Source: Ignavibacteria bacterium (GTDB lineage: Bacteria > Bacteroidota > Ignavibacteria > UBA10030 > SZUA-254). Taken from it: a stretch of 44,784 nt of DNA. This document shows, in pieces, positions 1 through 44,784 of this stretch (positions are counted from its first letter, which is position 1; the number at the start of each line of letters is the position of its first letter). The DNA lies in NCBI GenBank assembly GCA_016178625.1, contig JACOSX010000106.1:1-44784 (forward strand), given 5' to 3'. Under the pieces are notes generated by a model. That model saw nothing but the letters and a program-made list of their open reading frames with translations. It did not search any database and was not told where the DNA came from. A program made the translations under genes and the position numbers.

Positions 1-76
1 CAGCCAACGACAGCCCAGACTCCAATTCCTGGACAACTTGTAACTTCAACTCCTTCGTAAACTGCCGACGACCCAT
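1..76 (-). CDS. IS3-family transposase OrfA, N-terminal fragment
   Basis: Twenty-five codons are visible, starting at ATG 76-74 and running off the window edge. The peptide begins MGRRQFTKELKLQVVQELE, the basic helix-turn-helix start typical of IS3/IS911 OrfA proteins, which bind the element's ends. A GGAGA ribosome site lies about nine bases upstream on the minus strand, which supports this start over the overlapping out-of-frame ATG seven bases earlier. It differs from the OrfA at 27780, so two distinct IS3-type elements are present in the window. Confidence 0.65.
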   Translation of the reverse strand, partial: MGRRQFTKELKLQVVQELESGLSLA

Positions 77-141
77 AACCCATATTCTCCTTTCCGCCCA
101 ACATACCCTTTCTTTCTGTCCGGCGCAAGGGGGTCACATCA
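1..141 (-). mobile_element. Left end of an IS3-like insertion sequence (rest outside window)
   Basis: The minus strand holds a transposase OrfA start and, outward from it, a terminal-repeat-like end. Reading outward-in from about 141, the minus strand begins TGATGTGACCCCC and goes on to GCGCCGGACAG, the general layout of IS3-family ends (TG start, run of C, then GGACA). The host gene frame resumes right after this point. The exact end (about 139-143) and any target duplication cannot be fixed because the other end of the element is not in the window. The element may be a multi-copy IS at which the assembly broke. Confidence 0.6.
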
Positions 142-952
142 AACTGTTTTTAAATTTCCCAAGAACACTTTCGTGGTCGGAGTTGAACGAGTTATTATTA
201 AGTATTATGTACAAGATTATCTCAATATCGAGATTGGAAGGCATCATACACCGATCGGTTATTGGAACACCGCATACCATCATGGATTTGTATTACAGCC
301 TACGATCAGTAGGCCCTTATTGTTTGCCTTTGATGAAGCCGGCGGATTTTTGCCTATTCATACCGTTGGATTATTGCTTTCAGGTTCCAACATTACTGAA
401 CTTAATATCGGATATAGTTTCATGATCGGTGATGGTATTGGCTCAACGTCTATTTCAGAAAATGACAATGCCAAATCTTATACGCTAAGATTAAACACAG
501 CGCCTATCACTGGACTTGATGTGGGGGCTTCGGGATACCTCGACTATATTTCATCAGGGGTCAAAAATTTGCGAGACCAGCCACTCACGTCGCAAGTCAA
601 ACAGCAGCTTATCTCAGGATATATGGTTTATCTCCGGCGACCCTACGAATTGATGGGTGAATATCTTTATGGCGCGAATTCAACAGATAGTGTTGGTATC
701 AAGCACACGAAAGCTTCCTATGTTCATGCCGGATATCGCTTTGAGAACTTCATACCATATGCGCGTTACGAGCAAGTGAACTTTGAAGATGGCGATCCTT
801 ACTTTAATCCAAACAATGTGAAATTATTCCTTGCGGGGTTGCGTTATGAATTCAGTTCGTTATCTGTACTCAAGCTGGAGTATCGTAATGTGAAAACATC
901 GAGTGACGGTACTCGGAACGAAATAGTGTTTCAATTTGCAATTGGTTTCTAA
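142..952 (+). pseudogene. Porin-like outer-membrane beta-barrel protein, 5' end lost to an IS
   Basis: The frame is open from the IS boundary; the first possible start is GTG at 173, giving 259 residues, but no ribosome site or signal peptide is present, so the true N-terminus is missing. The visible part looks like the C-terminal half to two thirds of a porin-type barrel: alternating polar/aromatic strands (for example YLNIEIGRHHTPIGYWNTAY, residues about 16-35) and a terminal phenylalanine in FQFAIGF, the usual C-terminal signal for outer-membrane insertion. Homologous small-molecule porins in this lineage often precede a periplasmic binding-like protein and a sensor kinase, as here. It is followed by 969-1445 with only 16 bases between. 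Probably non-functional unless the upstream part is re-supplied; the family call is moderate because only part is visible. Confidence 0.65.
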
Positions 953-968
953 CCGGAAAGGATTAATC

Positions 969-1445
969 ATGCAACCGAGCAGGAAACTTTACGATTTTTT
1001 CCACCTCAATTTAATGAAGGTTGTAGGGGTAGCTATGCTTTTTCTTTTCTTCAGTGCTGCCTCACAAGCACAACTCCTCACGGCCGTTGCGAACCCTCAC
1101 GGTGCACCTTCTTCAATGACATTTTCCGAGCTGCAACGGATTTTCGGAGCCGATAGACAACGATGGGAAGATGGAACGAAAATCACTATCGCCTTGATGA
1201 AAACCTCTACAGAAGCAGGTGCCAAAACCGCTGCAAAAGTGTATGAGATGGAACCCGATGAATTGTATAAGTTTTGGATCAGCCTTGTCTTTCGCGGGAA
1301 AACAACAACGCCGAAATTTTTTGGCGATGTGGACGAGTTAAAGAAATTTGTTGATAAAACATCAGGCGCAATTGGAATCGTCCCATCGAGTGATAACGAT
1401 GATTCCTTAAAGCACATTTTGATCGACAAAAAAAAATCCTGGTAG
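969..1445 (+). CDS. Small exported phosphate-binding-protein (PstS/PBP-like) domain protein
   Basis: ATG at 969 is chosen because AAAGGA lies seven bases upstream; an in-frame TTG at 936 inside the preceding gene is less likely. The 158-residue product begins with a basic segment and a hydrophobic stretch (KVVGVAMLFLFFSAASQAQ) that fits a Sec signal peptide cleaved near residue 35. The mature part resembles one lobe of PstS-type binding proteins: MTFSELQRIFGADRQRWEDG and the later KFWISLVFRGKT match the pattern seen in PBP-like domain proteins of this type. Full PstS proteins are about twice as long, so this is a half-size form. It sits between a porin remnant and a hybrid kinase, suggesting a periplasmic ligand-binding or accessory role for that sensor. 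Ligand unknown; phosphate is only one option. Confidence 0.65.
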   Translation: MQPSRKLYDFFHLNLMKVVGVAMLFLFFSAASQAQLLTAVANPHGAPSSMTFSELQRIFGADRQRWEDGTKITIALMKTSTEAGAKTAAKVYEMEPDELYKFWISLVFRGKTTTPKFFGDVDELKKFVDKTSGAIGIVPSSDNDDSLKHILIDKKKSW

Positions 1446-1518
1446 TAATATTTGATAATGACTATCAAAAAATCATCAACGCCGATTGATTGAATGAACT
1501 GACAAACATTTTGAAGGC

Positions 1519-4500
1519 ATGCTAGTCTACTTTAAAAAATCGGTTAAACGAAAACTTGTTTTAGTGATTGTACCATTCATTGTCGTCATCGGTGCGTTTA
1601 TTTGGTTGTATTACCCCGCTATGCAAGAGCGTCAGATTCGAGATTCCCTTGGCAAATATATAGGTGCAATGGCGGAAATGATTGCATTTACATCGGGAAA
1701 TGCCATCGGTGAGGGAAATATTGAAGGCATCGTTAACACCCTCGAATGGGCAAAGCAAGATCCCAACGTTATTTACATCGGCGTCATTGACCCAAGCGCT
1801 AACGTCATGGCGGAGTATAATCCTCAACATCAAATATTTAACTATCACGATCTGGTCAAGCTTTCAGTCGTCAAAGAAGAACATGAACTCCTTTTTTCAA
1901 CGAGAGAAATTATTCACAACAACCAGCACTATGGCACTATCATTCTGGGCTACTGGTTACATGAGACCAAATCACGAATTGCTCAACACCGTAACTTCTC
2001 TCTTATCATTCTTTCCTTGTTGTTCGCAATCGGAACTATAGTCATACTCTTCATCGGCAAGATTATAGTGAACCCTATCGAAGATCTTAATCGGGCAGCT
2101 TTGAGAGTGGGACAGGGCGATATGGGCTTCTCTGTCCCTGTCACCACGAGCGATGAGGTTGCCACCCTTGCTACGTCCTTTAACAAGATGGTCAACGATA
2201 TTAAAACTTCCCTCGAAGCGTTACGAGCTTCGGAAACACAATATCGAAATCTTGTAGAGACAATGCATGAATTTGTCGCTGAAATGAGTCTGGAGGGAAT
2301 ATTTACGTTCGTCAATAAACCTTTTGCTGAAATGACTGGTTACACGACCAAAGAACTCGTTGGCACCAACTTTTTCTCGTATGTCCATCCTGACGATCTC
2401 TCCTCAACTTCCACTCATTGCGCGCAGTTAGTAAACGAAGGTAAGCCGGTCCGGAACTGTGAATATCGTTTCCGGCGCAAGGATGGTAATTATCTAGATC
2501 TGGTTACCAGTGGGGATCCCATCTGCGACATCGATGGAAAAATGAAAACCATCTTACAAGTTTCCTTTGATATCACCGAGCGCAAGCAGGCGGAGGAGAA
2601 GTTACGATATACGGAGGGGCTATATCGTGGAGCAATCACGGCAGGAGAGGCGGTCCCTTATCGGCATGACTACGCAACCAATTCTTACCCATTCATGGGA
2701 CAAGGCATCCTACAATTGACCGGCTACAAACCAGAGGAAATGACACCGGCACGTTGGCGCCAGATCATTGAGGAATCCATCATTTTCGGCGACGCAGGCA
2801 ACTTAGATTGGGAAGAAGCGGTTCACAAGACCCGCGCAGGTGAATTCCAGCGTTGGAGAAGTGACAATCTCATCCGTACTCGCGATGGACAGCAACGCTG
2901 GATTGCCGATGCCTCCGTAGAAATCCGGGATGAGCAGGGAAGATCCACTGGTTCGGTGGGTATTCTCATAGATATCACCGAGCGCAAGCGGGAGGAAGCT
3001 TTACGCGCTGGCCAAAGCCGCGTCCTTGAAATGATCGCGAGAAACGCGCCGCTCGAAGATGTACTTACAACACTGATGCACTTCATCGAATCTCAGTCCA
3101 AGGGGATGCTCTGTTCTGTCCTTCTCCTCGAAGAGGATGGACAGCACGTGCGCCACGGTGGGGTCTCCAGCCTTCCTGAAGCCTACACCAAGGCAATCGA
3201 TGGCGCCACCATCGGTCCGCAGGCTGGCTCGTGCGGCACAGCCATGTACCGAAGAGAACCTGTCATTGTCACAGATATTTCCCAGGATCCGCTCTGGACA
3301 GATTACCGCATTCTGGCTGCAACGTACGGACTCCGCGCTTGCTGGTCGACCCCGATTATCTTACACCAAGGAAAGGTGCTGGGCTCGTTCGCCATGTATT
3401 ACCGAGAGGTGCGGAGCCCAAGTCCAGCGGAGAAACAACTCATCGACATCGCCACCCGCATCGCTGCTATCGCGATCGAACGCAAGCGGGCGGAAGAAGC
3501 TATCAGGCGGTCGGAAGAGAACTACCGCAATCTATTTGAAGAATCAAAGGATGTCATCTTTACCAGCACGATTGAAGGCCGATTCATCGATATTAATCCC
3601 GCTGGTGTGCAGCTTTTCGGATATTCTTCCAAAGAAGAACTCTTGCGCATCGATATTGCTAAAGATCTTTATTCTGATCCTAAGGAAAGAGAAACCTTTC
3701 GACGCGTATTGGAGCGGAATGCCTTTGTGAAAGATTATGAATTGACGATAAAAAGGAGAGACGGACAGAAGGTGATTGTGCTTTCCACAGCCAACGCCGT
3801 GCATAACGACAAGGGTAATGTCGTAGCCTACCGTGGGATTATGCGAGATATAACGGAGCGGAAGCAACTTGAAAAGCAGCTCATTCAGGCACAAAAGATG
3901 GAAAGCCTTGGTACGCTCGCAGGCGGTATTGCCCATGACTTTAATAATCTTCTGGGAATAATCTTAGGATATGCCTCTATGCTCGAACGTTCTCATGGTC
4001 AAGGAGACATCTTCACTCGGGGTATTGGGGCAATCAACAAAGCGGTGGAGCGGGGAGCCGGATTGGTGCAACAGCTCCTTATGTTCGCGCGCAAGTCCGA
4101 CGCCACATTCGGCTCAGTGAAAGTTAATGACACGGTGAACGAAGTTATAAAAATGTTGGGCGAAACTTTCCCAAAAACGATTTCCATTATGCCGCAACTT
4201 GAGCAAGACCTTCCCCCTATTATTGCTGATCACAATCAGCTCCACCAGGTTCTGATCAATCTTTGTGTCAACGCGCGTGACTCAATGCAGAAGGGTGGGG
4301 AGCTATCTATTACTACATGTCTTGCAACCGGCAAGACTGTTCGTATGAAATTCCCTCAAGCGAATGGCTCAGAATATGTGGTGATTCATGTTTCCGACAC
4401 GGGGACAGGTATGGATGAAGCGACAAGAAATCGTATCTTCGAGCCCTTTTTCACTACCAAGGACATAGGAAAAGGAACTGGTTTAGGGCTTGCCTTAGTA

Positions 4501-5022
4501 TACGGGATTCTCGAAAACCACAGGGGCTTCATAGATGTCGCAAGTGAAATTGGACACGGGACAACCTTTTCCGTTTATTTCCCTGCTCGGCAACATTTAC
4601 TCGATGATCTTCATCAGAAAAAAGGACCAATCGCCGAACCATTGGGTGGTACAGAAACGATTCTACTGGTGGAGGACGAACACGAGTTAATGGAGTTGGC
4701 AAGCGCCTTTCTAAGTGCAAAAGGCTATCATGTACTTACGGCAAATGATGGTGAAGAAGCAGTGAATCTCTTTTCGCATCACCATACTCAGGTTGCATTG
4801 GTCATAACCGACATGGGGCTTCCCAAGCTATCGGGAGACGATGTATTTCTCAAGCTAAAAGAGATCAGTCCAAACGTCAAGGTTATCGTTGCAAGTGGAT
4901 TCTGGGATCCTAAAACAAAATCTGAGATGTTCAAAGCGGGAGCGAAGGAGTTCGTGCAAAAGCCTTATAATCTGAACGAGCTATCGAGAAAGATCCGTGA
5001 AGTAATCGAGATCAAGAATTGA
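1519..5022 (+). CDS. Hybrid sensor histidine kinase (CHASE8-like, HAMP, PAS, PAS, GAF, PAS, HisKA, HATPase, receiver)
   Basis: A 1167-residue membrane sensor kinase. One helix near residues 12-32 and a second near 158-182 bracket a periplasmic domain of CHASE8-like size, followed by HAMP (about 180-232), PAS/PAC (237-362), a second PAS (about 365-490, ending in a DITERK junction like the others), GAF (495-655), a third PAS (663-790), the dimerisation domain with phospho-accepting His806 in GGIAHDFNNLL, the ATPase domain (N box around Asn914-Asn918, DTGTG at 960), and a C-terminal receiver with Asp1053, phosphoacceptor Asp1098 and Lys1148. No DNA-binding output domain is attached, so the signal must pass to a partner or end in the receiver. 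The start codon at 1519 has GAAGG very close upstream, so initiation may be weak. It follows the binding-protein-like gene by 73 bases and likely forms a unit with it. Confidence 0.88.
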   Translation: MLVYFKKSVKRKLVLVIVPFIVVIGAFIWLYYPAMQERQIRDSLGKYIGAMAEMIAFTSGNAIGEGNIEGIVNTLEWAKQDPNVIYIGVIDPSANVMAEYNPQHQIFNYHDLVKLSVVKEEHELLFSTREIIHNNQHYGTIILGYWLHETKSRIAQHRNFSLIILSLLFAIGTIVILFIGKIIVNPIEDLNRAALRVGQGDMGFSVPVTTSDEVATLATSFNKMVNDIKTSLEALRASETQYRNLVETMHEFVAEMSLEGIFTFVNKPFAEMTGYTTKELVGTNFFSYVHPDDLSSTSTHCAQLVNEGKPVRNCEYRFRRKDGNYLDLVTSGDPICDIDGKMKTILQVSFDITERKQAEEKLRYTEGLYRGAITAGEAVPYRHDYATNSYPFMGQGILQLTGYKPEEMTPARWRQIIEESIIFGDAGNLDWEEAVHKTRAGEFQRWRSDNLIRTRDGQQRWIADASVEIRDEQGRSTGSVGILIDITERKREEALRAGQSRVLEMIARNAPLEDVLTTLMHFIESQSKGMLCSVLLLEEDGQHVRHGGVSSLPEAYTKAIDGATIGPQAGSCGTAMYRREPVIVTDISQDPLWTDYRILAATYGLRACWSTPIILHQGKVLGSFAMYYREVRSPSPAEKQLIDIATRIAAIAIERKRAEEAIRRSEENYRNLFEESKDVIFTSTIEGRFIDINPAGVQLFGYSSKEELLRIDIAKDLYSDPKERETFRRVLERNAFVKDYELTIKRRDGQKVIVLSTANAVHNDKGNVVAYRGIMRDITERKQLEKQLIQAQKMESLGTLAGGIAHDFNNLLGIILGYASMLERSHGQGDIFTRGIGAINKAVERGAGLVQQLLMFARKSDATFGSVKVNDTVNEVIKMLGETFPKTISIMPQLEQDLPPIIADHNQLHQVLINLCVNARDSMQKGGELSITTCLATGKTVRMKFPQANGSEYVVIHVSDTGTGMDEATRNRIFEPFFTTKDIGKGTGLGLALVYGILENHRGFIDVASEIGHGTTFSVYFPARQHLLDDLHQKKGPIAEPLGGTETILLVEDEHELMELASAFLSAKGYHVLTANDGEEAVNLFSHHHTQVALVITDMGLPKLSGDDVFLKLKEISPNVKVIVASGFWDPKTKSEMFKAGAKEFVQKPYNLNELSRKIREVIEIKN

Positions 5023-5072
5023 TGAATTCCTGTTCCCCGAAACTCGCCAACAGCTTTCCTCCTCACAGATAT

Positions 5073-5678
5073 TTACTTCATCATCCTTTTCCCAAGTTCT
5101 TGTAAGACTTCTGAAAGCTCAATTTCTTTCGCTTCAAGCAGTACGAGTATGTGGTAAAGCAGGTCTGCCGCTTCCTCAATGGATCGCTGCTTATCTTGGT
5201 ATTGCGCTGCGATAGCCAATTCAACCGCCTCTTCCCCCACCTTCTGTCCAATGATCGCAACGCCACGATTGAAAAGTCCCGCTGTGTAAGACCCCTCGGG
5301 AAGGTTTTCTTTCCTATTCCGGATGATCCCGGCGAGTTGAATCAGAACCGACTCACGTTTCACGGAAGCATTCTGCCCGAAACAACTCTTGGCTCCAGTG
5401 TGACAGACTGGTCCTTCAGGACGAGCCTTGATAAGGAGCGAATCTTTATCGCAGTCAATTTCGACTGAGACAACATGCAAATAATTGCCGGATGTTTCTC
5501 CTTTCTTCCACAGCCGATCTTTTGTTCTGCTCCAGAACACGACGTGCCGTTCTTCCAGTGTTCGTTGCACTGCTTCGTTGTTCATGAAACCTATCATGAG
5601 CACCGTTCCATCGTCAACATCCTGAACGATGGCGGGAACAAGTCCGTTCATCTTCTCAAAATCAATATGTTCAATCAT
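5073..5678 (-). CDS. hisIE: Bifunctional phosphoribosyl-AMP cyclohydrolase / phosphoribosyl-ATP pyrophosphatase
   Basis: A 201-residue fusion catalysing steps 2 and 3 of histidine synthesis: PR-ATP to PR-AMP (HisE, C-terminal half) and PR-AMP to ProFAR (HisI, N-terminal half). HisI metal-binding residues are visible in DCDKD (Asp75, Cys76, Asp77, Asp79) and in the later Cys92 and Cys99. The HisE half (from about 110) carries the helical GEEAVELAIAA segment of the MazG-like pyrophosphatase fold. Its ATG overlaps the hisF stop by four bases (ATGA), so it is translationally coupled and is the last gene of the operon. It converges with the hybrid kinase gene, leaving a 50-base gap in which no hairpin terminator is evident. 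Confidence 0.96.
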   Translation of the reverse strand: MIEHIDFEKMNGLVPAIVQDVDDGTVLMIGFMNNEAVQRTLEERHVVFWSRTKDRLWKKGETSGNYLHVVSVEIDCDKDSLLIKARPEGPVCHTGAKSCFGQNASVKRESVLIQLAGIIRNRKENLPEGSYTAGLFNRGVAIIGQKVGEEAVELAIAAQYQDKQRSIEEAADLLYHILVLLEAKEIELSEVLQELGKRMMK

Positions 5679-6430
5679 AGTCGTATCGGAATTCCTTGCG
5701 CGTGTAAGTAGTGTTTGAGTTCCTTGATGGGGATCTCGTGGAAGTGGAAAATGCTTGCCGCGAGAACAGCATCTGCCTTCCCGGTGTTCAGCGCTTCCAG
5801 AATATGTTGCTTGGTGCCTGCGCCGCCGGATGCAATGAGTGGGACATTCACCGTACTTGCAAGTCGATCCAGAAGCTCAATATCATAACCAACTTTCATC
5901 CCATCCATATCGATGGATGTAATAAGCAACTCACCGGCACCGTGTTTGACAAGTGTCTTCGCCCATTCAAGCGCATCGAGCCGCGTGTATTGTGTGCCGC
6001 TCTTGATGTGAACACTCCACGAGCCATTGATCCTCAGCACATCGATGGCGCCGACTAATGCCTGCGAGCCAACCCGCGCAGCCCCCCTGGCGAGCAACGT
6101 GGGATCATGCGCGAGAACAGTATTGAGAGAGACTTTGTCCGCACCACATCGTAGCAGGTCAAGAATATCTTCAAGTGTTCGAATGCCTCCACCGACAGTG
6201 AGGGGGATGGCAATACATTTCGCCACCTGTCTCACGATCTCAAAGAATGGACGCCTCTCTTCAAGCGAGGCGGAGATATCAAGTAGCACAAGCTCATCTG
6301 CTCCCTCGTCCGAATACCGAGCGGCAAGTTCAACAGGGTCACCGACATCAACAAGATTCTGAAATTTCTTTCCTTTGACGACACGTCCGTTAAGAACATC
6401 GAGGCACGGAATGATTCGTCGCGTTAACAT
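5675..6430 (-). CDS. hisF: Imidazole glycerol phosphate synthase, cyclase subunit
   Basis: A 251-residue (beta/alpha)8 barrel that uses ammonia from HisH to turn PRFAR into imidazole glycerol phosphate and AICAR. The two catalytic aspartates sit at the expected places: Asp11 in RRIIPCLDV and Asp130 in LVGAID. The phosphate-binding glycines are seen in TVGGGIRT and in LIASGGAG. The length equals that of known HisF. The start overlaps hisA by seven bases and the end overlaps hisIE by four. Confidence 0.97.
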   Translation of the reverse strand: MLTRRIIPCLDVLNGRVVKGKKFQNLVDVGDPVELAARYSDEGADELVLLDISASLEERRPFFEIVRQVAKCIAIPLTVGGGIRTLEDILDLLRCGADKVSLNTVLAHDPTLLARGAARVGSQALVGAIDVLRINGSWSVHIKSGTQYTRLDALEWAKTLVKHGAGELLITSIDMDGMKVGYDIELLDRLASTVNVPLIASGGAGTKQHILEALNTGKADAVLAASIFHFHEIPIKELKHYLHAQGIPIRL

Positions 6431-7143
6431 GATGCACCAATCAACTCTTCAACACGCAGCGTGCCTTCATAGAACGCCTTTCCGATGATCACTCCTGCAA
6501 CACCAATGGACTTAAGTGCGCGAACGTTCTCAACCGAGTGCACTCCGCCCGAGGCGAACCATTGCGCTTGTGGATAGGTCCGCACGAGCATGGAATACAA
6601 TTCAAGATTCGGTCCCGCGAGGGTGCCATCTCTCCGGATATCGGTCGAGAGGAACCTATTGATTCCAGATTGCAGCATAACCGGCACAACATCTGAAAGA
6701 CGCCGTGCATCCACGTTTTGCCATCCGTCGTATGCAAGCCGACCATCTTTAAGATCGAGAGCGATACATAATGTCTCCGCCCCGAATTTCTCAGCCCATG
6801 GTTTCACCGTCTCCGGCGATCGAACCGCTACGCTTCCAACAACCACACGTGCGGCTCCCATCCTGAGAAGGCGGTCGATGTCGACATCTGCGCGGATGCC
6901 ACCTCCGACTTGAACCTCAAGCCCCTTCACCGATAGGATTCGTTCGATTGATTTCCAATTGACAACGCGCCCTTCTTTAGCTCCTTCAAGATCAACAACA
7001 TGGAGATGTCGTGCACCAGCACGGAGAAATTGTTCTGCCATTACCGCAGGATCGTTTGAGTAGTTTGTGCGAGTTGAAAACTCTCCTTCCACCAAACGGA
7101 CACACTGCCCTTCAATGATATCTATCGCCGGAATGATTTGCAT
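6424..7143 (-). CDS. hisA: ProFAR isomerase (HisA)
   Basis: A 239-residue (beta/alpha)8 barrel that converts ProFAR to PRFAR by an Amadori rearrangement. Catalytic Asp8 (MQIIPAIDI) and Asp130 (CIALDLKDG) are present, with phosphate-binding loops VQVGGGIR and WFASGGVHS. It is clearly HisA and not the dual-function PriA of actinobacteria, since the operon context is a complete his operon and a separate TrpF homologue occurs at 40058-40723. The start lies inside the 3' end of hisH (22-base overlap), with GAGGTG upstream as ribosome site. Confidence 0.96.
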   Translation of the reverse strand: MQIIPAIDIIEGQCVRLVEGEFSTRTNYSNDPAVMAEQFLRAGARHLHVVDLEGAKEGRVVNWKSIERILSVKGLEVQVGGGIRADVDIDRLLRMGAARVVVGSVAVRSPETVKPWAEKFGAETLCIALDLKDGRLAYDGWQNVDARRLSDVVPVMLQSGINRFLSTDIRRDGTLAGPNLELYSMLVRTYPQAQWFASGGVHSVENVRALKSIGVAGVIIGKAFYEGTLRVEELIGASC

Positions 7144-7724
7144 AACACCTCAAAGTTATGAAGCAGCGTGAGTCCCGCGTTGCCTGACTTTTCAGGATGG
7201 AACTGGACACCGAAGTAATTTTCCTTCGCAATGACGGCAGCGAATAGGACTCCTTCCTTTGTTGCAGCAACTGACGACGCATCAACTTCTGCATAGTATG
7301 AATGGGCGAAGTAGAAATACTCGCGACGGTCGATCCCTTGCATCAGCGCAATTTCGGACGTGCGTTCAACTACATTCCAACCCATGTGTGGAATTTTGGA
7401 CGTGCTGCCATTAAACTTCCTAACGACACCCGGCAGCACACCGAGACATGTCGTTGGTCCTTCTTCCGATTCTTGATAGAGAAGCTGCATGCCGAGACAG
7501 ATGCCGAGGAGAGGATTCCGAAATGTCGACAGGAACTCCGTGAGTCCTCGTTTTTGCAGCGAGACCATAGCTCCGGGTGCGGCACCAACGCCTGGAAGAA
7601 TGATACCATCGCACCGCGAGAGTGGTGCAACTTCGCCGCTCACAATAAACTCTGCACCAATCCTTGACAGTGCGTTCGAGATAGACGAGATGTTGCCCGC
7701 TTCGTAATCGACGACACCAATCAT
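7122..7724 (-). CDS. hisH: Imidazole glycerol phosphate synthase, glutamine amidotransferase subunit
   Basis: A 200-residue class I glutamine amidotransferase that supplies ammonia to HisF. The catalytic triad is Cys76 (LLGICLGMQ), His176 and Glu178 (GVQFHPEKS). I start it at ATG 7724 (MIGVVDYEAGN), which overlaps the hisB stop in an ATGA and matches the family's N-terminus; the longer open frame starting at 7766 lies inside hisB and would add an unlikely 14 residues. The oxyanion glycine region is seen in ILPGVGAAPGAM. Confidence 0.95.
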   Translation of the reverse strand: MIGVVDYEAGNISSISNALSRIGAEFIVSGEVAPLSRCDGIILPGVGAAPGAMVSLQKRGLTEFLSTFRNPLLGICLGMQLLYQESEEGPTTCLGVLPGVVRKFNGSTSKIPHMGWNVVERTSEIALMQGIDRREYFYFAHSYYAEVDASSVAATKEGVLFAAVIAKENYFGVQFHPEKSGNAGLTLLHNFEVLCKSFRR

Positions 7725-8809
7725 AACGTGCCTTTCGTTGAGGGGAGGAGAGTTCTCGCGCGACAATCAAGGGCGACGGCCAATTTCAGCGCACGAGCAA
7801 CGGCTTTGAAGATCGCTTCAATGTTGTGGTGATCATTCCTTCCTCTGCACGAGATATGAAGTGTTGCTTTCAATCCGGCGGTAAATGCGCGAAAGAAATC
7901 CTCGACCAGCTCAGTCGGAAGGTCACCTACCCGCTCGCGACGAAACCCGCAGTTGAACGAAAGGTAGCTTCGTCCGCTCAAGTCAAGCGCAACGTGGGCA
8001 AGCGCTTCATCGAGAGGCGCAGCGAATCGCTCAATGCCGCGCTTATCTCCCAACGCCTTGCGAATTGCGGCGCCGAGAACGATCCCGACGTCTTCGACTG
8101 TGTGATGCTCATCCACATGCAGATCTCCACTTGCCCGGAGCATGAGATCGATGTGTGAGTGCCGCACAAGCTGTGCAAGCATATGATCAAAAAAGCCGAT
8201 ACCCGTTGCGATGTCGTACGCGCCTGAGCCGTCAAGGGAAACCCAAGCAGCGATCTCCGTCTCAGTTGTCTTCCGCTCCATCGATGCTGATCGCATTGAC
8301 CGCAGAACAAATTGACAAGCATCCAACGCATCAGCTGTGACATATGTTGCACTCGATGATTTGATTTTCGTGAGACGGATAGATTTCAAACCAAGGTCTG
8401 AAGCAACCCCAACGTCCGTCTCTCGATCTCCCAGAAGAAAGGAGCGATCACGGTCGACTTTCATCGATTTCAGATACTTCCTCATCAATTCCACTCGCGG
8501 TTTCCGACACTTGCACTGATCTCCGGGAGGATGAGAACAGATAAAGGTTTTCTCAAAGCGTATCCCTTCTCCCGAGAGTAGCTTCGTAATCTTCTTCTGT
8601 ATGAGCGCGAGTGATTGGCGCCGATAACGACTCGTGTCACGTGCATTTTGATTCGAAACCATGACGAGCTTGAAGCCGGAGTCAACCAATAGTTTCAGCC
8701 CCGTGATAATTCCTGGGGTGAATTCCAACTTCTCGAGTGAATCAACCTGCTTCCCCCGCGGCTCACGGATGATCGTCCCATCCCGATCAACAAACACGAC
8801 CTTGTTCAT
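7721..8809 (-). CDS. hisB: Bifunctional histidinol-phosphatase / imidazoleglycerol-phosphate dehydratase
   Basis: A 362-residue fusion. Residues 1-170 form a HAD phosphatase with nucleophile Asp8 and Asp10 (VFVDRDGT), a zinc loop Cys91/His93/Cys99/Cys101 and LLGDRETD (Asp128, Asp132). Residues about 175-362 form the dehydratase with manganese-binding histidines in FFDHM (209), DEHHTVED (235-236) and GRNDHHNIEA. It catalyses the dehydration of imidazole glycerol phosphate and the later dephosphorylation of histidinol phosphate. This N-phosphatase/C-dehydratase layout is found in enterobacteria and Bacteroidota. It overlaps hisC and hisH by four bases each. Confidence 0.96.
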   Translation of the reverse strand: MNKVVFVDRDGTIIREPRGKQVDSLEKLEFTPGIITGLKLLVDSGFKLVMVSNQNARDTSRYRRQSLALIQKKITKLLSGEGIRFEKTFICSHPPGDQCKCRKPRVELMRKYLKSMKVDRDRSFLLGDRETDVGVASDLGLKSIRLTKIKSSSATYVTADALDACQFVLRSMRSASMERKTTETEIAAWVSLDGSGAYDIATGIGFFDHMLAQLVRHSHIDLMLRASGDLHVDEHHTVEDVGIVLGAAIRKALGDKRGIERFAAPLDEALAHVALDLSGRSYLSFNCGFRRERVGDLPTELVEDFFRAFTAGLKATLHISCRGRNDHHNIEAIFKAVARALKLAVALDCRARTLLPSTKGTL

Positions 8810-9852
8810 GTTCGATCCGCAAGGGTAGTGATGAGAAGATCATTCTCACTCGGTGTGCCGACGGTGACACGAAGGCAATTTGTTAGGCGCTGCTCGCTTC
8901 TGCGCCTCACGATGATCCCCTTTCGGGCAAGTCGTTCATACACTGCGTGGGCATCCTTGAACTCAACAAGAGCAAAATTTGCATCGCTCGGATACACGTG
9001 TACGACATCCGGCAGGTTCTTCAATGCAGTGATCAATCGTGTTCGTTCACGTTTGATTAAACAGATTGAGGAGGCAAGGAACTCAGGCTTCTCCAACGCA
9101 TCCAGCGCCATGTGGGATGTTACTGCATTTACATTGTATGGCGCTTTAATGCGAAGGAGATATGATACAACCCGAGGATGTGCAATACAGTAGCCCAGAC
9201 GGATGCCGGCAAGTCCCCACGCCTTCGACAGTGTCCGTAGGACCACAAGATTATCGTGGCGCTCAACTTCGTTGGTGATGTCACCCAACGCATCGGCAAA
9301 TTCGATGTACGCCTCATCCACGATGACGATGGCATGCAGCTCTTTGCACAAGGTGAAAACATCCTCACGCCGCAGCAGGTTACCCGTCGGGTTATTCGGA
9401 GAACAAAGAAAGACAAGCTTCGTTGTGGATTTGATTGATTTGGAGATTCTGACAAGATCAAGCTGGAAGTTCTCATCAAGCTCGATCGAAATCACCTCAA
9501 CGGCATTCACGTTAGCAGCTACGCGATACACGCCGTACGTCGGCTCGAGAACGGCTATAGAATCTCTCGCAGGTTCACAGAAGAGACGGATCAGTAAATC
9601 AATAACTTCATCCGATCCGACGCCGGTGAAGATCATGTCCGCGGGTACGTCGAGTCGCGCTGAAAGTTTCTTCCTTAATTCACATTGAAAAGGATCGGGG
9701 TATCGGTTGAGAGGAACCCCATCGAATGTCACCGGACTGCCGAGCGGAAGCTCATTGGCATCGAGAAAGATTTGCGCCTGTTGCACTTCGCTGCGCGCCG
9801 ACGCGTATGGCTGGAATGCTTTCAAGTGCGAACGAATAAGATTCTCGATCAT
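8806..9852 (-). CDS. hisC: Histidinol-phosphate aminotransferase
   Basis: A 348-residue fold-type I PLP enzyme that transfers an amino group from glutamate to imidazole acetol phosphate. The PLP lysine is Lys210 in RTLSKAWGLAG. Other family marks are the SPNNPTG loop (151-157), Asp179 that contacts the pyridine nitrogen (IVDEAY) and the phosphate-binding arginine in the loop after Lys210. The length is normal. It overlaps hisD and hisB by four bases each, so translation is coupled. Confidence 0.95.
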   Translation of the reverse strand: MIENLIRSHLKAFQPYASARSEVQQAQIFLDANELPLGSPVTFDGVPLNRYPDPFQCELRKKLSARLDVPADMIFTGVGSDEVIDLLIRLFCEPARDSIAVLEPTYGVYRVAANVNAVEVISIELDENFQLDLVRISKSIKSTTKLVFLCSPNNPTGNLLRREDVFTLCKELHAIVIVDEAYIEFADALGDITNEVERHDNLVVLRTLSKAWGLAGIRLGYCIAHPRVVSYLLRIKAPYNVNAVTSHMALDALEKPEFLASSICLIKRERTRLITALKNLPDVVHVYPSDANFALVEFKDAHAVYERLARKGIIVRRRSEQRLTNCLRVTVGTPSENDLLITTLADRT

Positions 9853-11141
9853 TGCTCTTCCATTCTGATTTCGACCGCCCTCACATGTCCTTCAAGACGT
9901 TCTGCCCGCGCAAGAGTTGTCACTGTCGTCGCGAGCGATCTTAGCCCTTTCGGGGATATTGTCTGGAAAAAGATCGGCTTCATGAAATTTCCAACGGTAA
10001 TACCACCGACTGCAGCAGCTAAGCCACCGGTTGGGAGCGTATGGTTTGTTCCAGAGGCATAGTCACCGAAGACTACGGAACTCATTGAGCCGAGAAAGAC
10101 CGAGCCTGCGTTCTTAACCTTGGAAGCGAGCGAATCCGGATCCGTCACAGCAAGGATGAGGTGTTCGGGCGCGTAGTGGTTGGAAAACTCAATCGCTTCA
10201 TCCAGATCTCGAACAAGGAGAATGAAACTGTTGTTCAATGCCTGTCGAGCTGTCACACAGCGCGGTAGATCCGATAACTGCTTGGAAATCTCTTGTTCAA
10301 CTCTCTCAGCCAACAACGGTGAAGTCGTCACCAAAACAACATGCGAGTCCCCCCCATGTTCCGCTTGCGATAAAAGATCCGCGGCAATCCACTGTGGCTT
10401 CGCGATTTCATCCGCGATGATGAGAAGCTCCGTGGGGCCTGCCAGCAGATCAATCGTAACGTTGTATGGTGGCCGGGCTATCAAGGACTTCATTGCAGTG
10501 ACGAAACGATTCCCAGGACCGAAAATCTTATCAACTTTTGGGATGGACGAAGTGCCCAACGCCATTGCGGCAATCGCCTGCGCCCCGCCAATGTTGAACA
10601 CGTTCTTGATTCCGAGCGTGTCGGCTGCAAATACTATTTCTGCCGCCACCATCCCCTTGCTCGACGGTGGAGTACAGAGAATAATTTCCTCACATCCGGC
10701 TATGCGCGCGGGAATTCCCAACATCAATACTGTAGAAATGAGTGGGGCTGACCCTCCTGGAATGTACAAGCCTACACGCTGAATCGGTCGCCACTCCAAG
10801 CGACACGTAACGCCGGGCCTCGTCTCGATCTCGATAGGCTGTGGAACCTGCGGACAATGATATGCTCTGATAGCATCAGCAGCATCGAAAATTGCCTGTT
10901 TCGTTTTAGAATCGATCCGATGATGTACGTTGCCAAACTCTCTCTCCGATACTCGAAGGTCCTGAAGCTGAATTCCATCGAACTGGAGCGTGAAGTGTTT
11001 CAACGCGTCCTCCCCTTTTGCAGATACTTCTTCGAGGATGACTTTGATGCTTGAGAGGATATCGGAAAAGTCACCGCCCGGCCTTTGAACCAGTGCTTTG
11101 ATTTCGGTCGCTGTAAGAGATTTGTAAACGTACCGTTTCAT
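9849..11141 (-). CDS. hisD: Histidinol dehydrogenase
   Basis: A 430-residue zinc enzyme that makes the last two NAD-dependent oxidations, histidinol to histidine. The zinc ligands fall at the same numbers as in the E. coli enzyme: Gln259 and His262 (SQAEHGG), Asp360 (VFGDYASG) and His419 (EGHVRA). The catalytic Glu326-His327 pair is in NHYAPEHLIL, and the NAD-binding glycine region in FGPGNRF. The start ATG shares one base with the hisG stop (TAATG), and the end overlaps hisC by four bases. Confidence 0.97.
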   Translation of the reverse strand: MKRYVYKSLTATEIKALVQRPGGDFSDILSSIKVILEEVSAKGEDALKHFTLQFDGIQLQDLRVSEREFGNVHHRIDSKTKQAIFDAADAIRAYHCPQVPQPIEIETRPGVTCRLEWRPIQRVGLYIPGGSAPLISTVLMLGIPARIAGCEEIILCTPPSSKGMVAAEIVFAADTLGIKNVFNIGGAQAIAAMALGTSSIPKVDKIFGPGNRFVTAMKSLIARPPYNVTIDLLAGPTELLIIADEIAKPQWIAADLLSQAEHGGDSHVVLVTTSPLLAERVEQEISKQLSDLPRCVTARQALNNSFILLVRDLDEAIEFSNHYAPEHLILAVTDPDSLASKVKNAGSVFLGSMSSVVFGDYASGTNHTLPTGGLAAAVGGITVGNFMKPIFFQTISPKGLRSLATTVTTLARAERLEGHVRAVEIRMEEQ

Positions 11142-12016
11142 TATGCGAAGAATTTTTCAATTGGAACTACGATGATATCGGAGGCACCAGCGTGCTTCAG
11201 TTTTTCTATGACCTCCCAGAAGATATTCTCTCCCACCACAGAATGGATTGCCACCATGCCAGGGTTCGTTAGAGGAACGACAGTTGGACTCTTCATACCT
11301 GGGACTAATTGTTTTATTTTCTCAACTGCCGCCGCAGGGGCATTCATCATTACATACTTCTTACCCCGAGCACTCAGCACGCTGCGAAAGCGGATAAGCA
11401 ATTGATCAATCTCCCGTTTTTTCTTTGCCGATTTTAACGAGGCAGGATTAGCAATAAGCACTGCCTCGGAAGTCATAACAGTGTGGATAACCTCGAGTCC
11501 ATTAACCCGCGCAGTGCTACCCGTCGATATGATATCGCAGGTTGCGTCGGCGACATCAAGTGTCGGGGTGATCTCCACCGAGCCGCTAATCTCGATTATA
11601 TCTGCTGGGATGCTGTTGGACTGGAGAAATCTTTTGACTGTCCTCGGATACGATGTAGCGATGCGCTTTCCTTTGAGCGCGGAAAGTTCCTTGATGGAGC
11701 CAGATTTCGGCGCACAGACCACAAGCTGGCATTTGCCAAAACCCAGATGCTCAACGATCTTCACTCGGGCATTTTTCTCGGCAATAATATTCTCGCCGAC
11801 AATGCCGAACTCGCTTACACAATCCTGTACGTACTCGGGAATGTCATCATCCCGTACCGAGAGAATATCAAGCAAATAGTTTCGGCATGGAGAAAATAGC
11901 GCACGGGAACGAAGATCAAAATCCAATCCCATTGCCCTCAAAAGGGCGGTGGATTCTTCCGTGATACGCCCTTCTTTCTGGATAGCAAGCTTCAATCGAC
12001 CGTTGGTAGCTATCAT
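11141..12016 (-). CDS. hisG: ATP phosphoribosyltransferase, long form
   Basis: The first enzyme of the pathway, joining ATP and PRPP. The 291 residues make it the long form, with a C-terminal ACT-like regulatory domain (about 215-291) for histidine feedback, so no HisZ partner is needed and none is seen. The PRPP-binding loop is in CDIISTGSTARVNG. The start ATG 12016-12014 touches an operator-like palindrome (12015-12036), and no Shine-Dalgarno sequence is visible, so initiation may depend on coupling to the upstream regulator gene, which ends 43 bases before. Confidence 0.95.
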   Translation of the reverse strand: MIATNGRLKLAIQKEGRITEESTALLRAMGLDFDLRSRALFSPCRNYLLDILSVRDDDIPEYVQDCVSEFGIVGENIIAEKNARVKIVEHLGFGKCQLVVCAPKSGSIKELSALKGKRIATSYPRTVKRFLQSNSIPADIIEISGSVEITPTLDVADATCDIISTGSTARVNGLEVIHTVMTSEAVLIANPASLKSAKKKREIDQLLIRFRSVLSARGKKYVMMNAPAAAVEKIKQLVPGMKSPTVVPLTNPGMVAIHSVVGENIFWEVIEKLKHAGASDIIVVPIEKFFA

Positions 12017-12036
12017 ACTTTAGTAAAGTAAAGTGT
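12015..12036. promoter_or_regulatory. Operator-like palindrome at the hisG start
   Basis: The arms are ATACTTTA and TAAAGTGT around a six-base centre GTAAAG, seven of eight arm pairs complementary. Nineteen of 22 bases equal the site at 12355-12376, which precedes the TrpR-like gene. The site abuts and slightly overlaps the hisG start codon, occupying the place of a ribosome site. Probable second binding site of the TrpR-like regulator; this is inference from the shared sequence. Confidence 0.65.
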
Positions 12037-12059
12037 TTTAACAAAAAAATTATGAAGAA

Positions 12060-12353
12060 TTATGAAGAAAGAGCGCCCCTGCGCTTCAGCACCTGTCGAT
12101 ATCCTCCGGTACCGCTTTTGACCCAGCGGGCAACACGGGCAACTGTGGTGGAGCTCAACCCCGTTGCTTCAATGATCTTCAGGTAGGAGACATCCTTGGC
12201 AATCATACGGGCAACCTTCCAGCGTTCAGCAAATTCTTTGATTTCGACTTCCGTCAACAAATCCCGGAAAAAAGCTTTTGCCTCTGTGAGGCTCTCGATT
12301 GAGAGTATTGTCCTATACAAATCGTCTATATCTTGCTGACTGATCTTTCGCAT
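12060..12353 (-). CDS. TrpR-like (YerC/YecD family) regulator of the his operon
   Basis: A 97-residue protein of the TrpR superfamily, YerC/YecD type, a helical DNA-binding dimer. The helix-turn-helix lies in the middle third, in IIEATGLSSTTVARVARWV (about 60-78), and the FRDLLTEVEIKEFAERW helix before it is typical of this family. In other bacteria members of this family next to his genes are predicted histidine regulators (often called HisR). Here it is the first gene of the operon, just behind a strong promoter with an operator over the -10, and a second copy of the operator stands before hisG, so autoregulation plus operon repression is the likely mode. Effector (histidine or a pathway product) is not shown by the sequence. 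Confidence 0.85.
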   Translation of the reverse strand: MRKISQQDIDDLYRTILSIESLTEAKAFFRDLLTEVEIKEFAERWKVARMIAKDVSYLKIIEATGLSSTTVARVARWVKSGTGGYRQVLKRRGALSS

Positions 12354-12354
12354 A

Positions 12355-12376
12355 ATACTTTAGCTAAGTAAAGTAT
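12355..12376. promoter_or_regulatory. Operator palindrome before the TrpR-like gene
   Basis: A perfect inverted repeat with arms ATACTTTA and TAAAGTAT and centre GCTAAG. It covers most of the -10 hexamer and the expected transcription start, two bases upstream of the regulator's ATG. A bound dimer here would block RNA polymerase. Nearly the same site recurs before hisG. Confidence 0.75.
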
Positions 12377-12400
12377 ACAAAAAAATCTTATAGTTGTCAA
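12372..12400 (-). promoter_or_regulatory. Sigma-70-type promoter of the his operon
   Basis: On the minus strand TTGACA (12400-12395) is separated by exactly 17 bases from TATACT (12377-12372). The start would fall near 12365, leaving a leader of about 12 bases before the regulator's ATG. The elements match the general bacterial consensus rather than the TTTG/TAnnTTTG form used by Bacteroides. Confidence 0.75.
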
Positions 12401-12660
12401 GATTTATTTTTATGAGTATCACATTCTTTGGGTAATTGACTCTTAAGAATATATGTCGTGTGAGCCCTTGTGTATCAATCTCACAGAATCATCATTTGGA
12501 AATCGCGGTTATCTAAGGAAGGAAAAACAGCTCAAACAGTTCCATTTCACAAAGAATCTCTCCCTCCCTCAACAGGCAGTTTGTTGATTTTAACTTTCTT
12601 CCTGACCCTAAATTGTGACAAACGGAATACCCCAAATGGATTGAATCTTCAGTGGTATGT
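12401..12660. other. Intergenic stretch without a recognised gene
   Basis: Lies between the his promoter and the 3' end of the receiver/TPR gene, both transcribed leftward. A 71-codon plus-strand frame at 12470 has no ribosome site or recognisable features and is not called. No hairpin with a T-run was found by eye. Confidence 0.5.
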
Positions 12661-14319
12661 TCATTTGGAGCGCAACTCCCGATAACGCCTGATCTTTCCT
12701 TTAATAGTAGAAATAAGATGACTGTCGTTAAACGGTTTGGTTAGAAAATCATCTACCCCAAGCTCTTTTCCTTTTCGAGCAAGTGACTCGTCTGAATAGC
12801 CGGTTAAGAAAATAAATGGGACGAACTTTAAATGTTGAAGTTGTTTCAATTTTTCATAAAATGTAAAACCCCCCATCGTTGATTTCGGAAGATTGATGTC
12901 ACAAAGAATGAGATCAGGGTTAGAAGTTTTCAGCATTTCAAATGCCTCATCGGAAGTTGTAAATGCTTTGGTTCCAAGGCCCGCATCTTCAAGCGTCGCT
13001 ACAACAACTTGAAGAAATTCTTCGTCATCGTCAATAACAACAACGGTTGGCTTGCGGCTTGTAGTCTGTATCTCCGCAAGAAGTTTTGCTTCGATTTGAA
13101 GATGTTCTTCAGTGGACACCTGAAATTTTTCTCGTAGCTGGTCAAGCACTGCCGCTCTTGCTGGAGTAATAAAGGGAGCGGATCTCGCACGTTTTAATGC
13201 CTGTCTCCAAAGATCATCATCCCATCCAGAAGACGCCTTGCCTGATGGTACCCAGATCCGTTTGAAAGCCTCCATGTATGTTTGATGTTTTACTTCTTTT
13301 TCGAGTTCTGCATGTTCCTCCATAGAAATACCAAGCGCAGATCTCAGATCATCCAGTTTAGTCTTCCGCTCTCCTGTAGGAACACCATTGGCCCAACCGC
13401 TGACAAGAGCAGAACGATAAATAGAATGGGCATCGCTTTGTGATTGCACAAAAGCGGAAATCTTCCGCGTGTCCTTACGCCGCTCCTCTTCAAGTTTTCT
13501 CGATTCTTCTTTCTGTCGAATGAGCTCCTCATCTAATTTACGACGTTCCTCATCATATTTTCGCGTCTCTTCACGTCTGCGTTGTTCCTCTTCGAGTTTG
13601 AAAGCCTCTTCCAATTTGCGCCGTTCTTTATACTGTTTCTCATTTTCTAATTCACGATTCCGTCGTTCTTCCTCTTTACGGCGAGCAGCCTCTTCTAAAC
13701 TTCTCCGCGCATCCTCCAGTTTGCGCCGTTCTTCATCCTGTTTCTCTTTCTCCAATGTACGCTTCTGTCGTTCTTCCTCTTTACGACGAGTTGCCTCTTC
13801 TAAACTTCTCCGCGCATCCTCCAGTTTGCGCCGTTCTTCATCCTGTTTCTCCTTCTCCAACTCCCGCTTCCGTCGCTCCTCTTCTTTGCGCCGAGCAGCC
13901 TCCTCTAAACTTTTCCGCGCATCCTCCAGTTTGCGCCGCTCTTCATCCTGTTTCTCTTTCTCCTTAAGGCCAGCGGCCTCCTCCGAATTTTTCCGAGCTT
14001 CGTCCAACGTGGGCTTCTCTACTTCGCTCTGGTGGCGTTCCCCATCAAGTTTACCCTGTTCTTCCACCGAGCGTTCCTTCACATCGCCGATACCTTTGCG
14101 ATTTATGTCCATCGGCCGTTTATTTTGCAACGTCCGCCGGAGCTCAAAAATTCGCTCTTGATACGCTCGTACGTATACATTCCCGGGATCAATCTTCGCT
14201 GCGCGATCAGTTTCAAGGAGAGCTTGCTGAAGGTCTCCGCTCTTAATGAATTCATCGACTCGCTTTAAGATTTCACCGACGGCTTTTTGGATACTATCAC
14301 GAGATATCGATTGTGCCAT
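12661..14319 (-). CDS. TPR / charged single-helix / receiver-domain protein
   Basis: A 552-residue response regulator of unusual build. Residues 15-65 form a TPR-like pair of helices ending IDPGNVYVRAYQER, similar to the start of the neighbouring gene (IDPHNFAAIAYQRF). Residues about 95-285 are almost only Glu, Lys, Arg, Ala, Leu and Asp, built from 35-residue tandem copies; the i/i+4 alternation of acidic and basic residues suggests a stable single alpha helix or coiled coil. Residues about 290-420 hold two helical repeats each ending in a motif like LGISMEEHAELE or FQVSTEEHLQIE. A CheY-type receiver ends the protein (phosphoacceptor Asp474 in LILCDINLP, Lys528 in FLTKPF). No export signal. 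It is the last gene of the chemosensory cluster, 161 bases after the previous gene, so it may be an output regulator of the CheA kinase. Confidence 0.8.
   Translation of the reverse strand: MAQSISRDSIQKAVGEILKRVDEFIKSGDLQQALLETDRAAKIDPGNVYVRAYQERIFELRRTLQNKRPMDINRKGIGDVKERSVEEQGKLDGERHQSEVEKPTLDEARKNSEEAAGLKEKEKQDEERRKLEDARKSLEEAARRKEEERRKRELEKEKQDEERRKLEDARRSLEEATRRKEEERQKRTLEKEKQDEERRKLEDARRSLEEAARRKEEERRNRELENEKQYKERRKLEEAFKLEEEQRRREETRKYDEERRKLDEELIRQKEESRKLEEERRKDTRKISAFVQSQSDAHSIYRSALVSGWANGVPTGERKTKLDDLRSALGISMEEHAELEKEVKHQTYMEAFKRIWVPSGKASSGWDDDLWRQALKRARSAPFITPARAAVLDQLREKFQVSTEEHLQIEAKLLAEIQTTSRKPTVVVIDDDEEFLQVVVATLEDAGLGTKAFTTSDEAFEMLKTSNPDLILCDINLPKSTMGGFTFYEKLKQLQHLKFVPFIFLTGYSDESLARKGKELGVDDFLTKPFNDSHLISTIKGKIRRYRELRSK
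13600..13965 (-). repeat. 105-bp in-frame tandem repeat coding for charged helix
   Basis: Three close copies and a more diverged one code for the 35-residue unit with KLEDARRSLEEA. The same stretch (TCTAAACTTCTCCGCGC and a one-base variant, plus strand) recurs at 13694, 13799 and 13904, exactly 105 bases apart. The near identity at DNA level points to recent duplication. Confidence 0.85.
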
Positions 14320-14480
14320 GGATGCGATAATGACAGAAATAATTCTTAGAAAAACTACAACTCAAACGTTAAATGTACCTTAACATGTCAAAGGGAATAA
14401 CCCGCCCCTATATCGATACACTAAACATATTAGCAAACTTTTGATGAAATGCATCGAAAGAGGGCATCGTGATTCTGGAT

Positions 14481-17400
14481 CTACTTTAGGGAGCGTTTTA
14501 TTCGCTCCTGAAACTCACCTTGGTTTAATAGATTATAGAAATCAGCGTTGGTCAGTTCTTCAACTCGGTAATCCAAAACGAGTGCCTCGCGTAAAGCTTC
14601 GAGTGCCCTTTTTTTCTTTTGGTTATCAATATCCTTCTTCTTAGGTGATCGCATTTGCAGTGCATACATCTGCGAGATTTTGTAAAGAATCTCGGGATCG
14701 TTCTTGCCGCTTTGCCTGGCATCGTCTGCAAACGAAATTGCTTCCTGAAAACGTCCCTCTCGAGTCAAGATAAGTGCAAGGTAGATCATCGAACGACCGT
14801 CGTTCTGATCAACCTGTATGGATTCCAGGAGCTGGTCGATATTACTCTCGAAGAGTGCTTTCGCTTCCTTTGTTTTATTCATCGCTTGAAGAAGACGTGC
14901 AAATCGGTACTTGGTGACATAATCTTTGGATTTTATTTTCAACCCTCGCTCAAATGATGCTGAAACTCGCCCTCCATATCGTGCTAAAAGCACTGGATCA
15001 AACATAATCGCATTAGCGATAGGTCCGGAAAGATATTGATTCGAATCAGCTACTAAAGGTAAAGTCATATCGAGGTATTGCACCGCTTCGATAGGTAACC
15101 CGCTTAAATGTTTTACCGACGCCAGTGTTAGAAGAACCGTAGTGTCTTTAGGATTAAGTTTGAACGCCTGGCTCAGAGCATTCATTGCATCATCGTACTT
15201 TCCAACGAGACCATAAATATTTCCTTCAGCGAGATATGCCTCACTCTTGTTAGGAGCAAGTGCTATCACTTTTTGATATTCATTCAATGCTGACAGGTAC
15301 TCCTTTTTCTTCGCGAATGTTTCCCCTCGGGATAATAGTGACTCTATTGACTCCGTAGTCACTACTCGAGCGGGAGCTTCTCGACTCGCGTCTGTTGCCA
15401 CGCTCGTTGCAGGAATGACGAGGTTCGATGGTGTCTCACGGTGAAGCCAAAAAACAATACCAATAGTTGTTCCCACGATGATAACAATTGTTGATGCGAC
15501 AATCCACCATAGGCCCGTAAAGGAGTTCTTCTTTCTATCAATTGCCTGAATCGGAGCAACGGGTTCTTTCTTTAGCACTTCTCTTTTCGGGGTTTCTTTT
15601 GGGGGTGCTTCTTCTCGTTGAGGTGTTTTTTCCTTCAGAGTTTCGTGGTCTTGTTGTGCTTGTCTGTGCAAGATTTTCAATCGCAACGACAGCGCCCTTG
15701 AATTATCCGGATGGGACACCAAATAATTTGTTATCTCTTCCAACGCTCCCCCGAGGTCACCTCGGTTAAAGAGAATTTCGGCATTTGCAAACTTAAAATT
15801 GTACCTTTCATCCATTTTCTCTTTTAGAAGACCCGCATCGCCTGCATGGGGCTGGGAGTTTCCCTCGTTGCTTTCAATTTTCTCCGCTTGAACGTCTATT
15901 TTTTCTTCGGCGACCTCAGGTACTTCATCTTCTGTCTTGTGCTGTTCCTTTGAATCTTGTTGTGCTTGTGTGTGCAAGATTTTCAACCGCAAAGAAAGGG
16001 CTGTTGCATTATCCGGATGAGACACCAAATAATCTGTTATCTCTTCCAACGCTTCATTGAGGTCACCTCGGTTAAAGAGAATTTCGGCGTTGGTAAACTT
16101 GAAATCGAGGCTCTCATCTTTTTCCTCTTTTACAACAGCGGCATCCCCGTCATGCTGTCGGGAGTTTTCCTTATTGCTTTCAATCTTCTCTACCCGAAAG
16201 TCTTTCTTTTCCTCAGCAACATCTTGCACGTTATCTTCCGGTTTGCGCTGGTCTTCTAACCTTTGTTGTGCTTGTACGATCTCCGACCGTAACGATAGCG
16301 CTGTCGCATTATCCGGATGAGACACTAAATAATCTGTTATCTCTTCTAATGCCTCACCGAGGTCTCCCCGGTTAAGAAGAACTTCGGCTTTGGCAATTCT
16401 ATGCTGGCGTTTTTTGGTCTTTTTCTTCTTTGCAAGATTGGCATCGTCTCCATGCTGCTGGGAGTGTTCCTCCTTGCGTTCAACTTTTTGAACGTCTATC
16501 TTTTCCTCAGCAACGTTTTGCACGTTATCTTCCGGTTTGCGCTGGTCTTCTAAACTTTGTTGTGCTTGTAAGATCGTCGACCGTAATGATAGCGCTGTCG
16601 CATTATCCGGATCAGACACCAAATAACCTGTGATCTCTTCTAATGCTCTACCGAAGTCACCTCGATTAAAAAGAACTTCGGCTTTGGCAATTCTAAACTG
16701 GTGGTTTTTGTCTTTTTTCTTTTTTGCAAGATCGGCATCATCCCCATGCTGCTGGGAGTGTTCTTCCTTGCTTTCGACTTTCTCTGCCTGAGAGTCTATC
16801 TGCTCCTCAGCAACCTCTTGTACTTCATCTGGGATTTTGAGCGGTTCCCCTAAATCTTGTTGGGCTTGTAAGATTTTCAACCGCAATGACAGCGCTTTTA
16901 AATTATCCGGATCAGACAGCAAATAATCTGTTATTTCTTCTAACGCTCTATCGAGGTTTCCTTGATTAAAGAGAACCTCGGCTTTGGCAATTCTAAACTG
17001 GCGTTGTTTGTCCTTTTTCTCTTCCGCGAGACCAGCCTCGCCCCCTAGTCGCTGTGAGTTTTCCTCCGTGCTTTCAACTTTTTCTGCTTGAGAGTCTACC
17101 TTTTCCCCGGTGACTTCAGGGACTCTATCTTCTGTCTTGCGCTGTTCTTCCGAACCGCGGTGTTCCTGGGTGTGTAAGATTTTTAACCGTAACGACAGCG
17201 CCGTTGCATTATCCGGATCAGACACCAAATAATCTGTTATTTCTTCCAACGCTCCACCGAGGTCACCTCGGCTGAAGAGAACTTCAGCTTTGGCAATTCT
17301 AAACTGGTATTGTTTGTCCGTTCTCTCTTTTGCAAAAACAGCGTCGACCTCCTGCTGTTGAAGTCTCTCCGTCTTCCTTTCAATTTTCTCTATCTGAAAG

Positions 17401-17708
17401 TCTTTCTTGTCCTCGACAACCTTCTGTATGTTATTTCCTGTCTTGCGCTGTTCCTTTGAACTTTGGTGTTTTGCGCCGGCAGTTTCCATAACAATAGTTG
17501 GCACCCCATGTTGTGCCATCACTGTCTTGATAAATCTTTGATAAGCAATCGCAGCAAAATTGTGGGGATCAATGATCAAGATTTTCTCCACTTCCTGGAG
17601 AGCACCTTCGTACCTTCCCGCGTTCAGCAACTCCTCCGCGGTCTTGAGATGCGACCCGCTATTGCTCTTCTTCGATTTCTTACCAGATTGTAATGTCTCA
17701 CGTTTCAT
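14481..17708 (-). CDS. Membrane-anchored TPR protein with six 100-residue tandem repeats
   Basis: A 1075-residue protein of unknown role. I start at ATG 17708 (MKRETLQ), which has AAGAGA at a good distance; an in-frame TTG at 17738 is less likely. After an N-terminal TPR-like unit come six copies of a unit of about 100 residues, each with one helical hairpin (for example ALEEITDYLVSDPDN, then ALSLRLKIL) and an acidic, Gln/Glu-rich linker. A single transmembrane helix (about 730-753, GLWWIVASTIVIIVG) follows a basic IDRKKNS, so by the positive-inside rule the repeats are cytoplasmic and the C-terminal TPR domain (about 780-1070) is periplasmic. It follows cheB by 48 bases and so probably belongs to the chemosensory operon as scaffold or output factor. 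Confidence 0.78.
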   Translation of the reverse strand: MKRETLQSGKKSKKSNSGSHLKTAEELLNAGRYEGALQEVEKILIIDPHNFAAIAYQRFIKTVMAQHGVPTIVMETAGAKHQSSKEQRKTGNNIQKVVEDKKDFQIEKIERKTERLQQQEVDAVFAKERTDKQYQFRIAKAEVLFSRGDLGGALEEITDYLVSDPDNATALSLRLKILHTQEHRGSEEQRKTEDRVPEVTGEKVDSQAEKVESTEENSQRLGGEAGLAEEKKDKQRQFRIAKAEVLFNQGNLDRALEEITDYLLSDPDNLKALSLRLKILQAQQDLGEPLKIPDEVQEVAEEQIDSQAEKVESKEEHSQQHGDDADLAKKKKDKNHQFRIAKAEVLFNRGDFGRALEEITGYLVSDPDNATALSLRSTILQAQQSLEDQRKPEDNVQNVAEEKIDVQKVERKEEHSQQHGDDANLAKKKKTKKRQHRIAKAEVLLNRGDLGEALEEITDYLVSHPDNATALSLRSEIVQAQQRLEDQRKPEDNVQDVAEEKKDFRVEKIESNKENSRQHDGDAAVVKEEKDESLDFKFTNAEILFNRGDLNEALEEITDYLVSHPDNATALSLRLKILHTQAQQDSKEQHKTEDEVPEVAEEKIDVQAEKIESNEGNSQPHAGDAGLLKEKMDERYNFKFANAEILFNRGDLGGALEEITNYLVSHPDNSRALSLRLKILHRQAQQDHETLKEKTPQREEAPPKETPKREVLKKEPVAPIQAIDRKKNSFTGLWWIVASTIVIIVGTTIGIVFWLHRETPSNLVIPATSVATDASREAPARVVTTESIESLLSRGETFAKKKEYLSALNEYQKVIALAPNKSEAYLAEGNIYGLVGKYDDAMNALSQAFKLNPKDTTVLLTLASVKHLSGLPIEAVQYLDMTLPLVADSNQYLSGPIANAIMFDPVLLARYGGRVSASFERGLKIKSKDYVTKYRFARLLQAMNKTKEAKALFESNIDQLLESIQVDQNDGRSMIYLALILTREGRFQEAISFADDARQSGKNDPEILYKISQMYALQMRSPKKKDIDNQKKKRALEALREALVLDYRVEELTNADFYNLLNQGEFQERIKRSLK
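15640..17340 (-). repeat. About 300-bp in-frame tandem repeats (six copies)
   Basis: A marker ATTATCCGG (plus strand, coding Pro-Asp-Asn) recurs at 15702, 16008, 16308, 16602, 16902 and 17208. The spacings are 306, 300, 294, 300 and 306 bases, all multiples of three. Helical parts are better conserved than linkers. The unit is far longer than a CRISPR repeat and is plainly coding. Confidence 0.9.
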
Positions 17709-17756
17709 TACAATTCTCTTTTGATCTATCTGTGTCAAAGGTCAGGGGACAGTGAT

Positions 17757-18848
17757 TTATGTATTCATTCTTGCGAGCTGGATAAGTGCCCGAGGAATTT
17801 CTCCAAGAGGCAGAATAATATCTGTTAATCTGTTATCGACTGCAACTTTTGGCATTCCATAAACAACACAACTTTCCTTGTCCTGAGCAATAACGTAACC
17901 ATTTCTTTGCTTGATCATTTTCAATCCTTGTAATCCATCTTTCCCCATCCCCGTCATGATGACACCGATGATCGGTCCTTGGAAACTCTGAGCTGCTGAT
18001 TCCATCGCAATATCCACCGATGGCCTATACATCGTATTCAGCGGATCAACTGATACCCTCGTTTTTACACACGTGTTTTCTTGTGACAACGTTAGATGTT
18101 GACCACCAGGAGCAATGAGAACAAGTCCTGGTTCAATCGTATCACCATCTTCCGCTTCTCGTACCCGAACTTGACTGAGATTATTGAGCCGATCAGCTAA
18201 GGACTTTGTGAACCGCGGAGGCATATGTTGGACGATGATTATCCCAAGGGGAAAATCCGACGGTAATTGTGGAATCGTTTGCAAGAGGGCAAACGGGCCA
18301 CCCGTTGAAATACCTATAACGACCGCTTTAAACTCAGTCTTTGGCAGCCTCAAGTTCCAATTATTGTCAACTATCCGTCTCTGGCTTTCTTGATGCAGGG
18401 GGATTTTAGTTGAGCTTCCATTAAGACGTCGGAATTGACGAGAACGGTTCTTTGTAATTTGTTTTACTTTAGAGATGAGTTCTTCTTTGATCTTCACAAT
18501 ATCCAGCGAAACGTACGAGAGTTCCTTTGGAATAAAATCTACAGCACCAAGATTGAGCGCATCGAGCGTAGTTTGCGATCCCTCTGTTGTCAAGGAACTT
18601 ACGACAAGCACCGGTAAAGGCATGTCTTTCATGATGGTACCAAGCGCTGTTAGGCCGTCCATTCCCGGCATTTCTAGATCAAGCGTCACAAGATCCGGCT
18701 TAAACCGCTGAATTTTTTCGATTCCATCTCTACCATCACGCGCAGTCGCAACTACCTGAATATCTGGGTCAGATTGGAGCATCATAGAAAGTGCCCTTCT
18801 CATGAATGCCGAATCATCAATGATGACAATCTTAATAGTTTTGTTCAA
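17757..18848 (-). CDS. cheB: Chemotaxis protein-glutamate methylesterase/deamidase
   Basis: A 363-residue CheB. The N-terminal receiver (1-125) has Asp11-Asp12 and phosphoacceptor Asp57 (LVTLDLEMPGMDGL). After a linker (130-170) the C-terminal methylesterase has the triad Ser181 (GISTGGP), His208 (IVQHMP) and Asp304 (TGMGKDG). It removes methyl groups from chemoreceptor glutamates when phosphorylated by CheA, reversing CheR (22310-23191). It follows cheA by 45 bases. Confidence 0.96.
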   Translation of the reverse strand: MNKTIKIVIIDDSAFMRRALSMMLQSDPDIQVVATARDGRDGIEKIQRFKPDLVTLDLEMPGMDGLTALGTIMKDMPLPVLVVSSLTTEGSQTTLDALNLGAVDFIPKELSYVSLDIVKIKEELISKVKQITKNRSRQFRRLNGSSTKIPLHQESQRRIVDNNWNLRLPKTEFKAVVIGISTGGPFALLQTIPQLPSDFPLGIIIVQHMPPRFTKSLADRLNNLSQVRVREAEDGDTIEPGLVLIAPGGQHLTLSQENTCVKTRVSVDPLNTMYRPSVDIAMESAAQSFQGPIIGVIMTGMGKDGLQGLKMIKQRNGYVIAQDKESCVVYGMPKVAVDNRLTDIILPLGEIPRALIQLARMNT

Positions 18849-18893
18849 GTAATTGATTCTCCTCTTACATAAGAAATTTTCAGAACAAGCATT

Positions 18894-20606
18894 TCATGAA
18901 CGACGGGCATAGAGTTCCATAAATTGACCCACATCAATAATCATCATCACCTTTCCGTCACCCAGAATCGTAGAGCCGCTAATGCCTGGAACGTTTCCCA
19001 AATATCGGCCGAGCGATCTGATCACCAATTCCTTTTGTCCAAGAAGTGAATCGACAACTATTCCGAGTCGTTGATCTGCTAAGCCTGTAACGACAATGTA
19101 TCTCCATTGCGGCTCTGTGCCGTTGACATTCACTCCCAGCACTTGTGAGATTTGTGCAAGAGGAAGAATCATATTCCTGAGACGGTAGACTTCTCTGCCG
19201 TCGATTGTATCGATTTCGTTTGCCTCAACCCGTACGACTTCGAGGACCGAGCCTATTGGAATGGAGAAAATTTCTTCACCAGCTTTGACAAGAAGCCCCT
19301 GAATAACTGCCAGTGTCAACGGTAGTTTAAGAACGAACTTGGATCCAACACCGATTTCAGACTCAATATCAATAATGCCTTTAAGCTTGGATATATTTGT
19401 TCGCACAACATCCAGCCCGACCCCTCGACCAGAGACATGAGTCACTTGCTCAGCTGTAGTGAAGCCCGGTTCAAAAATAAGATTGAACGCGTCACGCTTG
19501 GTCATTTCACGAGCACGAGCTTCACTAATTAATCCCTTCTTTAGTGCAGCTTGCGTGAGCTTTTCCGGATCCATCCCCCGTCCATCATCTTGTATGGTAA
19601 TGACAATCTGATTTCCTTCCCGCTCGACCCGTACAATGATAGTCCCCTTAGAAGCTTTACCGACCTTTTGTCGTTCCTCCGGTAGTTCTATTCCATGATC
19701 TGCGGCGTTGCGAAGAATATGGATTAACGGATCGTTTAGCTCATCAATGATAAATTTGTCGATCTCCGTATCTTCTCCGTAGATTTGAAGCTCAATATTC
19801 TTGGACATTTCTCTGCTCACGTCCCTTATCAAACGCGGAAGCCTGTTCACAAGCTTCTCAATCGGGATCATCCGTGTTTTCAGCACCGCCATCTGAAGTT
19901 CTGTCGTGATAAAATCGATCTGCGAGCTTGTTTCTATGGCTTGTTCCGCGAGTGGAAAATCATCGTACTCCTCATTCATTTTTTGGGTCACCATCCCAAG
20001 CCGGTTTCGAGCTAATACCAATTCACCTACGAGGTTCATTAACTCATTGATACGGCCAACATCAACGCGGATGACGGAATCCGTTGTCTTTGACGTTACA
20101 GGGGTAGAGGAAGAGGATGTTTGATCCTTGTCTGGCGATAGAACGGGATGAGATGCATTCGGTGTTTTTGTTGAAACCTTGGCAATCGTCCGGAGTTGTT
20201 TAAGAACTTTTGACAGATCTATTGGTTCGCTGTTTTGAGTTTGGATTCGTTCAAACAGAATTTTTAAGAAGTCATAAGTCCCCAAGAGCACATCGACCAT
20301 GTCGGTAGTAAGCTTGAGATCTCCCTTGCGAAGTTTGTTCAGCACATCCTCCAACGCATGGGCAAGTTCCGTCATCTGATCAAAGCCAAGGAATGAAGAA
20401 GTTCCTTTGATTGTATGCACCGCCCGAAAGACCTTTTGATGCAGCTCTTTATCGGTAGGCCGGTTTTCCAGATCCAGTAAATCTTGACCAAGTTGGTCAA
20501 GCAGCTCTCGATTTTCAACGATATAGCATTCGACTAACTCTTCAAGCTCATTCTTGACCTCACCTGTTCGGCCTTTCGGTTTGTTGTCTTGATCAGTCTG
20601 GGTCAT
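18894..20606 (-). CDS. cheA: Chemotaxis histidine kinase CheA, without a P2 domain
   Basis: A 570-residue soluble kinase that phosphorylates CheY and CheB. P1/Hpt is at 18-125 with His64 (RAVHTIKGTSSFLGF). A linker rich in Ser, Thr and Pro (about 140-178) leads straight to the P3 dimerisation helices (180-250). P4 carries the N box (HILRNAADHG, 297-306), G1 (DDGRGMD, 340-346) and G2 (GRGVGLDV, 393-400). P5 is CheW-like (about 430-570). The CheY/CheB-docking P2 domain of the E. coli protein is absent, so transfer to the two CheYs must be direct. There is one Hpt and no receiver, so this is not a ChpA-type hybrid. Confidence 0.96.
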   Translation of the reverse strand: MTQTDQDNKPKGRTGEVKNELEELVECYIVENRELLDQLGQDLLDLENRPTDKELHQKVFRAVHTIKGTSSFLGFDQMTELAHALEDVLNKLRKGDLKLTTDMVDVLLGTYDFLKILFERIQTQNSEPIDLSKVLKQLRTIAKVSTKTPNASHPVLSPDKDQTSSSSTPVTSKTTDSVIRVDVGRINELMNLVGELVLARNRLGMVTQKMNEEYDDFPLAEQAIETSSQIDFITTELQMAVLKTRMIPIEKLVNRLPRLIRDVSREMSKNIELQIYGEDTEIDKFIIDELNDPLIHILRNAADHGIELPEERQKVGKASKGTIIVRVEREGNQIVITIQDDGRGMDPEKLTQAALKKGLISEARAREMTKRDAFNLIFEPGFTTAEQVTHVSGRGVGLDVVRTNISKLKGIIDIESEIGVGSKFVLKLPLTLAVIQGLLVKAGEEIFSIPIGSVLEVVRVEANEIDTIDGREVYRLRNMILPLAQISQVLGVNVNGTEPQWRYIVVTGLADQRLGIVVDSLLGQKELVIRSLGRYLGNVPGISGSTILGDGKVMMIIDVGQFMELYARRS

Positions 20607-20681
20607 TCAGCCACGTTTGATAATAAATCAACAAGAAAATAATGCATTAAAATTAGTTCTGTCTGTTCAGTCTACACTTAA

Positions 20682-21413
20682 TCACTTTTTACCTTGCTTT
20701 CGCTTCCATTCGTCGATGATCTGATCAACAACATCTTGCTCTGCCTTCAGCGCAGATGTGCTCGCTTCAATATCTTGCACTGATCCGGGACCTGTTGTCC
20801 CCCCGATTCGTTTCTTTAAGTCGAAATGTTTAAGAATAAGGATCAATTGTTGCTGAATAGAAGAGACTAAATCTTTCGCAGTGCTGACTTGTTGCGAGGT
20901 AATATCTTGTACTTGCAATGCCACTGTAATTTTTAGAAAATCGTCTGTAGTCTCGTCGAGGTACTTCCCAATCGCGGCGATCGAACCCGCTTCATCTGAT
21001 AACTGCAAATACTTATCCAAGAGAATAGAAAGTGTAGAAATTTCAGGTGTCACCCATGATGATGAACCGGCCGATTTCAATCGCTCGGAGATTTGACGAA
21101 GAAGATCTTGTTGATAATCACTGCCAACCTTCAGTTTATTGAGAATGCTTTTCGTGACCTCAATTCGCTTGCTCAAGTTTTCAAGAATATTTAAGATTTC
21201 CATCGCCGCATATTCGGTCGCCTGATTAACATCCTCAAGGTCTACCGATGCCCTAGGGATTTTGGTTGAACATTCCTCCAGGGCGCTCTTGACATTGCCG
21301 AGGAGCGGGATCACACGCTCCAGCATCTGCGCAAAGCTCTCAATGACTCCGGCATCTAGGGGAATTGTGTTTTCAGCAGTGGAATCACCTGATGGGATGA
21401 AATGATTCTCCAT
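20682..21413 (-). CDS. cheZ: CheZ-like CheY-P phosphatase
   Basis: A 243-residue, mostly helical protein. The segment ALQVQDITSQQV matches the CheZ active-site helix (Asp-x-x-x-Gln), here Asp170 and Gln174; the glutamine orients water for attack on phospho-Asp of CheY. The C-terminal tail after a flexible linker, QDVVDQIIDEW, resembles the short amphipathic helix by which CheZ captures CheY. The start is supported by GGAG upstream. Overall similarity to E. coli CheZ is low, so the call rests on these two motifs, the helical build and the position between cheY and cheA. Confidence 0.82.
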   Translation of the reverse strand: MENHFIPSGDSTAENTIPLDAGVIESFAQMLERVIPLLGNVKSALEECSTKIPRASVDLEDVNQATEYAAMEILNILENLSKRIEVTKSILNKLKVGSDYQQDLLRQISERLKSAGSSSWVTPEISTLSILLDKYLQLSDEAGSIAAIGKYLDETTDDFLKITVALQVQDITSQQVSTAKDLVSSIQQQLILILKHFDLKKRIGGTTGPGSVQDIEASTSALKAEQDVVDQIIDEWKRKQGKK

Positions 21414-21465
21414 TGGTTTATTCTCCTCGATGAATGATCATTCGTTAATGGATGATATGTTTCCG

Positions 21466-21858
21466 CTACGCATTCTTCGGTTCCGTGGATTTTAAAATTT
21501 TGTCAATTTTTTCCTTGAGACTCTGAGGTGAAAATGGCTTGAGAATATAATCGTTAATTTCCGCACCCCTCGCTTTGAGAACATCATCTTTACTTCCTCG
21601 AGTTGTTATCATCAAAATGGGCAGGCGTGAAAAGAAGCCATTTCCTCTTATCCATGAGGCGAGTTCTAAGCCAGTCATTTCTGGCATGTTCCAATCGGCG
21701 ATGACGAAGTCAGCACCTTTATCCAAGAGCTTTTGCAAAGCATCTTGTCCATCCTCCGCTTCTATGAGATTATCATAGCCAATGGCTCTGAGGGCGTTGA
21801 TAATAATCCGACGCATAGTGACTGAATCATCAACGACAAGAAATTTCGGTGATCCCAT
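21466..21858 (-). CDS. cheY: CheY-type single-domain response regulator (first)
   Basis: A 130-residue receiver with Asp10-Asp11, phosphoacceptor Asp55 (FVIADWNMPEMTGLEL) and Lys107 (YILKPF). The DWNMP block is the form seen in true chemotaxis CheY proteins, so it is the better candidate for the CheZ substrate. A good ribosome site (AAGGGA) precedes the ATG. It lies between the second CheY and the CheZ-like gene. Confidence 0.92.
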   Translation of the reverse strand: MGSPKFLVVDDSVTMRRIIINALRAIGYDNLIEAEDGQDALQKLLDKGADFVIADWNMPEMTGLELASWIRGNGFFSRLPILMITTRGSKDDVLKARGAEINDYILKPFSPQSLKEKIDKILKSTEPKNA

Positions 21859-21925
21859 AGTGGTTCCCTTTACGAGTTACTTACTTGAAAATCAACAAAT
21901 AGTTGGATTTCATGATACATATCAA

Positions 21926-22303
21926 TTACATATCAGAAGAGCTAATGCATTTTGAAACCTCATATTGGATTTTCTCAGGCTTGAAAGGTTTCATGACATA
22001 GGATGTAACGCCAAGCTTCACGCCAATCTCCTTATTTTTCTCTTCGGGAAGTGATGTCAGAACAATGACAGGCACATCCTGATACTCGGAATTCTCTCGC
22101 AATGCTTTGATGAATTCAAAGCCATCCATATTCGGCATATTAAGGTCAGTTATAACAAGGTCAACCTTTTTGGTTGGCAATTTCTCCAGGGCATCCATCC
22201 CGTCGCAGGCGGTCAACACATCAAATCCCTGCAAGGAGAGCGACACGGAGACAAACTTCCTTATTGTCGAAGAATCATCCACAACAAGAATGCTTTTGGC
22301 CAT
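21926..22303 (-). CDS. CheY-like single-domain response regulator (second)
   Basis: A 125-residue receiver with Asp9-Asp10, phosphoacceptor Asp53 (LVITDLNMPNMDGFEF) and Lys105 (YVMKPF). It is clearly diverged from its neighbour at 21466, so the two are not a recent duplication; one may act as a phosphate sink or drive a second output. It begins six bases after the cheR stop. Confidence 0.92.
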   Translation of the reverse strand: MAKSILVVDDSSTIRKFVSVSLSLQGFDVLTACDGMDALEKLPTKKVDLVITDLNMPNMDGFEFIKALRENSEYQDVPVIVLTSLPEEKNKEIGVKLGVTSYVMKPFKPEKIQYEVSKCISSSDM

Positions 22304-22309
22304 TGTTTT

Positions 22310-23191
22310 TTATTCCTTCACGTATGTAACTGTTTTGGGAAAATTGATTACCTTAAACGCTTTTGAAATCCCGTGCAATGTTTCAGCATAGCCGATAAAA
22401 AGATACCCTCCTCGACTCATGCTGTCATAAAGATTAGAAACCACCTGAATCTTTGACTTTGTGTCAAAATAAATGAGCACGTTGCAACAAAATATCAAAT
22501 CAAAGTTCCTCATCAGTCGCATCCCTGTTTGGTCGTAGAGATTCAGATACTCGAATCTCACAAGACGTTTCACCTCGTCGCGAATGCAATATCGAGAGTC
22601 TTGGCAGATGATATACTTATCAAGGTAGTACTTCGGCATATTCCGCACAGAATTTTCTCGATAGATCCCTTTCCTAGCAGTGTCCAAGATCAATAAACTA
22701 ATGTCTGTTCCCATTATCTCAATGTCAAGTCCGGGAAAACGTGGCTTCAGTTTTTCCAGATAGATCATCGCTAACGTGTACGCTTCCTCACCCGAAGAAC
22801 TCCCCGCACTCCATACGCGAATCTTGGCTCGTCCGTTGACCCGCCTCGCTTCAAGGATTTCTGCGATAAGTTTGTGTTCCAGTGCTTCAAGCTGGGCTGG
22901 GTTGCGAAAGAAACACGTTTCTTTAATCGTGATGGCATCGTACAGAAATTTACGTTCTTCATCTTTTTGGAGACCGAATTTCACCAGATGGCAGTAATCC
23001 TCGAAATTTTTCATGCCGAGAACTTGAAGCCGTTTGCCTATTCTTCCTTCAAGCAAATACTTCTTGTTATCCTGAAAATAGATTCCCGTTTGCTCGTAGA
23101 TGAAACTACGCAACAACTGGAAGGTCCCATCCGATAATTCAGGTTGTGGAACGAATAGGGATCTTTTTGTTATAATCGAGGGTGCTGACAA
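22310..23191 (-). CDS. cheR: Chemotaxis protein methyltransferase
   Basis: A 293-residue SAM-dependent enzyme that methylates chemoreceptor glutamates. The N-terminal helical domain (20-85) is followed by TIKETCFFRNP (88-98), the SAM loop VWSAGSSSGEEAYTLAM (127-142), GTDIS (161-165) and FCCNVLIYFD (234-243). No TPR tail. The only start that gives a full N-terminal domain is TTG at 23191, three bases after the HEAT-gene stop and without a clear ribosome site, so low-level, coupled initiation is likely. Confidence 0.94.
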   Translation of the reverse strand: MSAPSIITKRSLFVPQPELSDGTFQLLRSFIYEQTGIYFQDNKKYLLEGRIGKRLQVLGMKNFEDYCHLVKFGLQKDEERKFLYDAITIKETCFFRNPAQLEALEHKLIAEILEARRVNGRAKIRVWSAGSSSGEEAYTLAMIYLEKLKPRFPGLDIEIMGTDISLLILDTARKGIYRENSVRNMPKYYLDKYIICQDSRYCIRDEVKRLVRFEYLNLYDQTGMRLMRNFDLIFCCNVLIYFDTKSKIQVVSNLYDSMSRGGYLFIGYAETLHGISKAFKVINFPKTVTYVKE

Positions 23192-23194
23192 GCG

Positions 23195-24646
23195 CTAGAA
23201 TTTTTTATTGATCGATGTTTTAGGAGCGTCTGTTACCGGATCATCAGAATATCCGCTTGATTTGAGTGTTGTAGCTGCTACCTTGCGTACCATTTCATCA
23301 TCGTCCTCGAGATAGCGAGAAATGAAATCTATGGCGCGCCGATCGGCAATTGTTGCCAACAACTCAATGATATGAATACGCAACCAGCTATCAAGGTCGT
23401 TCATAACCTTTTCCAGAAATTCTACTGCCCTGTCACCATCGAGATGAAAGAGGGTATCGATAATGGCGCCACGGGTTTGATCGGCTGCATTGTTCCACTC
23501 CTGTGCGACGAGGTCAAATGCACGATGAAGGAGGTCGTCGGGAAGAGGAGCGGCAGAGCTGTTAGTGAGTCGCTGTTTGTACTTCTCCGCGAGTTTGCCT
23601 AACAGGATAATGGTTTCGTTTCTTGCAATTGTCCTTGTTCCTTCCAGCATCTCGGTGACAATGGAAAAGGATTCATCATCCTTTTCGATAATGGGAAAGA
23701 TAACCGAATCGAGTTCCTGAGAGAGTCCTAACGAATAGATTAATGTTCGGATCACTTCGGCATCGATACAATGTGCAAGCCCTTTCACTGCACTCATCTT
23801 CACATTCATGTCATCATGTTGAAGGGCATCGAGCAAATCATATTTAAGGCTCTCAGAAACTTGGAGAGAACTCTTGAGCCGTTCCGAGATCTGAATAATT
23901 GTATGCATGAGGGCCTTTCGTAGTCTGCCCTTGACATCATTGATGTGATTTTGAAGCACCTGTAAGGCATCTTTATTGCCACATTGACCCAACGCTTCGA
24001 TGATAGTAAACATGACTAAAGGATCTGCCGAGGGGTTACTAATATAATGCTTGAATTTCTGCAAAAGAAAGTCACAGGAATTTTTGCCGCCAATTTTCCC
24101 GAGGGCTTCAGCGACATAAGCTTGCGTAAACTCTTTCTCATCAAACATCGGGCAGAGAGAGGATGCCGCCTTGGGACTGCCTATGTTCCCCAACGCCTCA
24201 ACTGCAGACAGAACTACGTTTTCATCAGGATCTCGCAGCAGTGGTAAAATATGAGGTAGAAGCTTCTCGTTGCCAATCAATCCGAGAAGATCCAATGCAA
24301 ATTTTCGAACGTCATGGCTCGGGTCATTGATATACGGTAAGAGAGCCGGAACCGAGTCTTTTCCCCAATTCTCCAAGAGCTCTCGAGCAAGATTACGAGC
24401 CGTAATATTTTCATCGCGAATAAAGTCGGCGACAGCTTGCACGACACTTTCACAACCATGCACACAGAGGGAACGTGAAGCCGCATCTCTCACCCCTTTG
24501 TTCTCATCCCACAGAGCTGCTGTTAAAGCAGTTATCGCTTGCTCTTCATTACAATTCGCAAGCTCCTCAGCTGAGTGCCTTCGCACATCTGGGTTATTAT
24601 CTGTTAACAGATCAATGATCTGTTGCTTGATTGTTTCTGATGCCAT
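23195..24646 (-). CDS. HEAT-repeat protein within the chemosensory operon
   Basis: A 483-residue protein made of HEAT/PBS-lyase-like helical repeats, with the typical DxxxxVRxxAxxxL pattern (for example DVRKFALDLLGLIGNEKLL and DENVVLSAVEALGNIGSPKAA). No signal peptide or membrane helix, so it is cytoplasmic. I start at ATG 24646 (MASETIKQQ); a GTG at 24691 is possible but has no ribosome site. HEAT proteins are protein-interaction scaffolds. Its place between cheW and cheR suggests it binds array components or the methylation machinery, but nothing in the sequence shows its partner. No Cys/His pattern for a lyase was noted. Confidence 0.85.
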   Translation of the reverse strand: MASETIKQQIIDLLTDNNPDVRRHSAEELANCNEEQAITALTAALWDENKGVRDAASRSLCVHGCESVVQAVADFIRDENITARNLARELLENWGKDSVPALLPYINDPSHDVRKFALDLLGLIGNEKLLPHILPLLRDPDENVVLSAVEALGNIGSPKAASSLCPMFDEKEFTQAYVAEALGKIGGKNSCDFLLQKFKHYISNPSADPLVMFTIIEALGQCGNKDALQVLQNHINDVKGRLRKALMHTIIQISERLKSSLQVSESLKYDLLDALQHDDMNVKMSAVKGLAHCIDAEVIRTLIYSLGLSQELDSVIFPIIEKDDESFSIVTEMLEGTRTIARNETIILLGKLAEKYKQRLTNSSAAPLPDDLLHRAFDLVAQEWNNAADQTRGAIIDTLFHLDGDRAVEFLEKVMNDLDSWLRIHIIELLATIADRRAIDFISRYLEDDDEMVRKVAATTLKSSGYSDDPVTDAPKTSINKKF

Positions 24647-24710
24647 AATGTTTATTCCATATATTGACTGATGTTCATAGCTTGTCGGCACATTGGTTCG
24701 GATATTTGCT

Positions 24711-25214
24711 TCACACTACCGTTTTCAGCTGTTCTTTTTCGTTGGGCGACAATACTTTTTCCAGATCAAGGAGAATCAGCAACCTATCGTCCAGTTTTCC
24801 AACGGCGGTGATGTATTCTGCTGCGATGCTAGAAATAACACGGGGTGGTGGTTCCGTCACACTCTTTGGAATCCGCAGTACTTCTCTCACCGTGTCTACC
24901 ACAAATCCCACAACATGATCACCGACTTCAACAATAATGATGCGTGTGTCTTTATCATGCTTCTTTGTCGTTATCCCAAATCGCCGACGTAAATCGATGA
25001 TCGGGATGACTTTGCCGCGAAGATTAATAACACCTTCAACATATTCCGGTGCGTTAGGTACCCTCGTTATTTCCAATTTTCGGTTGATTTCTTGTACCTG
25101 GAGAATGTCCATACCAAACTCCTCGTCACCAACATTGAATGTCACGAGTTGGATGAGCTCCTGTGTTCGAGTTTGGTCCTTCAACTCACTCTTTATCGAT
25201 TTGATGACTGTCAT
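24711..25214 (-). CDS. cheW: Chemotaxis coupling protein
   Basis: A 167-residue single CheW domain that links receptors to CheA. The family block EGVINLRGKVIPIIDLRRRF (60-79) is intact, as are EEFGMDILQVQEI and LLILLDLEKVL. A ribosome site AAGGGA precedes the start. It follows the chemoreceptor gene by 34 bases. Confidence 0.96.
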   Translation of the reverse strand: MTVIKSIKSELKDQTRTQELIQLVTFNVGDEEFGMDILQVQEINRKLEITRVPNAPEYVEGVINLRGKVIPIIDLRRRFGITTKKHDKDTRIIIVEVGDHVVGFVVDTVREVLRIPKSVTEPPPRVISSIAAEYITAVGKLDDRLLILLDLEKVLSPNEKEQLKTVV

Positions 25215-25248
25215 TCCGAGGGTCCCTTTTCTTCTCTATAAATGATGC

Positions 25249-26937
25249 CTAACGCTGCTGACCAGACTGATCACCCGAGCTCACTACTAAGGAACCATTT
25301 TCCCGCACAGCAAGGTTAGCTTCTGCTTCCTTCTGAATGGATAACTGTTGTGTTGATTGCTCCACACTCTGAGTAATGACGGTAGATTGGTCGGATGGTT
25401 GTTCATCCGAGAGTTTGAACTTGCCTACCAAACTCCGCAATTTCTCAGTCAGGCCGTTCAGGTTCTCTGCTGCTTGGGCAACCTGTTGAGTTCCTGCCGC
25501 AGTTTGACGGGTTACTGTACTGATTGCTTCTATATTTTTAGAAATCTGCTCGCTCGCACTGGATTGTTCCTCACTTGCGGCGGCAATTTGAGTTATCATA
25601 TCAGTCACTTTCTGAGATATCTTAACGATCTCGCGGAGAGCAGTACCTGCTTGATCTGTAAGCCGGAAACCATCATCAACTTCTTTTGTTCCATTCTGCA
25701 TTGAGCTGACAGCGCCGGCGGAGTCAGTCTGGATTCTCTTGATCATCCCTGCAATTTCTTTTGTTGCCTTCGTTGTTCGTTCAGCGAGTTTTCTCACTTC
25801 ATCTGCAACTACTGCAAATCCTCTTCCTTGTTCACCCGCCCTTGCTGCTTCAATGGCGGCATTCAAAGCGAGCAGATTCGTCTGATCTGCAATATCATCG
25901 ATGACCGAGATAATTTCACCAATATGATCGCTTGATTCACCGAGCGCTTGTACAGTTATTGCCGCTTTTCTTACTACCTCAGCAATGCGTTTCATGCCCA
26001 CAATAGTTTCTTGAACAACTTTACCACCTTCTTCCGCTGCCTTTTTTGCTTCGTTTGCAGTGTCGGCGGCGACATGAGCATTTTTTGAGTTTTCCAGAAT
26101 GGTCCCCGCCATCTCTTCAACAGCAGCTGCGACTTCAGCAGCTTGCTGAGCCTGCTCGTGAGATCCCGCCGCCATCTGAGCCGAATCAGCCATGATCTCT
26201 TCGGTGCGGTTGGAGACGTAGAGTGTTACTTCCTTCACTTCCCCCACCGCATGTCGTAAACGCTTAACCAAACTATTTAGGCCTTGGACGAGATGACCCA
26301 CTTCATCAGTCGTCTTTTGATGAAGTTCAATGGTCAGGTCTCCTGTAGAGACAAGGCGAATCCCATCCAAGAGTGGTTGAAGAATTCTCATAATGACACT
26401 GACGACTAATATTGCAGTGGCAGAAAACAACAAACACACCAGAAACGACCACAATAAGGCAGCACGAAGATCTGACTGTAATGCTTTCTTAGAAATGCCA
26501 ACCTTCACTACACCGATTTGTGAGTGCTCCTCCCCTCGGGTAAACACAGGCGCTTCAAACATCGCCAGACTATTCCCTTGGGTATCTTTTATCTCTTCTT
26601 GTTGGATCTCCGCCAAAGTAATATGTTTATCTTCTGCCGCTGAAACATCATCCCCTCTGCGGGCAATGACATTTCCTTGATCGTCAAAAAATTTAACAAA
26701 TCGAACCTCGGGATCCGTTAACGCTCCATCCATAATAGAGGCGAGTTGCGTTGAATCTTTTAAGAGCACACCAATACGACCATTCGTCGCCAAACTAGCA
26801 ACGACCGAATTACCTCTCTTTGTAAATTGTTTTTCAACGGAACTACCCATGATCAGATCATAGAGCACGGTGAGAGACACAGACAACACCACAATTATGC
26901 TCAGCGCAAGGATAAGGATTTTTGTTTTCAGTTTCAT
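25249..26937 (-). CDS. Methyl-accepting chemotaxis protein, CHASE8-like sensor
   Basis: A 562-residue transmembrane chemoreceptor. Helix 1 is at about 5-30 and helix 2 at 160-183; between them is a periplasmic domain of about 130 residues of CHASE8-like type ([25 protein letters not shown]). HAMP spans about 184-236 and the signalling coiled coil 250-510, with the conserved tip [19 protein letters not shown]. The tail after 515 is Gln/Ser-rich and lacks a CheR-tethering pentapeptide such as NWETF. It is the only receptor in the window and is 18 bases after a small exported binding-protein-like gene. Its sensor resembles that of the hybrid kinase at 1519. Confidence 0.94.
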
Positions 26938-26955
26938 AAGGAGTACCTCTTCAAA

Positions 26956-27516
26956 TTATTGAAGAACATACGTGATTAAAGGACTAGGGTCTTCAGGAAT
27001 CTTTACCTTGAGAACGCCTGCGACCTTTTTATTAAGATGCACAACAATCTTATCAACCTCTTTCTGGACACTGCATAATGCGCCAGCTTGGATCAAGTGC
27101 ACATCTGGGACACACAGTCCAATGTTGTCTAACAAAGTATTTTCTCTAAGGAATTCAAATGCAGTTTCCAACATTATCTTATCATGCGCATCGGGAATCC
27201 AAATCATCCCGACCTTTTTTTCCGAAACCATTTTCTTGTAGAGCATACTGATCTCGCGCGACTCATTGGTCCTTACAAATACCATTTCGACCCCTTGGGC
27301 TAAACCGAGGCGAGTGATCTCCTGAAGATCTTTGTCTGTGAGGTTGCTTCCCATCACCCCCACAGTTTTCAATCCAGGTTTCAACATTTTCATGATGAAA
27401 ACATGTTGTCCCTTAGTGGCAGGTGATTGTGCGAAGAGAGTAGATACTCCCCATCCCACAACGACGAACCATCCAAGAAGCAGTTTCCGTTGATTCATGA
27501 AACACATTTTTTTCAT
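26956..27516 (-). CDS. Small exported ABC substrate-binding-like protein
   Basis: A 186-residue protein with a signal peptide (hydrophobic LLLGWFVVVGWGVSTLFAQ, cleavage near residue 30). The mature part resembles half of the ABC_sub_bind family (type I periplasmic binding fold): KTVGVMGSNLTDKDLQEI, VEMVFVRT and VGMIWIPD. It is too short to form both lobes with a normal transporter role, and no ABC permease or ATPase is nearby. As first gene of the chemosensory operon, 18 bases before the chemoreceptor, it may present a ligand to it. Start ATG 27516 has AGGGA upstream; a later ATG at 27498 is possible. Confidence 0.72.
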   Translation of the reverse strand: MKKMCFMNQRKLLLGWFVVVGWGVSTLFAQSPATKGQHVFIMKMLKPGLKTVGVMGSNLTDKDLQEITRLGLAQGVEMVFVRTNESREISMLYKKMVSEKKVGMIWIPDAHDKIMLETAFEFLRENTLLDNIGLCVPDVHLIQAGALCSVQKEVDKIVVHLNKKVAGVLKVKIPEDPSPLITYVLQ

Positions 27517-27779
27517 TGTCCCTAATCCCTTTTCTCTGTACGTTGACCAAATTAATTTTTAAAGCATCATCAGTTATTGGTCATCATCAATAAGCCACAC
27601 AATGTATACATTAACCACATCCTTTTCAATACCCAATGTGCTATATGATAGTAAAGAATTAGTTTATCCTTCTCAACACATATTTATAAAAGCGTGATAG
27701 AGGTCACTCCGACCTTTTCCCCCACTTTCGGATATGAAGATAAACCACTATCTTCATACATAGAACAGATAGGAGACCA

Positions 27780-28085
27780 ATGATGGAAGAGAAACGCGAG
27801 CGAAGAAAATTCGACAAACAGTTCAAGCTCGAGGCTGTACGACTGGCAACCGAAGGAGGAAAGAAAATTGCAGAAGTGGCACGTGATCTGGGCATTGACG
27901 CCAATACGTTGTACCACTGGAAACGCGAGTTTGCTGACCACGGAACCGATGCATTCCCTGGAAATGGGCGTTTGCTGACACAAGAAGAAGAATTGCGCCG
28001 CCTAGAGCATGAGAATGCAACTCTGAGGGAAGAGAATACAGTTTTAAAAAAGGCGATGGGCTATCTCGCCAGAAGTGAGAAGTAA
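27780..28085 (+). CDS. IS3-family transposase OrfA
   Basis: A 101-residue OrfA with helix-turn-helix (RRKFDKQFKLEAVRLA; IAEVARDLGIDANTLYHWKR) and a C-terminal leucine zipper (EEELRRLEHENATLREEN) used for dimerisation, ending in the family's KKAMGYLAR. AGGAGA precedes two adjacent ATGs (27780, 27783). A slippery A-AAA-AAG lies at 28046-28052 in the right phase for a -1 shift into orfB, but the -1 frame meets TGA at 28076, so no OrfAB fusion can be made. Confidence 0.88.
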   Translation: MMEEKRERRKFDKQFKLEAVRLATEGGKKIAEVARDLGIDANTLYHWKREFADHGTDAFPGNGRLLTQEEELRRLEHENATLREENTVLKKAMGYLARSEK

Positions 28086-28321
28086 GGTATGATATCGTGT
28101 ATAAGCGTTGTACGGTGTTTTCACTTGGGACGATGTGTCGGGGTGTTATATCTACACGAAATGCCACCTCCTGCCAGCGTAACTATCAGTGCACAGTGTG
28201 TGGCAACAGTAATGTTGGGGTCGCGGAAGAGATCCACCAAATACACAAGATGATCAAGAAACAATTTGTCTTTCCAAAAGACTCTTTCCTTTTCCGACTA
28301 AATGCTTTCAACTGGTTTTAG
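28079..28321 (+). pseudogene. Remnant of IS3-family transposase orfB
   Basis: The frame after orfA reads YDIVYKRCTVFSLGTMCR, which fits the N-terminal start of IS3 OrfB (before the GYYAW motif). The sequence then loses similarity, with hints of a shift near the GGGG run around 28138-28143, and stops at 28321. The catalytic DDE domain is absent. At most 80 codons remain of the usual 270-300. Confidence 0.6.
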
Positions 28322-28459
28322 TTTGACACCCAATTTTCTTCTTTCTTGATATTTTTGACACTGGGAGGAATAGAAAGTCAGGGTACCAGCTATAAGAATT
28401 ACAGAAGGATCCCAAACATTGAATATTGGGTGGTCATCATATGGTGAGATGGAGAAATT

Positions 28460-29305
28460 CTAAAAGAGCGTGTAGCTTAATCCAAGAGCAATGCTCTCCT
28501 TCACCTGCGTTTTGGGAGAGACTCGTTTCTCATTGACCAGTTGAAGGCTGAACATCGTGCTGATATATTTGTTCACCTTTGCCGTGATCGTGGTCGTATT
28601 GCGGACGATGACCTCATCGAGGTGATGAAGGGGATCGAAGAGTTCCAATTGTGTTTTGAACAGCATATTTTCAGCAAGGTTCCACTCCACATCGGTAACA
28701 GATTCGAACCCACCGTCAATTGTTGTTTTCTCAATCCCTGGCGTTGTTGGATCATCAGTGTACTGGTTAAACTGGCTGGTGATGACTTCTCGCAATCCGA
28801 CACCAAACCGCGTTTTGATCTCCGTGACAGGTTGATATCCGAAACCAATACTCTGCGTTAGATATGCAGGATCGAAAAACTGGGAGATCTCAGTACTGCT
28901 ACCCGATGCATCATACGCGAATCCTTTCGCGAACTGTGTTTTCATGGTTGCGGCAGCATAAGGGTTAATGTCCGCCCAGGCCTTATACATGAAAACCGCT
29001 GAAAGGTCAAGGATATCATCTGTCTTTCGCAAACCCTGGGCACCGAGCCGTGTCTGCCCGAAAGCGAATTTGTAAGCAGTAGTCCAATTGATAACCTCTT
29101 CATCTTCAACAGACTTGCCATCAGCGAAGATCGTGTACGCAAGGGCATTCTCGCCGCCTTGAGCCCAGTCAGTAAACGCGACTTGCGTCAGCGTTAAGCC
29201 TGTAACGAGCCCGTGTTTCCATCCGTGCGTTGGTATTTTCGTTGTATCTTCTCCATAAGCAGTGAGCGTACAGAAAAGTAATGCACACGCGAGTGAGCTT
29301 TTCAT
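28460..29305 (-). CDS. DUF3078 outer-membrane protein
   Basis: A 281-residue exported protein: signal peptide (residues 1-18, cleavage near AYG-ED), then WKHGLVTGLTLTQVAFTDWA, the start block of DUF3078, and amphipathic beta strands to a terminal phenylalanine (GLSYTLF), as expected for an outer-membrane barrel. The function of the family is unknown; it is found mainly in Bacteroidota and relatives, which helps place this genome. It is 122 bases downstream of mscL in the same direction but need not be co-transcribed. Confidence 0.85.
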   Translation of the reverse strand: MKSSLACALLFCTLTAYGEDTTKIPTHGWKHGLVTGLTLTQVAFTDWAQGGENALAYTIFADGKSVEDEEVINWTTAYKFAFGQTRLGAQGLRKTDDILDLSAVFMYKAWADINPYAAATMKTQFAKGFAYDASGSSTEISQFFDPAYLTQSIGFGYQPVTEIKTRFGVGLREVITSQFNQYTDDPTTPGIEKTTIDGGFESVTDVEWNLAENMLFKTQLELFDPLHHLDEVIVRNTTTITAKVNKYISTMFSLQLVNEKRVSPKTQVKESIALGLSYTLF

Positions 29306-29427
29306 AATAGTGTTCCCGATAAATTCTTTAACATCAAGTGATTATGGCGACCCTCCTAAGAATTGGCGACACGCCAGACATTGTCTAACTATCCAAACAC
29401 CTGCGATCTAAGAAGCGCAATGGAAGG

Positions 29428-29853
29428 CTACCCCAGCGGAGATGTACAATATCCACAGCGTTTCGCCTTGATCGGAATCGTCATCAAACATTGCGGGCAT
29501 TCCCGTGTCGATGGAGCCGCGATCGTCGCAGGGGCTTCGTGTTTTCTCAACGCATTCATTGCCCGAATAACTATAAAGATACAGAACGCGACAATAACAA
29601 AATCGATCATCGTATTGATGAAGACTCCATATTTGATCGTCACGGCCGGATTGCTCCCAATTGCTTCTTTGAGGACTATTGCAAGAATGCTGAAATCTAA
29701 GCCACCGAGAAGCATGCCGATCGGCGGCATCAGGACGTCGTTCACCAGCGAGCTTACGATTTTCCCAAACGCTCCTCCAATGATGACGCCGACCGCCAAG
29801 TCGACGACATTACCTTTCATTGCAAACTCTTTAAACTCCTTTATCATTGGCAT
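29428..29853 (-). CDS. mscL: Large-conductance mechanosensitive channel with C-terminal zinc ribbon
   Basis: Residues 1-100 are a standard MscL: N-terminal amphipathic helix ([18 protein letters not shown]), pore helix with [17 protein letters not shown], periplasmic loop, and second helix ([20 protein letters not shown]). It opens under membrane tension to release osmolytes. Instead of the usual charged cytoplasmic helix bundle, the tail (115-141) carries Cys119-x2-Cys122 and Cys133-x2-Cys136, a zinc-ribbon pattern. AAGGAGA upstream supports the start at 29853. It is flanked by unrelated genes. Confidence 0.95.
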
Positions 29854-30013
29854 GATGACGTCTCCTTATTTATTATGAATACCTCGAACGCGGTTGTGCG
29901 ACGGTTTATAGAGTTATGTTGCCAAATCATGGGTGAATCGCTTCCGTGGACCTGTTCACCAAGAAATCGAAATCCACAAAGATTCCTGTGAGTGCTGCCA
30001 GTACGCGTCAAAT

Positions 30014-31012
30014 CTATTTCATTACGTACTCCGCATCGATAACATTGTTGACCCCATCTCGAAGGAGCGAGTACTGAAAGCCTTTACGATAACTGAAAGC
30101 TCCCACTTCTCCCTGTTTATCGATCGCGATGAAACCGACGAGGAAATCCTGCACATCCTTATACTTTGGTTGCTTCTGTATGATCCGCTCAATGGCCAGT
30201 CTGCACGCTTCGGCAGGAGATTTGCCATTGCGCATCAATTCAACAACCAAGAAACTCCCCGCAACCTTGATAACCGCCTCGCCCAATCCGGATGATGTTG
30301 CTGCCCCTATTTCATTGTCGACATACAGTCCCGCCCCGATCAACGGTGAATCGCCGACCCTGCCGCGCATTTTCCATGCTGCTCCACTGGTCGAGCATCC
30401 ACCCGCAAGATTCCCACTCGCGTCCATTGCTACCAATCCAATCGTATCATGATTCTGCTCATTAATTGGAGGCAAATAGTTACTCTTCTTGAGCCATTCG
30501 GCGTACGCTTTCTTTGCTTCTTCAGTTAGTAAGTCCTCTTTGTGGAACCCCTGTGCCAACGCAAACTGTAAAGCACCTACACCAGCAAGCATAACATGGG
30601 GCGTTTTTTCCATAACCAACCGTGCAACTGAGATGGGATGCATGATGTGTTCGAGAAACACAACCGACCCTGCATTGCCACGTTCATCCATCATGCACGC
30701 ATCGAGTGTGACATGACCATCGCGATCGGGATAGCCCCCGTATCCTACACTTGTTATTCTCGGGTCTTCCTCCACAATTTTTATCGCCTTCTCGACCGCA
30801 TCAAGCAGAGTGCCGCCTTCCTGCAGTGTACGAGACGCCGTTTGATTCACCGGTAATTTGAAATCCCACGTTGAGAGAATCATTGGTTGACGAACATCCG
30901 ATGCCTGCCTCCCTACGCTCGATAATGACGCTCCTGCCTTCACTGTTTCTGATAACACTGCCGCAGAAGCGCCAGCGAGCGATGCAGTTTTGAGAAATGT
31001 TCTTCTGTTCAT
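30014..31012 (-). CDS. N4-(beta-N-acetylglucosaminyl)-L-asparaginase, Tat-exported
   Basis: A 332-residue Ntn-hydrolase (glycosylasparaginase). The N-terminus MNRRTFLKTASLAGASAAVL is a Tat signal. The autocatalytic cleavage site and nucleophile are at NHDTIGLVAMD, Thr190, as in Flavobacterium and human AGA, which split between Asp and Thr. The following GGCSTSG and GRVGDSPLIGAGLYVD blocks are typical. It hydrolyses the bond between GlcNAc and asparagine, and in known enzymes needs asparagine with free amino and carboxyl groups. It is the last of four exported hydrolase genes. Confidence 0.93.
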   Translation of the reverse strand: MNRRTFLKTASLAGASAAVLSETVKAGASLSSVGRQASDVRQPMILSTWDFKLPVNQTASRTLQEGGTLLDAVEKAIKIVEEDPRITSVGYGGYPDRDGHVTLDACMMDERGNAGSVVFLEHIMHPISVARLVMEKTPHVMLAGVGALQFALAQGFHKEDLLTEEAKKAYAEWLKKSNYLPPINEQNHDTIGLVAMDASGNLAGGCSTSGAAWKMRGRVGDSPLIGAGLYVDNEIGAATSSGLGEAVIKVAGSFLVVELMRNGKSPAEACRLAIERIIQKQPKYKDVQDFLVGFIAIDKQGEVGAFSYRKGFQYSLLRDGVNNVIDAEYVMK

Positions 31013-31061
31013 ACGTATTCCTGAGTTGGTTAAGTGAGTTTATTCATTCAAAATTATTGTC

Positions 31062-34000
31062 TCAGAGCTTTGCCAACACCTTTCCATCCATGCGTCGGAG
31101 AACAATCAACGATGTTCGCTCCGCAGGAACGGTGACCTCGACCGTGGCACCCGATTCATGATGCGTTAGTGTCAACTCAGTGTCTCTGTCACACTCTGAA
31201 ACAAGCGTGCATAACACTGCCTCGTCAAAGACGGTGGGCAACACGAGCACAGTTGAATTGTTGGGTTCGAGTGAGACTACCGGAACAACATTTGCCTGCT
31301 TCATTGCATAGGCATAGAGCTCGACAATAGGCTCGATCGTATCGGATAGTTCAACGGGGATAGGAGACCAGAGTATTGTTCCTTCGCCGTGTGGGATCAT
31401 CATTACGTTCGCCTGATTGTGCCCTTTGATCACAGCCTTCTCGACGCGCTGCATCTTATCACCGCGATAACTGAGCCTGTACTCAGAGCCGTCGATCGAA
31501 AGAAATTCCTCTTGTGCAATCGGCAAACTCACGGCAGTGAATCCACACTCTTCACTCCGACCAATCGGAAGCCAGTGATCATCGCTATCGATCACGCCAG
31601 TAATGAGCATGACTGTGCCCTGTTCAACTATGTCCATTAACCCCTCCCAAGCTTTTTGATTGAGCGTCCGCGGCGAGGGGACAACAACAAGCTTAGGAAG
31701 AACGTGCACCGTGTCCATCCGATACTCAGAGACACCTCGTACCGGTGTATTGAGACGATACGACAACACGCGAACGCATTTCTTTGTTGCCTCTGTGGTA
31801 AGATTCCGTGTCGAAAATTGCTGTGAGTGTGGAATGACCATCAGTGCTTCTTCATCACGTCGGTTCACCATCAAATGGCGGTTCGCTGCAAGAAATGTTG
31901 AGAATGCCACGATGGGATTAAGCTCGGGCTTCACGGTACCATCAACGCGATGCAACCCGATTGCCGCTTCATTATCCGATTTCATGTAGGGATTCGTGTT
32001 CCAGATCCATTCAACGAAACCTGCCCCGCCAGCACCAATCGAGATTGCGAGTTTTCGTTCGAGCAAATTGCGGGCGTCGTGTTCAGTCCTCCATGCACTT
32101 CCGTCCATCTTCTCGTAAAACATCACACCAGTCTCTTCAATAAGATTCGGCTTATCAGATGTTTTGGTTACAACATTGTCCCAAACGAGATCATCGTTAA
32201 ACCACCAGTTGTGGATACACGTGAAGTCAACAACATCACCAAAAAACTGAGGACTGGGTCTCTCTCCAGTGCCTCCTTCGTCTTGCCCGACCGTGATCAG
32301 TTGCAACCGATTTCCATTGCTCCGGATCGCCTTCGCCATATTGTTCGTCCAGTTCGCGAACATCTCTTGCGCAAAGAGCCGATAATCGATCACTTTGATT
32401 GGGCGAGTCTCATTGAAAATATTCACGTCATCAAATTCTTCCACCTTGGGCAAATTGAGCACCTCGCCGGGGGCTGCACGATAGAGTTCTTGCAAATGAG
32501 AAATACGCTCATTGTCAGAGGCAAACGGATGGTGGTGCTGTAACCAGTCAGCCCATGCTTGCGACTCATAGTTATCATAGTTCGGACGACATTCCCACAG
32601 ATGTTGCGGATTGCAGAACGATGGCTCATTAATCACGTCCCAGATAATATCATTCACAGTTCGATAGCGCTGTGCAATTATCGTGATGAATTCTTTTTGT
32701 GCATTCACAGATCGTGGATCGAGATACGCATTGACGCCGCCCCACGTCTCGGGAAGAAACGTGAAGAACGTAAAGATAAGCGGAATGTCATACTTCCGGG
32801 CAGTCAGCACAAAGGCATCCAACGCGCGGAGTGCAACCTCGTTCGGTGCGCCAACATCAAGCATGTAATTTTTCCAACCTGTCCAGATGCCCGTTCGCAC
32901 CATGTTGATACCCATCTGTTTCATTTCAGAAAAATCGTTATTCCAAAGATAGGGGTTCGGCTCGAATAAGAATTTTCTGTGTACATCAGAGGTCATGTAC
33001 GTTGTGCCAGTGACAGGATAGGGTCGACCATCTCGATAGAAATAGTTTTTGTCTACCTTCAGTGGTTTACCACCGGAGAGAAGTTTCTTGTCGAAAACCC
33101 AGAAACCCGTGAACTGTTTGATGGTGTATGTGGCATCAGACGATAACGACTTTAGCTTCAGAGTGACTTTGATTTGATACAATCCCGGTGAAAGCGGTTC
33201 TTTTTTTCTTGAAGTCAGATCGGCATATCCGGTCACGACTGAACCCTCTCCGAGTAACTTTACCTTCATAGTGTCAATCGATCTGCGATGCTCATCCAGA
33301 ACCTCGACTCTGCAGTCGTCCGCGAGCAAATTTTCAGCATCACCTCTGGGTCGTCGAAATTGGATTGTGAAGGATGGCATTTCTCCCTCATGGTAGCAGG
33401 CGAAAGACGATCGCGCTGACAATTCCATCGATCCCTGCATTGCCAGTTCAACGAGCACTCGAATCGCTTTCTCACTTAGCGAGCCTCTGAGATTTGCAAG
33501 CATCCATCTGCCGCCCGCATATTCGCCCTGCAATCGATCAATTTGAATAAAAGGTGATGCACCCCTTCGTCCGGTATGATCCAGGCCGAAGATCAGCGGG
33601 CGTAACACAGCATCTCGTGCACCGGCGCTTCCATCCTCCGACGGAAAATCTTCGTTCACTGCAAAGCGAACGTAAAGCTCGTAGATTTCGTCTGCAGTGA
33701 ATTCATTCAATAATTCGTCAGTGTGATTAAGTCCGTCGGCGACCCGGTATGACGTGACCGTTTCTGCTGAGACCGGAAATGCTTGCGTTATACCAAGTCT
33801 CTTATGGTATTCAGTCTGCCGTACTTCTCCGCGCCAGCCATCATGTTCTTTGACGACGGGAACCGACAACGGTATGCCCCCAAGATTCAGCCAGTTGCCA
33901 CCATCGATCAGGAACCTGGAGATGACGAGGTACGCCTCCTTCGGGAATGCTGAGCCATATGGTGTGACGAGAATATTGAAGTCTCTCGCGTTCAGATGGC

Positions 34001-34244
34001 TTCCCAGCTCACTCACTCCAAGGAACGCAACGTCGAAACCATCGAGCGCGTGCTGCAATGTTTCTTTTCTCACTGGCTGAACGTCGATTGGAGGAAATGT
34101 CGGTTCAAAGAATACCGCGACCCGCGGTTTTGGGGACCTCGATTCGGGAAGCCGCAACGACGAAAGAGCAGGCAGTGTTCCTGCGACGCCCGCAAGGGCA
34201 ATGCTACCTGTTGCTTTCAGAAAGGTTCTTCGATTGAGTGGCAT
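31062..34244 (-). CDS. Tat-exported clan-A glycoside hydrolase (GH5-like catalytic domain)
   Basis: A 1060-residue enzyme. A Tat signal (NRRTFLKATGSIALAG) is followed by a glutamine-amidotransferase-like/flavodoxin-like segment (about 40-290), a beta-sandwich (290-400), a (beta/alpha)8 domain (about 405-760) and C-terminal domains. The predicted acid/base is Glu540 in WDVINEPSF and the nucleophile Glu704 in LIEETGVMF, an arrangement of clan A (GH2, GH5, GH42 and relatives). Family membership and substrate are not settled: a beta-mannosidase, beta-galactosidase or endo-acting enzyme are all possible. Its neighbours, GH92 and glycosylasparaginase, suggest a role on N-glycans. Its Tat signal closely resembles that of the following gene. 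Confidence 0.8.
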   Translation of the reverse strand: MPLNRRTFLKATGSIALAGVAGTLPALSSLRLPESRSPKPRVAVFFEPTFPPIDVQPVRKETLQHALDGFDVAFLGVSELGSHLNARDFNILVTPYGSAFPKEAYLVISRFLIDGGNWLNLGGIPLSVPVVKEHDGWRGEVRQTEYHKRLGITQAFPVSAETVTSYRVADGLNHTDELLNEFTADEIYELYVRFAVNEDFPSEDGSAGARDAVLRPLIFGLDHTGRRGASPFIQIDRLQGEYAGGRWMLANLRGSLSEKAIRVLVELAMQGSMELSARSSFACYHEGEMPSFTIQFRRPRGDAENLLADDCRVEVLDEHRRSIDTMKVKLLGEGSVVTGYADLTSRKKEPLSPGLYQIKVTLKLKSLSSDATYTIKQFTGFWVFDKKLLSGGKPLKVDKNYFYRDGRPYPVTGTTYMTSDVHRKFLFEPNPYLWNNDFSEMKQMGINMVRTGIWTGWKNYMLDVGAPNEVALRALDAFVLTARKYDIPLIFTFFTFLPETWGGVNAYLDPRSVNAQKEFITIIAQRYRTVNDIIWDVINEPSFCNPQHLWECRPNYDNYESQAWADWLQHHHPFASDNERISHLQELYRAAPGEVLNLPKVEEFDDVNIFNETRPIKVIDYRLFAQEMFANWTNNMAKAIRSNGNRLQLITVGQDEGGTGERPSPQFFGDVVDFTCIHNWWFNDDLVWDNVVTKTSDKPNLIEETGVMFYEKMDGSAWRTEHDARNLLERKLAISIGAGGAGFVEWIWNTNPYMKSDNEAAIGLHRVDGTVKPELNPIVAFSTFLAANRHLMVNRRDEEALMVIPHSQQFSTRNLTTEATKKCVRVLSYRLNTPVRGVSEYRMDTVHVLPKLVVVPSPRTLNQKAWEGLMDIVEQGTVMLITGVIDSDDHWLPIGRSEECGFTAVSLPIAQEEFLSIDGSEYRLSYRGDKMQRVEKAVIKGHNQANVMMIPHGEGTILWSPIPVELSDTIEPIVELYAYAMKQANVVPVVSLEPNNSTVLVLPTVFDEAVLCTLVSECDRDTELTLTHHESGATVEVTVPAERTSLIVLRRMDGKVLAKL

Positions 34245-34309
34245 CTCTACGTTTCGCTCTTAAATGTTATATGGGTATTTTCCATCCGTTGTTCAGAGCA
34301 GAATGAGGG

Positions 34310-36160
34310 CTATCGTTCAGGAGGATTTACATTGTAGAACTTCCAATGAGATGAAAAGTCATGGTCGAGTTTTTGGTTCGTCAAGCCGGCACGCACCATT
34401 TCGACAGGGATATTATTTTCTTTCAAGATCGCATCGTGGAACGCACGATTTGTCATCTTCCCCGTTTCAACAAGATCATGATGGAGCGAACGAAATTGCA
34501 GCGCACCGAGCATGTAGGCGCACTGATAGAGCGGTCCATACCCCCCACTAAACGAACGTCTCACCTCGGCAGTTGCATTCGCGCGCTCGTGGCCGACCCG
34601 TTCGACTAAGAAGTTAATGCATTCCTGTGGCGTCATCTTCTCAAGGTGAAAGCTGAGAGAAAAAATGATCCGAGCGCACCGGTGCATCCGCCAGAAGAGC
34701 ATTCCAATTTTGTTTTCAGCAGATTGGGGAAACTTCATATCCCAGAACAACGTCTCCCAATAGAAAGCCCATCCCTCTGTCCAGAACGGCGTGCTGAACA
34801 AGCCGCGATAGGTTCGGTAGCGAGCATTCATGAATCCCTGGAGGTGATGTCCCGGAATTAACTCGTGAAGAACCGTCGCACGCGCGAAGTTTCTGTTGTT
34901 TCCACGCATGCTCATCATCTTTTCCTCGTGTCCCATCGTGTTTGTCGGGAATGAGACGAGGATTGTTTCACCACCAAGGAAAAAGGGGCTCTGCTGTTGC
35001 TGCTCTGGAGAGAGCATTTCCATCCGCCAAGTGTCCCGCGCGAGTTGTGGTACAGTCACAAGATCATGTTGGTCGAGAAAGTTTATTGCCTCCAAGGCGA
35101 GTTGCCTGATCAACTCAGGCTGTTTCCCCGGCTCGACATGCTGGGACTTGACATATTCGAGCGCTTTGTGCCAATCATCGCCGTAACCAAGTTCCCGGGA
35201 CGCACGCTTCATTTCAGATTCGCACCATGCGAATTCTTTGTTGGCAATAGCGATCAATTCCTCAGGTGTGTACGGAATCATCTCGTACTCCAATTCGATC
35301 AACAGCGCTTCACGTCCGATCGGATTTCCAATGACCGTTGTGTCATCATCCGCTTTCACGCCAACAACTCTCTCGCGGAGGAATTCTGCGTAATTTTTTA
35401 ACGCCTGATCGACAGCTTTATATGGCTCACTCATCCACCAGGAGAAGATGGGATCGTACCCGTTATAGAAATCGTACCAGCGCTTGAGGGAACTCCTCAC
35501 ATTGCTGAGGGTGAACACGGCTCGGTTGGCAATAACCTTTTTCACCTTGATCCCAGCCGCTTTGCTGTCGGATGTTAAACCCGCCTCAACTGCTTTGCGC
35601 GTTTCTGTAACCCGTTTGTTCACCGCGGTGAGAATGTCCGCTGCCTTGAACGGGTCGATCCATTCCATCCGACGTCGGGCATCTTCAAGATCGCTTATTG
35701 TCTGGGCGAAGGGGATGATGGGTACCTGTTCGGCGAGCGATTTCGCTTCGAGGTCAAGCCTTCTCAATGCACGATTGAGATAATTCTTGAAGAGAATATA
35801 GTCGACTCGATCTTCTTGACTGAGTGAATCGAACTCTAATGTACCGAGAGTGAGAACCCAATCCGTGTAAAATTGTTTGATGCGGGCGTTACGTGTCGAA
35901 GAGGATGGAACTGTATAAAAGCGGTCAAGGCTTTCGAGATCCGCAGAAAACCTTTCGATGATGCCTCTCATACGACTTTCTGGAGGCGCGAGGTCATTCA
36001 GATCAATCTCTTTCGCCACTTCGTGCCCTTGTGCATTTCGACTCGCCGTGGACTTCCCTTCGCTTTGGATTCTTGCATTCGCATGAACGTGAAACGCAAC
36101 ACTCGAACCTATAATGATTAACACCATCAAGAGATGTTTGAATACGAGAGATTGGCTCAT
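34310..36160 (-). CDS. DUF885 family exported metallopeptidase-like protein
   Basis: A 616-residue protein with a signal peptide (hydrophobic HLLMVLIIIGSSVAFHVHA, cleavage near residue 29). The zinc motif typical of DUF885 is present: His432-Glu433-x-x-Pro-Gly-His438-His439 (LHELIPGHHLQ), and a glutamate in FWTEGWAFYWE (Glu462) fits the third ligand or partner. Proteins of this family are related to M3/M32-like helical peptidases. It would act in the periplasm on peptides. It begins 24 bases after the GH92 gene and ends 65 bases before the clan-A hydrolase gene. Confidence 0.88.
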   Translation of the reverse strand: MSQSLVFKHLLMVLIIIGSSVAFHVHANARIQSEGKSTASRNAQGHEVAKEIDLNDLAPPESRMRGIIERFSADLESLDRFYTVPSSSTRNARIKQFYTDWVLTLGTLEFDSLSQEDRVDYILFKNYLNRALRRLDLEAKSLAEQVPIIPFAQTISDLEDARRRMEWIDPFKAADILTAVNKRVTETRKAVEAGLTSDSKAAGIKVKKVIANRAVFTLSNVRSSLKRWYDFYNGYDPIFSWWMSEPYKAVDQALKNYAEFLRERVVGVKADDDTTVIGNPIGREALLIELEYEMIPYTPEELIAIANKEFAWCESEMKRASRELGYGDDWHKALEYVKSQHVEPGKQPELIRQLALEAINFLDQHDLVTVPQLARDTWRMEMLSPEQQQQSPFFLGGETILVSFPTNTMGHEEKMMSMRGNNRNFARATVLHELIPGHHLQGFMNARYRTYRGLFSTPFWTEGWAFYWETLFWDMKFPQSAENKIGMLFWRMHRCARIIFSLSFHLEKMTPQECINFLVERVGHERANATAEVRRSFSGGYGPLYQCAYMLGALQFRSLHHDLVETGKMTNRAFHDAILKENNIPVEMVRAGLTNQKLDHDFSSHWKFYNVNPPER

Positions 36161-36184
36161 ACGACGATTCCGGTTAGAATAATT

Positions 36185-39169
36185 TCATTGTACAGTTATG
36201 GTTATCTCATCCACAAACAGCCAGGCTTCCTCGCCTGCACCTTTATGCCAGTCGGGACACCGTCCAATATTTTTTGCAACGACTCGAACATAACGAGCCG
36301 AGATACCATCAAGCTCCTTGACGAAGTTCTTACTCATCACTTCCGATTCTTTTGGCGAAACATCATTGACGATTCTGATAGAGTCAAGAAACGTGACGCC
36401 ATCATTTGACCACGAAAAATCAATTGCTGTTGGGAAAAAGATCCATGAGTTGTTATCCTGAAGACAGCCAAGGGATATCTTCTTGATTTCTTTCTTAGCC
36501 CCAAGATCAACGACAGCATCGAGGTCGTTTTGATGATACCCCTGCCACGCTCCGAGACGGAAATCCAATCCGCCCCGAATGCCATCAATCAACGCCTCAT
36601 CGCCACCACCCGTATATTGCAAGCTATAGTGTGTATGAAGGAGTATCTTGCCTAATGGAGTCTTTCTGACAAATTCCGCAGTGATCATTTTACTTTTCGC
36701 GCCATCTTTGTACGCAACCGCTTTGATCGTGGTGGTGTTCTTCAAGACAATTGGCGATGAAAAAGAGATCGACTTTGAAGTTGGTTCTTCCCCATTCATC
36801 GTGTAATGAATTTCTGCATCGGGCGCAACAGAGCCCATCGTTACAGTCACTGAATCGACAAACGTTTTTCCGGCTGCTCGAAGATACGGCGTAGCGACAA
36901 TTGATTTCATCGGCAGTGAGTGTGGAGAATCTTGATCGGAGTTTGCCCATGTGTGTGCCGGTCTAGATCCCATATCAAATTCCAGCAAACCGCCTTCCAC
37001 AAGTTGAGCGTACGTGAGGAACGATTTTGTGTATGGCCCGCCGTTTAACTTTGCGCTCTGGATAAAACGGTTTTGCTGAGAATTGTTCGTTGCACTGATG
37101 ACAAAGCTTCCCCTCGTCGAGCTGTCAATCTTCGGCGGTTCACCATCCGAATGAATCACTACCTTGCTGAATAACGGACTCCCAATACAAAACATCGGCT
37201 GTCCCGGACAGACTTGATAGAGTCCCATCGCGCTCAGCACATACCACGCCGACATCTGACCACAATCATCGTTTCCACACAATCCATCGGGTGTAGGCTT
37301 GTACAGCGAATCCATAATCATCCGAACGATCCGCTGCGTTTTCCATGGCACGCCGGCATAGTCGTACAAATACGCGGCGTGATGACTCGGTTCATTACCT
37401 TGTGCATACTGACCAATCATGCCGGTGATATCAGCCTGTTGGCGACCAGAAAGAGAAGATGAGCTTCCAAAGAGTGAGTCCAATTTTTGGATGAACTTCT
37501 CCTTTCCACCCATGAGAGTGATCAACCCATCCACATCCTGCGGCACGAAGAAACTGTATTGCCAAGCGTTCGCCTCCGTATAGTGGACGGTAACGGAGCT
37601 CGGATCGAACGGTTCAACCCAGCAAGCGTTAGTTTTTGCACGCATAAAGCCTGTTGAGGGATCAAATACGTTCTTGTAGGATTGCGCACGATCAACAAAA
37701 TTCTGAACATCGTTGTTCGCACCAGACGATTCTCGCATGTGATCTATACACCAGTCATCGTATGCATACTCAAGGGTCTTGGAGACGGATTCTCCCTCGA
37801 CGTCACCGGGAATATACCCTTTCTCTCGATACGCTGCCAAACCATAGCGATCTGCAAGTGCTGATTGTTTCATCGCGTCAACAGCATTCCCGGCGTCGAA
37901 TCCTCCGATCCCTTTTGTGAACGCGTCCACAATGACAGGAATAGAATGATACCCAATCATGCACCATGTTTCATTCGCAGCGAGTTCCCAGACGGGAAGA
38001 GTATTTCCCTCCTGATACTTTGATAGCAATGAATTCACAAAATCACGTGTACGCTCCCGATCGATGATTGTAAGCAGCGGATGCTCAGCGCGGAACGTAT
38101 CCCACAGTGAAAAGACTGTATACATGTTGAAGCCTTCAGCCACATGTATCTTTCCATCCATCCCGCGGTAGTGATGATCGACGTCGCTGAAGATATTGGG
38201 TGCAAGCATCGCGTGATAGAGAGCAGTGTAGAATGTCGCCAATTGGTTTCGCGTCCCACCTCCGACTTCTATTTTGCTCAGTTCCTTTTCCCACACCTTC
38301 CTTGCATTTTCTCTAACACTATCGAAGTCCCAGCCGGGGACCTCAGCCTCCAGATTCTTTCTCGCACCGTCGACGCTCACCGCAGATATGCCAACTTTCA
38401 CAATGATGGGATCTCCATTGCGCTGAAAAAAGCGGAGGTAACATTTCAGATCTTTCCCAACGGAAGAGCGTTCGTTCGGGAATAGTGCATTGTCACGCAT
38501 GATACCAAACGATTCAAATGGCTTCGAAAACTGCGCGACGAAATAGATGTGCTGATCCTTCGCCCATCCTTCCGATCGGCGATACCCTACAACCTCTCGT
38601 TCCCCAAGGATCTCAATTTCCGATTCGATCACCTTATCCGGTCCGAGTCCATGATGAAGGTCAATGATGATGTTTGCAACATTTGGCTTCGGAAATGTGT
38701 AACGGTGTACCCCAACACGCGTAGTGGCTGTTAACTCGACTCTGATGTTAGAATCGTCAAGCCAAACGCTATAATAGCCGGGGGATGCTTCTTCTCGCTG
38801 ATGATGGAATCTGGATGGGGTGATGTTCGCTGAAATCTCTCCGAGCGTCGGAGCAACCAAAATATCTCCATAGTCCGGAATCCCAGTTCCGCTGAGATGT
38901 GTGTGACTGAAACCGAGGATGGTGCTATCGGAATAATGATACCCTGCACAGGCATCCCACCCTTCGACACGCGTGTCCGGACTCAACTGCACCATTCCGA
39001 AAGGCACAGTTGCGCCGGGGAATGTATGACCATGAGCGTCAGTGCCGATAAAAGAATTGACATACTGCGTGTGATCTCTTTCGCTTCCATACACAACCAT
39101 GCCGGCGCATGTGAGAAGCACGATCACGCCAGATAATATTGTACCATATGATCTTTCGAGGAATCGCAT
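36185..39169 (-). CDS. GH92 alpha-mannosidase-type glycoside hydrolase
   Basis: A 994-residue exported enzyme. ATG 39169 is chosen because GGTGA lies eight bases upstream and a signal peptide follows (GTILSGVIVLLTCAGMVVYG); in-frame starts up to 39331 have no support. GH92 blocks are clear: YVNSFIGTDAHGHTFPGAT and FGMVQLSPDTR at the start, GFSHTHLSGTG, and GNDDCGQMSAWYVLSAMGLY (about 627-646), the region that carries the proposed catalytic aspartates. These are calcium-dependent inverting exo-alpha-mannosidases. Beyond the catalytic domain come a chitobiase-C-terminal-like domain (about 780-855) and an F5/8-type-C-like carbohydrate-binding domain (about 865-994). No type IX secretion tail is seen. 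Confidence 0.93.
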   Translation of the reverse strand: MRFLERSYGTILSGVIVLLTCAGMVVYGSERDHTQYVNSFIGTDAHGHTFPGATVPFGMVQLSPDTRVEGWDACAGYHYSDSTILGFSHTHLSGTGIPDYGDILVAPTLGEISANITPSRFHHQREEASPGYYSVWLDDSNIRVELTATTRVGVHRYTFPKPNVANIIIDLHHGLGPDKVIESEIEILGEREVVGYRRSEGWAKDQHIYFVAQFSKPFESFGIMRDNALFPNERSSVGKDLKCYLRFFQRNGDPIIVKVGISAVSVDGARKNLEAEVPGWDFDSVRENARKVWEKELSKIEVGGGTRNQLATFYTALYHAMLAPNIFSDVDHHYRGMDGKIHVAEGFNMYTVFSLWDTFRAEHPLLTIIDRERTRDFVNSLLSKYQEGNTLPVWELAANETWCMIGYHSIPVIVDAFTKGIGGFDAGNAVDAMKQSALADRYGLAAYREKGYIPGDVEGESVSKTLEYAYDDWCIDHMRESSGANNDVQNFVDRAQSYKNVFDPSTGFMRAKTNACWVEPFDPSSVTVHYTEANAWQYSFFVPQDVDGLITLMGGKEKFIQKLDSLFGSSSSLSGRQQADITGMIGQYAQGNEPSHHAAYLYDYAGVPWKTQRIVRMIMDSLYKPTPDGLCGNDDCGQMSAWYVLSAMGLYQVCPGQPMFCIGSPLFSKVVIHSDGEPPKIDSSTRGSFVISATNNSQQNRFIQSAKLNGGPYTKSFLTYAQLVEGGLLEFDMGSRPAHTWANSDQDSPHSLPMKSIVATPYLRAAGKTFVDSVTVTMGSVAPDAEIHYTMNGEEPTSKSISFSSPIVLKNTTTIKAVAYKDGAKSKMITAEFVRKTPLGKILLHTHYSLQYTGGGDEALIDGIRGGLDFRLGAWQGYHQNDLDAVVDLGAKKEIKKISLGCLQDNNSWIFFPTAIDFSWSNDGVTFLDSIRIVNDVSPKESEVMSKNFVKELDGISARYVRVVAKNIGRCPDWHKGAGEEAWLFVDEITITVQ

Positions 39170-39288
39170 CGTGTGTTCACCCGTAATGAGCTTCATCCAT
39201 TGGATATTGAAAACGACCCTCGGAATATAATGAATTTCTCCAAAGATTGACAGAATCCGAAATAATCCATACTGGCTCGGTTTCACAG

Positions 39289-39312
39289 GTGTCACGGTCC
39301 ACACCGTGACAC
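39289..39312. repeat. Perfect inverted repeat (hairpin 1)
   Basis: Arms GTGTCACGGT and ACCGTGACAC enclose the loop CCAC. There is no T-run on either side, so a simple rho-independent terminator is unlikely. It is paired with a second, related hairpin 12 bases away. Confidence 0.85.
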
Positions 39313-39324
39313 AAGCACAGAATT

Positions 39325-39348
39325 CGGTCACGGAATGGTCCGTGACCG
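39325..39348. repeat. Perfect inverted repeat (hairpin 2)
   Basis: Arms CGGTCACGGA and TCCGTGACCG enclose the loop ATGG. It shares the core GTCACGG/CCGTGAC with hairpin 1 and has the same arm and loop length. It ends nine bases before the stop of the membrane-protein gene and lies about 155 bases upstream of GH92. Confidence 0.85.
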
Positions 39349-39356
39349 CTGTGATT

Positions 39357-40019
39357 TCATTGATAGCTCACAACAGGTTGTCGATGTCTGTCAATCCAGT
39401 ATCCCCACGGCACAATGAGCCACAACGTCAACCCAGCAAAGGCAAGGGCTGTTTCACTGGGCGGCGGTGGACTAAGGATGTTTCCAACATACACAAGAAC
39501 GAAAAAGCAGATGAGCGACCAGAAAGCGTACCGACCCGTGCGATCTCCGGCAACCGTTGTGCGCGCATACACAACAACACCAGCAACAAACAACGCTCCT
39601 TCAACGATGATCGTACCTATAACAGAATCCCACAAGCCAAGTCCGACATAGACGCTCACTCCGGGACTGATCGGCATGTCGGGACGATGGGTGATGAAAT
39701 CGAGCACCCAATGGCTCAGGACTCCTACACCGAGAATCCAACAACCTCTCTGATAATGTCGGGCGAAATAATAGATGACGCTGAAACCGAGCGACCACCC
39801 CAGGACAGTAAAGAGACTATGGGAAATAGGATAATCATAGAAATCCAACGGTGTGAACGCCGTGTTGCCCGGCTCGATACGAACATGTTCAATGCCAAGC
39901 AACAAGAAGAGGGGCCAGAGCAAATCAAGCAACTGCACCGAGAGAAAGAGTGTGCCTAATGATACCCTCGGCGCAGCTTTCTTGGATGCAAGCGCTACCG
40001 CGTAATGACCAATGAACAT
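39357..40019 (-). CDS. Integral membrane protein with conserved histidine/aspartate motifs
   Basis: A 220-residue protein with about six hydrophobic helices. GHYAVALA near the N-terminus, YPISHSLFT and GVLSHWVLDFITHRPDMP match the His/Asp pattern of YdjM-like/DUF457-type predicted membrane-bound metal-dependent hydrolases. Substrate unknown. The end lies beside the twin hairpins; the start is 38 bases after the TrpF homologue, so the two may be co-transcribed. Confidence 0.75.
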   Translation of the reverse strand: MFIGHYAVALASKKAAPRVSLGTLFLSVQLLDLLWPLFLLLGIEHVRIEPGNTAFTPLDFYDYPISHSLFTVLGWSLGFSVIYYFARHYQRGCWILGVGVLSHWVLDFITHRPDMPISPGVSVYVGLGLWDSVIGTIIVEGALFVAGVVVYARTTVAGDRTGRYAFWSLICFFVLVYVGNILSPPPPSETALAFAGLTLWLIVPWGYWIDRHRQPVVSYQ

Positions 40020-40057
40020 ACGGTATTTCCGCTGTGAGATTCTTGAATGATGGGAGG

Positions 40058-40723
40058 CTAGTGCCCACCTACCCGACTGAAAAACTTCTGCAACTTCAGC
40101 CCATCCAACGCTCCATTCGTCCGGACACCACTACAAACATCAACCCCAAAAGGTCCGACCTCTCGAATGGCATCAGCTACGTTGTCAGGGCTAAGTCCGC
40201 CCGCCAGGAAGATCGGGACATCCACCGACTCCCGGATTCTTTTACTTATGCTCCAATCATGTGTTCGTCCCGTTCCACCCAATTCTTTAATTGGTCGCGA
40301 TTGGTTACCCGAATCGAGGAGAATCGCATCAACATACGGTGCAACTGAAACTGCCTCATTAACAGATTCTTCGCCGGCAACGTGGACGACCTGGACAAGA
40401 GCAATACCGGGCATCGCATCCCGCAAGTCTTGAAAGCTACCCGATTCCAACCGATCGCAGATCTGGATTGTGTTCACACCACATCGTCGTTGTTGAGTAA
40501 TGATGGATTTCGTATCCTGCTCGCTTGTCAAAAGAAAAGAAGAGACCGTGGGAGGCACGACTGAAGCGATCTGTATGATCGTTTCTTCATCAATGACGCC
40601 AGGTCCGCTTGGCATCTTGGATACCAAACCTATCGCGGACGCACCATACTGTATTGCCATCCACGCTTCCTGAACATTGGCGATGCAGCAAATCTTTACT
40701 CTTAGTCTTCTCACGGGTACCAT
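40058..40723 (-). CDS. trpF: Phosphoribosylanthranilate isomerase homologue (TrpF)
   Basis: A 221-residue (beta/alpha)8 protein. The catalytic pair of TrpF is present: Cys12 in VKICCIAN (KICGIxN in most) and Asp137 in AILLDSG. Phosphate-binding loops FLAGGLSPDNV and GVDVCSGVRTNGALD are conserved. It isomerises phosphoribosylanthranilate in tryptophan synthesis. No other trp gene is nearby, and the Gly to Cys change in the first motif is unusual, so a specialised role is possible though the enzyme assignment is good. Confidence 0.85.
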   Translation of the reverse strand: MVPVRRLRVKICCIANVQEAWMAIQYGASAIGLVSKMPSGPGVIDEETIIQIASVVPPTVSSFLLTSEQDTKSIITQQRRCGVNTIQICDRLESGSFQDLRDAMPGIALVQVVHVAGEESVNEAVSVAPYVDAILLDSGNQSRPIKELGGTGRTHDWSISKRIRESVDVPIFLAGGLSPDNVADAIREVGPFGVDVCSGVRTNGALDGLKLQKFFSRVGGH

Positions 40724-40799
40724 TGGGATCGCCGAAATGTGTGCTCACCCTTAAACTAAGAAATTCCCTTACCAGCTATTGAAGCTGAGGTCATAGCTC

Positions 40800-41678
40800 T
40801 TATGAACCCTTCAAATGAAAATCAGGATACGCGACCCGGAGAAAGTTCTGGACTTCTACGATGTCGCTCTGACTGCTCAGATCGGGGACATGTTCTGAAA
40901 GAGGTATCGTGAACATTGATCTTGGATGTTTGGCAACCATCAATGTGACTGCCGTCGGCAACTCTTTCTCCTGGCGAATCTGATGGATCGGAACTTTCTC
41001 CAAGAACGGCATAATTTGATCATACGTAAACCGGAAGATATTCATGCTCACTCCAATCCTTCCACGCGCATCCGCCGCACGAGCAATTTCGTCCAGCGAA
41101 GGTTTCTCGATAATATTCTCAAGGAATCCCTGGGCATTTTTCTGGATGACGGAAAACTGTGCGAAGCGTGCCTGATCGAACTGCAACGCTGAGCGGTCAT
41201 AATCAATCATCGCATTGTCGTGTGTATCTTCAAGGAGTACGCGGAGCGCATGAACAGAGTAGAGATTGTCGCAATTACACGCAGTAAAGTGCTGTCCCTT
41301 CCAACCCGGCATTGCCTTGAGTCCTTCCAGTAAAGCGTCTGCGGCACCCATTGGTTTCACCCGACCCGGCGGAATTTTCTGAACTGCATAAGAAATATTT
41401 AACTTCTGAAAAAGGGTAGCGCTGTTGTGCTCATAATACTCACGGATCGACGTATCCATCTCACCCACGATGATGACGACACTCTTATAGCCCGCGCACT
41501 CTATATTATGGAGCACGTAATCAAGGAATGGGCGATACCCACCACCCACCCCAATCATCGCTTTCGATTTCCGCTCAGCATCCCTGACAAGCGACGGGTC
41601 AAGGGCTGGGGAGATCGGCGCAGGTTTTTTCATGCGCGAAGAAATGCCGCCCGCAAGGATGGCGATGTTTGGTTGCAT
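40800..41678 (-). CDS. Sugar nucleotidyltransferase
   Basis: A 292-residue NTP-transferase-fold protein. The nucleotide-binding start is IAILAGGISSRMKKP, and FTACNCDNLYS holds the metal-binding Asp region; IIEKPS follows as in other sugar-1-phosphate nucleotidyltransferases. The insertion of acidic/Pro-rich residues after the first loop is distinctive. Its ATG shares one base with the kinase gene stop (TGATG), so the two are coupled and should act in sequence: sugar to sugar-1-phosphate to NDP-sugar. The sugar and nucleotide are not shown by the sequence. Confidence 0.85.
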   Translation of the reverse strand: MQPNIAILAGGISSRMKKPAPISPALDPSLVRDAERKSKAMIGVGGGYRPFLDYVLHNIECAGYKSVVIIVGEMDTSIREYYEHNSATLFQKLNISYAVQKIPPGRVKPMGAADALLEGLKAMPGWKGQHFTACNCDNLYSVHALRVLLEDTHDNAMIDYDRSALQFDQARFAQFSVIQKNAQGFLENIIEKPSLDEIARAADARGRIGVSMNIFRFTYDQIMPFLEKVPIHQIRQEKELPTAVTLMVAKHPRSMFTIPLSEHVPDLSSQSDIVEVQNFLRVAYPDFHLKGS

Positions 41679-42775
41679 CAGTCTACAACCTCTGCTCGTT
41701 CAACACGAGTACCGGAATCGACATGAACAATATATGCTGTTCCTCCCTCCTTCTCGATTGCCTGCGCGACCGCTTCCGGATGTTCTGGTGCATAGGCGAA
41801 CATACAACCCCCACCGCCGGAGCCGTTGATCTTTCCTCCGAACGCACCCGCGCGGAGCGCAGCTTCAAGCATGCGATCAATCTTCGGTGTTGAAATATGA
41901 AGCACATCCCGAAGAATTGATTGGTGCTCATTCAGCAGATCTCCAAACATGCGCTCATCAATCGTTTTTTGCATTAACAGGATGTGCGCTTCTCGCGTGA
42001 TATCGCGGTTGCGGAGTGTTCCAATGAGAAGCTCACGTTGGTCCGTGCTCAGGTCACCCGCATAATGATCGATCTCTTCCAACAACACAGTATGCAGTGA
42101 ACACCCTGGATACTTCTCCGAGAGAATTCGAGAAATCGTCAGGACGTTGTTCTTCACCCGCGCTAATATCATTCTCGTATCTTTTGGCTCCCGCGAGTCG
42201 CCGAGTACGAACGATCTCAGCAGGGGATTGAGTTTTTCAATGCGGAGTGTTGGATAAAATTTCAAGAGGAGAATCCCGCCGAGGGAAGTTGAGTATTGAT
42301 CCATCTTACCGCCAGGTTCGTTGAATTCAAGGACTTCCGTCCTGTATGCAAGATCCGCACACTCCTCTGGCGTTAATTCTCGCGGTCGATCACTCATCTG
42401 AGCAAGCAGATTGATCCAAGAGACAACCAATGCCGACGAACTTGAGGTCCCTGCCCTTATGGGGATTTTCCCCATCACACAACAATCAAAACCTTGAGAA
42501 AATATGAACCCTTGTTTCCTCATAATTTTAATGCCACTACGAAAGTAATCTCGTTCCGCACCATAGTTCAGCGGACGATCCAATGAAAAAGAAATCTCCG
42601 ACCCAATATCCGGCAACGAGATGTGAACCAGTGAATCGGATCTTCGCTTCGTTTCGATCGCAACTCGCAGTGAGACTGCACAGGGAATGACTGGAAGATC
42701 AAGATAGTCCTGGTGTTCTCCGAAAAGGCAGATTCGTCCCGGTGTAGAAACAGTCAGACTGGGGAAGTTAGTCAT
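41678..42775 (-). CDS. GHMP-family sugar kinase (galactokinase-like)
   Basis: A 365-residue kinase. Motif 1, GRICLFGEHQDYLDLP, is close to the galactokinase signature; motif 2 is AGTSSSSALVVSW with the ATP-phosphate loop; motif 3 is GGKINGSGGGGCMFAY. The catalytic Asp is probably in GGKMDQYSTSLGG. It should phosphorylate a sugar at C1. The coupled nucleotidyltransferase gene suggests a salvage route for a free sugar, possibly one released by the downstream glycosidases. It is preceded by 223 bases without a gene. Confidence 0.86.
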   Translation of the reverse strand: MTNFPSLTVSTPGRICLFGEHQDYLDLPVIPCAVSLRVAIETKRRSDSLVHISLPDIGSEISFSLDRPLNYGAERDYFRSGIKIMRKQGFIFSQGFDCCVMGKIPIRAGTSSSSALVVSWINLLAQMSDRPRELTPEECADLAYRTEVLEFNEPGGKMDQYSTSLGGILLLKFYPTLRIEKLNPLLRSFVLGDSREPKDTRMILARVKNNVLTISRILSEKYPGCSLHTVLLEEIDHYAGDLSTDQRELLIGTLRNRDITREAHILLMQKTIDERMFGDLLNEHQSILRDVLHISTPKIDRMLEAALRAGAFGGKINGSGGGGCMFAYAPEHPEAVAQAIEKEGGTAYIVHVDSGTRVERAEVVD

Positions 42776-42998
42776 GTGAATGATTCATAGTGTTTCGATA
42801 CAATTGGCCGGATCGACGACGCTTGATCAAAAACGCGAGAATTAATGTATACAATTTCATTCATAGTGTCAATGCATCTGGTGCGAACATTGACTATTGT
42901 AATAACTCTTTAAGAACGTCTGGTATTGGACTCGATAGAAATATCACGTGTGAGATGAATGAGTCAGCAAAAGGCGACAGCGGCACAGTCCCTGCCCA

Positions 42999-44784
42999 TT
43001 ATCCCCCTCGATGCGCCACCGGTGGTTTGAGAATGATTCCCTTATTCCCATGCCCGTTCATCTTAATTATAAGCGGAGATGAAAACTGCAGATGCCGGGT
43101 GAACATTTTTTGTTCGACTGGTTCCTGCCGGAGCAACCACTCCCAATCTATAAATCCTTGTTGATGCATTGTGTCGACCGTAAAATATCCAACCATGAAT
43201 GCCGTCAGGTTTTGGAAGAAGTGCGATCCCTGGGACGGCACGACACTAAAGCCCTTAAAACCCGATTCAACAATCGTCTTGGCTCCTGAAATTTGATCCC
43301 ATCGAACAGGAATGCCAAGCCAGGGGTCGATTGTCCCCCATCGACCTACGCCAATGAGAAGGTACGGCTTGTTCTCCGCAGCGAGCTTCGAGTTGAATTG
43401 TCCGACTTCTGTTGCCACCTCTTGACTCTTCGAACGTTCAAACGTATTGACATCGACGACAATAATATCATAAATCGTATCGATCACACCATTACCCAAC
43501 ACCTGGGCGCTTTCGCAGATGATGTGGTCCGGATCGGTCTTCTCGATACTTAACTCTTCAAACTCCCGACTGATCACAAGCGGTCGCATCTGCAGCACGC
43601 CGAATTCCTTCGGCTTCCCCGTGGGCACGCGCATGTTAACGGCAAACTCAATTTCAATCGGCGTCCCCATTCCCCCGCTGCCTAGACTCAACAAGAGCTC
43701 AAGAATCTCAGGCAGTTGGAGAATTTTGTTTTTCAATATTGGGGCAAAGGTCACTAACCGCATGCCGGCGCGCGAAATACCGTCATAGACGGCGTCGTTC
43801 TCCGGTGAATAGGTCGAACCGACGAACGAAAGTGTTCCGTCCTGTTCAGCAACATCCAACGCGAAGGCTTTCGTCAACGTATCGTGTGTATGGATTTCAA
43901 CTCCGGTGTTTGCTGTGAGATCAAGCGCGAAAAACTCATGTTGGTTATTACCCAACGTATCCTCAATTGATGACAACTGTTGAAGATGACCGGGATACCG
44001 TGGACAAAATCGCACCGACGGGCCACCATCCACCACCATCTTTCCCAATCCCAAGGCTACGGAGGCAATGCCATCGGATGACGATTGCGGCGCTGAGGGA
44101 TAAAAGTTGTATGATTTTGCGACTCCCGCAAAATTCGGATAGAAGCGATTGCCATATTCTGATCCGACCATCTTTTGAATGATCACGGCCATCTTCTCTT
44201 CCTCAAGACGATACGATGTTACTTTAATGTACTCTTTTGCACGTTGATAAAACGTGGATGCATAGACGCGTTTTACCGCATCAATCAACTCACCAAGCCG
44301 AACAACAGAATCCGGATTATTGTTCGGAAGCATATATGTTTCATACACACCCGCGAACGGTTGATACTGCGAATCCTCCAGAAGACTTGAGGAACGTACG
44401 GCAAGCGGTTCGCGAATGATATCGAGGAGGGCCATTAATGCACTGAGGACCTCCGCGGGAAAGATTTCAGCTTCAAGAAAAGTTTTTGTGATCGCTTCAT
44501 CATCCGATGAACTCATCGCAAAGGCGCGAAGAGCATTTTCTTCGAGAAACTGGTCAAACACATCCGTTCCCAACACAAGGGCGGGTGGCACATAAATTTG
44601 AGCTCCCTCAAACCTGTCGCGCACATTATAGGTGTTGATGAGGATGTTGAGAAATCCCAACCCTCTCGCCTTCCCGCCGAGCGAGCCACCTCCGACCCGC
44701 GCGAAACTGCTTGCGGGATCAAACGTTTCTTTCGTAAAGTCGGTGATGAGACCTTGCTGTTGGAGCTGTCGGTATTGGTGCAAC
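42999..44784 (-). CDS. PEP-synthase/PPDK ATP-binding-domain protein, 5' end outside window
   Basis: The visible 594 residues are the C-terminal part of a longer gene. They hold the pyruvate phosphate dikinase N-terminal (ATP-grasp-like) domain: GGGSLGGKARGLGFLN, LAVRSSSLLEDSQYQPFAGV and VETY-type continuation, and ALGLGKMVVDGG. No swivelling phospho-histidine domain or PEP-binding barrel follows; the gene stops at 42999, so it is not a full PEP synthase. Stand-alone forms of this type occur in Bacteroidota, often with a receiver at the N-terminus, which cannot be checked here. Function unknown; possibly a phosphotransfer regulator. Confidence 0.8.
   Translation of the reverse strand, partial: LHQYRQLQQQGLITDFTKETFDPASSFARVGGGSLGGKARGLGFLNILINTYNVRDRFEGAQIYVPPALVLGTDVFDQFLEENALRAFAMSSSDDEAITKTFLEAEIFPAEVLSALMALLDIIREPLAVRSSSLLEDSQYQPFAGVYETYMLPNNNPDSVVRLGELIDAVKRVYASTFYQRAKEYIKVTSYRLEEEKMAVIIQKMVGSEYGNRFYPNFAGVAKSYNFYPSAPQSSSDGIASVALGLGKMVVDGGPSVRFCPRYPGHLQQLSSIEDTLGNNQHEFFALDLTANTGVEIHTHDTLTKAFALDVAEQDGTLSFVGSTYSPENDAVYDGISRAGMRLVTFAPILKNKILQLPEILELLLSLGSGGMGTPIEIEFAVNMRVPTGKPKEFGVLQMRPLVISREFEELSIEKTDPDHIICESAQVLGNGVIDTIYDIIVVDVNTFERSKSQEVATEVGQFNSKLAAENKPYLLIGVGRWGTIDPWLGIPVRWDQISGAKTIVESGFKGFSVVPSQGSHFFQNLTAFMVGYFTVDTMHQQGFIDWEWLLRQEPVEQKMFTRHLQFSSPLIIKMNGHGNKGIILKPPVAHRGG

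Follow-up and report, generated by a model that had tools for sequence, protein, structure and literature searches.

In the window, a whole contig of 44,784 nucleotides from an Ignavibacteria bacterium, we found a gene for an exported half-size periplasmic binding protein (half-PBP), P1, lying between a porin-like gene and the gene of a membrane-bound hybrid histidine kinase. The same gene order recurs in several phyla. We propose, with about even confidence, that porin, periplasmic half-PBP, and inner membrane sensor make up a three-part envelope signaling relay resembling YfiB-YfiR-YfiN. A second half-PBP, P2, stands at the head of a chemotaxis operon in the same window. The features concerned are as follows.

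173-952, plus strand: porin-like outer membrane beta-barrel gene with its 5' part missing or damaged, recognized by homology to porins upstream of other half-PBPs.
969-1445, plus strand: half-PBP P1, 158 aa, exported single lobe (lobe 2) of a PstS-type binding protein, from the open reading frame (ORF), the profile of its relatives, and an AlphaFold model.
1519-5022, plus strand: membrane hybrid histidine kinase with the architecture TM, single-Cache, TM, HAMP, PAS, PAS, GAF, PAS, HisKA, HATPase, and receiver, from Pfam and a model of residues 1-177.
17757-25214, minus strand: chemotaxis genes following the P2-MCP pair, encoding CheW, a HEAT-repeat protein, CheR, two CheY-like receivers, a CheZ-like protein, CheA, and CheB, from Pfam.
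25249-26937, minus strand: methyl-accepting chemotaxis protein (MCP) with a single-Cache (sCache_4/sCache_3_2) periplasmic domain, HAMP, and an MCP signaling domain, from Pfam.
26956-27516, minus strand: half-PBP P2, an exported 186-aa single domain corresponding to the C-terminal lobe of TrpX-type binding proteins (RmSBP family), from NCBIfam and structure-profile matches.

The P1 ORF begins with an ATG at position 969, behind a ribosome-binding-like GGAAAGG, and its codons run over 969-1442 to a stop at 1443-1445. Spacers of 16 nt and 73 nt separate it from the porin-like ORF and the kinase gene, respectively. The protein starts with a SPI-type signal peptide (...FFSAASQAQ, followed by LL). 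By itself, the P1 sequence matched no Pfam or NCBIfam model, and a locus search with P1 alone as the query returned no related loci. PBP_like_2 (PF12849) is matched by 11 of 15 P1 relatives (11 of 16 members with P1 included), and a family profile of P1 and these 15 relatives matches PstS structures (1twy, E value of 3e-10, aligned residues 101-217). The AlphaFold model (pLDDT of 87) fits one PstS lobe only in a fold search (Z score of 14.2, 111 residues, 2.4 Å); matches were 4lat, 4exl, and 1twy over about 110 residues, and the model aligns to about residues 102-228 of the PstS chains. Lobe 1, and with it the two-lobed clamshell, is absent. The preliminary description of this DNA was thus right in calling P1 PstS-like and half size.

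P1 shares the lobe 2 fold and sequence profile with PstS but differs in lobe 1, the phosphate motif, a sequence signature, and genomic context. The R..SGT phosphate-binding motif of PstS lobe 2 was found in 0 of 73 half-PBPs but in all 5 full-length PstS proteins from the same searches. Conversely, a W-x6-G-x4-P signature (W103, G110, and P115 in P1) is present in 65 of the 73 and in none of the 5 full-length proteins. With one lobe only and the phosphate motif gone, P1 cannot be an ordinary PstS, and it is not a phosphate transporter subunit. Because lobe 1 is absent, R..SGT is lost, and the new signature is gained, the P1 half-PBPs are a family of their own under selection and not a fragment. 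The 73 open frames are mostly about 135 to 160 aa long, with a signal peptide-like N terminus. That they are decayed, functionless pieces of PstS is hardly credible; the missing lobe and motif and the PstS-derived fold and family would agree with decay, but 73 open copies have kept both the signature and the gene order over several phyla, and conservation of the signature over such deep divergence points to purifying selection.

The porin-like gene upstream of P1 was missed in the preliminary description. Its ORF (173-952) lacks a signal peptide and about 100 or more N-terminal residues; the first in-frame residues (VERVIIKYY...) align internally within homologous porins, and the frames before position 173 contain stops or no porin-like sequence. 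Since the window ends with the contig and the gene lies at that end, we regard the porin as cut or damaged. At P1-family loci, all 35 upstream candidates, including this ORF, fall into a single phmmer cluster.

We surveyed the neighborhoods of 45 P1-family members in Bacteroidota genomes, with flanks of up to 5 kb, counting as a sensor a histidine kinase, MCP, or SpoIIE-type protein with two transmembrane helices encoded by the next gene on the same strand. A sensor gene follows in 31 of the 45 loci, three of these calls (L059, L069, and L087) having been made by reading and not by script. A homologous porin gene precedes the half-PBP in 35 loci by script and in 39 when four porins recognized by reading (L056, L058, L063, and the joined L059) are added. 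As a control, we took 14 stretches from the same genome set, chosen regardless of content and holding 177 genes, of which 3 had a sensor downstream and 0 had such a porin upstream (Fisher P values of 1e-23 for the sensor and 4e-32 for the porin); the control was scored by script only, which tilts the comparison a little in favor of the cassettes, though the difference is too wide for this to matter. The pairing of P1-family half-PBPs with sensor and porin is not due to chance. In many loci the half-PBP and sensor genes overlap at start and stop or are 10 nt or less apart, and named contigs of Ignavibacteria, KSB1, and Calditrichota repeat the order of porin, half-PBP, and sensor. No sensor is adjacent in about a third of the P1-family loci, several of which consist of porin and half-PBP only (e.g., L068, L079, L093, L094, and L096).

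The cassette extends to beta- and gammaproteobacterial plasmids and chromids, with hosts including Pseudoalteromonas, Caballeronia, Massilia, Ideonella, and Agarilytica. Among 14 members there, 13 have an adjacent porin-sized gene, some of these genes being without a phmmer match to the Bacteroidota porins, and in 10 an MCP or EAL sensor is encoded no more than two genes away. These members are mostly annotated as "phosphate ABC transporter substrate-binding protein," a misleading name for proteins from which half of the binding protein and the phosphate motif are gone. A porin-like gene on a Saccharobesus litoralis plasmid (L180, 2124-3386) is similar to a porin of a Bacteroidota cassette (L060; 9e-135), which suggests transfer between phyla. 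We found no earlier description of the porin, PstS lobe, and sensor cassette in the literature searched; subscription journals were largely uncovered, and the search is weak evidence that the P1-type cassette, unlike the P2-MCP link, is new.

Several individual loci deserve mention. The window's own genome holds a second porin, half-PBP, and kinase cassette (G000:C101, 9239-9670; L069, 3693-7112); an apparent frameshift divides its kinase behind the HAMP region and marks either a pseudogene or an assembly error. In L064 (G046, contig 122), a pst-like transporter operon with PhoU-like and ArsC-like genes is immediately followed by the half-PBP gene; no other locus seen had a phosphate/arsenate context. 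On two Alteromonas plasmids (L173 and L177), half-PBP and porin-sized genes stand beside type IV CRISPR csf genes. In L059 (223-2262), a single open frame runs through porin and half-PBP, which are separated by an internal signal peptide; we do not count this 679-aa frame (L059/L022) as evidence of a porin-PBP fusion, as the internal signal peptide is kept and read-through or sequence error is as likely.

The preliminary description had assigned CHASE8-like periplasmic domains to both sensors of the window. This label is insecure: with a score of 17.8, the kinase stays below the CHASE8 (PF17152) cutoff of 27, and the MCP has no match to CHASE8 but passes sCache_4 (27.2 versus 22.1); Escherichia coli DgcN, for comparison, passes CHASE8 clearly at 115.7. 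A model of kinase residues 1-177 (pLDDT of 82) has a single-Cache/PAS sensor fold, with a long N-terminal helix and a PAS-like sheet between two transmembrane helices, and its fold matches are WalK (Z score of 12), LapD (11.7), and CitA and LuxQ (about 10). The likeness noted between the two sensor domains is real: in an hhalign profile-profile comparison, the kinase-type sensors and the P2-linked MCP-type sensors matched in their periplasmic domains with 98.7% (E value of 4e-16, 173 columns), as against 0.7% and 44% for controls with four-helix-bundle sensors. By this profile match, the two domains are homologous.

Partners of the P1 family are not confined to this domain type. Of the 38 that could be classified, 26 are single-Cache proteins (CHASE8/sCache-like) and 12 are 4HB_MCP four-helix-bundle proteins, and among the proteobacterial partners there are some EAL proteins, which carry dCache or other domains. 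The earlier suggestion that half-size binding proteins serve CHASE8-type receptors therefore stands as to enrichment beside membrane sensors, which we see for two independent families, and fails as to CHASE8 specificity, which the four-helix-bundle partners rule out. Sensor type follows the half-PBP instead. Mapped on the half-PBP tree, single Cache versus four-helix bundle requires 3 changes, against a mean of about 11 after shuffling and with 0 of 500 shuffles as low, a comparison that leaves in the shared ancestry of whole cassettes. Paralogs within one genome (G338 and G217) are also split by sensor type. The half-PBP sequence thus tracks sensor type, which fits specific pairing, with shared inheritance of whole cassettes contributing.

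P2 differs from P1 in origin and context. It lies 18 nt upstream of the MCP gene, matches a TrpX-like NCBIfam model (E value of 1e-5), and matches the RmSBP structure 5z6v at 9.5e-11 as a single sequence and at 3.8e-23 as a family profile. The preliminary description correctly saw in it a different half-size exported binding protein upstream of the MCP; its view of the two loci as one repeated arrangement did not survive, P1 and P2 being unrelated lobes (hhalign, 2%, which rules out a single family), P1 with a porin beside it and P2 at the head of a chemotaxis operon that has none. A relationship of P2 to YfiR was likewise rejected (0.4%, no sequence signal). RmSBP of Rhodothermus marinus is a single-domain binding protein noted near MCP genes, with its function left open (PMC10805632). 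P2 is a clear homolog of it (5z6v, 6k1y, and 8wgk); both lack the N-terminal lobe and both are encoded beside an MCP gene, whereas P1 is unrelated to RmSBP. The link of the P2 family with MCP genes is therefore already published (PMC10805632), and we add a count, an MCP gene directly downstream in 29 of 30 P2-family loci. Together with the P1 figures, this answers the genome survey that had been proposed: small binding proteins are enriched beside sensors. A transposase OrfA-like gene (HTH_Tnp_1, E value of 1e-21) lies at 27780-28085 on the plus strand, just upstream of the P2-MCP-che operon. The HEAT-repeat gene within the operon (23195-24691, minus strand) apparently has similar counterparts downstream of P2-MCP in L061 (1715-3184) and L103 (1717-3180).

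The half-PBP could also be read as a periplasmic accessory of the porin, acting in gating, assembly, or solute capture, with the sensor controlling or responding to uptake without contact. Porin linkage in the survey is tighter than sensor linkage (35 to 39 versus 31 of 45), and the loci that hold only a porin and a half-PBP point the same way. On the other hand, sensor type follows the half-PBP tree, stop-start overlaps tie the half-PBP to the sensor in several loci, and the P2 family, though unrelated, has a sensor partner but no porin. We consider the accessory role unlikely, although it deserves to be kept in view.

Complete two-lobed binding proteins control membrane sensors in LuxP-LuxQ, NspS-MbaA, and TorT-TorS. 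These systems resemble the P1 cassette in combining a binding-protein fold with a sensor, but they are two-lobed and have no porin. A half-PBP might work as a small-molecule co-receptor of this kind, its one lobe presenting a ligand to the sensor as in LuxP-LuxQ or NspS-MbaA, independently of the porin. The resemblance of the single-Cache partners to LuxQ, CitA, and dCache chemoreceptor domains would suit such a role, as would the weak binding of Trp and vitamin B6 by YfiR (PMC4887326). One lobe by itself, however, is unable to close around a ligand, all 73 half-PBPs have lost the phosphate motif, and we identified no conserved replacement ligand motif, which leaves the co-receptor rather improbable.

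We favor the porin, half-PBP, and sensor relay because YfiBNR has the same three-layer plan. YfiR consists of a single binding-protein lobe (PMC4655355). It holds the CHASE8 sensor YfiN in a repressed state, and repression ends once YfiR is sequestered by the outer membrane lipoprotein YfiB (PMC4887326). Like the P1 cassette, YfiBNR spans three envelope layers with a single-lobe periplasmic protein and an inner membrane Cache/CHASE8 sensor encoded by adjacent genes (yfiR-dgcN-yfiB in E. coli). The observations on which the relay is based are the fold, the absence of lobe 1, the lost phosphate motif, the signature, the cross-phylum gene order, and the covariation with sensor type. In such a relay, the half-PBP would dock on its cognate sensor, at the periplasmic domain, and bias the sensor's signaling state, and the signal would be set by the neighboring porin. 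The porin might admit a solute for which the exposed cleft face of the lobe would be the binding site, or might itself sequester the half-PBP, as YfiB takes YfiR from YfiN; either sign of regulation may apply. P2 and its MCP would probably work in the same general mode for chemotaxis, with an unrelated lobe and no porin.

The two systems also differ. The lobe that YfiR resembles is the N-terminal one of a TrpX-type protein; P1 is lobe 2 of PstS. DUF4154 (PF13689), which E. coli YfiR matches at 5e-31, had no match in P1, P2, or their relatives; YfiR was missing among the P1 fold-search matches, which says nothing for or against a likeness. YfiBNR has GGDEF as its only output, and P1 cassettes have kinase, MCP, EAL, or SpoIIE outputs; the window sensor, with its subthreshold CHASE8 score and hybrid kinase output, is not a CHASE8-HAMP-GGDEF protein. 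Three points count against the relay: the outer membrane partners, in the window and in other cassettes, are porin-like beta-barrels and not OmpA/Pal lipoproteins like YfiB; the window porin is incomplete at the contig edge; and given the sensorless loci, porin and half-PBP may form the core, with the sensor as an optional neighbor.

More tentatively, these cassettes may represent widespread, unrecognized porin-coupled trans-envelope receptors, in which porin state or cargo would be passed through a half-PBP to interchangeable outputs (kinase, chemoreceptor, cyclic di-GMP enzyme, or phosphatase), with lobes recruited independently (PstS lobe 2, TrpX C-lobe, and YfiR N-lobe). If half-PBPs link porins to sensors, they would offer a direct handle on how inner membrane receptors learn of outer membrane events. 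The logic of YfiBNR would then extend from one cyclic di-GMP system to chemotaxis, two-component, and other outputs in several phyla, and the presence of the cassette in cultured, genetically tractable hosts makes the relay idea testable now.
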